From the NCBI GenBank assembly GCA_025454815.1, contig JALONR010000010.1:62001-126000 (forward strand): a stretch of 64,000 nt of DNA. Direction: 5' to 3'. The first letter of the stretch is position 1. Each line of letters starts with the position of its first letter. The position numbers and the translations under genes are program-made. The stretch is from Bacteroidales bacterium. Lineage in GTDB: Bacteria; Bacteroidota; Bacteroidia; Bacteroidales; VadinHA17. The notes under the pieces were generated by a model. The model saw only the letters and a list, made by a program, of their open reading frames with translations, did not search any database and was not told the origin of the DNA. Shown piece after piece: positions 1 through 64,000 of this stretch.

Positions 1-1634
1 CCTGCAACTCTCAGGTAGAAATCTGATGATACCCATATACCATCGGCGCTTAGCGTGACAAAATACTGGTCGGTTGGTATCATACTCCAGTCGGTTGCAG
101 CCTTCATAATTGCAGTACCTTCATCATATTCATCGAACATGGCAAGGTACATCTGATTAATGCCACTCATTCTAATGTTGAAGGCCTGCCGCCACAGGAA
201 CTCCCCTCCAAGCCGGGGAATTGAATTCGGGACTCCCGTATTCCATGTAGACCAGGAAAATCCCGGAAACACAACCGGAAGGTAACCGAGGTCATTGGCA
301 TCACAGAATGCTTTATCAGGCACGATATAGTCCACTCTGTGTTTGTCGCATTCCGGAATGCTCCTGTAGCGCCCTGGTGTCCATGGGCTGACCATATCAT
401 AGCTCTTGTAGGCTTCGATAAACCCCGGTTTTGAGTCGCCTGATCCTGTACGCCAGTTTGTAGGAACCCCTCCGATTACGTAACAGCCCCGGCTCCGGAG
501 AAACTCTATAAGTTCGATAGTCTTTGCTGCATTTCCCACTCTTGAAGTAAATCCCGGCCCCCATACCTGCACAACAGGTTTGTTATTTACTGTGGCATAG
601 GCAGGTGATGATGTCAATGCATAAGCTTGCTCTATGTTGAAAACCCAGTCAAATTTAATACTCTCAACCCAGGCATTCTCGTCTTTGCCTGACGATATAT
701 CATAACAAATGTAAAAGATCCTTTCAGTTGCCTCTGCCGCTTTTTTGACCTTTAGTGGTTTTGAGAACGGCGAATCGGTAATCGGATATGGATTATCTCC
801 TATAAATCGCTGCAGGGCGATACCATCAATACCATAATCTCTCATCCATTCAAAGTGTTCGTCAATTACATCAGATGAACTGAACAGGAATGAAGGATCT
901 CCGCTTCCAAGATTGTCAAAAGCAGTGATTCTCAAGATATCCGGATTGTAATCCCTGACATCAGGATAAATATCGAAGGAAGAATTTCCAGCCTTGGGAG
1001 GCGTATTGGATGACCAGTGAACCCATCCTGTATTTGACTCACTGGCAGTAAACCAGGCCTGGTATCCGGCCACTGATTTTCCGGTAAATTCCGAGTAACT
1101 GCTGCCTGACGTAACCGGAACCGGTTCCCCGGATGGATCAAGTTCTCCCTTTGATATGGTTATTTTATGGAGATATGCCTCGCCTGAAATCCTGAAATCT
1201 GACTGATTGTTTTGCAGATTGTTAAATGCAGCATCTGTCACTGCAACTGTTGCGCTTATCCAGGTGTGAGTGTCCGTTTTTGTTAATGAAACAGATTTGT
1301 ATTTACCTGATAAGGAATTATACTGAAGTGAAAAGTTGCCAAGACCGGCATCAAAGTATGCTATTTGAAAAATCAGTCTGGCATCTGAAGTCAGAATCAA
1401 CCCGTCATCGACCCTGAAGTAGCCATATTTGCCGGTGGGGATAAGACGGCAGGCCTTCCCGCCCCTGATTGTCTGTTCACTATAGGCTTCGGCTGAAGGG
1501 GTGGAAATTACAAGGAATTGCATTCCCGCCTCTTCCCGGGGATCTGAAAAGATTATCCTGGCATCCTGGCTGTGTGCCAGTGACCCCGAAACCAGGAGTA
1601 AAAAAACTGAAACTAAAGATAGCAGGTGATACAT
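1..1634 (-). CDS. GH71/99-like glycoside hydrolase, C-terminus outside window
   Basis: This frame is open from the ATG at 1634-1632 to the left edge (544 codons), so the gene is incomplete. A signal peptide (MYHLLSLVSVFLLLVSGSLA) is followed by a roughly 165-residue beta-rich N-terminal region of unknown type, perhaps carbohydrate binding. From about residue 185 comes the same catalytic module found in three other genes of this window (AGYQAWF, HFEWMRDYGIDG, FPGFSW). Its hallmark MFDEYDEGTA lies near residue 510 and has an acidic E-x-x-E pair spaced like the catalytic pair of GH99 endo-alpha-mannosidases. The family is usually annotated as glycoside hydrolase 71/99-like. It is inferred to cut internal alpha-mannosidic bonds outside the cytoplasm. 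It is transcribed divergently from the sulfatase at 1884, with clustered ATTAAT boxes in the shared intergenic region. The exact specificity is unknown. Confidence 0.85.
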   Translation of the reverse strand, partial: MYHLLSLVSVFLLLVSGSLAHSQDARIIFSDPREEAGMQFLVISTPSAEAYSEQTIRGGKACRLIPTGKYGYFRVDDGLILTSDARLIFQIAYFDAGLGNFSLQYNSLSGKYKSVSLTKTDTHTWISATVAVTDAAFNNLQNNQSDFRISGEAYLHKITISKGELDPSGEPVPVTSGSSYSEFTGKSVAGYQAWFTASESNTGWVHWSSNTPPKAGNSSFDIYPDVRDYNPDILRITAFDNLGSGDPSFLFSSSDVIDEHFEWMRDYGIDGIALQRFIGDNPYPITDSPFSKPLKVKKAAEATERIFYICYDISSGKDENAWVESIKFDWVFNIEQAYALTSSPAYATVNNKPVVQVWGPGFTSRVGNAAKTIELIEFLRSRGCYVIGGVPTNWRTGSGDSKPGFIEAYKSYDMVSPWTPGRYRSIPECDKHRVDYIVPDKAFCDANDLGYLPVVFPGFSWSTWNTGVPNSIPRLGGEFLWRQAFNIRMSGINQMYLAMFDEYDEGTAIMKAATDWSMIPTDQYFVTLSADGIWVSSDFYLRVA

Positions 1635-1667
1635 AAAATGACTTTGTTGCCAATTAACACCCGGCCA

Positions 1668-1818
1668 ATTAATTCTTGATTAATAATCACTTAATTGCTA
1701 TTCCCTCGATAAATTAATAATGATTAATTGACCGGATAAGTTGTTGGTATACATTGATATGCCGGAAATCAGCCACTATTAATTAAGGATGTTTACTTTT
1801 TATTAATTGAAAATTAAT
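1668..1818. promoter_or_regulatory. Cluster of ATTAAT palindromes in a divergent promoter
   Basis: The 249-base gap between the divergent GH71/99-like gene and the sulfatase gene holds the self-complementary hexamer ATTAAT at 1668, 1679, 1713, 1723, 1778, 1802 and 1813. Pairs 1668/1679 and 1802/1813 are exactly 11 bp apart, one helical turn; 1713/1723 are 10 apart. The 17-mer at 1802-1818 recurs with one mismatch at 15980-15996 upstream of the GH92 gene. TATTATTG at 1835-1842 resembles the Bacteroidota -7 element (TAnnTTTG) for the sulfatase, without a good -33 TTTG, as expected for an activated promoter. That this is an operator is inferred; AT-rich spacer DNA could give some boxes by chance. 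Confidence 0.5.
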
Positions 1819-1883
1819 GGCAGTTCGCTTCTTTTATTATTGTAACGTCATACCAGAGTTGGAATCTTAAAACCTATCCTTCG

Positions 1884-3488
1884 ATGAATGTCAAAGATCT
1901 GTTATTTAATAAACATGTAGCATTAACCGGCGGATTCGTTTTCGCTTCCTCGTTTATCACAGCAGGTCAGGTAGACGAAAGGCCCAATATCCTTGTTATT
2001 ATGACCGATCAACAGGCGTTCAGCGCGCTTGGATATGCGGGTAATACAGTTATCCGGACTCCAAACCTTGATCGTCTCGCCGCAGATGGCGTCTATTTCA
2101 GCCAGGCAATAACCCCCTGCCCGGTCTCTGTTCCGGCAAGGACATCGGTGTTAACCGGCCGGCTCACCGAGACAACAAGGGTCAGGGATAATAAAGATGT
2201 GGTGAGCCAGGAAGCAATTTGTTTCCAGACTTATGATGAAATACTTTCAAAAGCGGGTTACCGGAGTGAGTATTACGGGAAATTTCATTCCCCGGAATAC
2301 ATGGCAGAGATATACAAGAATCCTCCGGTTGAAGGATTGACCGGAACAGATCCTATTATCAAATGGGAATCACTCTATGTAAAATTTATAAAAGATACAA
2401 TCCGCAAGAGAGAGTTAAAACCCGGAGAACTTTATGAAACCACATTTTATGGCGGAACCGTTCCCTACAGGGTTGATCCTATAGACAGGAGATACAAGTA
2501 CCTTCCTTCAGGAATTATTCCGGAAGATGAATTAAAAACAAAGAAGCTGGGGCAGGACGATGTGCACGGAGTTCTTGATTTGCCAGCCGAATATACCATT
2601 ACTGCCGTTCAGGCCCGTGAAGCAATTGAGGCCCTTGACCGGCTCAAAGATGAGAGGTTTATTCTGACATGTTCATTCCATTGCCCTCATGTTCCGATTA
2701 CCCCGTCAGAACCATACGTCTCATTGTATAAACCTGAGAAGATGGCAACGCCTGTTTCCATAAAGGATAGCAGGAATAACTCCCCCTACAAATCTAATCA
2801 GGATGGATCACCCTATTCCAATCCTGAAGGAGTCAGATACATGACAAGGAATTACTATGCCTTTGTCACGGAGATAGATGAATGGGTTGGAAGGATACTG
2901 ACCAGGCTCGAACAGTTGAACCTGAAAGAAAAAACGCTGGTAATTTTTGTTTCAGATCATGGCGAAATGCTCGGGGCTCACGGCATGAGGGGAAAATTCT
3001 GCTTTTACGAGGAATCTGTCAGGGTGCCGTTCATTATTTATTATCCGGGGAAAATACCTGCTGGAACAAAGGTTAATACGCCAGTTTCGGTTTTGAATAT
3101 TTTCCCGACCATTCTCGATTATGCCGGTCTGACAAACATACCTTCTGACGGATATTCACTCAGACCCGTAATTGAAGGGGGCGAATCCAGGTATGATTTT
3201 GCAGTATCAGAATGGACCTGGACAAACAGTAATACTCCGTCTCTGATGATTAGGACTAATGACTGGAAATTAATGACCACTCACAGGAGCGGGGGTAAGG
3301 ATGTGGAAGCCCTCTATGATTTAAAAAACGATCCCTTTGAGATGAATAACCTTTTAGGCACAAATCCCGAACGGTTCAGATATGCTGCTATAGCAGAAAG
3401 CCTGCGTTCCAGGCTGGTGGGTTATTTAAAAGACGTAAACTACCCGCTTGTTGAAGGAGTGGAGCAGAGAATCCTCATTCGGGAATAA
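1884..3488 (+). CDS. Secreted S1-family sulfatase
   Basis: A 534-residue formylglycine-dependent sulfatase, predicted to remove sulfate esters from the target glycan. After an N-terminal export signal (about residues 1-28) comes the metal-binding MTDQQ near residues 40-44. The maturation motif is S82-V-P-A-R86 followed by TG at 91-92, so the residue converted to formylglycine is Ser. Farther on, VSDHGE carries the second metal-binding Asp-His pair. The C-terminal part has the usual LYDLKNDPFEMNNL segment of S1 sulfatases. Length is normal for the family. The ATG at 1884 gives the best signal peptide. It is the first gene rightward from the ATTAAT-box promoter and is followed after 100 bases by a GH71/99-like gene. 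Which sulfate position it cleaves cannot be told. Confidence 0.9.
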   Translation: MNVKDLLFNKHVALTGGFVFASSFITAGQVDERPNILVIMTDQQAFSALGYAGNTVIRTPNLDRLAADGVYFSQAITPCPVSVPARTSVLTGRLTETTRVRDNKDVVSQEAICFQTYDEILSKAGYRSEYYGKFHSPEYMAEIYKNPPVEGLTGTDPIIKWESLYVKFIKDTIRKRELKPGELYETTFYGGTVPYRVDPIDRRYKYLPSGIIPEDELKTKKLGQDDVHGVLDLPAEYTITAVQAREAIEALDRLKDERFILTCSFHCPHVPITPSEPYVSLYKPEKMATPVSIKDSRNNSPYKSNQDGSPYSNPEGVRYMTRNYYAFVTEIDEWVGRILTRLEQLNLKEKTLVIFVSDHGEMLGAHGMRGKFCFYEESVRVPFIIYYPGKIPAGTKVNTPVSVLNIFPTILDYAGLTNIPSDGYSLRPVIEGGESRYDFAVSEWTWTNSNTPSLMIRTNDWKLMTTHRSGGKDVEALYDLKNDPFEMNNLLGTNPERFRYAAIAESLRSRLVGYLKDVNYPLVEGVEQRILIRE

Positions 3489-3588
3489 CACGACAGAAAT
3501 TGAAAATATTACACAAAAAACAGATGACAGGCTGGCAGACATATTTTAACCACATTTTCCCAGGAGTTTGATTTCAATTCAATAAAAG

Positions 3589-4848
3589 ATGAAGACCGGA
3601 AGAATATTGACAGTTCTGATACTGATCTTAATATGCATAAATGTTTCAGCCCAGACCAGGCATGCGGAAAGGAGCAAATTCATGAGTTACAAAGGGCTTG
3701 TCATGGCAGGTTACCAGGGCTGGTTCAATTGTGAGGGCGATGGTGCAGGCAGGGGGTGGACTCATTACGACAAGAATGGAGTCTTTGAGGATGGCAGTTG
3801 CACCATCGACTACTGGCCTGAAATGGATGAATACACGGTGAAATACAAAACACCCTTTAAGTTCGCTGATGGTTCGCCGGCCTACGTCTTCAGTTCATTT
3901 GATGAAAGCACAGTGGATCTGCATTTCAGATGGATGAAGGAGTATGGGATCGACGGGGTTTTCATGCAGCGTTTCTTCTCTGTCCTGACCAGTCAGAACA
4001 GACTGGATCATAACGACAAGGTTCTGGCTTCTGCCCTGAAGGCTGCCGGAAAATATGGAATAGCAATATGCCTCATGTATGATATAGGCCATATGGATGA
4101 CAGCAGATACAAACTTCTGTTTGAGGACTGGAAGCACCTGGTCAATGACCTGAAGCTGACAAACCAGGGAGAAGAGACCACGTATCTCTTTCACAACGGC
4201 AAACCCCTGGTGGCTTTCTGGGGGATCAGTGCAGGCACAAGGGAGTCAGGACATATTCCGGAAATATTTGAGATAATCGATTTTTTCAGGAATGACCCGG
4301 AATATGGCGGATGTTCCATTCACCTGGGGATTCCATCGCGATGGAGAACACTTGGCTACGATACGAAAGGAGATCCGCGCCTGCATGAGGTCCTTATGCA
4401 GGCTGATGTAATTCACCCCTGGCTGGTAGGTCGTTTTAATGAGGAAAGCTACGAAGAGTTCCGGCAGGAAAATATTGTCGGCGATGCAGAATGGTGCAAG
4501 AAAAACGGGAAGTCTTATGCCCCCACTATTTTCCCTGGTTTTTCATGGCACAATATGAAAGATGACGTATCAGACAAAATACCCAGAAACAGAGGCGAGT
4601 TTTTCTGGAAGCAGATTTCCGGTGCCATTGAGAGCGGGGCTGAAATGCTTTATGTTGCCATGTTCGATGAAATAGATGAGGGAACGGCTATCATGAAGTG
4701 TGCACATGAAGTTCCTGTTGGCAAAAGCATATTTGTCCCGATCGAAAAAGATGTACCAGCAGATCATTATTTATGGTTAACAGGCATGGCCGGAAAAATG
4801 CTTCGTGGCGAAATACCCTTCTCGAAAAAAATGCCTGAAAGGGAATAG
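3589..4848 (+). CDS. GH71/99-like glycoside hydrolase, single domain
   Basis: A 419-residue exported protein with a signal peptide ending near residue 21 (NVSAQ). The rest is one catalytic module. Conserved blocks shared with the three paralogs are MAGYQGWF (39-46), HFRWMKEYGIDGVFMQRF (112-129), FPGFSW (315-320) and MFDEIDEGTA (358-367). E361 and E364 match the spacing of the two catalytic glutamates of GH99. GH99 enzymes are endo-acting alpha-mannosidases or mannanases; this branch has no secure biochemical assignment known to me and is sometimes labelled xylosidase in databases. Its position between a sulfatase and a GH38 alpha-mannosidase supports an alpha-mannoside substrate. It most resembles the gene at 44438, sharing TNQGE and FHNGKPLVA blocks. 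Confidence 0.88.
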   Translation: MKTGRILTVLILILICINVSAQTRHAERSKFMSYKGLVMAGYQGWFNCEGDGAGRGWTHYDKNGVFEDGSCTIDYWPEMDEYTVKYKTPFKFADGSPAYVFSSFDESTVDLHFRWMKEYGIDGVFMQRFFSVLTSQNRLDHNDKVLASALKAAGKYGIAICLMYDIGHMDDSRYKLLFEDWKHLVNDLKLTNQGEETTYLFHNGKPLVAFWGISAGTRESGHIPEIFEIIDFFRNDPEYGGCSIHLGIPSRWRTLGYDTKGDPRLHEVLMQADVIHPWLVGRFNEESYEEFRQENIVGDAEWCKKNGKSYAPTIFPGFSWHNMKDDVSDKIPRNRGEFFWKQISGAIESGAEMLYVAMFDEIDEGTAIMKCAHEVPVGKSIFVPIEKDVPADHYLWLTGMAGKMLRGEIPFSKKMPERE

Positions 4849-4898
4849 ATATTCACCTAAATTACAGGAAATTTCCGTGCAGGTTAAAATGAAAATGT

Positions 4899-7800
4899 AT
4901 GAAGACAGAATTCCTGAATAATAACCGGTTGATAAGGACAATTGTGACAGCCTGTTTAATCAATGTAATATTGACAATATGCGCCTTTGCACAAACCGGG
5001 GATCCTTCCAAAAAAGTTATTGACCCTGTTGATCCGGCGACAATTGACATTTCCAGGCCAACTTTGTTTGCAGTACCGTATACTCATCTTGATGATTTCT
5101 GGAGATGGTCTTATCCCCAGGTAATAAGGGATTTTTTGAGAAACACCCTGGATGACAATTTCAAGGCTTTTGAAGAATATCCGGATTATGTATTTAACTG
5201 GTCGGGTGCCAGCCGCTATCAAATGATTAAGGAGTATTATCCCGGGAAATATGAAGAGCTTAAAGAATGGATTGCTGCTGGCAGGTGGTATCCAAGCGGC
5301 AGTTCATGGGTTGAAAATGATGTAAATGTTCCTTCTTCCGAATCTGTTGTTCGTCAGATACTGCTCGGATATACCTATTTCAAAAACGAATTCGGGAAAG
5401 AAAGCCTTGAATTCATGCTTCCTGATTGTTTTGGATTTTCCTGGTCTCTGCCATCAGTCCTCAGTCATTGTGGTATTCGCGGATTCTCCACACAGAAACT
5501 GACCTGGGAATCAGCCAATGGGATTCCATTCAATGTAGGACGATGGATCGGACCTGATGGTAAATGGGTTATTGCAGCCTTAAATGCAGGGAACTATGCA
5601 TCAGGACATGAACACAATTACTCTACTCATAAGGAGACACTAGAGCGTCTTGAAAAGAACAGGGAGGCTGGCGGCCTTCCTGTCGACTATTATTATATTG
5701 GCGGAGGAGATCAGAACAATGCTGATCGTGGGGGTGCAGTTCAAAAAGTATCTCTTGAATCACTTAAAAAGGCCAAGGAAACAAATGGACCTGTCAATGT
5801 TGTCGTCGGGCAGGCAGACCTGATGTTCAGAGCCATAACTGATGAACAGGCTGGGAAACTACCAACCTGGAATAAGGATCTTCTGCTTATTAAACACTCA
5901 ACCGGAGTGCTTTCATCACAGGCCTATACCAAGAAGTTAAACCGTAATGCTGAGTTGTTGGGTGATGCCAGTGAACGAGCAGCCGTGGCTGCCCACCTGT
6001 TAAACGGGACTCAGTACCCTCACGGCACGCTGAATGAAGCCTGGAAATTAATGCTTCGCAACCAGTTTCATGATAACCTTCCCGGAACAAGCATTCCAAA
6101 GGCCCATGAGCAGGGATGGAATGATGGCATAGTCGCACTTAATCAATTTGCCGGAGTATATAAAGATGCAATTGGTAGTTTGGCAAAGCTGTTAAATACA
6201 GATGTCCCAGGGGTTCCGGTGGTCGTTTTTAATCCGCTTTCAATCGCGCGTAAGGATGTCGTCGAAGCCTTAATCCCTGATGGGTTGAGGAGCACAGAAT
6301 TCCTTGCGGTATTTGATGAAAAGGGAAAGGAGGTACCTTCCCAGGTTATCAGCGGGTTTGATGGGATGAGGCGGATACTGTTTATTGCCGAACTTCTCCC
6401 GGTGGGAGCAACCGTCTACTCGATCCGCCCGGAAAGAACCCAAATTAAGAATCCGGAATTGATTGTTCGCAAGGATTATCTTGAGAACAGCAATTTCAGG
6501 GTAATTATTGACGCCAATGGTGATATAGCCAGTGTGTTTGATAAAAGAATAGAGAGGGAACTACTCGAAAAACCTGTACAGCTTGAGTTTGGGGTGAACT
6601 TTCCAGACACCAAGCCCGCATGGCGTATTTACTGGAAAGACATAAAACAGCCTGCACGCAGCGTGGCATCAAATCCTGTCTCAGTACGAGTTGTTGAAGA
6701 AGGACCTGTGAGGGTTGCAGTAGAGGTGGTAAGGGAGAACGAAGGTTCAAGAATTATTCAACAGATAAGGTTGTCGGCAGGAAGTGATGGAAGCCGTGTG
6801 GAAACTGCAAACCTGATTGACTGGAAAAGCCGTGGTACCCTGTTGAAAGCAGCTTTCCACCTGACGGCAGAAGCACCTGAAGCAACATATAACCTTGACC
6901 TTGGAACCATCAGGCGAGGAAACCGGAACGAGACACAATACGAAGTACCGCATCATGGATGGATTGACCTGACTGATAAATCAGGTACTTACGGTGTATT
7001 ACTGCTCACAGGCGCAAAATACGCCAGCGACAAGGTGGATGACAATACCATCAGGCTCACCCTGATTCACGGACCGGATACAAAGGACAGTGAACAGGAA
7101 GTACTGGATGATGGCACCATGAGTGAGATGAGATGGCAAGATTGGGGAAGACATCAGTTTACATACTCAATTACCGGTCATAAAGGTGACTGGCGAGAAG
7201 GGAAATCACACTGGGAAGCCATGCGCTTTGAGCAGCGACCAGCAGCCTTTGCCGTGCCCGGATATAAAGGTAAAGCAAGCTCCTTCTCGTTGCTGAATAT
7301 CAGTACAGACCAGATAAACGTCCAGGCGGTTAAAATGGCTGAGGATGGTTCGGGTGTTATTGTACGGTTACAGGAATTACAGGGGAAACCATGCGCCGGT
7401 GTGAAGCTTACGGCAGCAGTTCCTGTCGAAGGAGCCAGGGAAACAGACGGAGTTGAACGTCCGCTTGATATAAAACTTGCAGTAAAAAAGAATGCGGTAA
7501 TACTGGACTTTGCGGCCTATGAACTGAAAACAGTGCTGTTGCACATTTCAGGTGCAAATAAAACCTCATATCAGACTCAACCTTTGACACTTGACTACGA
7601 TACCGATGTTTTTAGCTATAACAGCAACCGCGAGGACGGATACATTGACCGGACGCCGAGAAGCGAAGGTCACCGCGGCACCATGGATGGCAAGGGTGGA
7701 ACTTATCCTGCCGAAATGATCGGCGATAATGTCAGGGTTGGAAATGTCCTGTTTGAAATTGGTCCGCGCGATAAGGGTAAGTATAATGCAGTGGCATGCA

Positions 7801-8294
7801 AAGGGCAAACTGTTTCCTTGCCTGAAGGCACACGGGTATTACATATTTTAGCAGCCGCAGACGTTGACACAGATGTAATCTTTAAGGCAGGCGGCAAGGA
7901 ATTCCCGTTAACCATCGGCGGCTGGACAGGTTATATGGGGTTATGGGATAACCGGGAATTCGAGGGGTTTGTTGCAGAGCTATCCTATTCATTACGCAAT
8001 GATCTGAAAACAATTCATCCGGCCTTCATACGCAATCAAAGGATTGCCTGGGCAGCTTCGCACCATCACAGGCCTGCCGGTGATGCACTTTATGAATACA
8101 GTTATCTGTTTTCATACCGCCTTGAAATCCCTGAAGGCACTGCGGGTATCACGCTCCCGGATTCCAGGTTTGTGCGCATTATTGCAATCAGTACCGGCGA
8201 TGAAGGTAATGCCCTGCCACTTCAATCACCCTTTGAAGACTTACATCGGGATGAAGACTTTGCCAAAAGATTTAAATATCCTGAAGAGCTTTAA
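4899..8294 (+). CDS. GH38 family alpha-mannosidase
   Basis: A 1131-residue exported enzyme (signal peptide to about residue 31, CAFAQ) expected to release alpha-linked mannose from non-reducing ends. GH38 landmarks are visible. H63 and D65 in YTHLDDFW match the zinc-binding H-x-D; D176 in LPDCFGFSWSLP is the expected nucleophile and metal ligand. The sequence QFHDNLPGTS, which carries another zinc-ligand His, falls near residues 390-400. The large C-terminal beta-sandwich region typical of GH38 runs to the end. The N-terminal metal motif (THLDD) differs from the commoner HSHxD form, so this is a divergent member. It lies between a GH71/99-like gene and a cupin gene in one co-directional run. 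Linkage preference is unknown. Confidence 0.88.
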   Translation: MKTEFLNNNRLIRTIVTACLINVILTICAFAQTGDPSKKVIDPVDPATIDISRPTLFAVPYTHLDDFWRWSYPQVIRDFLRNTLDDNFKAFEEYPDYVFNWSGASRYQMIKEYYPGKYEELKEWIAAGRWYPSGSSWVENDVNVPSSESVVRQILLGYTYFKNEFGKESLEFMLPDCFGFSWSLPSVLSHCGIRGFSTQKLTWESANGIPFNVGRWIGPDGKWVIAALNAGNYASGHEHNYSTHKETLERLEKNREAGGLPVDYYYIGGGDQNNADRGGAVQKVSLESLKKAKETNGPVNVVVGQADLMFRAITDEQAGKLPTWNKDLLLIKHSTGVLSSQAYTKKLNRNAELLGDASERAAVAAHLLNGTQYPHGTLNEAWKLMLRNQFHDNLPGTSIPKAHEQGWNDGIVALNQFAGVYKDAIGSLAKLLNTDVPGVPVVVFNPLSIARKDVVEALIPDGLRSTEFLAVFDEKGKEVPSQVISGFDGMRRILFIAELLPVGATVYSIRPERTQIKNPELIVRKDYLENSNFRVIIDANGDIASVFDKRIERELLEKPVQLEFGVNFPDTKPAWRIYWKDIKQPARSVASNPVSVRVVEEGPVRVAVEVVRENEGSRIIQQIRLSAGSDGSRVETANLIDWKSRGTLLKAAFHLTAEAPEATYNLDLGTIRRGNRNETQYEVPHHGWIDLTDKSGTYGVLLLTGAKYASDKVDDNTIRLTLIHGPDTKDSEQEVLDDGTMSEMRWQDWGRHQFTYSITGHKGDWREGKSHWEAMRFEQRPAAFAVPGYKGKASSFSLLNISTDQINVQAVKMAEDGSGVIVRLQELQGKPCAGVKLTAAVPVEGARETDGVERPLDIKLAVKKNAVILDFAAYELKTVLLHISGANKTSYQTQPLTLDYDTDVFSYNSNREDGYIDRTPRSEGHRGTMDGKGGTYPAEMIGDNVRVGNVLFEIGPRDKGKYNAVACKGQTVSLPEGTRVLHILAAADVDTDVIFKAGGKEFPLTIGGWTGYMGLWDNREFEGFVAELSYSLRNDLKTIHPAFIRNQRIAWAASHHHRPAGDALYEYSYLFSYRLEIPEGTAGITLPDSRFVRIIAISTGDEGNALPLQSPFEDLHRDEDFAKRFKYPEEL

Positions 8295-8360
8295 AACCAG
8301 ATAAACTGAACTGCTATTCTGAGTCGGGTTATTTGATAACAGACATAAAAACCAAGAAAA

Positions 8361-8945
8361 ATGAAAAAGTTTACTAGAACCTGTAAGCACACAAGTATGG
8401 CCGCCACACTTGTTGCATTAATGATGTTTTTCTCAAACTGCACCGGCAAACAAACTGTTAAAACAGGAGATGGGTCAGCCGATCCCGGGACTTTGACACA
8501 AAAGGAATATTCGCAATTTGTTTTTGAAACGACAAACCTTTATCGGTATGAGTTTCCGACTCATATAAATGACATTATAGTTGACCGGGCTTTATCTCAG
8601 AATTCAGAGGTGTTCATGGTAATTGTTGAAGACGGAAAATCGGTCCATCATCATCAGCATGCTGATACTGAACAGATTTTCTATATGCTGGAGGGGACAG
8701 GAATTTTATCAATCGGGGAGAACAAAACCGAATATGCCGTGAAGCCTGGCGACGTAGTCAGAATACCACCGTCAGTTTTACATTCAATCCGAACCAATCC
8801 GGGTGAAAATATTAAATATTTGTGTGTCGATTGTTTCGGAGCGCAAAAGCCACTTGAGCCATCCTGGGATGAACATGTGCGGGTGGTATGCAAAGAACAG
8901 GGATACGATTACAATGAAGTTATAAAGAGCAATGTAATACAATAA
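8361..8945 (+). CDS. Cupin-domain lipoprotein
   Basis: A 194-residue protein with a lipoprotein signal (lipobox FSNC near residue 27). A single cupin beta-barrel covers about residues 85-165. It contains the metal-binding HHHQHADTEQIFYMLEGTG block and a second cupin motif around PGDVVRIPPSVLHSI, so the usual His/His/Glu/His ligands are present. Small periplasmic cupins in polysaccharide loci may act as sugar isomerases or sugar-binding proteins, but nothing here decides. It follows the GH38 gene by 66 bases and is followed by 187 bases without a recognisable gene before the GH115-like gene. Confidence 0.8.
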   Translation: MKKFTRTCKHTSMAATLVALMMFFSNCTGKQTVKTGDGSADPGTLTQKEYSQFVFETTNLYRYEFPTHINDIIVDRALSQNSEVFMVIVEDGKSVHHHQHADTEQIFYMLEGTGILSIGENKTEYAVKPGDVVRIPPSVLHSIRTNPGENIKYLCVDCFGAQKPLEPSWDEHVRVVCKEQGYDYNEVIKSNVIQ

Positions 8946-9132
8946 GCCTTGATTCTTGACCAGGAGCATTGCAAGAAGGGGTAAACCCTGTCGCGCCAGG
9001 CAAAAAACAGGTATTATTATAACGCTTGCTGACTGGTCCTGAAATCAGGGCTATACCATTTCTGGCAATAAAGAATAGTACCAGTATGATATTCTTTGTT
9101 ATCATGGCCATATAATCTGTGACTTTTTTTTA

Positions 9133-11286
9133 ATGAAAAATGGGGACCACACGATGAGATCTTACAATACTTCGGTAATCAAACCGCTTCTTCTGGTCAT
9201 CTCAGTTTTGTTTAATGCTTTGCAACTGGGCGCAAATCCGATCAGGGGGAAAGCTATAATACTCAATAAGAATAATCTGACAATTGTATTTTCCGATAAG
9301 GAAGTAGGTCCGTTAGGAATTGCATTAAATGCTTTACTCAGAGATTTTGACGAAGTATTGGACTTTCAGCCCAAGGTTTTTAACGAGTTGAGTAGGGATT
9401 GTGATACTACCGAAATTGTAATTGTAAACAGGGCATCAGGATTACTTTCAGTTCCGTCGGACAAAGCACTTGAACTTGATGGTTTTGAATCTCATCGCGT
9501 TTACGCCGATCCTGACAATAACCGGATATATCTGGAGGGTTATGACCTCCGGGGAACGATCTTTGCCATTTACACCTTCTCGGAAGAAATACTGGGTGTT
9601 CCCCCTTTAAAATACTGGAGCTCATGGGTGCCGGCAAAGCAGAAGGAAATTAGGATAGACGGCAATCTTAATATATTTTTCAAATCGCCACAGGTAAGGT
9701 ACAGAAGCATTTTGCCCGGTGACCAGGATTTCTTCAATCCATGGAAAAGAAATTCTCCCGGGAACGACAATGTCTGGCTGGAAACGGCACTTCGCCTCAA
9801 AATGAACACTGTGGAGACATATTCTACAATTGAGCCTGGTTATGAAGTAAGCGGTTATGCCAGACTGATCGACAGATATGGGCTGGTAATTACTTCTCAT
9901 CATACAAGTGGGCTCAACACCTCATTCGGGACCTGGGAGACATATTGGGAGAAAGTGAGGAAAATGGAGCCTCCGAAACTGCTTCTTGCAAATGAGCAGG
10001 CAATCATTGATTTCTTCAGATACAATGCCGAGACAGTCAGGAGGAGCGGAATTGACAACCTCTGGACGGTTGCTTTCAGGGGGAAAGTTGACCAACCTTT
10101 CTGGAGCGTATTCGAAGATGCTCCTTCCGGGGATCCGGAGCGGGCTGAGGTTATTAACAGGATGCTCCGGATACAACTGGATATAATCAAAGATGTAACC
10201 GGCAATCCCAATCCATATACCCGTATTACATTTTATGATGAATTGGCTAACCTCATGGCAAAAGGCTACCTGAAACCGCCGGAAGGTGAAAACATGATAT
10301 GGACATTTGTGGCTGCACGCCGGGATCCCTATCCGTATGACGACCTGGTGAATTTCAATCCGGTAAGGCCTGTTAAACTGGGTTATTATATGAACTTCGG
10401 TTTTGCGTCAACAGGAGCACATGTTGCACCTGCCGAAAGTCCATGGAAAATGGAGTTCAATTACAGGTACATTTATGACAAGTCACCTCTTTACTTTTCA
10501 GTTGTAAATGTCGGGAATTTCAGGGAATTCGTACTGGAGCTGTCAGCAAATGCGAAAATGCTATGGGATTATGACAGCTACAACACTGATAGTTTTATGC
10601 TTGAGTATTGTTCGCAATATTTTGGCGCTGAACACGCAACTGAAGTATCCCGGCTCTACAAAGACTTCTATGATGCTTACTGGAACCCAAAGCCATCCGT
10701 TTTCGGGGGAATGGAACGCCAGTTTACTTTTCAGGACCTCAGGTATGCCCGGGCGTTTGATCATATATATAATGTTTTTTACTCTTCAACTGATTCACTG
10801 AATTTGAATCCGCTTAGTGAGATAGGTTATGAGAGCGTTCCAGGCCGGACTTTCCGGATAGACCTGGAATATAACCATAGCACCAACCAGGTCGATGCAT
10901 TGCTTTCTGGTATGAGCAAAACCATACCCCGGTTTGAATCAGTGGCCAGACGCTGCACTGAAATGATGCCCGTACTTGATAGCAACAAACAGGTATTCTT
11001 TAACGACAACCTGAGGATATATAGTTACTACATGGCCTATTTTAGCAAAACACTTTACCATTTTGTCTCCGCCTACAGGAATCAGGCTGACAAGGAATTG
11101 CTTGTCAAAGACCTCGAAATGGCACAGTCAAATGCAATCAGTGCTAAAAGCATCTTGTACGAAGGGCAACATGGCATCTTCAAAACATGGTATTCCAATG
11201 CAGATCCCCTGACCCGGACATTTCAGATCGATTCATTAATTGCCAGGATCCAGGGCCTGAAGCAACAGGCCCTTGACAGAAGATAG
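9133..11286 (+). CDS. GH115-like glycoside hydrolase (putative alpha-glucuronidase)
   Basis: A 717-residue exported protein. The start could be the ATG at 9133 or at 9154; the latter gives a more compact signal peptide. An N-terminal alpha/beta domain (about 30-165) with LEGYDLRGTIFAIYTFSEEILGV and a Tyr-Trp-Ser-Ser-Trp linker leads into SPQVRYRSILPGDQDFFNPW. That is the layout of GH115, where a similar SVKYRGIF-type segment opens the TIM barrel. Characterised GH115 enzymes remove glucuronic acid or 4-O-methylglucuronic acid from polysaccharide side chains. The family call rests on domain order and these blocks only and the sequence is divergent, so function may differ. If right, it implies glucuronic acid substituents on the target glycan. 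Confidence 0.68.
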   Translation: MKNGDHTMRSYNTSVIKPLLLVISVLFNALQLGANPIRGKAIILNKNNLTIVFSDKEVGPLGIALNALLRDFDEVLDFQPKVFNELSRDCDTTEIVIVNRASGLLSVPSDKALELDGFESHRVYADPDNNRIYLEGYDLRGTIFAIYTFSEEILGVPPLKYWSSWVPAKQKEIRIDGNLNIFFKSPQVRYRSILPGDQDFFNPWKRNSPGNDNVWLETALRLKMNTVETYSTIEPGYEVSGYARLIDRYGLVITSHHTSGLNTSFGTWETYWEKVRKMEPPKLLLANEQAIIDFFRYNAETVRRSGIDNLWTVAFRGKVDQPFWSVFEDAPSGDPERAEVINRMLRIQLDIIKDVTGNPNPYTRITFYDELANLMAKGYLKPPEGENMIWTFVAARRDPYPYDDLVNFNPVRPVKLGYYMNFGFASTGAHVAPAESPWKMEFNYRYIYDKSPLYFSVVNVGNFREFVLELSANAKMLWDYDSYNTDSFMLEYCSQYFGAEHATEVSRLYKDFYDAYWNPKPSVFGGMERQFTFQDLRYARAFDHIYNVFYSSTDSLNLNPLSEIGYESVPGRTFRIDLEYNHSTNQVDALLSGMSKTIPRFESVARRCTEMMPVLDSNKQVFFNDNLRIYSYYMAYFSKTLYHFVSAYRNQADKELLVKDLEMAQSNAISAKSILYEGQHGIFKTWYSNADPLTRTFQIDSLIARIQGLKQQALDRR

Positions 11287-11369
11287 TTGAAACAGGAATT
11301 TGCACCGGATGCCAGCTGTAAATCAATATCACATGTAATAAATCAGACAGTGCCAGACAGTTTTGATAT

Positions 11370-14135
11370 ATGAGAAGAAGTGTCATTTTCCTGATTTTTG
11401 TTTCAGTGATCCTTCCTGCGGCTGCTCAGAGAACAGAGACCATGTGTCTGTCAGGCACAGACAAGGATAACACGGTTCAATGGGATTTCTATTGTACAGG
11501 CGGGATGAACAGCGGAAAATGGAGCACAATCGGAGTTCCCTCAAACTGGGAGTTGCAGGGCTTTGGCTCGTACCTTTACGGAAGACCTGATCGTGATGCC
11601 AATGAAAAGGGCATGTACAGATATGAATTCACCGTACCGGAATTGTGGAGGACGAAAAAGGTATTCATTGTATTTGAAGGATCAATGACTGATACGGAGG
11701 TAATAATAAACGGGAAATCAGCCGGACCTGTGCATCAGGGTGCCTTTTACAGGTTTAAATATGACATTGGTTCCCTTCTGAATTATAAAGGGAGAAACCT
11801 TCTTGAAGTTACAGTAAGCAAGGAATCAGCCAATGAAAGCATAAACAAGGCGGAAAGGACATCAGATTACTGGGTTTTCGGGGGAATATTCAGACCTGTT
11901 TACCTTGAAGCCTTTCCGGTTCAGTACATTGACCGTGTAGCCATAGATGCCCGCGGTGATGGTTCATTCCATATGAATGTTTTTCTGGCCGGAGAGGGGA
12001 ACGCTGCAACGGTTAGCGCACAATTGCAGACAACGGATGGCAGACTGCTTGGGAGCCCGATTACAACCTCTGTCATTGATAATGAACTGATATTAACAGG
12101 ATTATTTCCGGATGCTGCCCTGTGGAATCCGGAATCTCCGAACCTTTACGAGGTTGTTGTAAGCCTTGAAAGAGGCAGAAAAACTATCCATCAGGTCAAT
12201 CAGAAATTCGGATTCCGTACCGTTGAGGTAAGGCCATTTGATGGCATTTATGTTAATGGAACCAGAATTGTGTTCAAAGGCATCTGCAGGCATACATTCT
12301 GGCCTTCATCGGGGAGGACAAGCAGTAAAAGACTTGCAGTTGAGGATGTAAGTCTGATGAAGGAAATGAATATGAATGCGGTCAGAATGAGTCATTATCC
12401 TCCTGACACATATTTTCTTGACGTTTGTGACTCAATGGGGATGTTTGTCCTGGATGAGCTTGCCGGCTGGCAGGATTCTTATGACACCCCCACTGCAAAA
12501 AGACTGGTCAGGGCAATGGTTGAAAGAGATGTCAACCATCCTTCCATCGTTTTGTGGGTTAATGGAAACGAAGGGGGTTTCAACAAGGAAGCCAGGGGTG
12601 ACTTCGCACTCCATGACCCGCAGAAAAGGACAGTAATTGAACCATGGTCAAAGGTAAACGGGACCGACACCAAACATTACCCCGGATTCAAATATGTTGA
12701 AAATGCACTTAATAACGGCAAGGATATTTTCTTTCCGACGGAGTTTCTTCATGGATTGAATGACGGCGGCCTGGGTGCAGGTCTTGATGATCAGTGGGAA
12801 TTCATGATGTCAAAACCCCTTTCAGCCGGAGCTTTTCTTTGGGTATTTGCAGACGAGGGAGTCGAACGAAGGGATAAAAACGACTCAATTGATGTCTGGG
12901 GGAGCAATGCACCCGATGGTATACTTGGTCCATACCATGAAAAGGAGGGGAGTTTTTACACCGTTAAGGAGATATGGTCTCCCGTGCAGTTTGATGAGGT
13001 TGCCATCAACCCTGGTTTCGATGGCAAATTCACTGTGAAGAATGCGTACCTGTATACAAACCTGAAGCTATGCAGATTCTCCTACGAACTCGTCAGGTTT
13101 GTAAACACGTTTCCCGGTTTTGAAATGCAAGAATTGTCAGGAGAGATTTCTTCGCCCGATATTGAGCCGGGATCGGCCGGAGATCTTACTGTCATTCTTC
13201 CGGCTGACTGGGATGATTTTGACGTGCTGTATATAACCTCAACTGATAAACATGGCAGAAATATCAATACATGGTCGTGGAATATAACAAAACCCTCTGA
13301 CTTTGCAACCAGGATCACCGGGCAGGGTACTGACGAAGTAAGGGCGATGGAAACTGATGGATTCCTGACCCTATCTTCAGGCAAGACTTCTGTCACTTTC
13401 AATATGAAGACGGGGCTCATATCGGGCGTTATGTCCGACAATCATGCTATACCTTTTGGGAATGGATTTCAACCTGCTGGATTCCGGGCAGGATTCAAAC
13501 AGATGAACTACTGGTCTGAAAAGAGCAACTGGGTGATAGATATGGAATACGACAGCCTTCTTAAAGCACGGTGGACAATGTTGCCCGGGGGGATATTAAG
13601 ACTCGATTATCAATATGCTTTCACCAGGTCGTGCGACTTCGCGGGCATCACCTTTTCATATCCGGAGAACCTTGTTACCGGTGCCGTATTGCTGGCGGAC
13701 GGACCATACCGGGTCTGGAAGAACCGGCTTAAAGGACCTCAATTTGGCCTGTTTGAAAAGAAATATAATAATACCATAACCGGGCAATCATGGGTTTTTC
13801 CGGAATTCAAAGGCTATTACTCCAACTTCTATGCTGTTGAGATCGAAACAAAAGAGTTGCCGTTTACAATTTTTTCTGCAACGGAGAATCTTTACCTGCA
13901 CCTTTTTACCCCAGAGGCAGCCACCAATCTGACAGGTCTAAAGGGAGAGGTAAATCCGCCCTTCCCGTCAGGGAATATCTCATTTCTGCATGGAATCAGT
14001 GCTACTGGCACCAAGTTTTCAAGGGCTGATGAAGAAGGTCAGCAGGGACAGAAAAACAGTTATCAGACCGGTTCAAAGCCACTGTGTGGAACTCTGTTTT
14101 TCAAATTCGGGAGCCAGGATCAGTCAGACCGGTGA
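11370..14135 (+). CDS. GH2 family glycoside hydrolase
   Basis: A 921-residue enzyme with a signal peptide ending near AAAQ20. The order is a jelly-roll sugar-binding domain (VPSNWELQGFG at 56-66; DYWVFGGIFRPVYLE at 166-180), an immunoglobulin-like domain, then a TIM barrel. NGNE401 carries the acid/base Glu and PTEF (E458) the probable nucleophile. GH2 includes beta-galactosidases, beta-mannosidases and beta-glucuronidases; the visible residues do not separate these. A long C-terminal beta region completes a beta-galactosidase-like length. It sits between the GH115-like gene (83-base gap) and a sulfatase (80-base gap), so it probably trims a side chain of the same glycan. Confidence 0.88.
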   Translation: MRRSVIFLIFVSVILPAAAQRTETMCLSGTDKDNTVQWDFYCTGGMNSGKWSTIGVPSNWELQGFGSYLYGRPDRDANEKGMYRYEFTVPELWRTKKVFIVFEGSMTDTEVIINGKSAGPVHQGAFYRFKYDIGSLLNYKGRNLLEVTVSKESANESINKAERTSDYWVFGGIFRPVYLEAFPVQYIDRVAIDARGDGSFHMNVFLAGEGNAATVSAQLQTTDGRLLGSPITTSVIDNELILTGLFPDAALWNPESPNLYEVVVSLERGRKTIHQVNQKFGFRTVEVRPFDGIYVNGTRIVFKGICRHTFWPSSGRTSSKRLAVEDVSLMKEMNMNAVRMSHYPPDTYFLDVCDSMGMFVLDELAGWQDSYDTPTAKRLVRAMVERDVNHPSIVLWVNGNEGGFNKEARGDFALHDPQKRTVIEPWSKVNGTDTKHYPGFKYVENALNNGKDIFFPTEFLHGLNDGGLGAGLDDQWEFMMSKPLSAGAFLWVFADEGVERRDKNDSIDVWGSNAPDGILGPYHEKEGSFYTVKEIWSPVQFDEVAINPGFDGKFTVKNAYLYTNLKLCRFSYELVRFVNTFPGFEMQELSGEISSPDIEPGSAGDLTVILPADWDDFDVLYITSTDKHGRNINTWSWNITKPSDFATRITGQGTDEVRAMETDGFLTLSSGKTSVTFNMKTGLISGVMSDNHAIPFGNGFQPAGFRAGFKQMNYWSEKSNWVIDMEYDSLLKARWTMLPGGILRLDYQYAFTRSCDFAGITFSYPENLVTGAVLLADGPYRVWKNRLKGPQFGLFEKKYNNTITGQSWVFPEFKGYYSNFYAVEIETKELPFTIFSATENLYLHLFTPEAATNLTGLKGEVNPPFPSGNISFLHGISATGTKFSRADEEGQQGQKNSYQTGSKPLCGTLFFKFGSQDQSDR

Positions 14136-14215
14136 TTTGAGGAAAATAAGGAACCTCTTATAAGCGCTGAAAAAAATATTGAACCAGTAAGTTTTAAGTA
14201 ACAAATTTTGTTGAA

Positions 14216-15769
14216 ATGAAACAATTACCTCAACTCCTCTTTATTCCCGGTATGATCTCAATCCTGGGGTCATCTGATAGTTCGTCCCTGCAAAATGCTG
14301 AACCAGGGGGAGAGCCTAAGAGAGTCCGGAATCAACCCAATGTGATATTCTTTGCGCTTGATGACCTCAATGACTGGGTAACTCCCCTTGGCTATAATCA
14401 GGTTAAAACGCCCAATATGGATCGACTGGCCAGGGAGGGAGTAGTGTTTACATATGCCCATGCACCGGGTGTATTCAGTGCACCATCACGCACTGCCATT
14501 ATGACCGGATTAAATGCATCAACTACAGGTTGTTACGGAGAGGATCCCTTCCGGTTCGACCACCCTGATCTGGTCACCCTGCAAATGGCCTTCAAACAGG
14601 GAGGATACTCTACTTATGGTGCCGGCAAAATCTATCACCACCGCGGTGGATTTGTTGACCTCAGAGGCTGGGATGAATATTTCTCACGAAGCCAGGAAAT
14701 GAGAGACCTGGGCTGGGAAATGAATAGCTATTACATGAGTGATACTCCTCGGCCGACACCATTCCCTTATAGTCCCTATTATACAAAAACCGGAAGAGCC
14801 GGTGATTCGGCATTGCATCTTGAATGGGGGCCAATACCCGATGAGAGGGAGGATGAAATGGTGGATGCCATTCGCACCAACTGGGCTTGCGATATCATTA
14901 AGCAAAAGCACATTAAACCCTTTTTTCTCGCCCTGGGTTTGTATTCGCCGCATTATCCGAATTATGCTCCTCAGAAATACTTTGATATGTATGACAGCGA
15001 TTCGATCCGGCTTCCACCTTATAATCCGGATGACCTCGATGATTTGCCTGAAAGCATCCGCAGAAACATGCTGAACCGTTCTAAACAGCATAGGGAGCTG
15101 GAGGAATTAAATGCCCTGGAAGATGCTGTAACCGGCTACCTCGCAGCAACCTCTTTTGCCGATGCAATGCTCGGTCGTGTCCTGGATGCTCTGGACGCAA
15201 GTCCCTATAAGGATAACACTATTATTGTATTATGGAGTGATCAGGGCTTTCACCATGGCGAAAAAATGCACTGGGGAAAGCATACATTATGGCAGCGAAC
15301 TTCTCATATTCCATTTATCTGGGCAGGAAAAGGTATACCCGCGAATATGAAAGTGGAAACTTCGGTCAGTTTAATCGATATGTATCCAACTTTTATCGAA
15401 CTGTGTCATCTTCCTGACGTTGCAGGCCTTGAGGGTGAATCTCTGGTCGCTGCATTGAAAAATCCATCAGGATCAAAGGACAGAAACGTCTTTCTTCCAG
15501 GTAATGAGAGAGGCAGTTATGCAGTGATAAATACAAACTGGAGGTATATTCATTATTCCGATGGAGCTGAAGAGCTGTATAATGTTACGGAAGATCCCAA
15601 CGAATGGAACAACCTGGCAGTTGACGAAAATTTTCAGTCAGTTGTGAAGAAAATGAAAAAATCAGCCCCGGCTGAATTTGCTCCTGTTGTTACACCTAAA
15701 AATGAACTGAAGCTGGTAGTTGAAGGCGACTCATTTCACTGGGAGAAGAAAACCAGACAGCAATTTTAG
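14216..15769 (+). CDS. S1-family sulfatase, iduronate-2-sulfatase-like
   Basis: A 517-residue exported sulfatase. The maturation motif is S88-A-P-S-R92 followed by MTG, so Ser-type. The metal site begins at ALDDLND (48-53), and WSDQGFHHGEKMHWGKHT supplies the distal catalytic residues. The block AGKIYHHRGGFVDLRGWDEYF resembles the iduronate-2-sulfatase-like branch of S1. That branch acts on varied uronate or hexose sulfates, so the name should not be read as the substrate. It closes the run that begins at 1884; a 271-base gap with regulatory boxes follows before the GH92 gene. Confidence 0.88.
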   Translation: MKQLPQLLFIPGMISILGSSDSSSLQNAEPGGEPKRVRNQPNVIFFALDDLNDWVTPLGYNQVKTPNMDRLAREGVVFTYAHAPGVFSAPSRTAIMTGLNASTTGCYGEDPFRFDHPDLVTLQMAFKQGGYSTYGAGKIYHHRGGFVDLRGWDEYFSRSQEMRDLGWEMNSYYMSDTPRPTPFPYSPYYTKTGRAGDSALHLEWGPIPDEREDEMVDAIRTNWACDIIKQKHIKPFFLALGLYSPHYPNYAPQKYFDMYDSDSIRLPPYNPDDLDDLPESIRRNMLNRSKQHRELEELNALEDAVTGYLAATSFADAMLGRVLDALDASPYKDNTIIVLWSDQGFHHGEKMHWGKHTLWQRTSHIPFIWAGKGIPANMKVETSVSLIDMYPTFIELCHLPDVAGLEGESLVAALKNPSGSKDRNVFLPGNERGSYAVINTNWRYIHYSDGAEELYNVTEDPNEWNNLAVDENFQSVVKKMKKSAPAEFAPVVTPKNELKLVVEGDSFHWEKKTRQQF

Positions 15770-15959
15770 AACAAACCAATCTGTCAGGCTGTAATTCGTT
15801 GTTGCAAGTTGAGAACCCGGAACAATGGTTATCCGACTGGCAGACAAAAGTCTGTTGTTAATTCCTGTTAATTATTTTGATTTCTCATAATTTAACCTGT
15901 TCTGCAAGTAGCTAGCGGTCAGTGTCTTATATTTCCGCGTCAAATGCAGTGCAAATCGC

Positions 15960-15996
15960 ATTAATGTTCTTTATTCCATATTAATAGAAAATTAAT
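15960..15996. promoter_or_regulatory. ATTAAT box cluster upstream of GH92 gene
   Basis: ATTAAT occurs at 15960, 15980 and 15991. The pair 15980/15991 is 11 bp apart and forms ATTAATAGAAAATTAAT, one mismatch from the 17-mer at 1802-1818. The boxes end 44 bases before the preferred GH92 start codon, where an activator site would sit. The rest of the 15770-16040 gap shows no gene. The operator role is inferred from recurrence at three operon heads. Confidence 0.48.
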
Positions 15997-16040
15997 CATG
16001 TAAAGTTTTATTGGAGTTTATCAAAACAGAAACCAGTCTT

Positions 16041-18296
16041 ATGATGGACAGAACAATCAGGTACGTTGGAGCTTTTATACTTCTCTTGCTCTTTTCAGGG
16101 TTGAGTTCCTGCATAAAGGAGGACTTCACAAAATATATCGATCCAACCATCGGTAACGTGGCACCATTTTTAGTCCCGACTTATCCGACCATGCATTTGC
16201 CAAACCAAATGATCCGGATGTTTCCCTTGAAAGAGGATTACCTCTCCGACCAGGTAGAAGCTTTCCCTTTCCAGGTTACTTCTCATCGGAATGGAAGCAT
16301 CCTCAGAATGAAGGTCAGCAGGGGTGAACTCACTCCGTCAATGTGGAAACAGGAAATGAATATTGATCATGATCTGGAGGTATACCATCCCTGGTATTAT
16401 TCCACATATCTGATTGAGGATGATATCCGGGTTAGTTTTGTTCCAGGTGAAAAATGCGCCATTTATAGGATAGATTTTCAGGGAACCGGAAACAGGAACC
16501 TGTTGATATCAGGTTCAGGTGAATCGAAATGTAGTTTTGACGGTCAGGGCAGATTCAGCTTCCAGGAGAAGACAGGCGAAACCACGGAGGGCTTATATCC
16601 GGTCCCTATGTTCATTAACGTTTACGTTTACGGTGAACTGCGTGATGAGAACAATGATCTGATAAAAGATACCTCAGTTGATATTCAAAACGGGAGATGC
16701 TCTCTTTCCTTCTCTGAAGGAACTACTGCATCAGTGCTGGTAAGATATGCTGTCTCCTACATCAGTCCTGAGCAGGCAAGAGTCAATTTTGACAATGAAC
16801 TGGCGGATGTCAGCTTCGATGATCTCATACTATCAGGAAAAGCGGCATGGGAAAAGGTAATAAACCAGATTGAGGTAAAAGGAGGAACAGAAGCCCAGAA
16901 AAGAACTTTCTATACTTCTTTGTATCGCACCTATGAAAGGATGGTCAACATCAATGAAGGTGGCAGATACTTCAGCGGATATGATTACAGGGTACATGAA
17001 AGTGGCAGACCCTTTTTCGTCGACGATTGGACATGGGATACCTACAGGGCACATCATCCCTTAAGGACCATTCTGGACCCCGGGACACAGAATGATATTC
17101 TGAATTCATATACCCTGATGTATGAGCAAAGTGGTTGGATGCCTACCTTTCCCCAGGTATTTGGCAATCACATGTGTATGAATGCTTATCACTCTTCAGT
17201 GATTTTTCTGGACGGCTACCGTAAAGGGTTGAAGGATTATGATGTTGAGAAGGCATACGAAGGAATAAAGAAAAACCTTACGGAAGGAACTTTTATTCCA
17301 TGGCGCCAGGGAACCTCAAGGCGCCCGATTGACGACTTCTTCCATGAAAACGGATATTTCCCTGCTCTCCGCCCTGGTGAAACAGAAACTGAACCACATG
17401 TCGATGATTTTGAAAAACGACAGCCGGTATCGGTGACTCTGGGGATAAGCTATAATTTCTGGTCTCTGGGTCAGCTGGCAGGGGAGCTTGGGAAAAATAC
17501 TGATTTTGAGAAGTTCTCTCTGGCCGGTGGCAACTACAAAAACCTCTGGCATCCGGAGCATAGATTGTTTATGCCGAAGGATGAAAAGGGAGTATGGGTT
17601 GATATCGATCCCAAATCAGCAGGAGGCAGAGGCTACCGGGAGTATTATGATGAAAACAATGGGTGGACCTATGCCTGGGATGTCCAGCACGATATTGAGG
17701 GATTGATCGGGCTGTTAGGAGGTAAACGAGCTGCGGAAGAACGTTTGGACCAGATGTTCAGGGAACCCCTGGGGATGAAGAAGAGTGAATTTTATGTCAA
17801 CGGGGCAAACTCAACAGGGATGGTTGGTCAGTTCTCAATGGGAAACGAACCCTCATTCCATTTACCATACCTCTACAACTATTTTGGTGCTCCCTGGAAA
17901 ACCCAGAAGTATACCCGATTCCTGCTTGACGTCTGGTTTAAGGACAATATATTCGGAATACCGGGTGATGAAGATGGCGGAGCGATGTCTGCTTTTGTGG
18001 TATTTACATCTATGGGACTCTACCCTGTAACACCGGGCCTCCCATTTTATGCCATCACGAGTCCGGTTTTTGAAGAAACCGTCATAAATCTGAAAGATGG
18101 TAAAAGGTTTACTATCCTTGCCAAAGGTGCCAGCCGGACAAAGAAATACATTCAGAAAGCATATATTAACGGTATGGAAACAGATAGTCCATTTATTACC
18201 CATCAACAGGTAATGGCAGGAGGAACCCTCGAACTTATTCTGGGAGAGCTACCCAGGAAGGAGTGGGGAAGTAATGCTGAGATACCGGGGTTATAG
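16041..18296 (+). CDS. GH92-like alpha-mannosidase lipoprotein
   Basis: An enzyme of about 751 residues, calcium-dependent exo-alpha-mannosidase by family. I prefer ATG 16041 or 16044 to the in-frame TTG at 16011 because it puts a clean lipoprotein signal first (LSSC lipobox). GH92 blocks: the N-terminal IDPTIGNVAPFL, the central WTWDTYRAHHPLRTI, QFSMGNEPSFHLPYLYN with the presumed catalytic-acid Glu, and GIPGDEDGGAMSAFVVF followed by YPVTPG, the family signature with the catalytic Asp residues. The canonical form of that signature is PGNDD-x-GxMSA, and the canonical N-terminal Gly-His-rich block is replaced, so this is a divergent clade. It has a paralog at 42191 of the same clade. It heads a new run downstream of ATTAAT boxes. 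Confidence 0.88.
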   Translation: MMDRTIRYVGAFILLLLFSGLSSCIKEDFTKYIDPTIGNVAPFLVPTYPTMHLPNQMIRMFPLKEDYLSDQVEAFPFQVTSHRNGSILRMKVSRGELTPSMWKQEMNIDHDLEVYHPWYYSTYLIEDDIRVSFVPGEKCAIYRIDFQGTGNRNLLISGSGESKCSFDGQGRFSFQEKTGETTEGLYPVPMFINVYVYGELRDENNDLIKDTSVDIQNGRCSLSFSEGTTASVLVRYAVSYISPEQARVNFDNELADVSFDDLILSGKAAWEKVINQIEVKGGTEAQKRTFYTSLYRTYERMVNINEGGRYFSGYDYRVHESGRPFFVDDWTWDTYRAHHPLRTILDPGTQNDILNSYTLMYEQSGWMPTFPQVFGNHMCMNAYHSSVIFLDGYRKGLKDYDVEKAYEGIKKNLTEGTFIPWRQGTSRRPIDDFFHENGYFPALRPGETETEPHVDDFEKRQPVSVTLGISYNFWSLGQLAGELGKNTDFEKFSLAGGNYKNLWHPEHRLFMPKDEKGVWVDIDPKSAGGRGYREYYDENNGWTYAWDVQHDIEGLIGLLGGKRAAEERLDQMFREPLGMKKSEFYVNGANSTGMVGQFSMGNEPSFHLPYLYNYFGAPWKTQKYTRFLLDVWFKDNIFGIPGDEDGGAMSAFVVFTSMGLYPVTPGLPFYAITSPVFEETVINLKDGKRFTILAKGASRTKKYIQKAYINGMETDSPFITHQQVMAGGTLELILGELPRKEWGSNAEIPGL

Positions 18297-18317
18297 TTTT
18301 AAGGAAACGTGTCACAA

Positions 18318-19901
18318 ATGAGGAATAGCCTTATTACGCCTGTGATTATCACCTCACTTCTCTCACAGGGGTGTCATTATGAAGAAAAGGAGGCCGGAAG
18401 ACCAAACATACTCTTCATTATGACTGATGATCATGCAATGTCAGCTATCAGTGCATATGATGGCTTTCTGGCCCAGGTTGCTCCAACTCCCAATATTGAC
18501 AGAATTGCCAGGGATGGAGCATTGTTGGAAAACATGTTTTGCACCAATTCCATAAGCGGACCCTCCCGGGCATCGATTCTTACCGGGAATTACAGTCATG
18601 TCCATGGATTCTATAAAAATGAAGGAGGCGGCGATTTTGACGGCTCACAGCAAACATTTCCCAAGCTTTTTCAGAAGGCCGGATATCAGACAGTAGTGAT
18701 CGGTAAATGGCATCTGGGGACATCTCCAACCGGGTTCGACTATTACAAGGTACTTTACAACAAGGAGGGCCAGGGGTCCTATTTCGATCCCGTTTTTGAA
18801 GAATCGGGAGGAGGCCTGATTGAAGAAAAGGGAAAATACTCAACTACCGTTATTAAGGAAGATGCCTTGAACTGGCTGAAGAAGCACCGGGATAAGAAAA
18901 AGCCATTTATGCTGATGGTTCAGTTTAAGGCTCCTCACCGTCCATGGGACCCCGGACCCGGTTATCAGAACTACCTTGCCGGTATCGAAATTCCGCATCC
19001 TGCAAACTTTAATGATAATTACCAGGGAAGAACTGCGGCAAAAGATGCCTGGATGAGGATTGACGGGCACCTGAACAGGAAGGATTTAAAGATTACCCCT
19101 CCGGCCGGATTAACTGGCGGGGAACTTGAGAAATGGAATTCATATGGTAACAATGGTGAGTTCTGGACCCCTGATTCAACATTGTCGGATGCAGAACGAA
19201 AGGACTGGAAATACCAGCATTTTATAAAGGATTATCTGAGGTGTGTTAAAGCTGCTGATGATGCCATAGGAGAGGTTCTGGATTTTCTTGATGAGAGCGG
19301 TCTTGCTGATAATACTGTTGTCGTTTACACCTCTGACCAGGGATTTTTCCTGGGTGAGCACGGATGGTTTGACAAACGATTCATGTATGAGGAGTCATTT
19401 CATATGCCATGTCTAATACGCTTTCCGAAACATATTGAACCCGGAACGATTAATAATGACCTGTTGCTGAATATTGATTACGCACCCACCTTGCTTGACG
19501 CAGCCGGTATCCCTATCCCGGGGAATATACAGGGAAAAAGCTTCTTGCCTCTGCTGAAAGAAAAGAACCACTCTCCTTTCCGTGATGCAGTATACTACCA
19601 TTACTACGAATATCCTTTCTGGCATCATGTACAGCCTCATTACGGTATCCGGACCGGGCGCTACAAATTGATCCATTTTTATTACAATATTGATGAATGG
19701 GAATTTTATGACCTTGTGACAGACCCGGGCGAACTTCACAACCTATACGGCATTCAGGCGTATGACAGTATTATTGAAGCAATGAAGATCCGTCTCGATA
19801 ATCTTAAAAAAGAGACGAAAATGGATAAAACCATGGATGAGCTCAGGGAAATGACAGATGTTCAGATTAAAGGATTGTATAAAGTTGAAACTCCCAACTG
19901 A
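18318..19901 (+). CDS. S1-family sulfatase lipoprotein
   Basis: A sulfatase of about 527 residues starting at ATG 18318 (an in-frame GTG lies at 18309), 21 bases after the GH92 stop. The signal ends in a lipobox (LSQGC), so it is probably membrane anchored. The metal-binding MTDDHAMSA precedes the Ser-type maturation motif S-G-P-S-R with ILTG. GKWHLG carries the Lys-His pair and TSDQGFFLGEHGWFDKRFMYEE the distal site. The context NSISGPSRASILTG...HVHGFYKNEGG resembles the branch that includes N-acetylglucosamine-6-sulfatases, but this is a similarity of sequence, not evidence of substrate. Adjacency to GH92 suggests desulfation precedes removal of mannose. Confidence 0.88.
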   Translation: MRNSLITPVIITSLLSQGCHYEEKEAGRPNILFIMTDDHAMSAISAYDGFLAQVAPTPNIDRIARDGALLENMFCTNSISGPSRASILTGNYSHVHGFYKNEGGGDFDGSQQTFPKLFQKAGYQTVVIGKWHLGTSPTGFDYYKVLYNKEGQGSYFDPVFEESGGGLIEEKGKYSTTVIKEDALNWLKKHRDKKKPFMLMVQFKAPHRPWDPGPGYQNYLAGIEIPHPANFNDNYQGRTAAKDAWMRIDGHLNRKDLKITPPAGLTGGELEKWNSYGNNGEFWTPDSTLSDAERKDWKYQHFIKDYLRCVKAADDAIGEVLDFLDESGLADNTVVVYTSDQGFFLGEHGWFDKRFMYEESFHMPCLIRFPKHIEPGTINNDLLLNIDYAPTLLDAAGIPIPGNIQGKSFLPLLKEKNHSPFRDAVYYHYYEYPFWHHVQPHYGIRTGRYKLIHFYYNIDEWEFYDLVTDPGELHNLYGIQAYDSIIEAMKIRLDNLKKETKMDKTMDELREMTDVQIKGLYKVETPN

Positions 19902-19920
19902 TCTGTAAAATGCAGGAATT

Positions 19921-20796
19921 ATGGTTCTGAAGAAGACATGCATTGTTCCCGTCCTGCTGATACTTTTATCAACAAATGGGTGTTCGCAAAGGGAAAGCCC
20001 TGAAATCCCCTGGTTCTTCATACAACTTACCGACCCTCAGTTCGGGATGTTTGAAAATAATAACGGATTTGAAAAGGAGACATATCTCTATGAGAAGGCC
20101 GTGGTGCATATAAATAGACTGAAGCCCGACTTTGTTGTGATAACAGGCGATTTCGTTCATAATGGCGGTTCATCAGACCAGATTGAGGAGTTTAAACGTA
20201 TAACAGCCATGATTGATCACGAAATCCCGGTCTACTACACTCCGGGTAATCACGATGTCGGACAGATACCTGATGAAGAGAGCCTGGAGAACTATACCGG
20301 TAATTATGGGAGAGACAGGTTCTCTTTCAGACACAAAGGTTCAGTTTTTATTGGATTTAACTCCAGCCTGATCAAAGCCAGGCTGACGGAACCTGAACAA
20401 AAACAATATAAATGGCTCTCAGAAAAACTGAAACAAAGCCGGAAAGCACAACACATTATATTGTTTTGCCATTATCCGTTTTTTAACAAATCTTTTGATG
20501 AACCTTCAGCATACTCAAACATTGATATTGAGTACCGGAAGAAGTATCTTGATTTATTCAATGCCAGTAAGGTTGAGGCCGTTTTTTCAGGTCACTATCA
20601 CAATAACAGCCTCTCTGTTTTCGGGAATACTCAACTGGTAACCACCAGTGCCCTGGGTAAACCATTGGGTGATGCCCCGTCAGGCATGAGGATAATAAAG
20701 GTATATAGCAACAGAATTGAGCATGAGTACTTCGGGTTGGATGAGCTGCCTGATTCAGTGAATTTTAATAATCTCCGGGAAAAGGATCAACTATGA
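19921..20796 (+). CDS. Calcineurin-like metallophosphoesterase lipoprotein
   Basis: A 291-residue lipoprotein (lipobox STNGC) with all metallophosphoesterase blocks: LTDPQFG (D-x-Q in place of the usual D-x-H), ITGDFVHNGG, TPGNHDVG, CHYPFF and FSGHYHNN. It should hydrolyse a phosphate mono- or diester at the periplasmic or outer surface face. Its stop codon overlaps the start of the next gene by four bases (ATGA), so the two are co-translated. In a mannan-type locus it may remove a phosphate substituent from the glycan, but a general phosphodiesterase role is also possible. Confidence 0.85.
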   Translation: MVLKKTCIVPVLLILLSTNGCSQRESPEIPWFFIQLTDPQFGMFENNNGFEKETYLYEKAVVHINRLKPDFVVITGDFVHNGGSSDQIEEFKRITAMIDHEIPVYYTPGNHDVGQIPDEESLENYTGNYGRDRFSFRHKGSVFIGFNSSLIKARLTEPEQKQYKWLSEKLKQSRKAQHIILFCHYPFFNKSFDEPSAYSNIDIEYRKKYLDLFNASKVEAVFSGHYHNNSLSVFGNTQLVTTSALGKPLGDAPSGMRIIKVYSNRIEHEYFGLDELPDSVNFNNLREKDQL

Positions 20797-21786
20797 GAAT
20801 TTCACTTATTCCAGTATTCTGTATAAGCCTCATTTTAAACACAGCGGTTGCTCAGGAGCCTGTAAAAATTGGAGTTGCAGGTTTATCTCATTCACACGTT
20901 CTTCAATTGCTGAGAGGCCTTGACCGGGAAGACATTCAGGTTGTCGGAATTGCTGAAAGAGATACTGCCAACATTTACCTCTATTTATGAGCATCTGGAA
21001 GTTGTTGAGGCTTGTGCTCCCCGCGGTATTGATGTGATGGTTGAAAAGCCCCTTGCAGTTTCCGTCAGGCATGCAGTCGCCATGTCGAAGCTTGCAAAGA
21101 AGTACGGGATTTTACTTCTTACAAACTATGAAACATCATGGTACCCGTCGAATTATGAAGTTTTCAGAATGATAGGCGACGGTGAGTTTGGTGACCTGAG
21201 AAAGATAATTGTCTACGACGGCCATAAAGGACCAAAGGAAATCAGGGTAAACGATGAGTTTCTCGACTGGCTTACCGACCCGGTGTTAAATGGGGGAGGA
21301 GCAGTGACCGACTTTGGTTGTTATGGAGCTGATCTGATAACCTGGATTTTAAAGGGAGAAAAACCAACAGCTGTTTTTGCTGATTTAAAGCAATATAAGC
21401 CAGATGTTTATCCCCGCGTGGATGATGATGCTACAATTGTTCTTACCTATCCTGACATGGAAGGGGTCATTCATGCTTCGTGGAACTGGCCTTTTAACCG
21501 GAAGGACATGCATGTATACGGTACAACCGGATATGCATTTGTTGATGATGCGGAAACCATACGATACCGCCTTGATGAAAAATCACAGGAAAGAGTTGAG
21601 AAGGTCCCACTATCTATGGCTCCATTCAGAGATCCTTTTAAGTTCTTCGCATCGGCCATAAAAGGTGAGATTATTATCCTGCCAACAGATCTGGCCTCTA
21701 CGGAAATTAACCTTACCGTAGTTGAAATCCTTGAAGCGGCAAAAAAAAGCAGCAAAACAGGCAGACAAGTTATTTTAAACAAATGA
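20793..21786 (+). pseudogene. Gfo/Idh/MocA oxidoreductase, broken by internal deletion and frameshift
   Basis: The first part (20793-20990) encodes a signal peptide and the start of a Rossmann fold (KIGVAGLSHSHVLQLL, then VVGIAERDT) and soon hits a stop. The remainder, in another frame from about 20965, continues with FTSIYEHLEVVEACAPRG, the catalytic EKPLAVS block and the C-terminal sheet domain to 21786. About 40 residues normally found between AERD and the FTSIYEH helix are missing, and the join is out of frame, near 20964-20975. An ATG at 20920 could start the second frame, but its first residues are an out-of-frame reading of the first part. The gene is therefore probably non-functional, unless the assembly is wrong there. 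It would have been an exported NAD(P)-dependent sugar oxidoreductase. Confidence 0.82.
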
Positions 21787-21789
21787 CCG

Positions 21790-23022
21790 ATGAAAAGCAG
21801 CCTCATCCTATTGCTGATTTTTATTCATGGCAGCATTCTTATAAAAGCTTCCGGATTAACCAGCATACGCGATTTTGATGTTACCCCTGAGAACAGTGCA
21901 GCTGTCAATAAGGTAAATCTTCAGAAAGCCATAGACTGGGCTTCCGCCAGTGGCACTGCACTCTTTGTTGAACCCTCTGACGAACCCTGCTATATTGATG
22001 GCGGGATTATCCTGAAAAAGAATGTCTCCCTGATAGGTGTTCATGGTCCCACTCCTCGCGGAACGACTCACCCGTCAGAAAAACAGCCGGTTGGCAGTGT
22101 TTTCGCGATTACTGACCGGGAAAATCCTTTCTTGACAGTTGAATCCGGGACACAGATTAAAGGCATTCAGTTCTGGTATCCTGAGCAGACAATTAACGAT
22201 CCGGCAGCAATTATTCCCTACAAGGCAACCATTCAGGTTTCAAAAACAGGCAGAGCCCAGGGAGTATATCTATCCTGCCTCACTTTTTATGGCGAATACC
22301 TGGCTTTCGATTTTAATGCCAGCCGTGAAAACCCATGCGAATTAATGACCTTTGAACATTGTTACGGCTACCCGTTAAGTGGTGAATTCATCAGGATAGA
22401 CCATTGTTATGACGTCCCCCGGATAATTCACTGCCACGTCAATCCTGCCGCACAGAGATTTATTGGCGGGCAGGTGAACCGGGCTGTAGTGGATGCTGTG
22501 ATAGCAAGAAAAACATATGCATACACCATCAACCATACCGATAATGCACAGATCATAGACATCTTTACCTTTGGCACTTATGGCGGAATACTTCTTGGCG
22601 GCGAATCTTACGGACAGCTGACAAACTTTAATTTCGACTGTGTTGCTGTGGGCATACTGAAACAGGGCAATAATTCCAAAAACCGTAACTGGCAGATTGC
22701 CCAGGGTTCCATCATTGCCAATACCGGTGAAAAGGTGGAAAATATTCACCCGATTATCATTGAAGGACAGGGCCATACCTCGCTAAGCAATGTTGAAGCA
22801 TTTTCTGGTGGAAATGGCGCACTTACAACTGTCCCGGAAAATATGTCATGGGATTTTATGCTGGTCCGGGGGAATAAGAAATTAACAGTTTCTGTCTGGG
22901 GGAGCCGGATGAGGAATTATATGGCAGACTCTCCTGTTACCATTGAGAATGATCAGGCGATAATTTATATGTCCGGCTGTTTCGATAAGGAAGAAAATCT
23001 GTACAACAGGATATATAAGTGA
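21790..23022 (+). CDS. Secreted right-handed beta-helix protein, pectate-lyase-3-like
   Basis: A 410-residue exported protein that starts three bases after the preceding pseudogene. Residues about 25-100 look like the first turns of a parallel beta-helix of the pectate lyase 3/GH28-related type: VNLQKAIDWASASGTALFVEP, then GIILKKNVSLIGVHG. The remainder has the regular short beta-strand texture of such helices. These folds serve lyases, glycosidases and epimerases acting on polysaccharides. No catalytic triad can be assigned, so the activity is unknown. Position in the locus supports a role on the same glycan, possibly on uronate residues. Confidence 0.7.
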   Translation: MKSSLILLLIFIHGSILIKASGLTSIRDFDVTPENSAAVNKVNLQKAIDWASASGTALFVEPSDEPCYIDGGIILKKNVSLIGVHGPTPRGTTHPSEKQPVGSVFAITDRENPFLTVESGTQIKGIQFWYPEQTINDPAAIIPYKATIQVSKTGRAQGVYLSCLTFYGEYLAFDFNASRENPCELMTFEHCYGYPLSGEFIRIDHCYDVPRIIHCHVNPAAQRFIGGQVNRAVVDAVIARKTYAYTINHTDNAQIIDIFTFGTYGGILLGGESYGQLTNFNFDCVAVGILKQGNNSKNRNWQIAQGSIIANTGEKVENIHPIIIEGQGHTSLSNVEAFSGGNGALTTVPENMSWDFMLVRGNKKLTVSVWGSRMRNYMADSPVTIENDQAIIYMSGCFDKEENLYNRIYK

Positions 23023-23046
23023 TTTAATAATTGAACTGGAACTCAG

Positions 23047-24444
23047 ATGAAGAATGATAGCCGAATAATGGCTCCTGACAGGCTAAAACCGGCTGACAAA
23101 GACATATTCCTTTTAAATCTGTGTTTTTATTTCAAACCAGGAAGGGTACGGTCATTTAAGAGATGCCTGCTGGTTTTTCCGGTGACAGTAATTTCTTTAT
23201 TTCTTCTCCTGATATGTTCACCAGGATGCTATGGACAGCCCTCATACGGATTGAAGATCCAACAACTGACTTTCGGGCCCGGACATCATTTCTTCGGTTA
23301 TATCGGACAATGCCAGACAATTCCCTGGAACTTGTCAGGACGGTACATCCTGGGACTTGAGATCGATTCAATTGACCGGATGCCTGCCCCCCGGGAGTCA
23401 GCCACAATTATCCTGATTGATACACGCGATAATTATGAGATTATCCGGATCGAAAAGACTTATGCGTGGAATCATCAGCAGGGAACGATGTTTTACTGGA
23501 ATCCCTTAGCCCCTGAAACACAGTTCTTCTTTAACGACAGGGACACGGCGAGCGGAATGGTTTTCACAGTACTTTACGACATCACGAAGCAGAAGAGAGT
23601 GATGGAATACCGGTTCAATGAAACTCCTGTTGGAAATAGCGGCGTAGCACCCGATGGTTCAGCCTGGATCGGACTGAATTATGGGAGACTGGCCCGATTG
23701 CGGCCGGTGACCGGATATCCGGGAGCCCTTGACTGGTCAAAAGATGAAATTGCACCAGAAAGTGATGGCATTTTCATGGTTGATATGGAGACGGGTAAAA
23801 ACAGGCTCCTGGTTTCCTTTCAACAGCTTGAAAAAAAGTTAAAAGAACATGATCCTGAATTGGAGCATGATGGCCTCTTCATCAACCATACACTTTGGAA
23901 CAGGAATAACGGGCTTGTATATTTTTTCGTGAGAGCCGGTTGGAATGGTCAGGGTGGTAAACGGATCAATATCCCATTCTCGGTGCGTGCTGACGGAACC
24001 GGACTGACAATGCACGACATATATGTCGGAGGGCACCCGGAATGGGCGGAAGACAATCTCCTGATAGGTAAGCAGGGTAAAAACCAGGTTCTCTATGATG
24101 TAGACCGGAAGATGATAACCGGACAATTAGGCAATCCTGAGATTTTCCCTGACCCTGAAGGTGATATTTCCCTTTCCCCGGATGGCAATTTGCTGGTAAA
24201 CGGGTATAAGATGGGCACTGAGAATTTTTATACTGTTTTTAGGAGAAGCGACGGGATTTATGTCCGGAGCGAAGGAATTTCAAGAGGGATTTACACTGGT
24301 GACGTCCGTATTGATCCTGCTCCGCAGTGGAATAGAACCAGCGATGCTGTTCTGGTCCCCGGAGTTGACGAAAAAAACACGAGGCAGATGTTCCTGATAA
24401 AGGTTATTCCCCGTGGCGAAGGCAATAAGAATCCGGGAAGGTAG
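23047..24444 (+). CDS. Putative beta-propeller protein, oligogalacturonate-lyase-like
   Basis: A 465-residue protein with an unusually long N-terminal tail before its hydrophobic segment (about 43-62, ending SPGC). A true start could not be placed later because no other Met lies in a better position. The mature part opens with FGPGHHFFGYIGQCQTIPWN and RYILGLEIDSIDR, which I recognise as a widespread uncharacterised family. It is probably a seven-bladed propeller distantly like PL22 oligogalacturonate lyases. Repeated SPDG/APDG-type turns agree with a propeller. Activity is unknown; a lyase acting on uronic acid ends is one possibility given the neighbouring beta-helix protein. Confidence 0.6.
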   Translation: MKNDSRIMAPDRLKPADKDIFLLNLCFYFKPGRVRSFKRCLLVFPVTVISLFLLLICSPGCYGQPSYGLKIQQLTFGPGHHFFGYIGQCQTIPWNLSGRYILGLEIDSIDRMPAPRESATIILIDTRDNYEIIRIEKTYAWNHQQGTMFYWNPLAPETQFFFNDRDTASGMVFTVLYDITKQKRVMEYRFNETPVGNSGVAPDGSAWIGLNYGRLARLRPVTGYPGALDWSKDEIAPESDGIFMVDMETGKNRLLVSFQQLEKKLKEHDPELEHDGLFINHTLWNRNNGLVYFFVRAGWNGQGGKRINIPFSVRADGTGLTMHDIYVGGHPEWAEDNLLIGKQGKNQVLYDVDRKMITGQLGNPEIFPDPEGDISLSPDGNLLVNGYKMGTENFYTVFRRSDGIYVRSEGISRGIYTGDVRIDPAPQWNRTSDAVLVPGVDEKNTRQMFLIKVIPRGEGNKNPGR

Positions 24445-24495
24445 TATGACGGAAAAGGGGAATTATGCATATACAACATTTTAAATGATAAGGTT

Positions 24496-25410
24496 ATGAG
24501 AATTAGTTCATTTTTAATCACCTTTTTCCTTTTTGGCCTATGGTTTTCAGATCATCGGGCAACTTGCCAGACCAATACAGGTGATATTGACCCCGGTATA
24601 AAGTTGAAAATAATGACATACAATTTGAAGTTTGCAAGTCCTGATTTTAGTCCTTCCTGGCAAGTAAGGCGGGAAATGCAGATTGATTTAATTCGTAAAT
24701 ACAATCCTGATATTATCGGAACACAGGAGGGCCTGAAGGAACAGATTGACTATCTCGCAGATCATCTGCCAGATTATGTTGTGATAGGAGAAGGAAGAAA
24801 AGGGGGTGATGACGATGAACACATGGCGATATTCTTCAGGCGTGATAAATTCCGTCTCAGGGAGATGCAAAGTTTCCAGCTGTCTGAAACTCCGGAAATT
24901 ATCGGAAGCGGCCCTGAGGTCAATCCGCGTATGGTCACATGGGTCCGTATGGCGCTGATAAACAGACCGGCAGAAGGTGAAGCCGGTCCATACCCGCAGG
25001 ATTACCGTGGGCATTGGGAGAATACGCGCGAGTTTTATGTTTTCAATACTCATTACTTCGATGGCCGTAAGGATTCCCTGGCAAGACTTAATGCTTCCAG
25101 GCTGATTTTGAGGAGGATCAACGCCCTGGACCGGTTTGGATCGTGGACACCCGAGCGTCCGGTTTTTTTGTTGGGCGATTTCAATTGCCGCCCAGGTAGT
25201 CCACCCTATAATGTACTGGTAGGCGACCGAAATTCTTATGACTCTGATCTGCTCAGTAATTCGTTTGTAGACCAGACCAGGATTGACTGGATTCTTTATA
25301 AGGGTAATCTTAAAGTACTTAAATACGAGGTTGTGGATTACAACGTTAATGGGGTCTATCCCTCTGATCACAAGCCCATTTATGTAGAATTTGAATTGCC
25401 CGGAAAATAG
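24496..25410 (+). CDS. Secreted endonuclease/exonuclease/phosphatase-family protein
   Basis: A 304-residue exported protein with the EEP fold. LKIMTYNLKF holds the first Asn, IIGTQEG the metal-binding Glu, FNTHYFD the His, LLGDFNCRPGS the Asp-x-Asn pair, and SDHKPIYVEFEL the terminal Asp-His. All catalytic positions are present. Family members cleave phosphodiesters or phosphomonoesters in nucleic acids, phospholipids or sugars; secreted Bacteroidota versions in glycan loci are mostly uncharacterised. Together with the metallophosphoesterase at 19921 it raises the possibility of a phosphate substituent on the substrate. Confidence 0.85.
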   Translation: MRISSFLITFFLFGLWFSDHRATCQTNTGDIDPGIKLKIMTYNLKFASPDFSPSWQVRREMQIDLIRKYNPDIIGTQEGLKEQIDYLADHLPDYVVIGEGRKGGDDDEHMAIFFRRDKFRLREMQSFQLSETPEIIGSGPEVNPRMVTWVRMALINRPAEGEAGPYPQDYRGHWENTREFYVFNTHYFDGRKDSLARLNASRLILRRINALDRFGSWTPERPVFLLGDFNCRPGSPPYNVLVGDRNSYDSDLLSNSFVDQTRIDWILYKGNLKVLKYEVVDYNVNGVYPSDHKPIYVEFELPGK

Positions 25411-25491
25411 GAAGAGATTTCAGTTCAAAATACCTGCAGGAAGCTCCAATCGCTTCCGGAAATACATAAGTTTTACCTGAAAACCATAATC

Positions 25492-26652
25492 ATGTCAGAA
25501 TCAAAGATTTCTCTGAAATTTGTCACACCGGTCCTCATGTCATTCTTTGTCATGAGTTTCTGTGATATTGTCGGTATTGGGGTCGATCGTATCAAGATTG
25601 ATTTTTCCCTGAGCAATACACTGGCTCAGCTGATTCCCTCAGCTGTCTTTCTCTGGTTTTTTGTACTGTCTGTGCCTGTAGGGATCCTTCAGGACCGGAT
25701 CGGCAAACGTACTGTTCTCAATATCGGAATGACCATAACCGCAATCGGGCTATTCTTTCCGTTTTTCTTCTATTCATTCGGAACGGTGTTGTTCGGTTTT
25801 GCAATGCTCGGTATTGGAAATACAATTGTCCAGGTCTCAGCCAACCCTCTGCTTGTTGATGTAGTACCTTCCGCCAGACGATCGAGTTTGCTCAGTTTTT
25901 CCCAGTTCGTTAAATCAATCGGCTCCATGATTGCGGCCCCGTTTGCCGGATGGCTCGCCCTTCAGTTTGGTGACTGGAAACTCCTTCTTCCCGTGTTCGG
26001 AATTGTATCGGTACTGTCAGTTATATGGCTGTATTTTACTGACATCCGTGAGACGAAGAACACTGAAAAGCGAGCAACTTTTGCCTCCTCGTTCAAATTG
26101 CTGGGTACAGGATATATCGCCATGATGGTTCTTGGGATTTTCCTGGTTGTAGGGATCGACGTGGGTATCAATGCTTTTTCAGGGCAGTTTCTTCTTGCAA
26201 AATTCAACTCGCCGCAGACTTTTGCCGAGTCAGGACGAAGCGTCTATTTCTTCGGAAAAATGCTTGGCACTTTTGGCGGAGCAATTATGCTCGTAAAACT
26301 ATCAACACGCAAATTCTTCATCTGGTCAGCTATACTTGGTCTGATTTCGATTTTGTCCTTCATTTTTGCTCCTTCCGGTTCAATCGCCATGGCACTGATT
26401 TTCGTTATCGGACTTGGGGTGGCAAATATATTCCCGGTCATTTATTCTCTTACCGTAGGAAAGTACCCGCTTCGTTCGAATGAGATATCAGGGCTAATGA
26501 TCATGGCCGTTTCAGGCGGTGCCGTAATCCCCCTGGTCATGGGCTGGATAAGCGATATAAGCGGGAATGTTACCATAGCCATGATGGTTTTGGTAGTATC
26601 AATAACCTACCTGCTTCTGGTATCTCTTTTTCAGACTAAATCACAGTCATAA
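25492..26652 (+). CDS. MFS sugar transporter (FHS/fucose-permease-like)
   Basis: A 386-residue inner membrane protein with about 12 hydrophobic segments. The loop DRIGKRTVLNIGM after the second segment and the sequence GIGNTIVQVSANPLL are typical of the fucose/glucose/galactose:H+ symporter branch found in Bacteroidota loci. It would import the monosaccharide or small oligosaccharide released by the locus. It is the only inner-membrane sugar transporter in the window. No sugar kinase or isomerase gene is nearby, so cytoplasmic steps must be encoded elsewhere. Confidence 0.85.
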   Translation: MSESKISLKFVTPVLMSFFVMSFCDIVGIGVDRIKIDFSLSNTLAQLIPSAVFLWFFVLSVPVGILQDRIGKRTVLNIGMTITAIGLFFPFFFYSFGTVLFGFAMLGIGNTIVQVSANPLLVDVVPSARRSSLLSFSQFVKSIGSMIAAPFAGWLALQFGDWKLLLPVFGIVSVLSVIWLYFTDIRETKNTEKRATFASSFKLLGTGYIAMMVLGIFLVVGIDVGINAFSGQFLLAKFNSPQTFAESGRSVYFFGKMLGTFGGAIMLVKLSTRKFFIWSAILGLISILSFIFAPSGSIAMALIFVIGLGVANIFPVIYSLTVGKYPLRSNEISGLMIMAVSGGAVIPLVMGWISDISGNVTIAMMVLVVSITYLLLVSLFQTKSQS

Positions 26653-26688
26653 ATCGAACATGCAAGTAATTACATCGGTTGTCCACGG

Positions 26689-27180
26689 ATGAAGATTGGC
26701 AAAATCATATTGACAGATGTCCTGGTCATTACCACAGCTGGTTTCTCATTTTCACTAAAAGACAGACCAAAATCAATAATTAAGAAACCAAATGTGCTCA
26801 ATCTCTTTTCTGATCAACACAATAAAAGGGTGATGCGTTTTTCAGGCCACACCGATATAATCACACCCGGCCTTGATAAACCGGCCGGAGAATCTGTAGT
26901 GTCTGACAGAGCTTTTTTTACAAGAGATATAAGTGCACTTTCATGGTCGTCACTTATGATCGGACTTTATTCAATGACCCCGGGGCTGCTTTAAAATGGT
27001 GAAAATACCGGAGTAATGGATGAGAACCCGCTTGAAATCAGAAAAAAATCAATGAGAATATGTGCCTGAATGAAATAAGAACCCGGAGAAGTTACTATGA
27101 CAAATTTGTTACGGTAATTCCTTCAACCTGCAACAATGAGGTCATAATGCAGGAAGCAGAAAATCAGCCTAACCCGTAAT
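26689..27180 (+). pseudogene. Decayed S1 sulfatase remnant
   Basis: An open frame from 26689 to 26994 encodes a recognisable sulfatase N-terminus: signal-like segment, KPNVLNLFSDQHNKRVM (metal site SDQH), ITPGLDKPAGES, then ISALSWSSLMIGLY. The last block aligns with the maturation motif S-x-P-x-R...TG, but reads S-A-L-S-W and MIG. The essential Pro and Arg and the Thr are lost, so no formylglycine could form. The frame then stops at about residue 101. After the stop the same frame continues NGENTGVMDENPLEIRK, and further interrupted coding-like sequence runs to 27180. I read this as the relic of a sulfatase with internal deletion. It lies between the transporter and the next sulfatase. Confidence 0.75.
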
Positions 27181-27185
27181 ATCAG

Positions 27186-29086
27186 ATGAATAAAAAATAC
27201 CTTGCCGGGATACCATTGGTAATTCCCCACCTTTTTGGCATCAGCCTTAATGCCCAGACAAGGCCGAACATTATTTTCATCATGACCGATGATCAGAGTC
27301 CCATCCCGGTTGAAGCTGCCAGTTCTAATGAATCAAGACCCTTTGGCTTCAATGGTGACAGGTATGTCCACACACCTGTTATCGATAGCCTGGCAAAACA
27401 CGGCATAATATTCAACAGGGCTTATGTTACAAGTTCGGTAAGCTCTGCCAGCAGGTACTCTATCCTGACCGGAAGATATCCAGGCCTTTGTGAGTCAGAT
27501 TTTTTCATGACACAGAACCCGGCAGGAGAAATGTCCCGGCCTGAGAACAATGTGGAACTGGAGGAAGAGAGCCAGAACCTGCCCAGATTGCTTCAGAGGG
27601 CAGGATACAGGACAGGTTTTGTCGGCAAAAGCCACCTTATTGATCAGGATCTGTTGAACGCAAGCACTACCGGTTCAGGCGGATTTAAAATATATGGCAG
27701 GGGAGATGATCCTAATCTGCCGGAAGTCTCTCAAAAAATGGCATATAATCATGATCTGTGGGTCAGGCGAGTCAGGGAGTTCGGATTTGATTATGCAAAT
27801 GCTGTCTACAGTGGCAACCTGAAAGAACTCAATAATGATTCGTTGAATGTCCATAATGTTGAATGGAAAAATAATGCAGCCCTTGAATTCATTGAACAGT
27901 CAGGAAATGAACCATTCTTCCTGTATTACAGCGAAAATATCCCGCACGGACCAGCTCCCTGGATAAAAAGGGATGGCAAATACCCGTATGGACTGGATGC
28001 CAACCCTGACTTTACTTCAAAGGGTCTGGTTAAGGCCGATTATTCGTACCTCCCGGGCAGGGATGAAATAAAGACAGAGGTTGAGTCACTTGGATTGGAT
28101 GAAAAGCATGCATGGTTAACCTGGTTCGACTACGCTGTCGGGGCTATTGTAGAAAAGCTGAGAGAGAAAGGTATGCTGGAGAATACTCTGATTATAATAA
28201 CCTCAGATCACGGTAATTACAACAATGAGAAAGCGACCATGTACGAAGGTGGAGTCAAAGTTCCCCTGATGATGTTCTGGCCGGCAGGAATAAAAGCAGG
28301 TTCTACGTACGATGAACTGGTTCAGAGCATCGACTTTCCCGCAACCTTCCTCGATCTTGCCGGTGTTGATCTGAACGCTGTCAGACAACTCGATGGCGTT
28401 AGTTTAATAGATGTCCTGTCCGGAAGCAAAGAGCCTGTTCATGATCACCTCTATTTTGAAATAGGTTACGCACGGGCAGTAATGACAAGGAACTGGAAAT
28501 ATGTTGCAGTACGCTATGACGAAGAGACTGAAAGGGCTATTGAGGCAGGCATGAGGTTCCCGGGGTTCCAGGGTGAACTGCTTGATGCCCCATATTATAC
28601 AAGGAATAAGGATCTGGGGTTCAGGGCGGCAGAAAAAATCCTCTTTACTTTCAAAGGAACCAGCTTTTTGATCTTGTAAATGACCCTGATGAACTGGTTA
28701 ATCTCTATGATTCAAACCCTGATACTGCATTATTTATGAAGGGCAGGCTGAGTCAATACCTGAAATCATTTCCCGGGAGACCTTACGGTGAGTTTACGGA
28801 TATTGCATCATCCGGTGACAGGTTGTACTACCCATTAAATGATTCCGGAATGCATATTTATCCCAATCCCACCGAAGGATATTTCGAGATACATTTGCCT
28901 GAAAGTCACCCCAGCGGGAAATATAAAGTTGTAAGCACAACCGGGTCTTTGATAAATACCGGTTGCTTTACAAACGGCCGGCTTTCACTCTTTCTGGCAA
29001 ACATCCCTGCGGGTTGCTACTTCATTACTGCATTCAATAACCACGAAAGCCTGTCTGGTAAAATTATCCTGAACCGGTTGAGATAA
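27186..29086 (+). pseudogene. S1 sulfatase with T9SS sorting domain, frameshifted in a poly-A run
   Basis: From 27186 an exported sulfatase reads normally. It has MTDDQSP, the Ser-type maturation motif S86-S-A-S-R90 with ILTG (Ala in place of Pro, tolerated in some S1 enzymes), GKSHL, and SDHGNYNNE. Near 28633-28638 there is a run of six A. Reading on in frame gives a stop at 28679. Reading with one extra A gives NPLYFQRNQLFDLVNDPDEL, exactly the expected sulfatase C-terminus, continuing to 29086 and ending in a type A T9SS sorting domain (IYPNPTEGYFEI to the last residues). The gene is thus a single sulfatase broken by a one-base loss in a homopolymer. It may be a sequencing error, a real mutation, or a phase-variable site. 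Confidence 0.87.
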
Positions 29087-29118
29087 TCTGACCAATATCT
29101 TTCTTACATAAGAAAAGA

Positions 29119-30945
29119 TTGATTAAGCCTCTGAAAATGAAAACATTTATTCTTCTGTCAGCTTTGCTTTCATTCACTTTCTCCGGTCTGCCAGGATCAT
29201 TACATCATATTTTTCTTTCATCTGAAGTTTATTATCCCTCAATGCACGCAAAGGCTTCATTCGAAACTCCGCCTGCAGTTATAGGTGGCACAACCATTAT
29301 TATGACAGCAACCACACCAACCGTCGCAGGAGGAATGGTTGAGTACTATTTTGAGGAAATGACAGGCAATCCGGGCGGGGACCATTCCGGCTGGCAAAGT
29401 TCACCCTATTACAGTGATGGCGGCCTTTTGCCTCATACTGAGTATAAATATCGTGTAAAAGTGCGTGATATATTCAAAGTTAATAGCGAACCTTCACAGG
29501 TATTTGGTGCCTTGACAAATGAGACTGAACCATGGAAGAATGATCTTGATTACGGTGCTTACTATGGTTATCAGGCATGGCATCGCGGACCAGAGGATAG
29601 CTGGAGTCACTGGTTCAACGGCGGAATTCCGGATGCAGCTCATATGAGCGGAGATAACTGGCCTGATTTCAGCGAGTATCCGGTATTGTACCAGACTCAG
29701 TTGCTATATCCTGACGGGTCACCTGTGTTTGTCTATTCCTGCAATGATTATGAAACCGTTGATGTACACATCAGATGGATGAAGGAATATGGCCTTAAGG
29801 GATGTTTTTTACAGCGTCAGCAGCTCAATATTCATAATCCGGAAACCCTGGAGCAAATGGACCGCAAGGCATTGCATGTGCGAAGGGCCTGCGAGAAATA
29901 CGGTATCAGGTTTTGCATGATGCCATGTAATAATGATAAATCAGAATCAGGGAGGGGTCAGGAATATATTGATAACATAATTGCCGACTGGAAACATTGC
30001 GTTGACGACCTTAAAATCACCGAGAGTCCTGTGTATATGCATCAGGAGGGCAAGCCGGTTATCGGATTCTGGGGCCTGGGATTTGCCAACAGGCAGATGA
30101 CCCCGGACCAGGCAAACCAGATCCTTGACTCTTTTCAAATTCCGGCAGAATCAAAATACAGGGCTTACGTTATGGGCGGAGTACCAAATGACTGGCGGAC
30201 AAAACCGAAAGAGGGCTTTATGCCGGTCTATGAACGATTGGATATGATTTCTCCCTGGAGAACAATCTTTTATGACCCTTACAATCAGGTATGGCTCGAC
30301 CGTATGGCAGGTGATAAAGCATATTGCGATGCCCGGGGAATCGATTATAACCCTGTAGTTTCCCCGGGGGCCTCTGTAGCTTACCAGGGTTTTGATAAAT
30401 CACTCCGGAACAAGAATCCCAGGGATGGAGGGAGCTATATCTGGAAGCAGGTATATGAGGTGTGCAAACTAGGAAATAAATTTATTTATGTAGCTATGTA
30501 TGACGAAATTGATGAGGGGACAGCCATGTATAAAATGGCAGAGGCACGTGAAGATTGTCCGGTTGTTGACCCACTGCTTGTTCCATTGAATGAAGATGGC
30601 TATGACCTTCCGGATGACTGGTATCTGAAAATCGGGAGCGAGATACAGAAGATGATAGAGGGTTCAAGCCCGCTGGACAGCATTTTGCCGCTCAGACCTG
30701 CTCATGCGGCCATGATTCCTGAATCGATGAAAGACGGAAAGTTGATGGCGTATCCCAATCCGTCTGGAAACATATTGAATGTTAAAGGTACTGGAATAGA
30801 AACCCACTATATGATCTATGGCATGACTGGGATTAAGCTTATGGAAGGTATCATAAGCCAGGGAACGGTTGATATATCATCTCTGCAAAAAGGAGTATAT
30901 CTTCTTATTGCCAATAAACTTTCATTCCGGTTTGTGAAACCTTAA
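29119..30945 (+). CDS. GH71/99-like glycoside hydrolase with T9SS sorting domain
   Basis: A 608-residue secreted enzyme. The ATG at 29137 is an alternative start with a tighter signal peptide. Residues about 45-140 form an extra beta-sandwich domain of fibronectin III type (TEYKYRVKVRD). The GH71/99-like module follows (YYGYQAWH, HIRWMKEYGLKGCFLQRQ) with the catalytic-type block VAMYDEIDEGTAMYK. After a spacer comes a type A sorting domain from AYPNPSGNILNV to the C-terminus, so the protein should pass through the type IX system to the cell surface. A surface endo-acting enzyme next to SusC/SusD would be the first to cut the polymer. It is the most divergent of the four paralogs. Confidence 0.86.
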   Translation: MIKPLKMKTFILLSALLSFTFSGLPGSLHHIFLSSEVYYPSMHAKASFETPPAVIGGTTIIMTATTPTVAGGMVEYYFEEMTGNPGGDHSGWQSSPYYSDGGLLPHTEYKYRVKVRDIFKVNSEPSQVFGALTNETEPWKNDLDYGAYYGYQAWHRGPEDSWSHWFNGGIPDAAHMSGDNWPDFSEYPVLYQTQLLYPDGSPVFVYSCNDYETVDVHIRWMKEYGLKGCFLQRQQLNIHNPETLEQMDRKALHVRRACEKYGIRFCMMPCNNDKSESGRGQEYIDNIIADWKHCVDDLKITESPVYMHQEGKPVIGFWGLGFANRQMTPDQANQILDSFQIPAESKYRAYVMGGVPNDWRTKPKEGFMPVYERLDMISPWRTIFYDPYNQVWLDRMAGDKAYCDARGIDYNPVVSPGASVAYQGFDKSLRNKNPRDGGSYIWKQVYEVCKLGNKFIYVAMYDEIDEGTAMYKMAEAREDCPVVDPLLVPLNEDGYDLPDDWYLKIGSEIQKMIEGSSPLDSILPLRPAHAAMIPESMKDGKLMAYPNPSGNILNVKGTGIETHYMIYGMTGIKLMEGIISQGTVDISSLQKGVYLLIANKLSFRFVKP

Positions 30946-31077
30946 GCTGCAAGGCAATATCTTCATCCCAATCGATAAAAGTATCATAAAAAATCTTTTA
31001 AAAGTAACAAAATAAAACTTCATAACGGAATGAATATTAGAATTATAAAGACATATATCATATCTCCTTCAAGGCTA

Positions 31078-31132
31078 ATTAATTTTATTAATCATTAATT
31101 AATGCTTTGTTAAATTATGAACAGTAATTTTC
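31078..31132 (+). promoter_or_regulatory. ATTAAT boxes and -7-like element before SusC
   Basis: In the 255-base gap before the SusC gene, ATTAAT occurs at 31078, 31087, 31094 and 31098. The pair 31087/31098 is again 11 bp apart. Downstream, TAATTTTC at 31125-31132 is close to the Bacteroidota -7 consensus TAnnTTTG. A TTTG at 31106-31109 is only 15 bp away rather than about 19, so the -33 match is weak. The arrangement of boxes just upstream of an imperfect promoter resembles the promoters at 1668-1842 and 15960-16040. Confidence 0.45.
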
Positions 31133-31200
31133 GAGTATAACTAACCAAGTTGAAACTTTATTCTGACCAAAATTCCTAATCCGTAAAAGACTTGAACACT

Positions 31201-34200
31201 ATGAAAAATTGGAAAAGATTTATTGCCCTCTTAACGTTCCTGGTGTTGACCGGCCATATGGTTTTCGCTCAGGTGCAAGTAAGAGGAACAGTAAGTGATA
31301 AAGACGGGATTCCGCTTCCAGGGGTGGATGTAATCATTGAAGGCACAACAACAGGTACGTCCACAGATACAAACGGGCGTTTCACAATTCAGGCTGTTGT
31401 TGGGCAAAAGCTATTGTTTCAGTTTATCGGTATGATCACTCAGAGGGTTGATGTCACAGGTCCCAACCAGGTAATTAATGTGACACTACTGGACCAGGAG
31501 ACGGCCATAGAGGAGGTAGTTGTGATCGGGTACGGAACCCAGAAGAAACAGAGCGTAGTAGGTGCAATTGGTAAAGCCAATGCAAACGATCTCAAGAAAC
31601 AGGGGAATGTCAATAACCTGACAGACGCGCTTACAGGTGCAATCCCCGGAGTATCGGTTCTTTCAATTTCCGGCATGCCGGGAGGAGATTATGCTACAGG
31701 AATTAAGGTATATACTCCTTCAGAGATACTGATCCGTGGAAAAACCACCTGGAATAATTCCTCTCCACTGATACTGGTAGATGGTGTGGAGCGTCAGATG
31801 AACGACATTGACATAAGTGAGGTTGAAAGTATCTCCGTACTGAAGGATGCATCCGCCACTGCGGTTTTTGGTGTAAAGGGAGGCAACGGTGTTATTCTCA
31901 TTACTTCCAAAAGAGGAGTTGAGGGGAAAACAAAATTCAATGTGGAATTTGAAAATTCGTTCGAGACACCCTCAAAAATAATTGAAATAGCCGATGTGTG
32001 GGAAGGAGTTGTTGCAAGAAACTATGCCATAGAACGTACACGTCGCTTCAATAACGGTTTATGGTCTGAGCTTTATGCCTCTGACAAGGAGATTGAATAT
32101 TACAGAACCGGTGAGTATCCCTTTGCTTATCCCAACCAGGACTGGCACGAGATTATGCTGAAGGATTTCGCCTTGTCGAACAGGGCTAATATAACAGCAA
32201 GCGGAGGGAGCCAGAAGGTGAAGTTTTTTACTTCTCTCAGCTATAATCATGTCGGTGATATTTTCAAAAGTTATGATGCCGGGCAGGGTTATACTCCTGC
32301 CTATGAGTTTGACAGATTGAATATCAGGTCAAATTTTGATTTTGAAATTACCAAGACAACCAAATTTGCGGCTAATTTCTATGGAATGTACGGATCACAA
32401 ACCTCTCCGAGCCGAAATGTAACAGGCGTGGTAAATGGTATATTCCCTGCACTGTCCAATCTTGGGGGAGAAACACTTGTAAGGGTTTATGAGGACGGTG
32501 TACCCGGGTCCCCGAATGGCAGGTTCAATGCTGCCAATCCATGGTACGACTATAATCTTTCCGGTCTGACCTATATCCCCCGGACAGTTGTCAACATGGA
32601 CTACACCCTGACACAGAACCTTGATTTTCTGACCAAAGGTTTGACTTTTTCAGGAAAGCTGGCCTATGATAATACCTTCAGGAATACAGGGAGAAGTGTG
32701 GGTGATGCAGGCGTTACAACAAAAACAATAAACAAGACCTTCTATCTCAACGGAGGTTATTACGATTATGAGGCAGGTGTTTACAGAAATGCCGACGGTA
32801 CGGAAGCAAACATGGACCTGTGGACCACTTATGTGGAACCTACGGCCGGGAGAGAAGGATTTGGATGGGTCAAGACTCCTAATACATATTATGGAGAGAG
32901 TGTATCACTGGGAAGTGCTGAACGGAATCTCTATTTCCAGTTGATGATGCAGTATAACAGGTCGTTCGGAAGCCACAATGTCACAGCGATGGCAATGTTC
33001 AGCCGGAATCAGAATGAGGTAGGCAGCGAATGGCCTCGTAAACGCGAGGACTGGGTTGGACGTGTTACTTACGATTACAAGGCAAGGTATTTCTTTGAGG
33101 CAAACGGAGCTTTTAACGGATCTGAAAAATTCGGACCGGGTTATCGCTTTGATTTTTTTCCCTCCATCGCGGCTGGCTGGCTGATTTCGAATGAGAAGTT
33201 CCTGGCAAACAGGGCAAAATGGCTCGATATACTCAAGGTCAGATACTCCTATGGGCTGGTAGGCAATGATAATGTTATAACAGGCAGCACATGGCCATAT
33301 TTGACAGTATGGGATACTTACAGCGTGAATTCTTATGAGGCAAATTATTATGGTTATCCTGGCGCTTACAGGGGATATGTCAGATACAATGAAGGAAACC
33401 CTGGCAACCCTAATCTGAAATGGGAAACAGCTACCAAGCAGAACCTTGGCTTTGAAATCGCGGCCTTTGGTAACTCTGTCAACCTTACGGTAGACCTCTT
33501 CAATGAATATAGGGAAGATATGTTGCTGGGAGCTTCTGACAGGCAGTCGACTGTTCCACCCATTTTTGGAAAACCTGCTCCGCCGGCAAATATAGGTAAG
33601 GCAAAATCACACGGAGCTGAGATTGTATTTACCTATCAAAATTCCATAGGCAATGATTTTAATTACTGGGCAAAGACCAACTGGTCTGTTGCAATAAGTG
33701 AAGTTGTATTTAAAGAATCAACCGAGCTTACCTTGCCGCATCAAAAACCGGAAGGAAAACCATTGGGTCAGACAATTACCGGAGTATCAACAGGAATCTA
33801 TAACAGCTGGGACGATATATATTGCGCAACCGGGGCAAACAATGCTGCAAGCAATGGCTTTCTCCTGCCCGGGGACATGATTATGCTCGATTTCAATGCT
33901 GATGGAAAATACTACAGTAATGACGACGATGTACCGTACGGATACCCGACTTATCCCCAGAACAATTACGGATTCTCTTTCGGAGGAGACTATAAAGGAT
34001 TGAGCTTCTCAGCGAATTTTGTCGGTGCTTATAATGCCACCAGGAAGATCCAGTTTGCAGCTTCAGCAAGTTCAGGAGCTGCATTTTATTACGATAATAC
34101 ATATGTCCCGGTTCAGATTATAGAAGATACATGGACCCCGGAATACAATAACAGCAATCCCACGTATCCTGCACTGGCGCTATTCGCGAAAAGCTATAAC

Positions 34201-34443
34201 CCGGTTGGGCAGTACTATGAATTTGATGGTTCCTTCCTGAGACTCCAGTCAATAGAACTGGGTTATTCATTACCAGAAAGGTGGATTGATCCGATGAAAA
34301 TAAGCAACCTGAGGGTCTATGTCAATGGGAGAAATCTTTTCCTCTGGACAAGGATGCCTAACGACGGGGTAGGAGGTGATGACCCCGGATTTAATTATCC
34401 AACCAAGAAGCAGTTGAATATTGGTGTGAGTGTCCAGTTTTAA
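31201..34443 (+). CDS. SusC-family TonB-dependent outer membrane transporter
   Basis: A protein of about 1080 residues; ATG 31201 is preferred over the in-frame TTG at 31192. A signal peptide ending VFAQ is followed by the SusC-specific carboxypeptidase-regulatory-like domain (VRGTVSDKDGIPLPGVDVII). Next come the TonB-box-like EEVVVIGYGTQKK, the plug domain (PLILVDGVERQMNDIDI, ISVLKDASATAVFG, GVILITSKRG) and a 22-strand barrel ending in SVQF with terminal Phe. It imports oligosaccharides with its SusD partner 18 bases downstream. Which of the two SusC/SusD pairs carries the main substrate cannot be judged. Confidence 0.95.
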   Translation: MKNWKRFIALLTFLVLTGHMVFAQVQVRGTVSDKDGIPLPGVDVIIEGTTTGTSTDTNGRFTIQAVVGQKLLFQFIGMITQRVDVTGPNQVINVTLLDQETAIEEVVVIGYGTQKKQSVVGAIGKANANDLKKQGNVNNLTDALTGAIPGVSVLSISGMPGGDYATGIKVYTPSEILIRGKTTWNNSSPLILVDGVERQMNDIDISEVESISVLKDASATAVFGVKGGNGVILITSKRGVEGKTKFNVEFENSFETPSKIIEIADVWEGVVARNYAIERTRRFNNGLWSELYASDKEIEYYRTGEYPFAYPNQDWHEIMLKDFALSNRANITASGGSQKVKFFTSLSYNHVGDIFKSYDAGQGYTPAYEFDRLNIRSNFDFEITKTTKFAANFYGMYGSQTSPSRNVTGVVNGIFPALSNLGGETLVRVYEDGVPGSPNGRFNAANPWYDYNLSGLTYIPRTVVNMDYTLTQNLDFLTKGLTFSGKLAYDNTFRNTGRSVGDAGVTTKTINKTFYLNGGYYDYEAGVYRNADGTEANMDLWTTYVEPTAGREGFGWVKTPNTYYGESVSLGSAERNLYFQLMMQYNRSFGSHNVTAMAMFSRNQNEVGSEWPRKREDWVGRVTYDYKARYFFEANGAFNGSEKFGPGYRFDFFPSIAAGWLISNEKFLANRAKWLDILKVRYSYGLVGNDNVITGSTWPYLTVWDTYSVNSYEANYYGYPGAYRGYVRYNEGNPGNPNLKWETATKQNLGFEIAAFGNSVNLTVDLFNEYREDMLLGASDRQSTVPPIFGKPAPPANIGKAKSHGAEIVFTYQNSIGNDFNYWAKTNWSVAISEVVFKESTELTLPHQKPEGKPLGQTITGVSTGIYNSWDDIYCATGANNAASNGFLLPGDMIMLDFNADGKYYSNDDDVPYGYPTYPQNNYGFSFGGDYKGLSFSANFVGAYNATRKIQFAASASSGAAFYYDNTYVPVQIIEDTWTPEYNNSNPTYPALALFAKSYNPVGQYYEFDGSFLRLQSIELGYSLPERWIDPMKISNLRVYVNGRNLFLWTRMPNDGVGGDDPGFNYPTKKQLNIGVSVQF

Positions 34444-34461
34444 TAATAAAGAATAAAAGAA

Positions 34462-36300
34462 ATGAAACGGTATATTAAAATATTAGGTCTTGCACTTGCG
34501 GTGGTGTTAATGACGATCAGCTGCGAGGATTATCTGAATATCCCTCCTGAAGCTGATATCTCTGAAGAACAAATTTTCGGCAATTATGCAGGGTTCCAGG
34601 GCTATCAGGATAAGTTACTTAATAACCTTGTTGATTATGGCAATCATGGTGCAAGAGTAACACATTCGATTGGCGGTGAAGCTCTTTCACCATCGGGCCA
34701 GTCTGTCTTTAACGGGAATAATGGCGTTTATTTCTATCTGCTCAGTAACCGCGGAATATATTGCCCTGCTGAAAGCAACATGTTTTCAGCCGGCCTTTAC
34801 TCCTCGATGTGGGAGAATATCCGTATCACCAACATATGCCTCGAAAAACTGGAGTCGGGTATTTTAAAGGAAGCTACCGACGATCAGAGAAAGTGGCTGA
34901 AAGGTCAGGCCCTATTTTTCAGGGCTTACTACTATTACGAGTTTGTGAGGTCTTTTGGTACTGTTCCGTATATTGACAAGGTTCAGTCGGCCGAAGAACA
35001 GGACATGAAACGTCACTGGACTTACGAGAAAAACGGCAATACATACAAAGATGTCCAGGCAGTTTTTGAACGAATAGTGGATGATCTTGATGAAGCTGCA
35101 TCCCTGTTGCCTGCTGTATGGCCTAACCCCAATATTGACTGGGGACGTCCAACCAAACTGGCAGCACTGGGATTTAAGGCAAAAGCATTACAGTATTCAG
35201 CCAGTCCGCTTTTCAATGAGCAGGCTACGGGAGTATTGGATTACAACAAGGATTTGCTTGACAGGTGTGCCCTAGCTTGTAAGGAAGCAATAGATCTGGC
35301 AGTCAGCCTGGTCGGAACACAGCCCGCAGGAATGCCGGCAGTAGGTTCTGACGCTCTTACACCATGGGCAAGCATGAGAACGGTCTTTGCCACTGTCGAT
35401 GGAACTGCCCCTGGCACTACTGAGGTTCTGTTTCACCGCAAGGTTGACAGATTCGGTGCTCCGATTGTAAGCCAGTCAACCGCCAGAAATCACAATCATA
35501 ACCAGCTTAACGGTCAGAAAGCTGCCCAGGGTTCCCAGAATTTCCTTGATAAATTTGAAATGAAGGACGGTTCACGATATCAGGTTTCTTATGATACAGA
35601 TCCGGCAAGGAGGTGGGCTGACAGGGATAACCGCTTTAAATTTACCTTCTATGTCCATGGTGACGTAGTCCATACCATAACACTCAACTTTTCTACCGCC
35701 CAGTCGAATACAGACGGAGCCATGAACAGCAACGCCATCAGGAAGTTTTTATGTGACAATGTCACAAAAAACAATCCGGGGCTTTCCACTTTTTCAACGC
35801 CTCTGTTACGAATGGCTGACATTTACCTTACCTATGCCGAGGCTGTATTTGAGAGTACAGGTAGCTACACCGTCATTCCCGCCGGGTTAACCATGTCAGC
35901 AGAGGATGCTGTCAATATAGTAAGAGCCCGTGCAGGCCAGCCAAGTGTCGCGGCCACATTGCCCTTTTATGAGAATAATCCACTCCCCAATTGTGAAGAA
36001 CTCGCTTCTGATCCGGCTTTCAGACTGCTTTACAGGAATGAAAGAGCAGTGGAATTTGCCTATGAAGGGGTTTACTGGTTTGATCTCAGACGCTGGAAAA
36101 GGGCACACCTCAAAGACGGGATCAGTTTACAGGCTCTCCGCTTCAATGTCGGATCAGGTACTCCCAGACCTATTGTTGAATCATCTGTTTCAAGGGCAGA
36201 TGTAGCTACATATGTTTTTAAAGCCCAACACTACTGGATGCCTTTTGATCCAAGTCTTACAAGGTTTACCAAAGATTGGGAACAGAATCCGGGATGGTAA
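34462..36300 (+). CDS. SusD/RagB-family surface glycan-binding lipoprotein
   Basis: A 612-residue lipoprotein (lipobox TISC, then EDYLNIPPE, the usual SusD start). TPR-like helices hold QALFFRAYYYYEFVRSFGTVPYID (read as the conserved RA-YY-EL/F block), and the C-terminus has LLYRNERAVEFAYEGVYWFDLRRW. It lids the SusC barrel and captures oligosaccharides at the surface. It is 18 bases after SusC and 24 bases before the second SusC gene, so all four genes are probably one transcript. Confidence 0.94.
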   Translation: MKRYIKILGLALAVVLMTISCEDYLNIPPEADISEEQIFGNYAGFQGYQDKLLNNLVDYGNHGARVTHSIGGEALSPSGQSVFNGNNGVYFYLLSNRGIYCPAESNMFSAGLYSSMWENIRITNICLEKLESGILKEATDDQRKWLKGQALFFRAYYYYEFVRSFGTVPYIDKVQSAEEQDMKRHWTYEKNGNTYKDVQAVFERIVDDLDEAASLLPAVWPNPNIDWGRPTKLAALGFKAKALQYSASPLFNEQATGVLDYNKDLLDRCALACKEAIDLAVSLVGTQPAGMPAVGSDALTPWASMRTVFATVDGTAPGTTEVLFHRKVDRFGAPIVSQSTARNHNHNQLNGQKAAQGSQNFLDKFEMKDGSRYQVSYDTDPARRWADRDNRFKFTFYVHGDVVHTITLNFSTAQSNTDGAMNSNAIRKFLCDNVTKNNPGLSTFSTPLLRMADIYLTYAEAVFESTGSYTVIPAGLTMSAEDAVNIVRARAGQPSVAATLPFYENNPLPNCEELASDPAFRLLYRNERAVEFAYEGVYWFDLRRWKRAHLKDGISLQALRFNVGSGTPRPIVESSVSRADVATYVFKAQHYWMPFDPSLTRFTKDWEQNPGW

Positions 36301-36323
36301 TGATTAAACCCTGTTAACGAATA

Positions 36324-39167
36324 ATGAAAAATATTATGAAGAGCAAAATAATTATAATCAATTGCCTGGCAGTTTTGGTTTCATTGTCATCTGGCATTAA
36401 TGCTCAGGATATCAAAACAGTTTCAGACACTGCCATTGTGCAAAGCCAGAGGGATAAAGAAGTCAGTCTGACCTTCAATAGTTTTAGTACAAGGAAAGCA
36501 ACCGGATCTGTTATTACAATTGATGTCCAGGAGCTCTTGAAGACAGATCAGAGTATGTCGATCAGTGATATTCTGAATGGCAAAGTTACCGGTTTAATTG
36601 GCGCCTATAATACATGGGGAACAGGAGATGCCATACTGCTGGTTGATGGTATAAGACAGAATAGTTTCTATCTGAACAGGATTAATCCGTTTGAAGTCGA
36701 GACTATTGTTATTATGAAGGACGCTCTCTCGAAAGCAATGTACGGAGCAAAGGGTGATCAGGGGGTAATACTCATTAACACGATGCGCGGTAAGGCAGGC
36801 GATCAGCAAATAAGAATTTCGGGGAATTATGGAATTTCAACCCCGCAGGCTTTGCCAAAGTATCTGAATGCTGCAGATTATATGGTTAAATATAATGAAG
36901 CTCAGCTGAATGACGGAATCGATCCTGCCTCATTGCGTTACAGTCAGGAAACAATTGACGGAACAAGAAGTGGAATGAACCCCGTCCGCTATCCCGATAA
37001 TGATTTCTATTCTGACCTCTATTTGAAAGATCATACCTCAGGTGCAAATGTTTTTGCCGATGTCTCCGGAGGAAATGAAAGAACTCAATACTATCTGAAT
37101 ACAGGCTGGAGCAGAACCAACGGATGGCTTAATACTCCCCAGGGTGATGCCACTAACAATCTGGACTACAGAGGTAATCTCTCATTTACGATCAATGATT
37201 TCATGAAAATGAGAATAAATTCGGCTGCAAAAGTTTCCTTTAATAAGCAGCCGAACACCAATAGCATCTGGGCTACCGCCTCTGCAGAACTGCCAAATAA
37301 CTATCCTGTTCTATGGGATCCGGGGCTTATCCCGGATACAGAATTCCGCGATTTCATTTTATCAAAGGCCAAGCTGGCTGATGGACTTCTGCTGGGGGGG
37401 AATTCAACATTCCTTGACAATGTTTATGGCGGTTTCACTCATCGGGGCAAAAAGACTTACACTCAGAGAAGTGCCCAGTTTGGAGGAACTATTGATGTTG
37501 ATTTGCGGTTTATTACCGAAGGCCTTTCTGCCAGTCTATTCGGAGGTATGAATTTCTATAACACTCTGTTCGCGAATCAGAATTCCACTTTTGCTGTTTA
37601 TCAGCCGGTTTTCGATAATATAAGCGGACTGATTGATACAGTTTATGTTTTCGGTAACGATAAATCAGCCAACCAGTATATTACCAATAATGACAATTCT
37701 GACTTTTCCAGGCAGATCTCCTATTACGGTGCCTTAAACTACGACCGTACATTCGGAAACCATGCGATCTCAGCTACAGCATTATTTTACAATGATATCC
37801 TGACCTTGCCGGATGTGTTGCAGAATGATGTATTGCTTCATACAGGATTCTCTGCAGGCTACTCATACCTGAATAAATATCTGGCAGAAGTGTCACTTGT
37901 TGGAATAGGAACCAGAAAGCTGAAAGAAGGTAGCAGGATGGAAATGGCACCTTCATTTGGATTGGGCTGGGTGTTGTCAGATGAAGATTTCATTTCGAAC
38001 AAATCCTTTATCAACTTCCTGAAACTACGTGCCTCAGCAGGTATTTCTAAAAATGACAACTGGTCAAGTTACAATCTTTACAGGAGCACTTTCACCAGGG
38101 GAGGCTCATTTGTATATGAAAACGGAGTATCCTCAAACCAGGAGACAATCTATGCTTCCATACCAAATGACATTATGCTCCAGAAAAGGAGGGACATTGC
38201 CATCGGAGCAGATGCAACTTTGTTCAGGAATGCCCTGAAAGCAGAACTGGAATATTTCAACAGTGCTTCAATTGATAATGTAACCCTGATGTCAAGTACA
38301 TACCCGCAGATACTTGGTTTTGAAACTCTTGTTTATAAAAATTACAACAGTGACCGTACGCAGGGCTTTTCAATGGGTATGAGTTACAATTTTACTGTTG
38401 CAAAGGATTTCTCACTAACTGCAGGGGGTAACTTTGTTTACATATCTCCAATTATAACCAGGCTGGAAGAACCATTCTATGAAGGTGCTGATGCTGCCTT
38501 GATCAGAACTGGTACCGCCACTGATGCAATGTGGGGGCTGAAATCTGACGGACTCTACAGCGAAACCGATTTCAATCCCGATGGAACGCTTATCTCAGGA
38601 TTACCTGTACCGTCCTTCGGTGTAGTTAAACCAGGTGATATTAAGTATCTGGATCAGAACGGAGATGATAAAATAGATGATAACGACCTGAGAATTATTG
38701 GCAACGGATTACGGGCTCAGTATAGTCTATATCTGAATATTGGATTCAAAAACCTTGATCTGTACATACTTGGAATTGGTCAGACAGGTGATTCCAATTA
38801 CCGTTCAGGTAACTATTTCCGGGTTTTCGGTGATGTAAAATACTCTGAAATGGTTAACCAGGCTTACGGTCCCGATAATAAGGATGTGAATGCCCTTCAT
38901 CCGCGTTTATCTGCGACTTCTTCAAGTAACAATAACCGCAATTCTGATTACTGGTTATATAAGAATAACTCCTTTGTTATTCCGACTATTCAGCTTACAT
39001 ACCAGTTCTCAGGCTCAGGCAAGGTATCGTTCCTTAAGGATTCAAGAATATATGCCAGGGCAAATGATGCGGTTGTTCTGGGATCGAACAAGCAATACTC
39101 TGAGCTCATTATTGGTGGTGTGCCCAGGACAAAAAGTATTTCAGTTGGACTGATTGCATCATTTTAA
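36324..39167 (+). CDS. Atypical, short SusC-like TonB-dependent transporter
   Basis: At 947 residues this is clearly shorter than usual SusC proteins. After the signal peptide (GINAQ) it lacks the roughly 90-residue carboxypeptidase-regulatory-like domain. It goes almost directly into NSFSTRKATGSVITID, equivalent to the segment after the TonB box, and then the plug (ILLVDGIRQNSFYLNRINP, VIMKDALSKAMYG, GVILINTMRG). The barrel ends in ASF. No clear TonB box of the EEVVV type is visible. It is paired with the SusD at 39189. It may work with the upstream pair or take a different product. Confidence 0.88.
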   Translation: MKNIMKSKIIIINCLAVLVSLSSGINAQDIKTVSDTAIVQSQRDKEVSLTFNSFSTRKATGSVITIDVQELLKTDQSMSISDILNGKVTGLIGAYNTWGTGDAILLVDGIRQNSFYLNRINPFEVETIVIMKDALSKAMYGAKGDQGVILINTMRGKAGDQQIRISGNYGISTPQALPKYLNAADYMVKYNEAQLNDGIDPASLRYSQETIDGTRSGMNPVRYPDNDFYSDLYLKDHTSGANVFADVSGGNERTQYYLNTGWSRTNGWLNTPQGDATNNLDYRGNLSFTINDFMKMRINSAAKVSFNKQPNTNSIWATASAELPNNYPVLWDPGLIPDTEFRDFILSKAKLADGLLLGGNSTFLDNVYGGFTHRGKKTYTQRSAQFGGTIDVDLRFITEGLSASLFGGMNFYNTLFANQNSTFAVYQPVFDNISGLIDTVYVFGNDKSANQYITNNDNSDFSRQISYYGALNYDRTFGNHAISATALFYNDILTLPDVLQNDVLLHTGFSAGYSYLNKYLAEVSLVGIGTRKLKEGSRMEMAPSFGLGWVLSDEDFISNKSFINFLKLRASAGISKNDNWSSYNLYRSTFTRGGSFVYENGVSSNQETIYASIPNDIMLQKRRDIAIGADATLFRNALKAELEYFNSASIDNVTLMSSTYPQILGFETLVYKNYNSDRTQGFSMGMSYNFTVAKDFSLTAGGNFVYISPIITRLEEPFYEGADAALIRTGTATDAMWGLKSDGLYSETDFNPDGTLISGLPVPSFGVVKPGDIKYLDQNGDDKIDDNDLRIIGNGLRAQYSLYLNIGFKNLDLYILGIGQTGDSNYRSGNYFRVFGDVKYSEMVNQAYGPDNKDVNALHPRLSATSSSNNNRNSDYWLYKNNSFVIPTIQLTYQFSGSGKVSFLKDSRIYARANDAVVLGSNKQYSELIIGGVPRTKSISVGLIASF

Positions 39168-39188
39168 ATCAATTTAAATCAAGATAAG

Positions 39189-40919
39189 ATGAAAAAGCGC
39201 AAATACTTCATATCCCTCTTCATTGTTCTGATAGGCCTTTGTAATTCATGCGATCTGTTGGAACCGGAGGAGGAGAATACCTATGATTTAAATGATGTCA
39301 CATCAGTTGTGACTTATTTTGAGGGAATTCTCCTGAATGCCTATCGCAATATCCCTGTTGCTCATGATAATTTTAACCTATCATACGCATCTGATGATGC
39401 ATTGACAAATGTGCCGACCAGTGCGGTAAAGACAGTTGTTTCCGGAGGATGGACATCAACTTCCAATCCATTTGATGCATGGAACACTGCATATGAAAGC
39501 ATATTGTATATCAATACTTTCATGGAGGAGATGGACGAGGTTGAATGGTACTGGAGGAACAACCAGACAAACGCCCTCTTTTCGAGTAAGCTGAAGGGTG
39601 AAGCCTACGCTTTACGGGCATGGAACTACTTTAATCTTCTTCAGGCCCATGCAGGTGTTGGAAACAATAATCTTAAGCTTGGTGTCCCTATAGTTGATAA
39701 AGTACTGGGTACCTCCAAACCGGAAGATTACCAGATTCCCCGTTCTACTTTCAATGAACTGGTAAAATTCATCCTTGACGATTGTGATAGTGCAATTGCC
39801 AAACTGCCGGTACGTTGGGTGAACACAGGGAATTCAACTGCAGACATAGCGATAGGAGCAAGAAACAACAACAGGATAAACGGAGCTGTCGCCAGATTAA
39901 TAAAGGCCAAAACCTTATTGTATGCAGCAAGTCCGGCTTATTCAGATGGTACTTATACATACCAGATGGCAGCACTGGCAGCAGCTGACCTGATGGCAAT
40001 TAATAACGGATTAACCAACGTAACTCCGGCAAACAGTATCCATGTTGAGTATTATAGTGATCCAAACGTACCTAACTCAGGGAATACTCATCCCGAGGTT
40101 CTCTGGTATTCAACAAGGATTACCTCATCAAACAACTGGGAAGTGTCCAATTACTCTCCCTCCCTATTTGGTCAGGGATTGACAAATCCCACACAGGACC
40201 TGGTTAATGCATTTCCGATGGAAGACGGGACTCCGGCTACTGATGTTGTCATTAACTCGCCTACCCCTTATGAGGGAAGAGATCCCAGGCTGGCAAAATA
40301 TATCTTTTACAACGGAGCCAGTTTTACAAGAGGTGCTCAGGTAATCACAATCAATACTACATCCGGAAGCCTAGATGCGCTTGGGAGTTCAAGCATATAT
40401 GCAACAAAGACAGGATACTATCTGAAGAAATTTCTTAATGTGAAAAACGTAAACCTGGATCCTAACGTCAACTCCGGAGGTTTGCATTTTTATACCTACG
40501 CACGTTATACTGATGCGCTTCTGATCTTCGCAGAGGCAGCAAATGAAGCTGCCGGACCGGATGTTACCATCGGCGGATTTACAGCAAGGCAGGTTATCAA
40601 TGCAATCCGGGCCCGGGCCGGTATAACCTCTAACTCATATGTTGATGGTCTGAACCAGGCTGAAATGACTGAACTTATCCGCAATGAACGAAGGCTTGAA
40701 ATGTGCTTCGAGGAGCAGCGTTTCTGGGACCTGAGGCGCTGGAATCTGACAACACAAATCAAGAAACCCGTTAGCGGGGTTGAAGTATCTGAAGATGGAA
40801 CCACCTTCCACTATATGGAAGTTGAAGATCGCAATTACTCCGATTATCAGATTTATGGACCTATCCCATACTTTGAAACTCTCAAGTATGGATTGATTCA
40901 GAACAAGGGGTGGCAATAG
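39189..40919 (+). CDS. Second SusD/RagB-family lipoprotein
   Basis: A 576-residue lipoprotein (signal ends LCNSC, then DLLEPEEENTYDLNDV). SusD hallmarks are GEAYALRAWNYFNLLQAHAG and the C-terminal LIRNERRLEMCFEEQRFWDLRRWN. It lies 21 bases after the short SusC and is expected to be its partner. Its sequence is clearly different from the SusD at 34462, so the two pairs are not a recent duplication. Confidence 0.93.
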   Translation: MKKRKYFISLFIVLIGLCNSCDLLEPEEENTYDLNDVTSVVTYFEGILLNAYRNIPVAHDNFNLSYASDDALTNVPTSAVKTVVSGGWTSTSNPFDAWNTAYESILYINTFMEEMDEVEWYWRNNQTNALFSSKLKGEAYALRAWNYFNLLQAHAGVGNNNLKLGVPIVDKVLGTSKPEDYQIPRSTFNELVKFILDDCDSAIAKLPVRWVNTGNSTADIAIGARNNNRINGAVARLIKAKTLLYAASPAYSDGTYTYQMAALAAADLMAINNGLTNVTPANSIHVEYYSDPNVPNSGNTHPEVLWYSTRITSSNNWEVSNYSPSLFGQGLTNPTQDLVNAFPMEDGTPATDVVINSPTPYEGRDPRLAKYIFYNGASFTRGAQVITINTTSGSLDALGSSSIYATKTGYYLKKFLNVKNVNLDPNVNSGGLHFYTYARYTDALLIFAEAANEAAGPDVTIGGFTARQVINAIRARAGITSNSYVDGLNQAEMTELIRNERRLEMCFEEQRFWDLRRWNLTTQIKKPVSGVEVSEDGTTFHYMEVEDRNYSDYQIYGPIPYFETLKYGLIQNKGWQ

Positions 40920-40948
40920 TTAACGATTTGAAGAAAAAATTTATCAGT

Positions 40949-41983
40949 ATGAAAAAGATAATATATTTATTAGGTATCGTAAGCCTCTTGTGTGGCTGTG
41001 AAAACAGGGATATAGAATTTCCGGACTTTGAATATCAGACTGTTTACTTTCCTCACCAGACCCCTGTAAGAACAATAATGCTCGGGGATGAGGTATTAGG
41101 AGACAATTCAATAGACCTGGAACATGCCTTCAGCATCGGAGCAGCAATCGGCGGGATGTATAACAATAATAAAGACAGAGAGATAACCGTCGAATTTGCA
41201 CCCGAACTGGCTGCCAATATCAATTATGGTACCGGAACTGTCCTTGAGTTAATGCCTTCTGCTTATTATAATGCAACATTTGATAAGATTATCATACCTG
41301 CCGGTCAGTTCTTCGGTAAATTAAAGGTGAATCTGACTGATGCCTTTTTTGCCGATACACTTGCAACAGGACTGCGGTATGTTATTCCTCTTCGCATTAT
41401 TGATGCCAAGGGAGATTCAATACTCTCAGGTAAAACTGCCGGCATTGTTCCAACACCCGATCCCCGGATCGCTTCACACTGGGCTGTGACACCCCAGAAT
41501 TATGTTCTTTTTGGAGTCAAATATATCAATCCAACCCATGGAGTTTATCTTCTGAGAGGGAAAAGAAAAAACCTGACCAATCCGCTGGATTCTGCAGTGT
41601 ATTCCGCTCGCTTTCTCGACGATAACGATTTTACTAAACTGACTACCAGATCATTGACTGAAAGTTACATGTCAACAGTAGGGGGGACTAACAAAGAAGT
41701 GAGTAATGCAAAATACAGCATGAAGCTGATCTTTGATGAGGTCAATAAAAGTGTGACTGTTACAAGGAGGAATGCAAATACAGTAGCCGTTACCGGAACT
41801 GGCAAGTTCTATTCCAGGGCAGATGCACAGTCCGAGAGTTACAACGGGAAGAAGCATCGCACTATTTACCTAAACTATACTTACATAGATGGTGCCAATG
41901 AGTACCAGGTCAATGACTCTCTGGTATTCGTGGATACCGATGTAAAGTTTGAGACGTTTGCGGTTAATGTGGTTAATCCGTAA
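40949..41983 (+). CDS. DUF1735-type surface glycan-binding lipoprotein (SGBP-like)
   Basis: The preferred ATG at 40949 gives a 344-residue lipoprotein (lipobox LLCGC); an in-frame GTG at 40910 would overlap the SusD gene and add an unlikely tail. Residues about 15-170 match the DUF1735 pattern (YQTVYFPHQTPVRTIMLG, then GLRYVIPLRIIDAKGDSIL). The C-terminal half resembles the DUF4361-type domain that often accompanies it. Proteins with this layout after SusD are non-catalytic glycan-binding lipoproteins in several Bacteroidota loci. An intrinsic terminator follows at 42044. Confidence 0.75.
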   Translation: MKKIIYLLGIVSLLCGCENRDIEFPDFEYQTVYFPHQTPVRTIMLGDEVLGDNSIDLEHAFSIGAAIGGMYNNNKDREITVEFAPELAANINYGTGTVLELMPSAYYNATFDKIIIPAGQFFGKLKVNLTDAFFADTLATGLRYVIPLRIIDAKGDSILSGKTAGIVPTPDPRIASHWAVTPQNYVLFGVKYINPTHGVYLLRGKRKNLTNPLDSAVYSARFLDDNDFTKLTTRSLTESYMSTVGGTNKEVSNAKYSMKLIFDEVNKSVTVTRRNANTVAVTGTGKFYSRADAQSESYNGKKHRTIYLNYTYIDGANEYQVNDSLVFVDTDVKFETFAVNVVNP

Positions 41984-42043
41984 ACCAGGAAATTAACAGT
42001 TCTATGGGTTAAAAAATGAGAGTTGGTTAGTTGCGGTTGAGAG

Positions 42044-42083
42044 GGGTAGGATCACCATATTAAGGTCCTGCCCTTTCTTTTTT
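42044..42083 (+). terminator. Intrinsic terminator after the SusC/SusD block
   Basis: GGGTAGGATC (42044-42053) pairs with GGTCCTGCCC (42064-42073), ten pairs including two G-U, across a ten-base loop. It is followed by the T-rich run TTTCTTTTTT. It separates the SusC/SusD/DUF1735 transcript from the second enzyme block starting with GH92. Confidence 0.78.
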
Positions 42084-42190
42084 ACTCAGATTCCGGGGCC
42101 TGTCTCTTAGCAATACAAACCATGTCAACGGCAGAACCAGAATCCGGCCCCTCCATAAGAATAATCTCTTTATGCACTAATTTTTCTATA

Positions 42191-44416
42191 ATGACAGCAC
42201 ATATTAAATCCGAGCCCTGTTTGAAGATCTATCTGATAGTCCTTGTAGTTCTTCTGGGTTCATGCAAGGAGAACAAGAATCAAGGTGACAACCTGAGATT
42301 TGTAGATCCGCAGATTGGCGGTATCGCACCTCTCTTACAGCCCACCCGGACACGTATGCATATCCCATTTTCAATGGTCCGGATGTATCCTGCAAGGAAA
42401 GACTACCGTGACGATCAGATTGAATCTTTCCCTCTTATAGTAAGAAATCATAGGTCAAATCCTGTGTTTAACATTTTACCTGTTTCAGGTAATTTCCCTG
42501 AGAACCAGGTCCCTGTTTCGGCCTGGGACCAGGAACTCGAAGTGGCATCGCCATACTACTATTCAACCTGGCTTGAAGATTTCAATATCACAGTAGAGTA
42601 TTCACCTGGCGAAAGGACCGGGTTTTTCCAGTTCACTTTTCCTGAGGCCAGATCTAAAAAACTGTATCTGGAGGCATTGAATGGCATGAACTGGACGATG
42701 GATGATAACGGATCAATATTGGGGAGTGTGTCTTTCGCCGGGATGAGTGCATTTGCAATTGGTGTTTTCGACAATAAGGGAGTCTTATCCAGGAACGGAG
42801 AGAACTCATGGATCACATGGGATGAAAATGATCAAAACAAGATAAAGTTTAAATATGGGATTTCTTTTATCAGCCTTGAACAGGCAGAGAAGAACCTCAT
42901 GGAAGAAATTCCGGGATGGGATTTTGAAGAAATAAAGGGAACAGCGAAAGAGAAATGGCAAAGTGCAATCAACCAGATCGAGGTTGAAGGAGGCAATGAC
43001 GCTTACAGGCGCACTTTCTATACAGCCCTGTACAGATGCATGGAACGGATGGTCAGCATTACCGAGGATGGTAAATATTACAGTAACTATGACGGAACAG
43101 TGCATGAAGACAAGAGGGATTTTTACGCAGATGACTGGATATGGGACACTTACCTGGCACTTCATCCTCTAAGGTTTATCTTATACCCCGACCTCGAAGC
43201 CGATATGATCTCATCCTACGTCAGGATGTATGAACAGTCAGGTTGGCTGCCTCAATTTCCCCAGGTGGAAGGAGATACGCCACCAATGAATGGATTTCAC
43301 TCAACAATTATGATTCTGGATGCCTGGAGAAAGGGGATAAGAGACTTTGACATAGACAAGGCATATGAGGGTATGAAAAAGAATGCTCTTCAGGGAACAA
43401 TGGTACCCTGGAGGATGGGGGAGGCCTGCGAACTGGACTCTTTCTACTACGCAAAAGGTTACTTCCCCGCGTTGCATCCGGGAGAAAAGGAGACGGTAAC
43501 AAGGGTGCATCCGTTCGAGAAAAGACAATCAGTTGCTGTCACTCTTGCCGCCAGCTATGATGACTGGGCGCTGGCTCAATTGGCAAAGGAACTTGGTAAA
43601 TTCGAAGATTACGCCCTTTTCTCAAAGAGGGCTGAAAACTATAAAAATCTTTATTGGAAAGAGAAAGGCTTCTTCATGCCAAAAGACAAGGACGGTAACT
43701 GGATTGACATAGACCCTGCTTTCGACGGAGGTATGGGAGGGCGGGATTATTACGATGAGAACAATGGCTGGACATATTTGTGGGCTGTACAGCATAACAT
43801 CCCGGAACTGCAAAAACTCATGGGCGGTAAAACCCCTTTTGAATATCGGCTCGATCAGCTTTTCAGGGAAGATCTCGGCAGAAGTCAGTACGAACTATAT
43901 GCCCGCTTCCCCGATTTTACAGGTATTATAGGTCAGTTCTCTATGGGCAATGAACCAAGTTTTCACATCCCTTACCTTTATAACCTGACTGATTCGCCCT
44001 GGAAAACCCAGAAGAAAATCAGGATGCTTCTGAATACCTGGTTTAAAGACAATGTACATGGGATTCCAGGAGATGAAGATGGAGGTGGCATGTCGGCTTT
44101 CGTTGTTTTTTCAGCGATGGGATTTTATCCGGTTACACCTGGCATTCCTGCTTATACAATCGGGAGTCCGCTATTCTCTAAAGTGACAATAAACCTTCCG
44201 AATAACAAACAGTTTATTGTTTCAGCGCAGGATTGCTCGGAAAGAAACAAGTACATCCAGAGTGCGAGACTCAATGGCCATGTGTTAAACGGACCATGGT
44301 TCACACACGATGACATAATAAACGGAGGAGTACTGGAATTGGTAATGGGACCTTATCCGAACAGAGAGTGGGGAACTGATACGATGGCTGTCCCAGATGC
44401 CTTTAAATATCATTAG
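42191..44416 (+). CDS. Second GH92-like alpha-mannosidase lipoprotein
   Basis: About 741 residues from the preferred ATG 42191, which begins a lipoprotein signal (VVLLGSC); the upstream ATG at 42122 would add a 23-residue tail before it. It is a close paralog of the GH92 at 16041: same N-terminal PQIGGIAPLLQPTRTRMH, WIWDTYLALHPLRFI, QFSMGNEPSFHIPYLYN with the presumed acid, and GIPGDEDGGGMSAFVVF then YPVTPG. It is expected to remove terminal alpha-mannose, with calcium. It is followed by a GH71/99-like gene and a sulfatase, repeating the enzyme set of the first block. The two GH92 enzymes may differ in linkage or tolerance of sulfate. Confidence 0.88.
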   Translation: MTAHIKSEPCLKIYLIVLVVLLGSCKENKNQGDNLRFVDPQIGGIAPLLQPTRTRMHIPFSMVRMYPARKDYRDDQIESFPLIVRNHRSNPVFNILPVSGNFPENQVPVSAWDQELEVASPYYYSTWLEDFNITVEYSPGERTGFFQFTFPEARSKKLYLEALNGMNWTMDDNGSILGSVSFAGMSAFAIGVFDNKGVLSRNGENSWITWDENDQNKIKFKYGISFISLEQAEKNLMEEIPGWDFEEIKGTAKEKWQSAINQIEVEGGNDAYRRTFYTALYRCMERMVSITEDGKYYSNYDGTVHEDKRDFYADDWIWDTYLALHPLRFILYPDLEADMISSYVRMYEQSGWLPQFPQVEGDTPPMNGFHSTIMILDAWRKGIRDFDIDKAYEGMKKNALQGTMVPWRMGEACELDSFYYAKGYFPALHPGEKETVTRVHPFEKRQSVAVTLAASYDDWALAQLAKELGKFEDYALFSKRAENYKNLYWKEKGFFMPKDKDGNWIDIDPAFDGGMGGRDYYDENNGWTYLWAVQHNIPELQKLMGGKTPFEYRLDQLFREDLGRSQYELYARFPDFTGIIGQFSMGNEPSFHIPYLYNLTDSPWKTQKKIRMLLNTWFKDNVHGIPGDEDGGGMSAFVVFSAMGFYPVTPGIPAYTIGSPLFSKVTINLPNNKQFIVSAQDCSERNKYIQSARLNGHVLNGPWFTHDDIINGGVLELVMGPYPNREWGTDTMAVPDAFKYH

Positions 44417-44437
44417 AACACATAAATAATACTTATT

Positions 44438-45748
44438 ATGCAGAGGACTATAATCCTGCTAATTATCATTTGTTCATCATTAGCCAGTTTAAGTGCCCAA
44501 AGCAGGCATGGGAAAGTTGGTAGATTCGATAGTTACAGGGGACTTGTAATGGCCGGCTACCAGGGCTGGTTCCGGACACCCGGAGACGCTGCCAATGAAG
44601 GTTGGGTCCATTATGGGAAAAACGGTAAATTCGATTATGAAAACAATACCATTGATTTCTGGCCTGATGTCTCAGATTATGAGAAGACTTACAAAACAGA
44701 ATTCAGGGATGTAAACGGGAAACCGGCTGAAGTATTCAGCTCTGCAGACAAAAGCACCACGGATCTTCATTTCAGATGGATGAAGGATTATGGCATTGAT
44801 GGAGTGTTTATGCAACGATTCTTTGGGGTTACAAGAGGATACAAAAACAGCAGCAAATCACAGGACATAATTCTGCGCAATGCATTGAATGCTGCCAGGC
44901 TCAATGAACGGGCAATTGCTGTAATGTATGATTTATCAGGTCTGAGAGCAGATGGAGAAGATTGCTCCTCTGTAATTGAGGACTGGAAAATGCTGGTCGA
45001 TGAAATCAAGGTCACAAATCAGGGAGAAAACCAGGTTTATCTCTTCCATAATGGAAAACCGCTGGTTGCCATCTGGGGAGTCGGGTTTCCTGATCGACCC
45101 TACAATATCAGGAACATCGGAGTTAACAGACTGATCGAGTTTCTGAAGAATGATCCTGTTTACGGTGGCTGTTCAATAATGCTGGGTGTGCCCGCTTATT
45201 TCAGGGAGCTTGATAAAGATTGTCTACCGGATCCATATCTCCACGAGCTTATTGAATCTGCAGATATTGTTATGCCATGGATGGTTCAACGGTTCACTCC
45301 CTATGTGCACAAACCTGTCGAACGCCTTCGTGATCATATTATTGCGGACATCAATTGGTCAAAGGACCATAACGTAGACTATGTGCCGGTGATATGTCCC
45401 GGATTCAGCTGGAGGAACCTGTCCCTGGGGAAACCGGAGCTTGCTCCTTACACTGCTTACGGTGCAATCCCTCGTCTTGGTGGCCGGTTCTACTGGGACC
45501 AGATGACAACTGCGATAATTGCCGGTGCGGAGATGATCTATGTTGCTATGTTCGATGAAATTGATGAAGGGACTGCAATATTCAAGGTGTCTGATACCCC
45601 GCCCAACAGCGATAAAGCCCATTTTGTTGATAATGACGGCATGCCTGCAGATCATTATTTGTGGCTGACAGGCCTTGGTGCCAGAATGTTGAGAAAAGAG
45701 ATACCTCTGAGTATTGAGATGCCTCAACATACAGGAATAAAGAATTAA
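44438..45748 (+). CDS. GH71/99-like glycoside hydrolase, single domain
   Basis: A 436-residue exported enzyme (signal ends SLSAQ) strongly like the gene at 3589: MAGYQGWF (38-45), HFRWMKDYGIDGVFMQRFFG (111-130), FHNGKPLVA, PGFSW and MFDEIDEGTA with E374 and E377 at the GH99-like catalytic spacing. It starts 21 bases after the GH92 stop. It lacks a sorting domain and a lipobox, so it is likely periplasmic, acting on imported oligosaccharides, in contrast with the T9SS paralog at 29119. Confidence 0.88.
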   Translation: MQRTIILLIIICSSLASLSAQSRHGKVGRFDSYRGLVMAGYQGWFRTPGDAANEGWVHYGKNGKFDYENNTIDFWPDVSDYEKTYKTEFRDVNGKPAEVFSSADKSTTDLHFRWMKDYGIDGVFMQRFFGVTRGYKNSSKSQDIILRNALNAARLNERAIAVMYDLSGLRADGEDCSSVIEDWKMLVDEIKVTNQGENQVYLFHNGKPLVAIWGVGFPDRPYNIRNIGVNRLIEFLKNDPVYGGCSIMLGVPAYFRELDKDCLPDPYLHELIESADIVMPWMVQRFTPYVHKPVERLRDHIIADINWSKDHNVDYVPVICPGFSWRNLSLGKPELAPYTAYGAIPRLGGRFYWDQMTTAIIAGAEMIYVAMFDEIDEGTAIFKVSDTPPNSDKAHFVDNDGMPADHYLWLTGLGARMLRKEIPLSIEMPQHTGIKN

Positions 45749-45821
45749 GCACTATACAGGGACCTGGCGAATCTATAATATTTTGGATATTCAGAAAAAT
45801 AATTCATAAAAATCAATCTAC

Positions 45822-47198
45822 ATGAAAAGCCCTGTCTTATTGCTGACAGCCATAGCCGGATCCTGTATGGGACAATCAGCCTGTGACACTAGATCAGAAA
45901 GACCGAAACCAGACAGGAATGTGCTGTTCATTGTAGTAGATGATCTTAATACAACATTGGGATGCTACGGTCATCCTGTTGTCAAAACTCCAAATATTGA
46001 CCGGCTTGCCCATATGGGTATCCGGTTTAATCACGCGTACAGCAACTATGCTGTTTCCGGGCCAAGCAGGTCTTCGTTTCTGACAGGATTGAAACCGGAA
46101 ACCATCAATATCCTTGATAACAATACACCCCTGCAGTCTGTTCTGGGAGACAGAATCACCTTGCCGTACCTGTTCAGGCAAAATGATTTTTACACAATGA
46201 GCCTTGGCAAGGTTTTTCATCGTGATGGGGAGTACAATGATTCCAGGGCCTGGGATGAAATACACTCATTCGCTCCCACAGATAAAGGCAGAACAGGCGA
46301 AAGCCGGAATATGACAGACGGCGTATTGAAATGGTGTGAATGGATGGCTGCAGAGGGTACTGATGAGGATCAGCCTGACGGACAAATTGCAGAAAAAGCG
46401 GTTGAATTCATTAAATCAGAAAAAGATAAACCGTTCTTTCTTGCTGTCGGGTTTCATAAGCCGCATGACCCTTTTGTTGCTCCAAAAGAGTACTTCAGCA
46501 TGTACCCGCCCGAAATATGTGATCCTCCCCTGATTCCTGATGGGTGGCACCCTCCATATAAACATACCCTGCCTGGTGAAACAGCAGTTTTCAATAAATT
46601 TACAGAACGGGACAAACGAGAGTTTCTCAGATCCTATTATGCCTGTGTCAGCTTTCTTGATGCCCAGGTTGGAAAACTGTTAAAGGCATTGGAGGAAACA
46701 AATCAGCTGGACAATACACTGATAGTCTTCTTCGGTGATCACGGATACCATCTGGGCGAGCATAACTGGTGGAACAAGGTGACAGTATTCGAAAAGGGGA
46801 CAAATGCTCCATTTATCATTGCCAGCCAGTCTGTTTGCGAAAAAGGTGCAGTCTCAGATGCCATGTTCGAGTATATTGATATCTTCCCGACACTCGCAGA
46901 ACTCATGAAACTGAACAACACTCCCCAATATCTTGAGGGAAGAAGCTTTGCCGGGACAGTATATGACCCATCAAAACCATTCCGAAGTGAGGTGCGTGCA
47001 ATAGTGAACCGCGGGAAGATGATTGGCAGAATGGTAAAAACCAGGAACTGGAGATATGTTGAATGGGATAATGGAATGAAAGGAAATGAATTGTATGACC
47101 AGGTAAGTGATCCGGGTGAGTATGAAAATCTGGCCGGGAATGACGAATATGCTGATATTATTTCAGGGTTGAGAGCTTTGTTATACGTGGAAGAATAG
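45822..47198 (+). CDS. S1-family sulfatase, iduronate-2-sulfatase-like
   Basis: A 458-residue exported sulfatase. VVDDLNT (metal site) at 38-44, the Ser-type maturation motif S79-G-P-S-R83 with FLTG, GKVFHRDGEYNDSRAWDE, GFHKPHDPFVAPKEYF and FGDHGYHLGEHNWWNK all match the iduronate-2-sulfatase-like branch. It is the same branch as the gene at 14216 but not a near-identical copy. An export signal ends near CMGQSAC; a lipobox is possible but not canonical. It is the last sulfatase of the locus. Confidence 0.88.
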   Translation: MKSPVLLLTAIAGSCMGQSACDTRSERPKPDRNVLFIVVDDLNTTLGCYGHPVVKTPNIDRLAHMGIRFNHAYSNYAVSGPSRSSFLTGLKPETINILDNNTPLQSVLGDRITLPYLFRQNDFYTMSLGKVFHRDGEYNDSRAWDEIHSFAPTDKGRTGESRNMTDGVLKWCEWMAAEGTDEDQPDGQIAEKAVEFIKSEKDKPFFLAVGFHKPHDPFVAPKEYFSMYPPEICDPPLIPDGWHPPYKHTLPGETAVFNKFTERDKREFLRSYYACVSFLDAQVGKLLKALEETNQLDNTLIVFFGDHGYHLGEHNWWNKVTVFEKGTNAPFIIASQSVCEKGAVSDAMFEYIDIFPTLAELMKLNNTPQYLEGRSFAGTVYDPSKPFRSEVRAIVNRGKMIGRMVKTRNWRYVEWDNGMKGNELYDQVSDPGEYENLAGNDEYADIISGLRALLYVEE

Positions 47199-47254
47199 CC
47201 TCGGCAAAAGACAGGAACCAAAACTTAAATACAGTAAGACTCAACAAATAATTT

Positions 47255-48601
47255 ATGATAGACCGAAGACGATTTGTAAAATCAGGAATGATTGCAACCG
47301 CCGGCATAGCCGGACTAGGTGCAATACCAAATGCTCTGCATGCCAGGACCATGCCTGTTGGTCCCTCTGACAGGATCAGGGTAGCCCTCATAGGGGGACG
47401 GAATATGGGATGGTCAAACATCCAGGCTTTTCTGAAGTTCCCCCAGGTTGATTGTGTGGCATTCTGTGACATCGACGATGAGATTCTGAACAGGAGAGCC
47501 ACTGACATTGAAAAAATATCAGGAAAAAAGCCGCAATTGCTGACAAAAGACTGGCGAAGGGTAATTGATGCCAGGGACATAGATGCCGTAATTGTTGCCA
47601 CACCTGACCACTGGCATTGCCTTCAGGCTGTTTCTGCAATGGAAGCAGGTAAAGATGTATATTGTGAAAAGCCTCTTGCTAATTCAATTGCTGAATGCGA
47701 TGCAATGGTAAAGGCGGCACGAAGGCATAACAGGATTGTCCAGACCGGCCAATGGCAACGGAGCGATCCCCACTGGCAGGAGGCTGTAAGTTTTATCTAC
47801 TCAGGGAAGCTGGGCCGCATCAGGACCGTCAAGGTATGGGCATATATGATTGGAAAGAAAACCCTTCCGGTGCAGCCTGACGGACCCGTGCCACCCGGGG
47901 TGGATTACGAGATGTGGCTTGGACCGGCAAAACACCGTCCATTCAATCCCAATCGCTTCCATTACAACTTCAGGTATTTCTGGGATTATGCAGGGGGCCT
48001 GAACTCTGATTGGGGAGTGCATCTTCTTGATTATGCAATACACGGTATGAAGGCCGACCTGCCGGGAGAAGTGTATACTGCTGGCGGAAAATTCGGGTAC
48101 CCGACTGATGCGATGGAGACTCCTGACACCTTGCTCACCACTTATGTTTATGATACTTTTACAATAACCTGGGATCATGCCTGCGGGATAAGTGACGGAC
48201 CATATGGCCGTGAGCACGGACTTGCCTTCATTGGGGAAAACGGAACTCTTGTAATTGACCGGAATGGCTGGGAGGTCATTCCGGAGGTCGATTCTGCCCC
48301 CCGGATGGAAGCAGTACCTCTCAGAAAAAAATCAGAGATCATTCAGGGAATGGGAGTAGCGGGTGGCGGACTTGGTGCTCATGTCGCCAACTTCCTTGAC
48401 TGCATGGTAACACGAAACCTGCCAAATGCCGATGTGGCTATCGGGGCCAGAGTGGCAAAACTGACTCACCTGGCAAATATCTCCTGCAGGCTAAGGAGAC
48501 CAATCACATGGGATAATGCCAATGGCATATTCGGGCAAAAAGAAGCCAGTGAATTGATAAAACCTGCCTATAGTTCTCCATGGAAGTTTCCTGAGTATTA
48601 A
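47255..48601 (+). CDS. Tat-exported Gfo/Idh/MocA-family oxidoreductase
   Basis: A 448-residue protein that begins with a twin-arginine signal (RRRFVKSGM, residues 4-12), so it would be exported already folded with its NAD(P). Rossmann fold RVALIGGRNMG at 42-52, the catalytic YCEKPLANS block (EKP 138-140) and DWGVHLLDYA with the conserved His are present. Exported relatives include GH109-like glycosidases that use a bound NAD to oxidise C3 transiently, and 3-dehydrogenases of glycosides. The next gene, 17 bases downstream, encodes DUF1080 domains known as 3-keto-disaccharide hydrolases, which favours an oxidation-then-elimination pathway. It is intact, unlike the homolog at 20793. Confidence 0.86.
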   Translation: MIDRRRFVKSGMIATAGIAGLGAIPNALHARTMPVGPSDRIRVALIGGRNMGWSNIQAFLKFPQVDCVAFCDIDDEILNRRATDIEKISGKKPQLLTKDWRRVIDARDIDAVIVATPDHWHCLQAVSAMEAGKDVYCEKPLANSIAECDAMVKAARRHNRIVQTGQWQRSDPHWQEAVSFIYSGKLGRIRTVKVWAYMIGKKTLPVQPDGPVPPGVDYEMWLGPAKHRPFNPNRFHYNFRYFWDYAGGLNSDWGVHLLDYAIHGMKADLPGEVYTAGGKFGYPTDAMETPDTLLTTYVYDTFTITWDHACGISDGPYGREHGLAFIGENGTLVIDRNGWEVIPEVDSAPRMEAVPLRKKSEIIQGMGVAGGGLGAHVANFLDCMVTRNLPNADVAIGARVAKLTHLANISCRLRRPITWDNANGIFGQKEASELIKPAYSSPWKFPEY

Positions 48602-48618
48602 TAATAAAGCAACTTTAT

Positions 48619-49983
48619 ATGAAAAAAATAATCTTTACGATAGCATTTGGTTTGGTACTATTCTTCAGCAGCTGCAACAACTCTGACTGGCAACATCTAT
48701 TCAACGGGAAGGATTTTGAAGGCTTCGTTCAACGTAATGGAAAGGCTCAGTACATTGTTGATAATGGAGAAATGGTAGGTATTTCTACTGCCGGGACCCC
48801 TAATAGTTTCATGTGCACACAGAAGGAGTACTCCGATTTCATTCTTGAATTTGAAGTTAAAATTGATACGTTGCTGAACTCGGGAGTACAGATAAGAAGC
48901 CATAGCTTTGACAGTATCAGGAACGGACGGGTTTTTGGTTACCAGGTTGAGATTGATCCCAGTGCCCGGGCCTGGAGCGGAGGTATCTATGACGAGGCAA
49001 GAAGAGCCTGGCTCTATCCCATTACTCCGTACAACCCCGAAGCAGCGATGGCTTTCAATAGGTACAGCTGGAACAAATATCGGATTGAAGCAATTGGTAA
49101 CCATATCAGAACATGGGTTAACGGTATACCTGCCGCTGATATGATTGATGATGCAGACGCGTCAGGGTTTATTGCGTTTCAGGTTCATCAGGTTCCTGAC
49201 GAACATGCGGGTCTGCAGGTAAGGTGGAAGAATATCAGGATTGTAACAGAGAATCTGGAAAAATACAAAACAGAGGTCCGGAACGAAATATACCAGATTA
49301 ACCTGATACCAAATACCCTTTCTGAACTGGAGCAAAGGGAGGGCTGGAGACTTCTTTTTGACGGCGTTTCATCCGCAAACTGGAGGGGTGCACATAAGGA
49401 AGCTTTTCCTGATTCAGGATGGATCATAGAGAATGGGGCTCTGACTGTTTTACCAGCAGGAGGGGAAGAGTCAAAAGGGGGAGGAGATATCGTTACCATT
49501 CAGGAATTCGGAAACTTTATGCTTAGTTTTGAGTTTATGATAACCGAAGGGGCCAACAGCGGGGTAAAGTATTTCGTTACAGAGAAATATGAAACATCTG
49601 GTTCTGCAATTGGGCTCGAATATCAGATACTTGACGATGTAAATCACCCTGATGCCAGGATGGGTCGCGACGGCAACCGGACCCTGGCCTCACTCTATGA
49701 CCTGATACCTTCAGCAGAGAACAAGAAGTTCAATGGAATCGGTAAATGGAACACCGGAATGATTGTAAGCCGTAACAGGCAGACCGAACACTGGCTGAAT
49801 GGCATGAAAGTACTTGAATACGAGAGAGGCAGTGATGAGTATCTGAAACTGGTACAGGAGAGCAAATACAAGGGGTATGAAAATTTCGGATTGAGCGACA
49901 AGGGTCATATTTTGCTTCAGGACCATGGGAACAAGGTCTCATTCAGAAGCATCAAGGTAAAGGAGCTCCTGGTCACAGATTAA
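48619..49983 (+). CDS. Two-domain DUF1080 (3-keto-disaccharide hydrolase-type) lipoprotein
   Basis: A 454-residue lipoprotein (signal ends FFSSC). It has two tandem DUF1080 jelly rolls. The first is about 23-205 (WQHLFNGKDFEGFV, FILEFEVKIDTLLNSGVQIRS, VFGYQVEIDPS), the second about 235-452 (WRLLFDGVSSANWRG, FMLSFEFMITEGANSGVKYF, GLEYQILDDV). Members of this family cleave 3-keto-glycosides produced by Gfo/Idh/MocA enzymes. The position directly after such an enzyme supports that role here. Whether both domains are catalytic, or one only binds sugar, cannot be seen. Confidence 0.83.
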   Translation: MKKIIFTIAFGLVLFFSSCNNSDWQHLFNGKDFEGFVQRNGKAQYIVDNGEMVGISTAGTPNSFMCTQKEYSDFILEFEVKIDTLLNSGVQIRSHSFDSIRNGRVFGYQVEIDPSARAWSGGIYDEARRAWLYPITPYNPEAAMAFNRYSWNKYRIEAIGNHIRTWVNGIPAADMIDDADASGFIAFQVHQVPDEHAGLQVRWKNIRIVTENLEKYKTEVRNEIYQINLIPNTLSELEQREGWRLLFDGVSSANWRGAHKEAFPDSGWIIENGALTVLPAGGEESKGGGDIVTIQEFGNFMLSFEFMITEGANSGVKYFVTEKYETSGSAIGLEYQILDDVNHPDARMGRDGNRTLASLYDLIPSAENKKFNGIGKWNTGMIVSRNRQTEHWLNGMKVLEYERGSDEYLKLVQESKYKGYENFGLSDKGHILLQDHGNKVSFRSIKVKELLVTD

Positions 49984-50157
49984 GTTCTCTTAATCTCTTT
50001 AAACATCCGGACTGTCATTTGATATTAGGGAGATTAGCTGTCTGGCAGTCAGGGATTATCCGGATAAACAGGAATTATGGTTTAGTTATATCAAACATTT
50101 TGCAGGGGAAAGCGTATAACCGTAATAAAATAACCGTTGAAATTCCCCGATCGCAGT

Positions 50158-51219
50158 ATGAAATATCTTAAAATCATTTTGCTTCTGTTACTTCCATTGT
50201 GCGGATGCAACAAAAACGATGATGACCAGAATGATAACTCAATGTATTTCCCGTCAGATAATGAATGGGATACGAGATCTTTATCAAGTCTGGGCTGGAA
50301 TGAAAATGCCGTACAACCTCTTTTGGATTTCCTTGTTCAGAAGAATACCCGGTCTTTCATGATCCTTGTCAATGGCCGGATTGTAATGGAGGAGTACTTT
50401 AACGGACATACTTCAACAACCACCTGGCAATGGAACAGTGCCGGAAAGACTCTGGTGGCAACAGCAACAGGCATAGCCCGGCAGGAGGGATTGCTGAACA
50501 TTGGCAATAAAGTTTCTGATTATCTGGGCACAGGGTGGACAAGTGAACCGGCAGAGAAGGAGAATTTAATTACCCTGAAGCATCTCCTCTCAATGACATC
50601 CGGGATCAATGACGTATCCAATCTCGTAATAAAACCGAACCTGACCTATCTTGCGGATGCGGGTACAAGGTGGTCGTATCATAATGTATTTCAGGTTTTA
50701 ATGGATGCTGTTGCTGAGGCAGGTAACCAGGATTTTGAAACCTATTTCAATTCAAGGTTAAGAGACAAGATCGGGATGGACGGATACTGGGACAAGGGAT
50801 TGATATTTACCATTTATCACAGCAACACCCGCAGCATGGCAAGATTTGGACTACTGGCACTTAATAAGGGAAAATGGAAAAACGAACAGGTGGTGAATGA
50901 ATCCTTTTTCACGGAGTGTGTCACTTCTTCGCAGAGTATCAATCCTTCTTACGGATATCTGTGGTGGTTAAACGGTAAATCGAGTTTCATGGTGCCCGGG
51001 TCTCAGGACGTTTATCAGGGAAGCCTGATACCCAATGCTCCATCAGACATGTTTGCAGCCATGGGGGCTGAGGATCAGCGCATTTATGTAATCCCGGGCA
51101 GGAATATGGTGATCGTCAGAATGGGCGATGCATCTGATCCTCTGAATCCCAGTTTTGCCCTGTCCGGATTTGACTATGACCTGTGGGCAAAAGTAAATGC
51201 TGTCATAAATTCTAAATAG
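50158..51219 (+). CDS. Serine beta-lactamase-family hydrolase lipoprotein
   Basis: About 353 residues from ATG 50158 (a TTG at 50137 is in frame but worse). A lipoprotein signal (LPLCGC) is followed by a class C beta-lactamase/esterase fold: S-A-G-K (S-x-x-K nucleophile motif) in WQWNSAGKTL, and Y-H-N (Y-x-N) in RWSYHNVFQ. Such proteins act as esterases, D-amino peptidases or transesterases rather than antibiotic resistance enzymes. It could be a glycan deacetylase. The 174-base gap before it holds a 12-bp palindrome at 50056 but no gene. Confidence 0.82.
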   Translation: MKYLKIILLLLLPLCGCNKNDDDQNDNSMYFPSDNEWDTRSLSSLGWNENAVQPLLDFLVQKNTRSFMILVNGRIVMEEYFNGHTSTTTWQWNSAGKTLVATATGIARQEGLLNIGNKVSDYLGTGWTSEPAEKENLITLKHLLSMTSGINDVSNLVIKPNLTYLADAGTRWSYHNVFQVLMDAVAEAGNQDFETYFNSRLRDKIGMDGYWDKGLIFTIYHSNTRSMARFGLLALNKGKWKNEQVVNESFFTECVTSSQSINPSYGYLWWLNGKSSFMVPGSQDVYQGSLIPNAPSDMFAAMGAEDQRIYVIPGRNMVIVRMGDASDPLNPSFALSGFDYDLWAKVNAVINSK

Positions 51220-51440
51220 CAGACCAGGTTATCAGAATATTCTGAATCTCCGGGATCAGTACCCTGATGCCGGGATGACCTGTTCACACCATTTTTTCCG
51301 GCAGTGATTCCGGAGCGTTACGGGTCTGTGAACTTTTTGATTCACTTATTGGTTTATAGAGGAAATTTGGAATATTCTCACATTTTAAATGAGAAATATT
51401 TCGAAAGCAGCTTTTAGATGATTGTATTGACCCATAATAA

Positions 51441-52127
51441 GTGATGACCATGAAAAATCTGAAACCGACCCTGGTTCTGTTCACCACAGCCTTAATAATA
51501 ACTTCATTTATAACAGGTTGTCAAAAAGAAGACTCCCCGGACGATCCCGATAAGGTAGAGGGACTCTTCTATTACTATACAGACGTAGCCGAAGGGAGGA
51601 TCATGGTCATTGACATAAATGCCTCGACACCTTTCAGGCGGTCATATATTCTGTCCGATGAAGTTACTCTCGGGATGATCGCCGAAGACAGACCTCGTCA
51701 TGTCATTAAATTTTACAGGCCTGCTTCCGTCAGCCCGATGGCGGCTGATAACGGAATGATGATCAAATCCAAAGTGGCAGACAGTGAATGGCTTTTTGTT
51801 ACTAATTTCCCGTTTGTCGGCCTGACAAGTATTGCAGAAGAGAAATGGTTTGAGGCAAGCGAATTCGGAGAGGGATCCACCGGATTCAAACTGCATGAAA
51901 TGGGAGAAGAGGAAGGCGAAAAGACCTACGCAATAGAGAGTATTAAGTATCCCGGGAACTATTTTTCGCATGACGGACATCCGATCCAGGGCGCCAACCT
52001 GCTCTTTCTTAAGCCATTTGACAGTCCGGAAAAAGCACCGCGGTTCAGACTCTTTGAAACCAGTGCATCTGCTTTTCCCGAGGGTGATCCAAACGTACCC
52101 AAAGTGTTTGAAATTGGCGGACAATAA
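51441..52127 (+). CDS. Lipoprotein of unknown function, possible beta-trefoil C-terminus
   Basis: A 228-residue lipoprotein (lipobox FITGC); ATG at 51441, 51444 or 51450 could start it. I do not recognise the whole protein. The C-terminal half (YPGNYFSHDGHPIQGANLLF, then APRFRL) has the look of one AbfB or ricin-type beta-trefoil repeat, as found in sugar-binding proteins, but only one repeat is clear. It ends the plus-strand carbohydrate run and converges on the sigma-factor operon. The 220-base gap before it has no gene that I can see. Confidence 0.6.
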   Translation: MMTMKNLKPTLVLFTTALIITSFITGCQKEDSPDDPDKVEGLFYYYTDVAEGRIMVIDINASTPFRRSYILSDEVTLGMIAEDRPRHVIKFYRPASVSPMAADNGMMIKSKVADSEWLFVTNFPFVGLTSIAEEKWFEASEFGEGSTGFKLHEMGEEEGEKTYAIESIKYPGNYFSHDGHPIQGANLLFLKPFDSPEKAPRFRLFETSASAFPEGDPNVPKVFEIGGQ

Positions 52128-52164
52128 GATGCTGTTCAGTCATGAAGTAACACCTTTGCGGTCA

Positions 52165-52180
52165 TTCTGACCGGTCAGAA
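52165..52180. repeat. 16-bp perfect palindrome between convergent genes
   Basis: TTCTGACCGGTCAGAA is perfectly self-complementary. It overlaps the last codons of the minus-strand membrane protein gene and lies 38 bases past the plus-strand lipoprotein stop. It could aid bidirectional transcription termination or bind a protein; there is no adjoining T run, so an intrinsic terminator is not well supported. Confidence 0.35.
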
Positions 52181-52777
52181 GCTGCTGTCACCATTCAGGG
52201 ATTTAAGGGTATCCTTAACAGCGTTGTGGATATCCCGGTTATCCTTCAGCCAGTTTTTCCTCCCCGCAAAGTATCCGAAAAGACATAAACCGGTGAAGAA
52301 CAGAATCCATATCACTGTCAGCAGACCATCCTTGTCAGTATATTGAGTCAGCCTTCCTGTAAAAATCAATCCTCCTCCTATCCCGATTATGATAAGCAAG
52401 GGAATAAGGATAATGTAATCAGTAGCAGTGAAGTACCTCAACCGCTTTTCAGTTTTTGAGAGATATTCCAAAATCGGCAGGGTATATGCACTTGCAGGAA
52501 GGGGCCTGTACCTGAAATAAAGGTAGGCTGCACCCAGTATGAACCCGAGGCCGCAAAGGAGGTACCCTAAAGCTGTTTTTCCGGTCTGGCTTCCCGCCAA
52601 TGCGGTGTAGAGGATAAAGAGGGTGATATTAACGCTTATCACCAGTCTCTTTTTCTGTTCCTCCTTCTTTTCGAACTTTTTGAAAAGATCAATCAGTTTC
52701 TCAGGATCAATCTCTCCGTTCATACCGTTGTTATATGCAGTACCGCAATCTTCTGTTATTTTGTCATTTGTCTTCAT
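52175..52777 (-). CDS. Membrane protein co-transcribed with an ECF sigma factor
   Basis: About 200 residues from the ATG at 52777, which overlaps the sigma factor stop by 14 bases and has GGAGGAG just upstream; a longer reading to 52837 is not preferred. It has an N-terminal acidic cytoplasmic part (EKLIDLFKKFEKKEEQKK) and about four membrane segments. The position after an ECF sigma gene suggests an anti-sigma function, but no zinc-binding anti-sigma domain is visible, so this is inference from context. Confidence 0.75.
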   Translation of the reverse strand: MKTNDKITEDCGTAYNNGMNGEIDPEKLIDLFKKFEKKEEQKKRLVISVNITLFILYTALAGSQTGKTALGYLLCGLGFILGAAYLYFRYRPLPASAYTLPILEYLSKTEKRLRYFTATDYIILIPLLIIIGIGGGLIFTGRLTQYTDKDGLLTVIWILFFTGLCLFGYFAGRKNWLKDNRDIHNAVKDTLKSLNGDSSF

Positions 52778-53366
52778 TTCTCCTCCTCCAGCTTTCCTGT
52801 AAATGAGCTTTAATCCTTGATATCCTTGTTCTTGCATTCACTTCTGAAAACCCCGTGACCTGTGCAATTTCCGTGTAGGGAACATCTTCCATGTAAAGGG
52901 CAACCAGGGTCTTGTCCATTGCGTTCAGCCTGAGAGTGTAATCCCCGAAAAACCGGAGCATTTCCTCATGGTTGCCCTCGTCGTACTCTTCATCAATAAT
53001 GTCGGCAATCTCTCTTGAGTCAGGTCTGACAAACAGTGCAAACTCCCTTTTCTTTTTTGCAATCAGGTTAAGACATGTGTTGACTGCTATCCTTGTAATC
53101 CATGTCTTCAGCTGTGACTCTCCCCGAAAGGAGCTGATGTTAAGCCAGATCTTCAGAAGCACCTCCTGGCTTACGTCCTGGGCTTCAGGGTTGTTTCCGA
53201 AATAATAGCGGCAGATATTGGTTATCCGCTTTTCGTTTTCCCGGACTGCATCAGTGAAAATCTGTTCCTTCGTTGTCCCTTTTGTTGCCGGATATTTCAT
53301 CACTTCCGTTTTCAGCATTTCAGCAATCATTTTATGACTTCCTGGGTTCGCGGCTGTTTCGGCCAT
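52764..53366 (-). CDS. ECF-type RNA polymerase sigma factor
   Basis: A 200-residue sigma-70 family factor. Region 2 spans about 45-110 (FGNNPEAQDVSQEVLLKIW, then LKTWITRIAVNTCLNLI), and region 4 about 145-195 (LVALYMEDVPYTEIAQVTGFSEVNARTRISRIKAHL). An N-terminal extension of about 40 residues may mean the true start is an internal Met. It is followed by an overlapping membrane protein, a usual sigma/anti-sigma arrangement. No FecR/TonB transducer lies nearby, so it is probably unrelated to the carbohydrate locus. Confidence 0.92.
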   Translation of the reverse strand: MAETAANPGSHKMIAEMLKTEVMKYPATKGTTKEQIFTDAVRENEKRITNICRYYFGNNPEAQDVSQEVLLKIWLNISSFRGESQLKTWITRIAVNTCLNLIAKKKREFALFVRPDSREIADIIDEEYDEGNHEEMLRFFGDYTLRLNAMDKTLVALYMEDVPYTEIAQVTGFSEVNARTRISRIKAHLQESWRRRNEDK

Positions 53367-53427
53367 TGCCTTCAGTCATCATATTGACCGGATAGAACAG
53401 TATTTGTTACAGTGCAACCAGGATAAA

Positions 53428-53964
53428 TCAGAAAATCAGCGTCATTGCGGTGTATTTAACCAGGAGGCCGATCACCGTGCAGATGGCTGTGGACCTGATG
53501 GGGTAGCGGATCATCCCCGCAGCAAGTGATATCACCGGTGAGGAGAGGGGCAGGGCATTGAATACTAGAATCGTCAGGCCACCGTATTTCTGAATCTTAT
53601 CTTCCGCCTTCAGATAGCGCCGCCTTCCGATAAGATTGTCAATAAACCTGTTGCTGACCATCAGACCGATGGCATAGTCAATTGATTGTGAAAACAGCGC
53701 CGTTCCTATTGCCACTGCATTCAGGGCCAATACGTTTATCTCTCCCTGCAGGTAAAATACAAAGGCTATTTCCACGGGCATGAAGAGGAAGAAGAGATAG
53801 CCACAGGCATTTACTATTGCAAACGAAAGGAGACCATTGTCACGTGAACCGTTGTATATGTCACGTCCTACAGTAAGGGACGCAATTGTTACTGCTGCGC
53901 AGACAAGTAAAAAAGCTATGGTTATCCTTAATATTTCGGTTCGGCTCTTTCTAGGCATCACCAT
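53428..53964 (-). CDS. VTT/DedA-like membrane protein
   Basis: A 178-residue integral membrane protein with about four or five hydrophobic segments. The sequence KAEDKIQKYGGLTILVFNALPLSSPVISLAAG matches the VTT (SNARE-associated Golgi protein) domain of small DedA/YqaA relatives, which are thought to be lipid scramblases or transporters. The start ATG overlaps the CYTH gene stop by seven bases (the ATG at 53958 is an alternative), so the two are co-translated. Confidence 0.78.
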   Translation of the reverse strand: MVMPRKSRTEILRITIAFLLVCAAVTIASLTVGRDIYNGSRDNGLLSFAIVNACGYLFFLFMPVEIAFVFYLQGEINVLALNAVAIGTALFSQSIDYAIGLMVSNRFIDNLIGRRRYLKAEDKIQKYGGLTILVFNALPLSSPVISLAAGMIRYPIRSTAICTVIGLLVKYTAMTLIF

Positions 53965-54425
53965 TTCTTAAAAGGATTCGTTGAGAGGGCTGAATTAAAA
54001 TATCTTGGATCAGAAGTGACTTCTTTCCCAAGCCATGGTGGCTTTTCGAACTCCTCACCAACAGCCCTGAGCTCTACCTCCGCCATTACAAGCCCCTCGT
54101 TCTCACGGTGAAAAACATCCACCTCAAATACATGATTGCCGAAGGGTATAAGATATCTTGTCTTTATCACCGGGAATGGCTCGCAAAGATTCAGAAGTTC
54201 CCTGGCATCCTCAACCGAGATCTCCTTTTCCCATTCATATCTTGCATTTTGTTCTTCTCCGGCCCTCCCCTTGATGGTAATGAACCCCTTTTCCCCCCTG
54301 ATCCGGATCCTGACCGTACGGTCAGGTGAGCGGGAAAGATAACCCTGGACAATCTCTGTCGCTTCAGTGGCCTCTGTCATGAAATCGCCACTGACCAGGA
54401 ATTTTCTTTCAATCTCTATCGGCAT
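53958..54425 (-). CDS. CYTH-domain protein (class IV adenylate cyclase/triphosphatase family)
   Basis: A 155-residue cytoplasmic protein. The start MPIEIERKFLV has the E4-x-E6-x-K8 signature of CYTH enzymes, and alternating charged strands follow (TVRIRIRGEKGFITIKG, YEWEKEI, EVDVF, MAEVEL), building the acidic and basic tunnel. Bacterial members hydrolyse inorganic triphosphate or make cAMP; size suits a triphosphatase. It heads the short minus-strand pair with the VTT protein. Confidence 0.9.
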   Translation of the reverse strand: MPIEIERKFLVSGDFMTEATEATEIVQGYLSRSPDRTVRIRIRGEKGFITIKGRAGEEQNARYEWEKEISVEDARELLNLCEPFPVIKTRYLIPFGNHVFEVDVFHRENEGLVMAEVELRAVGEEFEKPPWLGKEVTSDPRYFNSALSTNPFKKW

Positions 54426-54529
54426 AATTGTGCCAATAAAGATAAGAGTTCAGTCAAAATAAAAATAATCGTGATTTTTTTTTACCTCATGAGCATCAGA
54501 TTTGATTTTTATTTACTTTAGCATCCGAA

Positions 54530-54604
54530 ATGATGAGAACATTTGCAACATACAGCTATTCGTTTTATTATTTCTTTTACCCGCTGGTAGAAGGGACTGA
54601 ATAG
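54530..54604 (+). CDS. Phe/Tyr-rich leader peptide of the aromatic operon
   Basis: A 24-codon frame starting with two ATG codons (54530, 54533) and ending at TAG 54602-54604. Phe is at residues 5, 12, 15 and 16, Tyr at 8, 10, 13, 14 and 17: nine of 24 residues, six of them consecutive (12-17, FYYFFY). Just downstream are an intrinsic terminator (54641) and the first gene of Phe/Tyr synthesis. A ribosome stalled on the Phe/Tyr codons would leave GGGACT (54593-54598) free to pair with GGTCCC (54642-54647) and block terminator formation. A ribosome at the stop codon would cover it. This is the layout of classic amino acid attenuators. The composition and position are seen; function is inferred. 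Confidence 0.87.
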   Translation: MMRTFATYSYSFYYFFYPLVEGTE

Positions 54605-54640
54605 TTGTATGTCTGAATAATAGATGAGATATAATGAAGT

Positions 54641-54669
54641 AGGTCCCGTGAAAGCGGGACCTTTTTTTT
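54641..54669 (+). terminator. Attenuator terminator before the Phe/Tyr operon
   Basis: AGGTCCCG (54641-54648) pairs perfectly with CGGGACCT (54655-54662) across the loop TGAAAG, and eight T follow from 54662. It lies 36 bases after the leader peptide stop and 14 bases before the first structural start codon, so it must be read through for the operon to be expressed. Confidence 0.92.
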
Positions 54670-54682
54670 GACCATAAAGGAA

Positions 54683-55639
54683 ATGAAAGCAGTAAAGGAA
54701 AAGATCAGCGTGGCAATCCAGGGTGTAAGGGGCTCATTCCATGAGATAGCTGCCATTGAGTACTTCATGGATAAGGAGGTTGAGGCAGTGCCGTGTGACA
54801 CTTTTGGAGATCTCTTCCATGCACTTGAAGCTGGCACAGCTGATTATGGCATAGTGGCGTTCGAGAACTCGGTGGCCGGAAGTATCCTTCCCAATTACGA
54901 GCTGCTGCGAAGATCACATCTGCCTGTTACCGGTGAGATATGCCTGAGGGTAAAGCAGAACCTGGTGGCCATGCCCGGTCAGCAGATATCCGATATCAGG
55001 GAAATCCATTCTCACCCGATGGCTATCCAGCAGTGCTCAATGTTCATCAATGAAATGAGGCAGCGGGGCGTCAGGATCATTGAAGCCATTGACACTGCCC
55101 TTAGTGCAAGGATAATAAGCGAGGATAGGCAATACGGCTCCGGAGCGATAGCAAGCAGCAATGCGGCTGAGATCTACAGCCTTGAGGTACTGAGACAGGA
55201 GATTGAAGATGACAGTCTCAATTTCACCCGGTTTCTGATTGTATCGGGCAACCGGAGTAAGGCTTCTGAAAGCGGTAGCCGGAACATGGCAGATGATAAC
55301 GGCAATGGCAGCATGACGGCTGATGGCGGTAGTGGTGAAGCAGGCAACCGTCAGGAAGGAACCGACAAGGCCATGGTCTGTTTCTCACTGCCACATAAGG
55401 TAGGCTCGTTGTCACAGGTGTTGTCAGTACTGGCATTCTACCAGGTCAGCCTTACCAAGATACAGTCGTTGCCTATCGTTGGCAGGCCATGGGAATACCT
55501 GTTTCATATAGATTTAATTTACAATGATTTCAATCGTTATCGAATGGCTCTGGAAGCGATAAGGCCGCTTACGGAAGGACTTGAAATTGTAGGGGAATAC
55601 CGGCGTGGCCTGATGCCGTTTGAATCAGGAAGCAATTAG
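54683..55639 (+). CDS. pheA: Prephenate dehydratase with ACT domain
   Basis: About 318 residues from ATG 54683; the TTG at 54668 lies inside the terminator T run and is rejected. It converts prephenate to phenylpyruvate in Phe synthesis. VAIQGVRGSFHEIAA starts the dehydratase domain, VAFENSVAGSI is at 58-69, and the catalytic T182-R-F184 (NFTRF) ends it. A C-terminal ACT regulatory domain (about 231-310, LPHKVGSLSQVLSVL) should bind Phe. Between them lies an odd Gly/Asn/Ser/Asp-rich linker of about 40 residues (190-229). The usual ESRP of the ACT domain reads QSLP. It is a stand-alone dehydratase, with chorismate mutase fused elsewhere in the operon (57823). Confidence 0.92.
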   Translation: MKAVKEKISVAIQGVRGSFHEIAAIEYFMDKEVEAVPCDTFGDLFHALEAGTADYGIVAFENSVAGSILPNYELLRRSHLPVTGEICLRVKQNLVAMPGQQISDIREIHSHPMAIQQCSMFINEMRQRGVRIIEAIDTALSARIISEDRQYGSGAIASSNAAEIYSLEVLRQEIEDDSLNFTRFLIVSGNRSKASESGSRNMADDNGNGSMTADGGSGEAGNRQEGTDKAMVCFSLPHKVGSLSQVLSVLAFYQVSLTKIQSLPIVGRPWEYLFHIDLIYNDFNRYRMALEAIRPLTEGLEIVGEYRRGLMPFESGSN

Positions 55640-55656
55640 CAAAACGGGGGACAATA

Positions 55657-56838
55657 ATGACTGACACTGCTATGATAAAACCTGCCTCGCGTACCGGGCT
55701 CGTGAACGAATACTACTTCTCTTCCAAACTGGCGGAGATAGCCCGCATGAGACAGGAGGGGGCTGATGTCATAAACCTGGGTATCGGCAGCCCTGATATG
55801 GCACCTGATCCCGCGGTGATAAAGGAACTGACACGAAATGCATCATCCGACAGGAACCACGGATACCAGGGTTACCGGGGTATCCCGTCCTTGCGGCAGG
55901 CCTTCTCTGACTGGTATATGAAATATTTCGGGGTAATCCTCGATCCTGCCGGTGAAATACTTCCGCTTATGGGTTCGAAGGAAGGAATAATGCATATCAG
56001 CATGGCATTCATCGATCCCGGTGACGAAGTGCTTGTCCCTGACCCCGGTTACCCTGCCTACAGTGCAGCAGCATTGCTTGCCGGTGGTGTTGTGAGAAAA
56101 TATGATCTGAAGGAAGAAAGCGGCTGGCTTCCGGACATCAGGGCAATTGAGGCCGGAGGACTTGACAGGGTGAAGATAATGTGGATCAATTATCCCCACA
56201 TGCCAACAGGAACCAAAGCCTCTCCGGGCCTGTTTGAGGAACTGATTGCCTTTGCGCGAAGGAATAGAATACTCCTCTGCAATGACAACCCATACAGCTT
56301 CATTCTCAACAACGAACATCTGAGCATACTCTCCGTTGCCGGCTCCATGGAAACGGCACTGGAACTGAACTCGCTCAGCAAATCGCACAACATGGCCGGC
56401 TGGAGGATCGGCATGCTCGCCGGGAAAAGTGATTTTATAAACAATGTTCTGAAAGTAAAGAGCAATATGGATTCAGGCATGTTCCAGCCCTTGCAGGCAG
56501 CAGCTGCCCTGGCGCTGGCGGCTCCGGAGGAATGGTACACGGCGCTGAACTCTGTTTATATGCGCCGCCGTGCACTGGCCGGAGAGATAATGCGCACATT
56601 GTCATGTACTTTCAGCAACAGTCAGTCAGGATTGTTCCTCTGGGGTCGTGTGCCTGACAGTTTCAGTGATGCTGAGGAGCTTACCGATAAGCTGCTTCAC
56701 GGGAGTCATCTGTTCATCACTCCGGGTTCGGTTTTCGGTCACAACGGCCGCATGTTTGTGAGGATTTCCCTCTGCGCTGACGAGGAATTACTGCAGAAAG
56801 CCCTGTTGAGGGTGAGGGGAGTATCGGATTTAGGATGA
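55657..56838 (+). CDS. Class I/II PLP aminotransferase, probably aromatic/prephenate
   Basis: A 393-residue fold-type I aminotransferase. Residues visible include LGIGSPDMAP near the N-terminus, DPGYPAY (129-135), NYPHMPTG (178-185), CNDNPYSF, and the PLP lysine K242 in SLSKSHNMAGWRIG. The typical NYPHNPTG has Met in place of Asn at its fifth position. Position between prephenate dehydratase and prephenate dehydrogenase indicates transamination of phenylpyruvate and hydroxyphenylpyruvate, or of prephenate. The start follows the previous stop by 17 bases and has a GGGGGA ribosome site; it overlaps the next gene by four bases. Confidence 0.9.
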   Translation: MTDTAMIKPASRTGLVNEYYFSSKLAEIARMRQEGADVINLGIGSPDMAPDPAVIKELTRNASSDRNHGYQGYRGIPSLRQAFSDWYMKYFGVILDPAGEILPLMGSKEGIMHISMAFIDPGDEVLVPDPGYPAYSAAALLAGGVVRKYDLKEESGWLPDIRAIEAGGLDRVKIMWINYPHMPTGTKASPGLFEELIAFARRNRILLCNDNPYSFILNNEHLSILSVAGSMETALELNSLSKSHNMAGWRIGMLAGKSDFINNVLKVKSNMDSGMFQPLQAAAALALAAPEEWYTALNSVYMRRRALAGEIMRTLSCTFSNSQSGLFLWGRVPDSFSDAEELTDKLLHGSHLFITPGSVFGHNGRMFVRISLCADEELLQKALLRVRGVSDLG

Positions 56839-57713
56839 CTACACGAAAAAATGATAATTATATGACTTCAAACATCTGCATTGCAGGACTGGGACTGATA
56901 GGAGGGTCGCTGGCGCGAAGCCTGAGAATCAACGGGTTTAACGGGAAAATAACGGGAGTTGACGCCAATCCCCACCATTGCACTATTGCCATGTACAGGG
57001 GGCTGGCCGATGAGTTCCTTCCCCTTGATGAGGCTGTTGAGAAGTCGGATATTATTATCCTCTGTGCCCCGGTTGATGCCAACTGCTGCCTGCTGCCCGG
57101 CATCCTTGACATGATAGGTGGTACCGGCAAGGTGGTGACAGACATGGGTTCAACAAAAGCCGACATCTCAGCTGTGGCAGACCGTCATCCGGCAAGGGGC
57201 AGGTATGTTGCAGCCCATCCCATGGCGGGTACTGAACACTCCGGGCCTGCATCGGCCCTTGACAGGCTCTTTGCCGGGAAGATTGCAATCATCTGTGATC
57301 CTGAAAAGAGTGATGATGATGCCCTTGAGAAGATCACAGCCCTGCTTCAGTCATTAAATATGAAGATCCAGTACATGAACTCGCGTGAGCATGACGTTCA
57401 TGTGGCCTATGTCTCGCACATCTCACACATTACCTCTTTTGCACTGGCTCTGTGCGTGCTTGACAAGGAGAAGGACGCCACCAACATAATGTCGCTTGCC
57501 GCAGGCGGTTTTGAAAGCACGGTGCGGTTGTCAAAAAGCAATGCTGAGACCTGGGCCCCCATATTTACGGGCAACTCGGGTCCCATACTGGAGGTGATAG
57601 ACACATATATAGAAAAGATGCGTCTCTTCAGGAAACATATTGAGAAGGGTGACGGAGAGGCTCTCAGGCAGCTGATGAGGTCAGCAAACCAGATCGGAAA
57701 CATTCTGAAATGA
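56835..57713 (+). CDS. tyrA: Prephenate dehydrogenase
   Basis: A 292-residue NAD-dependent enzyme of tyrosine synthesis. The Rossmann motif G-L-G-L-I-G-G is near the start (NICIAGLGLIGGSLARSL), followed by TDMGSTKADI and AAHPMAGTEHSGP, the prephenate-binding block. The helical C-terminal domain has VSHISHITSFALAL. The ATG at 56835 overlaps the aminotransferase stop by four bases (ATGA); ATG 56862 is an alternative start nearer the fold. There is no ACT domain. Confidence 0.93.
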   Translation: MTTRKNDNYMTSNICIAGLGLIGGSLARSLRINGFNGKITGVDANPHHCTIAMYRGLADEFLPLDEAVEKSDIIILCAPVDANCCLLPGILDMIGGTGKVVTDMGSTKADISAVADRHPARGRYVAAHPMAGTEHSGPASALDRLFAGKIAIICDPEKSDDDALEKITALLQSLNMKIQYMNSREHDVHVAYVSHISHITSFALALCVLDKEKDATNIMSLAAGGFESTVRLSKSNAETWAPIFTGNSGPILEVIDTYIEKMRLFRKHIEKGDGEALRQLMRSANQIGNILK

Positions 57714-57822
57714 AATTTCAACTGACATGGGTCTGCCGCCCTTAATGACAATACTGTTTACCCGGATGAAACCGCGAAAGAACAGGGAAAGATGAAACAA
57801 CAAATAGAAAACTGATGGTAAT

Positions 57823-58938
57823 ATGAATACTGACAATCAAGCAATTATGCGTGACCGGTTGCAAATAACCCCGATGGAGGAGTGGTCGGTCTATAAGAAA
57901 AGTCCGCTGGTCATTGCGGGTCCGTGCAGTGCCGAGAGTGAGGAGCAGGTGATGACCACCGCCGCAGCCCTGGCTGCGTCAGGACGGGTGGATCTCTTCC
58001 GTGCCGGTATCTGGAAACCCCGTACCCGTCCCGGCCAGTTTGAAGGTGTGGGATCAGCGGGGCTGAAGTGGCTTCGCCAGGCCAGGGAGACCTATGGCCT
58101 TCCGGTGGCTGTTGAGGTGGCGACGGAGAGACATGTTTATGAAGCGCTTAAACACGGGGTTGATGCGGTATGGATAGGGGCCCGCACAAGCGTGAATCCG
58201 TTTGCCCTTCAGGAAATAGCCTCTGCACTGAGAGATGCTGATGTAATGGTGTTTGTGAAGAATCCGGTCAATCCTGACCTGGAGCTGTGGATAGGGGCCA
58301 TTGAACGCCTTAACCGTGCAGGGATAAGCAGGCTGGCAGCTGTACACCGCGGATTCTCAACATGGGAGAAAAGCTCCTTCCGCAACCAGCCCCGGTGGCA
58401 GATAGCCATCGAGCTGCGCCAGCGTATACCGGGTATCCCTCTTATCTGTGACCCTAGCCATATGGGAGGAGACAGCGCATTCATCGGCGATCTCTCACAG
58501 AAGGCAATGGATCTGAACTATGACGGACTTATGATTGAGAGTCACATCGATCCGCCAAGCGCTCTCAGCGACCGTAAACAGCAGATCACCCCTGTTGAGC
58601 TGATGAATGTCCTTGGAAGCCTGATACTGAGGTCTCCCTCAACCGATGATCCGGAGTTCATTGAGACCATAGAGGAACTGCGAAGCCAGATAGACGTATA
58701 TGACAACCTTCTGCTTGATATCCTTGAGAGCAGGATGCAGGTGGCTGAAACCATAGGCCGTTACAAGAAGGAACACAACATTACAATCCTCCAGAGCACC
58801 CGGTGGCGCGAAGTCAAGGACAATGCCGTTGACAGGGGCGTCAGGAAAGGGCTTACCCCCGAATTCATCAACACCATCCTTGAGGCGATCCACCAGGAAT
58901 CGATTGCGCACCAGATGAAAGTGATGAAAGAAGAGTAA
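57823..58938 (+). CDS. aroG: Bifunctional DAHP synthase/chorismate mutase
   Basis: A 371-residue fusion. Residues about 25-265 are a 3-deoxy-7-phosphoheptulonate synthase of the short type (AGPCSAES at 32-39, RAGIWKPRTRPGQFEG, CDPSHMGG), the first step of the shikimate pathway. Residues about 280-365 are a type II chorismate mutase (IEELRSQIDVYDNLLLDILESR, VAETIGRYKKEHN). This pairing is common in Bacteroidota and allows feedback through the mutase domain. A 109-base gap precedes it, so it may have some independent transcription. Confidence 0.93.
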   Translation: MNTDNQAIMRDRLQITPMEEWSVYKKSPLVIAGPCSAESEEQVMTTAAALAASGRVDLFRAGIWKPRTRPGQFEGVGSAGLKWLRQARETYGLPVAVEVATERHVYEALKHGVDAVWIGARTSVNPFALQEIASALRDADVMVFVKNPVNPDLELWIGAIERLNRAGISRLAAVHRGFSTWEKSSFRNQPRWQIAIELRQRIPGIPLICDPSHMGGDSAFIGDLSQKAMDLNYDGLMIESHIDPPSALSDRKQQITPVELMNVLGSLILRSPSTDDPEFIETIEELRSQIDVYDNLLLDILESRMQVAETIGRYKKEHNITILQSTRWREVKDNAVDRGVRKGLTPEFINTILEAIHQESIAHQMKVMKEE

Positions 58939-58980
58939 TTTAGCCGAACCAATGGATTCATACCGAAAAAAACCGGCCCG

Positions 58981-60231
58981 ATGAATATCACTGTCAGTCC
59001 GTCAGAATTGAGGGGACAAATAGATGCGCCGTCAAGCAAGAGTCTGACGCAGAGGGCTATTGCCGCCGGCTTGCTGGCAGGCGGGACTACTTTAATAATC
59101 AACCCTTCACTTTGCAATGATTCAATGGCTGCCATGACGATGGCCCGGGCTCTTGGTGCGTCAGTTACAATGAAAGATGACAGGATTACCATGGAGGCTT
59201 TCAGGAAGCCTGCTGACCGGGTTTTTCTTAACTGCGGGGAGTCAGGCCTGGCTCTGAGGATGTTTTCTCCGTTGGCATCCGTCCTGTCAGGAGATGTCAC
59301 TCTTACCGGTGAAGGTTCACTGTTGCGCAGGCCGGTAAAGATGATCGGAGAAGCACTTTCCCAGCTCGGAGTGACGGTTGAAACCAGTGATGGATTGCTG
59401 CCGGTGAGGCTGAAGGGAAAACTGAAGGGTGGCCGTGCCCTTATTGACGGTTCTTCAGGATCGCAGCTTCTTACGGGGCTTCTCATGGCACTGCCGCTGA
59501 CTGATACGGATAGCAGGATTGATGTGGCAAACCTCACCAGCAGGCCATATATCAGCCTTACACTTGACTTGCTGGCTGATTTCGGCATCAGGATAGAAAA
59601 TGAAGGTTTCATGACATTCACCATTCCGGGCAGGCAGTCTTACCGTGCTCATGAATACAGGGTTGAGGGCGACTGGAGCGGTGCGGCTTTCCTCCTTGTG
59701 GGAGGGGCCACGGGAGGAAGGGTGTCTGTCGGCAACCTTAATCCGGAGAGCAGGCAGGCAGACATGGCTGTCCTGAGTGTTCTTGAAGAGGCAGGGGCGG
59801 TTATTGCTGCTGAACCGGGAAGGATAACATCTTCTGTATCTCAGTTGAGGGGATTCACATTTGATGCAACCGATGCCCCTGATCTTTTTCCTCCTCTGGC
59901 GGCGCTGGCGGCATACTGTGAAGGCGTCAGCACTATCAGGGGAGTGGGCCGTCTGAGACACAAGGAGAGCGACAGGGCGGAGGCGATAGCCGGGGTGCTG
60001 GAGGCGATGAGGATAGAGGTGCGCATCAGGGGTGATGAGATGATCATCACCGGGGGTAAGGTACAGGGCGCCGTGGTGTCATCGCACAATGATCACCGTA
60101 TAGCCATGATGGCGGCGGTGATGGCCGCCGGCGCCGCAGCACCTGTTACCATTACCGGGGCAGAAGCCGTGGCAAAATCTTACCCCGGATTCTTCGATGA
60201 CCTGGCCCGGATAGGAGGGAAAACCGGGTAG
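58981..60231 (+). CDS. aroA: 3-phosphoshikimate 1-carboxyvinyltransferase (EPSP synthase)
   Basis: A 416-residue two-domain inside-out barrel enzyme of the shikimate pathway. SSKSLTQRAIAAGLLAGG near residues 18-38 is the substrate-binding N-terminal motif, and NCGESGLALRMFSPLA corresponds to the usual NAGTAxR block with Glu-Ser in place of Gly-Thr. GDWSGAAFLL, RLRHKESDRA and HNDHRIAMMAAVMA complete the signature set. It is 42 bases after the DAHP synthase gene and is the last gene of the aromatic run. Confidence 0.94.
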   Translation: MNITVSPSELRGQIDAPSSKSLTQRAIAAGLLAGGTTLIINPSLCNDSMAAMTMARALGASVTMKDDRITMEAFRKPADRVFLNCGESGLALRMFSPLASVLSGDVTLTGEGSLLRRPVKMIGEALSQLGVTVETSDGLLPVRLKGKLKGGRALIDGSSGSQLLTGLLMALPLTDTDSRIDVANLTSRPYISLTLDLLADFGIRIENEGFMTFTIPGRQSYRAHEYRVEGDWSGAAFLLVGGATGGRVSVGNLNPESRQADMAVLSVLEEAGAVIAAEPGRITSSVSQLRGFTFDATDAPDLFPPLAALAAYCEGVSTIRGVGRLRHKESDRAEAIAGVLEAMRIEVRIRGDEMIITGGKVQGAVVSSHNDHRIAMMAAVMAAGAAAPVTITGAEAVAKSYPGFFDDLARIGGKTG

Positions 60232-60261
60232 AACACCGGTTGTCTCAAGTGCCGGAGGTCT

Positions 60262-61263
60262 CTATCTCGGCCTTATCTCCCTTCGCATGAACAGTATGTA
60301 GGAAATCACAAAACTGACTATAGTACCTGCTGCCAGCCCCGTAACCTGGGGCCATACCAGCAATATGCTCTGACCCAGAGGAAGAGGCCCGGGTACGGCA
60401 CCTATCATCTGCTCCATCGTCAGCGGCCCGAGACTCCTCACCGAAGGTAAAAGCAATGTCGTTGTGGCCTCGCTGAAGAGCTGGTTGGGCATAACCCTGA
60501 GCAATGCCAGCCGGAACTGCTCAAATGCAACAAGCTGGTAAGGAGAAGCTGCCGCAGAAGGTTCCATAGACCTGGTAACCAGGTTTACGATCAGCGGATA
60601 AAACACGGTAAAGAAAAGCCAGACGGCTATTGCTGACAGAGCTGCTGTGGCTGGCTGGCGGAATAATACCGAAAAGAGTATTGACAGGTTGAGCCAGAAC
60701 GCAACATAAAGGATACTCAGCAGAATGAAGAATACCATTCTTAAAAATTCTTCCGCAGTGGGAGGGATGCCCAGCGTAATCAGGCCGGCCCCCATCACCA
60801 GCATGCCAAGCACAAAAAGCATCGCGCTGATAACCATCAGAGCCGCGGCAAATTTGGCATTTATTATATAGTCGCGGTGAATGGGCTGTGACAGGATCCT
60901 GCTCAGGGTTCCCCTGTTGTGCTCCGAATTGATGGCGTCAAATCCCAGGCCGATACCAAGCAATGGCCCAAGGAAGCCGATGAAAACCATAAATGAAGGC
61001 ATAGTCCCGTCAGAAATGGTGAAAAGCTTCAGGAAGAAGAATGTGCCTTCAGGGTCATTGGGTTTTACAGCCTGTGACATGTTTGAGAGAGCCGTATAGA
61101 GCGAGCCAAGGCAGGTCAGAGCAATTATTACGGTCAGGATTATAAACCTCCAGCCGGTAAGGTGGTCTGCTATCTCCTTTTCCATTATGACCCGGAACGG
61201 ATGTCTGATTCTGTCTTTTTTCCGGTCAAGGAGCCCGGAAATGGTCAATGCTATCCTATTCAT
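60262..61263 (-). CDS. ABC-2 type transporter permease
   Basis: About 333 residues from the ATG at 61263, which overlaps the ATPase stop by eight bases and follows GGAGGAG; a longer reading to 61305 is less likely. About six membrane segments, with the ABC-2 layout: a long extracytoplasmic loop after the first segment, then FDAINSEHNRGTLSRILSQPIHRDYIINAK, the cytoplasmic coupling region typical of NosY/GldF-like permeases. It works with the ATPase at 61256 as an exporter or a membrane-remodelling system; substrate unknown. Confidence 0.9.
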   Translation of the reverse strand: MNRIALTISGLLDRKKDRIRHPFRVIMEKEIADHLTGWRFIILTVIIALTCLGSLYTALSNMSQAVKPNDPEGTFFFLKLFTISDGTMPSFMVFIGFLGPLLGIGLGFDAINSEHNRGTLSRILSQPIHRDYIINAKFAAALMVISAMLFVLGMLVMGAGLITLGIPPTAEEFLRMVFFILLSILYVAFWLNLSILFSVLFRQPATAALSAIAVWLFFTVFYPLIVNLVTRSMEPSAAASPYQLVAFEQFRLALLRVMPNQLFSEATTTLLLPSVRSLGPLTMEQMIGAVPGPLPLGQSILLVWPQVTGLAAGTIVSFVISYILFMRREIRPR

Positions 61264-62242
61264 GGTTTTCTCCTCCTTCAAAATATCTGTAATAGATGTC
61301 ATCAAGGCCGTATTCCCTTTTACTGAGCGAAGTGAGACGGACCCCGGAGGAAATTATTGCAGCGGCAATCTCACCGGTAAGATCGCGGGAGCATGAGAGG
61401 TGGATAATACCGTTATCTTCCCTGATTTCATTTACCCCGCGGATCTCCAGGAGCGCGTTCCTGATCTCCTCCCTCTTCTTCAGTGCATCTGTACCATCTC
61501 CCTGGTGGTGTACGGCGGTTTCTATTCCTGCTTCTATTGTATATGGTGATTTCCCGAAGAGCTGTGAGGCAAGGCTCTGCACATCTCCCGTTGCCAGAAG
61601 TCTGCCTGCGACGAAGAGTCCGACCCTGTCGCACACCTGCTGTACCTGGTGCAGGTGATGAGATGAAAAGAGGACGGTTATCTTCTGCTCGCGGCTCAGC
61701 TCAACTATCAGATCGAGGAACTCCCTGACGCCGGCCGGATCTATGCCCAGTGTTGGTTCATCAAGTATAATCACCTCCGGATCCTTGATAAGCACGTCTG
61801 CAAGGCCAAGCCTCTGTCTCATTCCCCGGGAATATTTACCGGTCTTCTTATGCTTCTCGTTTCCGAGACCGACCCTCTCAAGCAGCTTCCCGGCCCTTGC
61901 CTGTGCTTCCTTTACCGAAAGGCCGTTCAGGCACGCCGTATAGACGAGGTTGTCGAGGCCTGACATGTCATCATAAAAGCCAACCTCTTCGGGAAGGTAT
62001 CCCACTCTTTTCTTTACCTCTACGGGATCGGTGGAGGGATCAATGCCGCAGACCCTTGCTGTGCCGGCATCAGGTTCGGTCAGGCCCAGCATCATCAGGA
62101 TTGTGGTGGATTTGCCTGCACCGTTGGGACCAAGCAGACCGAAGATCTCACCCCTTGCCACCGTGAGACTGAGGTTATCAACCGCTGTGAACTGACCGTA
62201 CTTCCGGGTCAGTCCCGTCAGTTCTATTATATTCCCGGCCAC
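61256..62242 (-). CDS. ABC transporter ATP-binding protein
   Basis: About 328 residues from GTG 62242, which has AGGAGG directly upstream and lies two bases after the preceding stop; an upstream frame to 62326 would overlap the NEW3 gene and is rejected. Walker A GPNGAGKST, signature YSRGMRQRLGLAD (with Arg in place of the usual Ser-Gly-Gly form, common in this branch), Walker B VIILDEPTLGIDP and the H-loop SSHHLHQ are all intact. A C-terminal regulatory part of about 100 residues follows. It partners with the permease at 60262. Confidence 0.94.
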   Translation of the reverse strand: MAGNIIELTGLTRKYGQFTAVDNLSLTVARGEIFGLLGPNGAGKSTTILMMLGLTEPDAGTARVCGIDPSTDPVEVKKRVGYLPEEVGFYDDMSGLDNLVYTACLNGLSVKEAQARAGKLLERVGLGNEKHKKTGKYSRGMRQRLGLADVLIKDPEVIILDEPTLGIDPAGVREFLDLIVELSREQKITVLFSSHHLHQVQQVCDRVGLFVAGRLLATGDVQSLASQLFGKSPYTIEAGIETAVHHQGDGTDALKKREEIRNALLEIRGVNEIREDNGIIHLSCSRDLTGEIAAAIISSGVRLTSLSKREYGLDDIYYRYFEGGENHE

Positions 62243-62244
62243 GG

Positions 62245-63396
62245 CTACCTCCTTCCGTATTTCCGGAACAGATACAAAACAGTGCCAATGCCTGCAAGAA
62301 TAACAAGCACACCTATCCAGCCCCACAGCAGCGGTGTCTTGACAGACATCCGGAACGAAGCCTTTGATGATGCCTCCGGAGTACGTGCCTCAAGGTTGGT
62401 CAGATAATCTCCGGGAATAGCTTTTTTGTCCGCCTTTATTGTAGCAGTGACGGCTGTCTCCCTGCCAGCCAGGATAGACTCAATCTGTTTGGGATCGAAA
62501 GTTACTTCCCAGTTTACCGGTGCGGCATGAGTGAGCTGAACGTCTGACAGTATTGATGTACCTGTGTTTTTGACTATCAGGTCAATTTTCTTTTCCCTTC
62601 CTGCAACTATGTCAGAACTGAGAAGCCCGGCAGGGGTGGTCAGCTCGATCTTATATGTGCCGGTAATGACTGCTTCGAGCTTCAGCTCACCTGAGGAAGA
62701 TCCGGATACTGCCCTGACGGGAATTGCATAATTTCCCTCCTCCACCTGCTCGGCAGGTTTTACCTCAATGGTGACGTTCACGGTGCTGTTGGGTTCAACA
62801 TCCACTGAAGTAACCTGTTTTCCGTTTGCCCTGAAGGTGATAGTCCAGCCCCGTGGCACTTCGCCCTGAAGGGCATAGGTCTGAGCCTCGGCGGTACGGT
62901 TCCGGAGGTCAGCACTATAGTTGAAAGTAGAGGCCGCGTGCCCCTCCATGTTGGCCTGCCTGGTGCTGAAGTCGGTTTTGTATGTTCCCTGCTCCGAGAT
63001 ATTCACTGTCAGCGGAAGTGAATTTCCTTCACCTGCCACAAGGTAAATCCTGTAATTCCCCTTGTTTACCTGGAACGGCACTTCTACCCTCAGTGAGATA
63101 CTCTTCTTTTCGCCCGGAAGTACTGCTACCTGTCTCACGTTCCAGGCTCCTGCCTTGAGGGTGTAATTCCAGTTCCGGGGAAGGTTTGTTACCGAAAGAT
63201 CCAGGGTTTCAAGGTCTTTGCCGTTATTTATTACATCAACAGCATAGTCAATTGATTCTCCCGGGGGAACGGAAATCTTGGTATAGGGGGTGTAGAGAAG
63301 TATGCTGTCCTTCCCGGCGGTTGCAGCACTGCCATTAGCCATTATCCCATATGAAAGGATAAAAAAAATAGCAGTCAGTTTCTTGAGTGGTGACAT
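62245..63396 (-). CDS. NEW3-domain membrane-anchored protein
   Basis: A 383-residue exported protein: signal peptide to about residue 26, then three immunoglobulin-like NEW3 repeats (starting near 40, 150 and 260, each with a NLPRNW/VPRGW/APVNW-type turn). One C-terminal membrane helix (LLWGWIGVLVILAGIGTVLYL) and a basic tail follow. Bacteria often place such a protein first in an operon with an ABC ATPase and an ABC-2 permease, as here, suggesting a periplasmic accessory subunit. An AGGAGG ribosome site precedes the ATG at 63396. Confidence 0.84.
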   Translation of the reverse strand: MSPLKKLTAIFFILSYGIMANGSAATAGKDSILLYTPYTKISVPPGESIDYAVDVINNGKDLETLDLSVTNLPRNWNYTLKAGAWNVRQVAVLPGEKKSISLRVEVPFQVNKGNYRIYLVAGEGNSLPLTVNISEQGTYKTDFSTRQANMEGHAASTFNYSADLRNRTAEAQTYALQGEVPRGWTITFRANGKQVTSVDVEPNSTVNVTIEVKPAEQVEEGNYAIPVRAVSGSSSGELKLEAVITGTYKIELTTPAGLLSSDIVAGREKKIDLIVKNTGTSILSDVQLTHAAPVNWEVTFDPKQIESILAGRETAVTATIKADKKAIPGDYLTNLEARTPEASSKASFRMSVKTPLLWGWIGVLVILAGIGTVLYLFRKYGRR

Positions 63397-63742
63397 AAGA
63401 ATTTCCTCCTGTTTTTTTTATTATTTCACACGGAATGCAAATTTAAAAGGGGTGAAATGATATTTGCAAGAGGGATCTGCATGATAAATCATAACTGCAG
63501 CCCGCCGCCTGGTATTTTTTTATTGAAATTGAACTAATTATACCTGCAACGCCCTCACTGTTAAAGTTTTCTTAAAAATATTTCCCGGCCTTTCCCGTGC
63601 ACATTACAGGGAGACCTTTATCCGGTTTTGACTTTCTGCAAGCTGAAACATCTCATTTGCTAATTGAGAACCTTCCGATACTAAACAGGGCTTTGAAAGA
63701 GGCTACTGCCTTCTTAATTTTAACATATAATAATTCCCGGTC
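63397..63742. other. Divergent intergenic region without a gene
   Basis: These 346 bases separate the leftward ABC operon from the rightward FISUMP gene. I see no coding frame or RNA gene. An inverted repeat ATTTCAC (63423-63429)/GTGAAAT (63452-63458) lies near the leftward start and might be a regulator site for the ABC operon. Confidence 0.45.
63692..63722 (+). promoter_or_regulatory. Bacteroidota-type promoter for FISUMP gene
   Basis: TTTG at 63692-63695 and TAATTTTA at 63715-63722 are separated by 19 bp, close to the consensus TTTG-N19-TAnnTTTG with one mismatch in the -7 element. The start codon follows 20 bases later. Confidence 0.45.
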
Positions 63743-64000
63743 ATGAAAAACTTCAGAAGTTCAATGTTGTTGCTCCTTATCTTCACCTCATTGTTGTTTT
63801 CCGCAAACACGTGTGAGAAGGAAGGTACTGAGGAAGAAATCATCACGATAACGGATGTGGAAGGAAATGAGTATGAAATCGTGGAAATAGGCACGCAGTG
63901 GTGGATGGCGGAAAACCTCAAGGTCACGCGTTACCGGAATGGTGACCTGATTGGCACAACCTCGCCGCCTGACAGGGATCTGAGTGAAGAGGCATATGAA
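63743..64000 (+). CDS. FISUMP-domain protein, C-terminus outside window
   Basis: An open frame from ATG 63743 to the right edge (86 codons). A signal peptide ends near SANTC, which may be a non-canonical lipobox. Then VEGNEYEIVEIGTQWWMAENLKV follows, the hallmark opening of the Fibrobacter succinogenes major paralogous (FISUMP) domain, found in many surface proteins of Bacteroidota and Fibrobacterota. Function is unknown; such domains are thought to be structural or carbohydrate-associated. Confidence 0.82.
   Translation, partial: MKNFRSSMLLLLIFTSLLFSANTCEKEGTEEEIITITDVEGNEYEIVEIGTQWWMAENLKVTRYRNGDLIGTTSPPDRDLSEEAYE

Follow-up and report, generated by a model that had tools for sequence, protein, structure and literature searches.

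A predicted ribosome-mediated attenuator with mixed Phe/Tyr control codons precedes the pheA operon of a Bacteroidales genome and recurs across Bacteroidia

An aromatic amino acid operon of a Bacteroidales bacterium is preceded by a short frame rich in Phe and Tyr codons and by a terminator hairpin that lies between this frame and pheA. The operon is located in the window analysed here, a stretch of 64,000 nucleotides. The occurrence of a Phe/Tyr leader together with a terminator before pheA is real and far beyond chance. Judged from the sequence and its counterparts in related genomes, the element is very probably a ribosome-mediated transcription attenuator. This reading had been proposed in the first-pass annotation of the DNA, and is supported by the conservation of leader and hairpin, by the alternative structures and by the concerted changes of the antiterminator and terminator arms across the class. 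From these data we infer that in the cell the ribosome stalls, translation is coupled to transcription, the polymerase terminates or reads through, and both amino acids are sensed. The features of the element and of the operon are as follows.

54514-54521, plus strand: candidate -7 promoter element TACTTTAG, one mismatch to TAnnTTTG, just before the leader frame
54530-54604, plus strand: leader peptide frame MMRTFATYSYSFYYFFYPLVEGTE with its stop codon; aromatic run kept in the genus and assessed by a shuffle test
54548-54561, plus strand: region 1, pairs with 54599-54612
54563-54580, plus strand: control codons Phe-Tyr-Tyr-Phe-Phe-Tyr; Phe and Tyr swap by position among relatives
54593-54612, plus strand: region 2, candidate antiterminator arm, with GGGACT at 54593-54598 and GTTGTAT at 54604-54610
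54629-54635, plus strand: inner antiterminator strand ATATAAT, pairs with 54604-54610
54641-54649, plus strand: region 3, terminator 5' arm, alternative partner of region 2
54654-54669, plus strand: region 4, terminator 3' arm and T8
54683-55639, plus strand: pheA, prephenate dehydratase (PF00800, E 4.8e-56)
55657-56838, plus strand: class I/II aminotransferase (PF00155)
56835-57713, plus strand: tyrA, prephenate dehydrogenase (PF02153/PF20463; NF006307 above cut-off)
57823-58938, plus strand: DAHP synthase-chorismate mutase fusion (PF00793 and PF01817)
58981-60231, plus strand: aroA, EPSP synthase (PF00275; TIGR01356 above cut-off)

The leader MMRTFATYSYSFYYFFYPLVEGTE starts at ATG 54530 or 54533 and has 24 codons, nine of them Phe or Tyr, with six consecutive at 54563-54580. 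These codon counts, reported in the first-pass annotation, were correct, as was the spacing of 36 bases from the stop codon to the hairpin. In 5,000 dinucleotide-keeping shuffles of 54441-54690, an open reading frame with seven Phe/Tyr in eight codons never arose, nor did one with six of eight followed by a strong terminator; a strong terminator alone arose in 55. The frame and its aromatic run are conserved in the genus, with Phe and Tyr exchanged at individual positions among relatives. Beyond the genus, the leader peptides are alike in little but the aromatic run, and their length and end are variable.

Profile matches bore out the earlier assignment of a five-gene aromatic operon behind the leader, consisting of pheA, an aminotransferase, tyrA, DAHP synthase-chorismate mutase and aroA. 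The gaps between the five genes are 17, -4, 109 and 42 bases. The pheA ATG at 54683 is 13 bases past the T run, and the mechanically called reading frame starts at TTG 54668. A -7 promoter element of consensus TAnnTTTG has been described (PMC7366714), and of 53 loci, 35 have an exact copy no more than 70 nt ahead of the leader start, compared to 6.7% of shuffles; 33 of these 35 copies were at 19-39 nt. This speaks for transcripts that would start upstream of the frame. Allowing up to one mismatch made the motif uninformative (50/53 loci compared to 65% of shuffles), so that the window's own copy, TACTTTAG, is by itself weak evidence.

The terminator hairpin (54641-54649 / GAAA / 54654-54662) has nine pairs, the eight Watson-Crick pairs that the first-pass annotation had described and a closing T-G, and is followed by a T8 run at 54662-54669. 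No second strong terminator just before a long reading frame was found in the window by the criteria of our script. The proposed antiterminator pairing of GGGACT (54593-54598) with GGTCCC (54642-54647) in the terminator 5' arm was confirmed, with five Watson-Crick pairs and one U-G, and has a class-wide counterpart in the arm matching described below. Two further helices were absent from the first-pass annotation: a 14-pair helix of 54548-54561 with 54599-54612, which brings the codon segment together with the leader frame's end, and, inside the antiterminator, an inner helix of 54604-54610 with 54629-54635. Folding gave the two alternative structures that had been predicted. The fold of 54520-54675 was 5.5 SD below shuffles and contained both the 14-pair region 1:2 helix and the terminator. 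When the 5' half was removed and the RNA ended with the terminator 5' arm, GGGACU:GGUCCC and the inner helix formed at -17.7 kcal/mol. The antiterminator also formed despite region 1 when the window RNA was cut at 54650, which counts against the model.

Region 1:2 pairing was examined in the window and in an alignment of 15 sequences from the genus. In this alignment, 93.3% of the counted-helix cells of the region 1:2 helix were paired, with two pairs showing two-sided changes, and the seven counted pairs of the terminator were paired in 100% of cells. The two helices together had two-sided changes at 3 pairs and in 5 cells, compared to 1.3 and 1.5 in shuffled alignments. The inner antiterminator helix was paired in 95.2% of cells with zero two-sided changes. 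Within the genus, the antiterminator helix is almost invariant and covaries no more than shuffled alignments do, which was counted against the model. As for the compensatory changes in both hairpins that the first-pass annotation had named as support for its reading, two-sided changes were seen for region 1:2 and for the terminator, and class-wide the arms change together, but within the genus the antiterminator gave no covariation.

In the proposed mechanism, a ribosome would translate the leader right behind RNA polymerase. When charged tRNA-Phe or tRNA-Tyr is short, the ribosome would stall on the aromatic codons and its front edge would not pass 54593, leaving region 2 free to pair with the nascent terminator 5' arm. 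With regions 2 and 3 paired, no terminator would form and the Phe/Tyr genes would be transcribed. When Phe and Tyr are both plentiful, the ribosome would move on and cover region 2, and the terminator would halt transcription before pheA. We modelled the position of the ribosome by folding at 53 loci, assuming that its edge reaches 12 nt beyond the A site. At least three region 2:3 pairs were then expected in 50 of the 53 loci for a ribosome on the last Phe/Tyr codon and in one for a ribosome at the stop codon. The corresponding numbers for other assumed edges were 51 and 10 (+9), 49 and 0 (+15) and 32 and 0 (+18). With no ribosome, at least three pairs were still expected in 28/53 loci, which counts against the model. 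In the window, at +12, the A site could occupy any codon between 54551 (Tyr) and 54581 (Pro), both included, with 5.7-5.9 of 6 pairs still expected; the number dropped to 1.1 at the Leu codon 54584 and to zero beyond. In silico, the spacing thus fits a stalled ribosome that would free region 2 and an advancing one that would cover it.

To compare loci across the class, the stretch from the last Phe/Tyr codon to the hairpin was searched for the best match to the terminator 5' arm, and this match was taken as the partner of the terminator. Region 2 paired with the 5' arm of its own terminator at a mean of -11.1 kcal/mol over 53 loci, compared to -8.6 kcal/mol with arms swapped between loci. None of 20,000 arm-swap permutations was as low as observed, and the same result (0/20,000) was obtained with 40 loci thinned of near relatives. 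Examples of the arm pairings are GAGCGGGA with TCCCGCT, CGACCGGGA with TCCCGGTC and GGGCAGGATT with AATCCTGCC; since the terminator 3' arm also changes, three segments change together. The match was uneven locus by locus: at most 10 of 200 region shuffles were as good in 37/53 loci, and at L060 the partner was worse than most of its 200. Region 2 began 8-17 nt past the last Phe/Tyr codon in 42/53 loci, compared to 20% in shuffled regions. Its position had a spread of 5.2 nt measured from the last Phe/Tyr codon and 10.9 nt measured from the stop codon, a halving which suggests that region 2 is placed by the control codons. Because region 2 was selected for its fit to the arm, these spacing and folding tests are biased towards the model, for which the shuffles partly control. 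An antiterminator that excludes the terminator and is kept as the sequence changes was accordingly found class-wide, by the arm swap; within the genus it is paired and does not covary.

To survey related genomes, 80 genomes including the window's own were searched; 52 had a pheA match and 48 had readable upstream DNA, G011, G015, G017 and G053 being excluded since their contigs end at or inside pheA. A leader and a hairpin with a T run preceded pheA in 43 of the 48 near genomes, the window's own included (41 by script; L014 and L049 by eye). Among 23 wider order/class loci (22 and L114), a leader and terminator were present before pheA in 15, ten by script and five by eye. The predicted conservation of the leader frame and hairpin in relatives was thereby verified. 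The nearest named relatives by pheA were Bacteroidales assemblies, which places the window in this order of the class Bacteroidia. By the criteria used, the element was absent before pheA at 8/23 order/class loci and in 5/48 near genomes, which counts against it. It was present at L032 and L034, and absent at the Porphyromonadaceae loci L035 and L036. The element was not found at any of 27 loci that represent other classes of the phylum; these were the highest-scoring of 54 such genomes with a pheA match and come from seven families (16/27 from one family), and in seven of them the open frame extends at least 100 nt further upstream, so that less DNA before the real gene was covered. It was also absent at seven loci from outside the phylum. 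The script passed 45 of 53 real upstream regions and none of 2,120 shuffled ones. Its full tally was 53 loci with and 56 without the element; the loci from outside the class and outside the phylum are among the 56, as are seven (L014, L049, L079, L080, L081, L082 and L086) that were positive by eye. Dropped before counting were L009, L037, L039, L045, L047 and L058, whose upstream DNA was missing or nearly so, and L031, L033 and L076, which duplicate L006, L008 and L001.

The five near genomes that do not have the element (G005, G006, G007, G016 and G020) carry a distant pheA, of ~42-43% identity as aligned by our script, directly behind a leuB-like frame. In G006 this frame is leuB by NCBIfam, and the cluster begins with ilvD and holds leuA. 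The distant pheA directly behind leuB was observed in five genus members (L126:16532-17374, L024 and L027-L030). The old operon was found in four of the five distant-pheA genomes with its Phe/Tyr leader kept and pheA gone. By sequence this is a gene replacement, which would have moved pheA under another switch.

Some loci depart from the single-attenuator arrangement. Tandem Phe/Tyr attenuators, each with its own leader and terminator, precede pheA at L016 (G061), L020 (G024), L061 (G029) and L064 (G071), and probably also at L086 (G134), where no hairpin met the script's terminator criterion. Two attenuators in series should multiply repression. At L083 (class-level G102), a hairpin with a T run before pheA lies right behind a promoter-like element and there is no aromatic leader frame; this is perhaps a decayed or converted attenuator.

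The control codons vary with the genes that follow. Downstream genes were read at 61 operon loci, comprising 50 multi-gene operons with pheA, six operons that do not contain pheA (five genomes) and five with pheA alone. All 50 multi-gene operons beginning with pheA had at least two Tyr codons in the aromatic run, with a mean Tyr share of 47%, as did four of four further such operons read by eye. In contrast, the run had no Tyr in five of five stand-alone pheA loci (G065, G027, G075, G026 and G037). Fisher's test of Tyr in the run against operon type gave p = 2.9e-7 on loci; counted by hand by genus, runs lacking Tyr occurred in 4/4 stand-alone compared to 0/35 multi-gene cases (~1e-5). Leaders were picked as the upstream frame richest in Phe/Tyr/Trp, which favours aromatic runs but not Phe over Tyr; leaders L150 and L183 were corrected by hand, the stand-alone group was entered by hand, and L136-L139 and L141 were dropped as the same operons as L189-L193. 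In G026 and G037, the ~0.55-0.65 kb of contig behind pheA has no match to other operon genes, and the G075 leader has one or two Tyr codons after the run, before the leader end. Trp codons occurred in the run in 7 of the 50 multi-gene pheA operons.

In G065, a tyrA-DAHP synthase-aroA cluster lies elsewhere in the genome with its own leader, MNNTFGYYAFYYYFFYNN, and terminator. A search for tyrA in eight chosen genomes, six of them with stand-alone, partly read or truncated clusters, gave a single match, which leaves G065 as the sole example of a split regulon. Conversely, in five genus members the operon is reduced by pheA, and the leader is kept before aminotransferase-tyrA-DAHP synthase-aroA. 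The run of these pheA-less operons consists of six Tyr and one Phe in G006 and G020, and is still mixed Phe/Tyr in G007, G016 and G019. The Tyr shift in only two of the five genomes whose operon lost pheA counts against the model, as does the pheA-DAHP synthase-aroA operon of G036, whose run has five consecutive Tyr codons and, further on, a single Phe; since G036 is Tyr-rich despite pheA, the match of codon to content is strong but not exact. Together, Phe alone with lone pheA, Phe and Tyr with shared or Tyr-pathway genes, and a shift to Tyr in one pheA-less lineage point to a two-amino-acid sensor. The first-pass suggestion that one switch would sense both end products is upheld as far as leader codons are linked to operon content, and the sensing itself is what we infer.

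Other explanations of the element were considered against these data. The Phe/Tyr frame could be a functional small peptide, or could couple translation to that of pheA in place of transcription termination, and short leader genes may indeed aid reinitiation at the next gene (PMC4833913). However, little beyond the aromatic run is shared outside the genus, with variable length and end, and a terminator and T run intervene between the leader stop and pheA; this explanation is highly improbable. We consider a riboswitch or T-box-like RNA, in which the leader would bind a small molecule or a tRNA and the frame would be there by accident, still less probable. A conditional terminator ahead of a biosynthetic operon would suit such an element, but neither the window nor any of 20 further loci has an Rfam family at gathering, and what is common across the class is an aromatic-codon frame, an arm at a set distance and a hairpin. 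An aptamer would also not explain leader codons that vary with operon content.

It is barely credible that the hairpin is the terminator or boundary of something upstream and the frame a product of chance in AT-rich DNA. Such DNA favours the Phe and Tyr codons TTY and TAY, and a terminator-like site did arise in 55 of the 5,000 shuffles, but the combination of leader and terminator arose in none of these or of the 2,120 shuffled upstream regions. Moreover, the upstream gene lies on the other strand, relatives conserve the element, and operons that have lost pheA still have the leader and terminator in front of them.

Switches of this kind are known. The pheA and pheST genes of E. coli have a Phe leader attenuator (RF01859) with a frame of Phe codons, mutually exclusive helices and an intrinsic terminator. 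The window element is like this enterobacterial family in its Phe codons in a short leader, exclusive helices, intrinsic terminator and presumed control of the same gene, but differs in its mixed Phe/Tyr run, its five-gene cluster for two amino acids and its Bacteroidota-type promoter element. RF01859 scored 30.1 bits compared to a gathering score of 55 (E 0.0024 for 271 bases), and a score under gathering places the window element outside that sequence family. No Rfam family at gathering was found in the window, at the his/ilv-leu locus of its genome, or in 20 other loci with such leaders or their neighbours, and annotation based on Rfam would consequently miss these leaders. RF01692 (Bacteroid-trp), which from its name we take to be linked to trp genes, had no match in the window at gathering and none up to E 10. 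Like the element described here, this family is a candidate cis-regulatory RNA of Bacteroidetes (PMC2864571, Table 1).

The presence of such a switch before pheA in this phylum has been noted earlier. A table of 2005 that draws on Merino's computed database (PMC1173090, Table 7) has an entry for Bacteroides thetaiotaomicron in which a putative attenuator precedes pheA>hisHb>aroAI-beta-aroQ>tyrA, an operon of the same type in a species that likewise belongs to the Bacteroidales. Unlike the present analysis, the entry gives neither a leader peptide with its codons nor a test by comparison of genomes. A 2021 paper reported strong clues that amino-acid operons of F. psychrophilum are preceded by leader-peptide attenuators (PMC9723704). 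Section 19 of that paper describes structured 5' elements before pheA and hisG in Flavobacteriaceae, the pheA element in other genera of the family and with no Rfam hits; for the pheA element it gives no anatomy and does not outright call it a leader-peptide type. Long 5' UTRs of B. thetaiotaomicron contain short frames reminiscent of leader peptides, and Bacteroidota mRNAs are described as lacking classical Shine-Dalgarno sequences (PMC7366714). Leaving aside the atypical ermC leader, a 2010 survey regarded leader-peptide systems as known only in Proteobacteria and Actinobacteria, and then added its own Firmicutes case (PMC2965389). For his genes in Bacteroidota, the relevant part of PMC8305728 has attenuation only in its general account of his regulation. 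The statement in the first-pass annotation that leader-peptide attenuation is best known from Proteobacteria is thus true, but a Bacteroidota case was already in print in 2005 and 2021. We found no account of leader codons tracking operon content in Bacteroidia in the open-licence PMC literature, supplements excluded. What is new here is the class-wide breadth, the spacing and arm-swap evidence and the apparent co-evolution of leader codons with operon content.

The window's genome (G000) has further leaders of this kind. A His leader, MKTNRIHHHHHHHTCSQAR, with a terminator lies directly before hisG (L124:5855-5973, contig C3, minus strand), and a His leader and terminator also precede hisG in G006 (L126) and G020 (L127). 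An Ile/Leu-rich leader, MNHTSLFIIALFILIAISG, with a terminator precedes ilvD at the head of a long ilv-leu cluster (L124:17739-17883, contig C3, minus strand), with similar leaders in L126 and L127. With these, such leaders stand before at least three amino-acid clusters in the window's genome. Searches of the same genome with PF04715 (trpE) and PF00742 (homoserine dehydrogenase) gave no match.

We think it likely that across Bacteroidia the control codons evolve with operon content, that the mixed leader acts as a sensor responding when either Phe or Tyr is short, and that ribosomes keep near RNA polymerase although initiation does not use a Shine-Dalgarno sequence. The wide use of leaders, which in this genome extends to his and ilv-leu, suggests that ribosomes may follow close behind RNA polymerase at Bacteroidia leaders. 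The broad and structurally explicit set of Bacteroidia leaders provides targets for asking about transcription-translation coupling in the phylum, and the split and merged operons may serve as natural experiments on the retuning of a two-amino-acid sensor.
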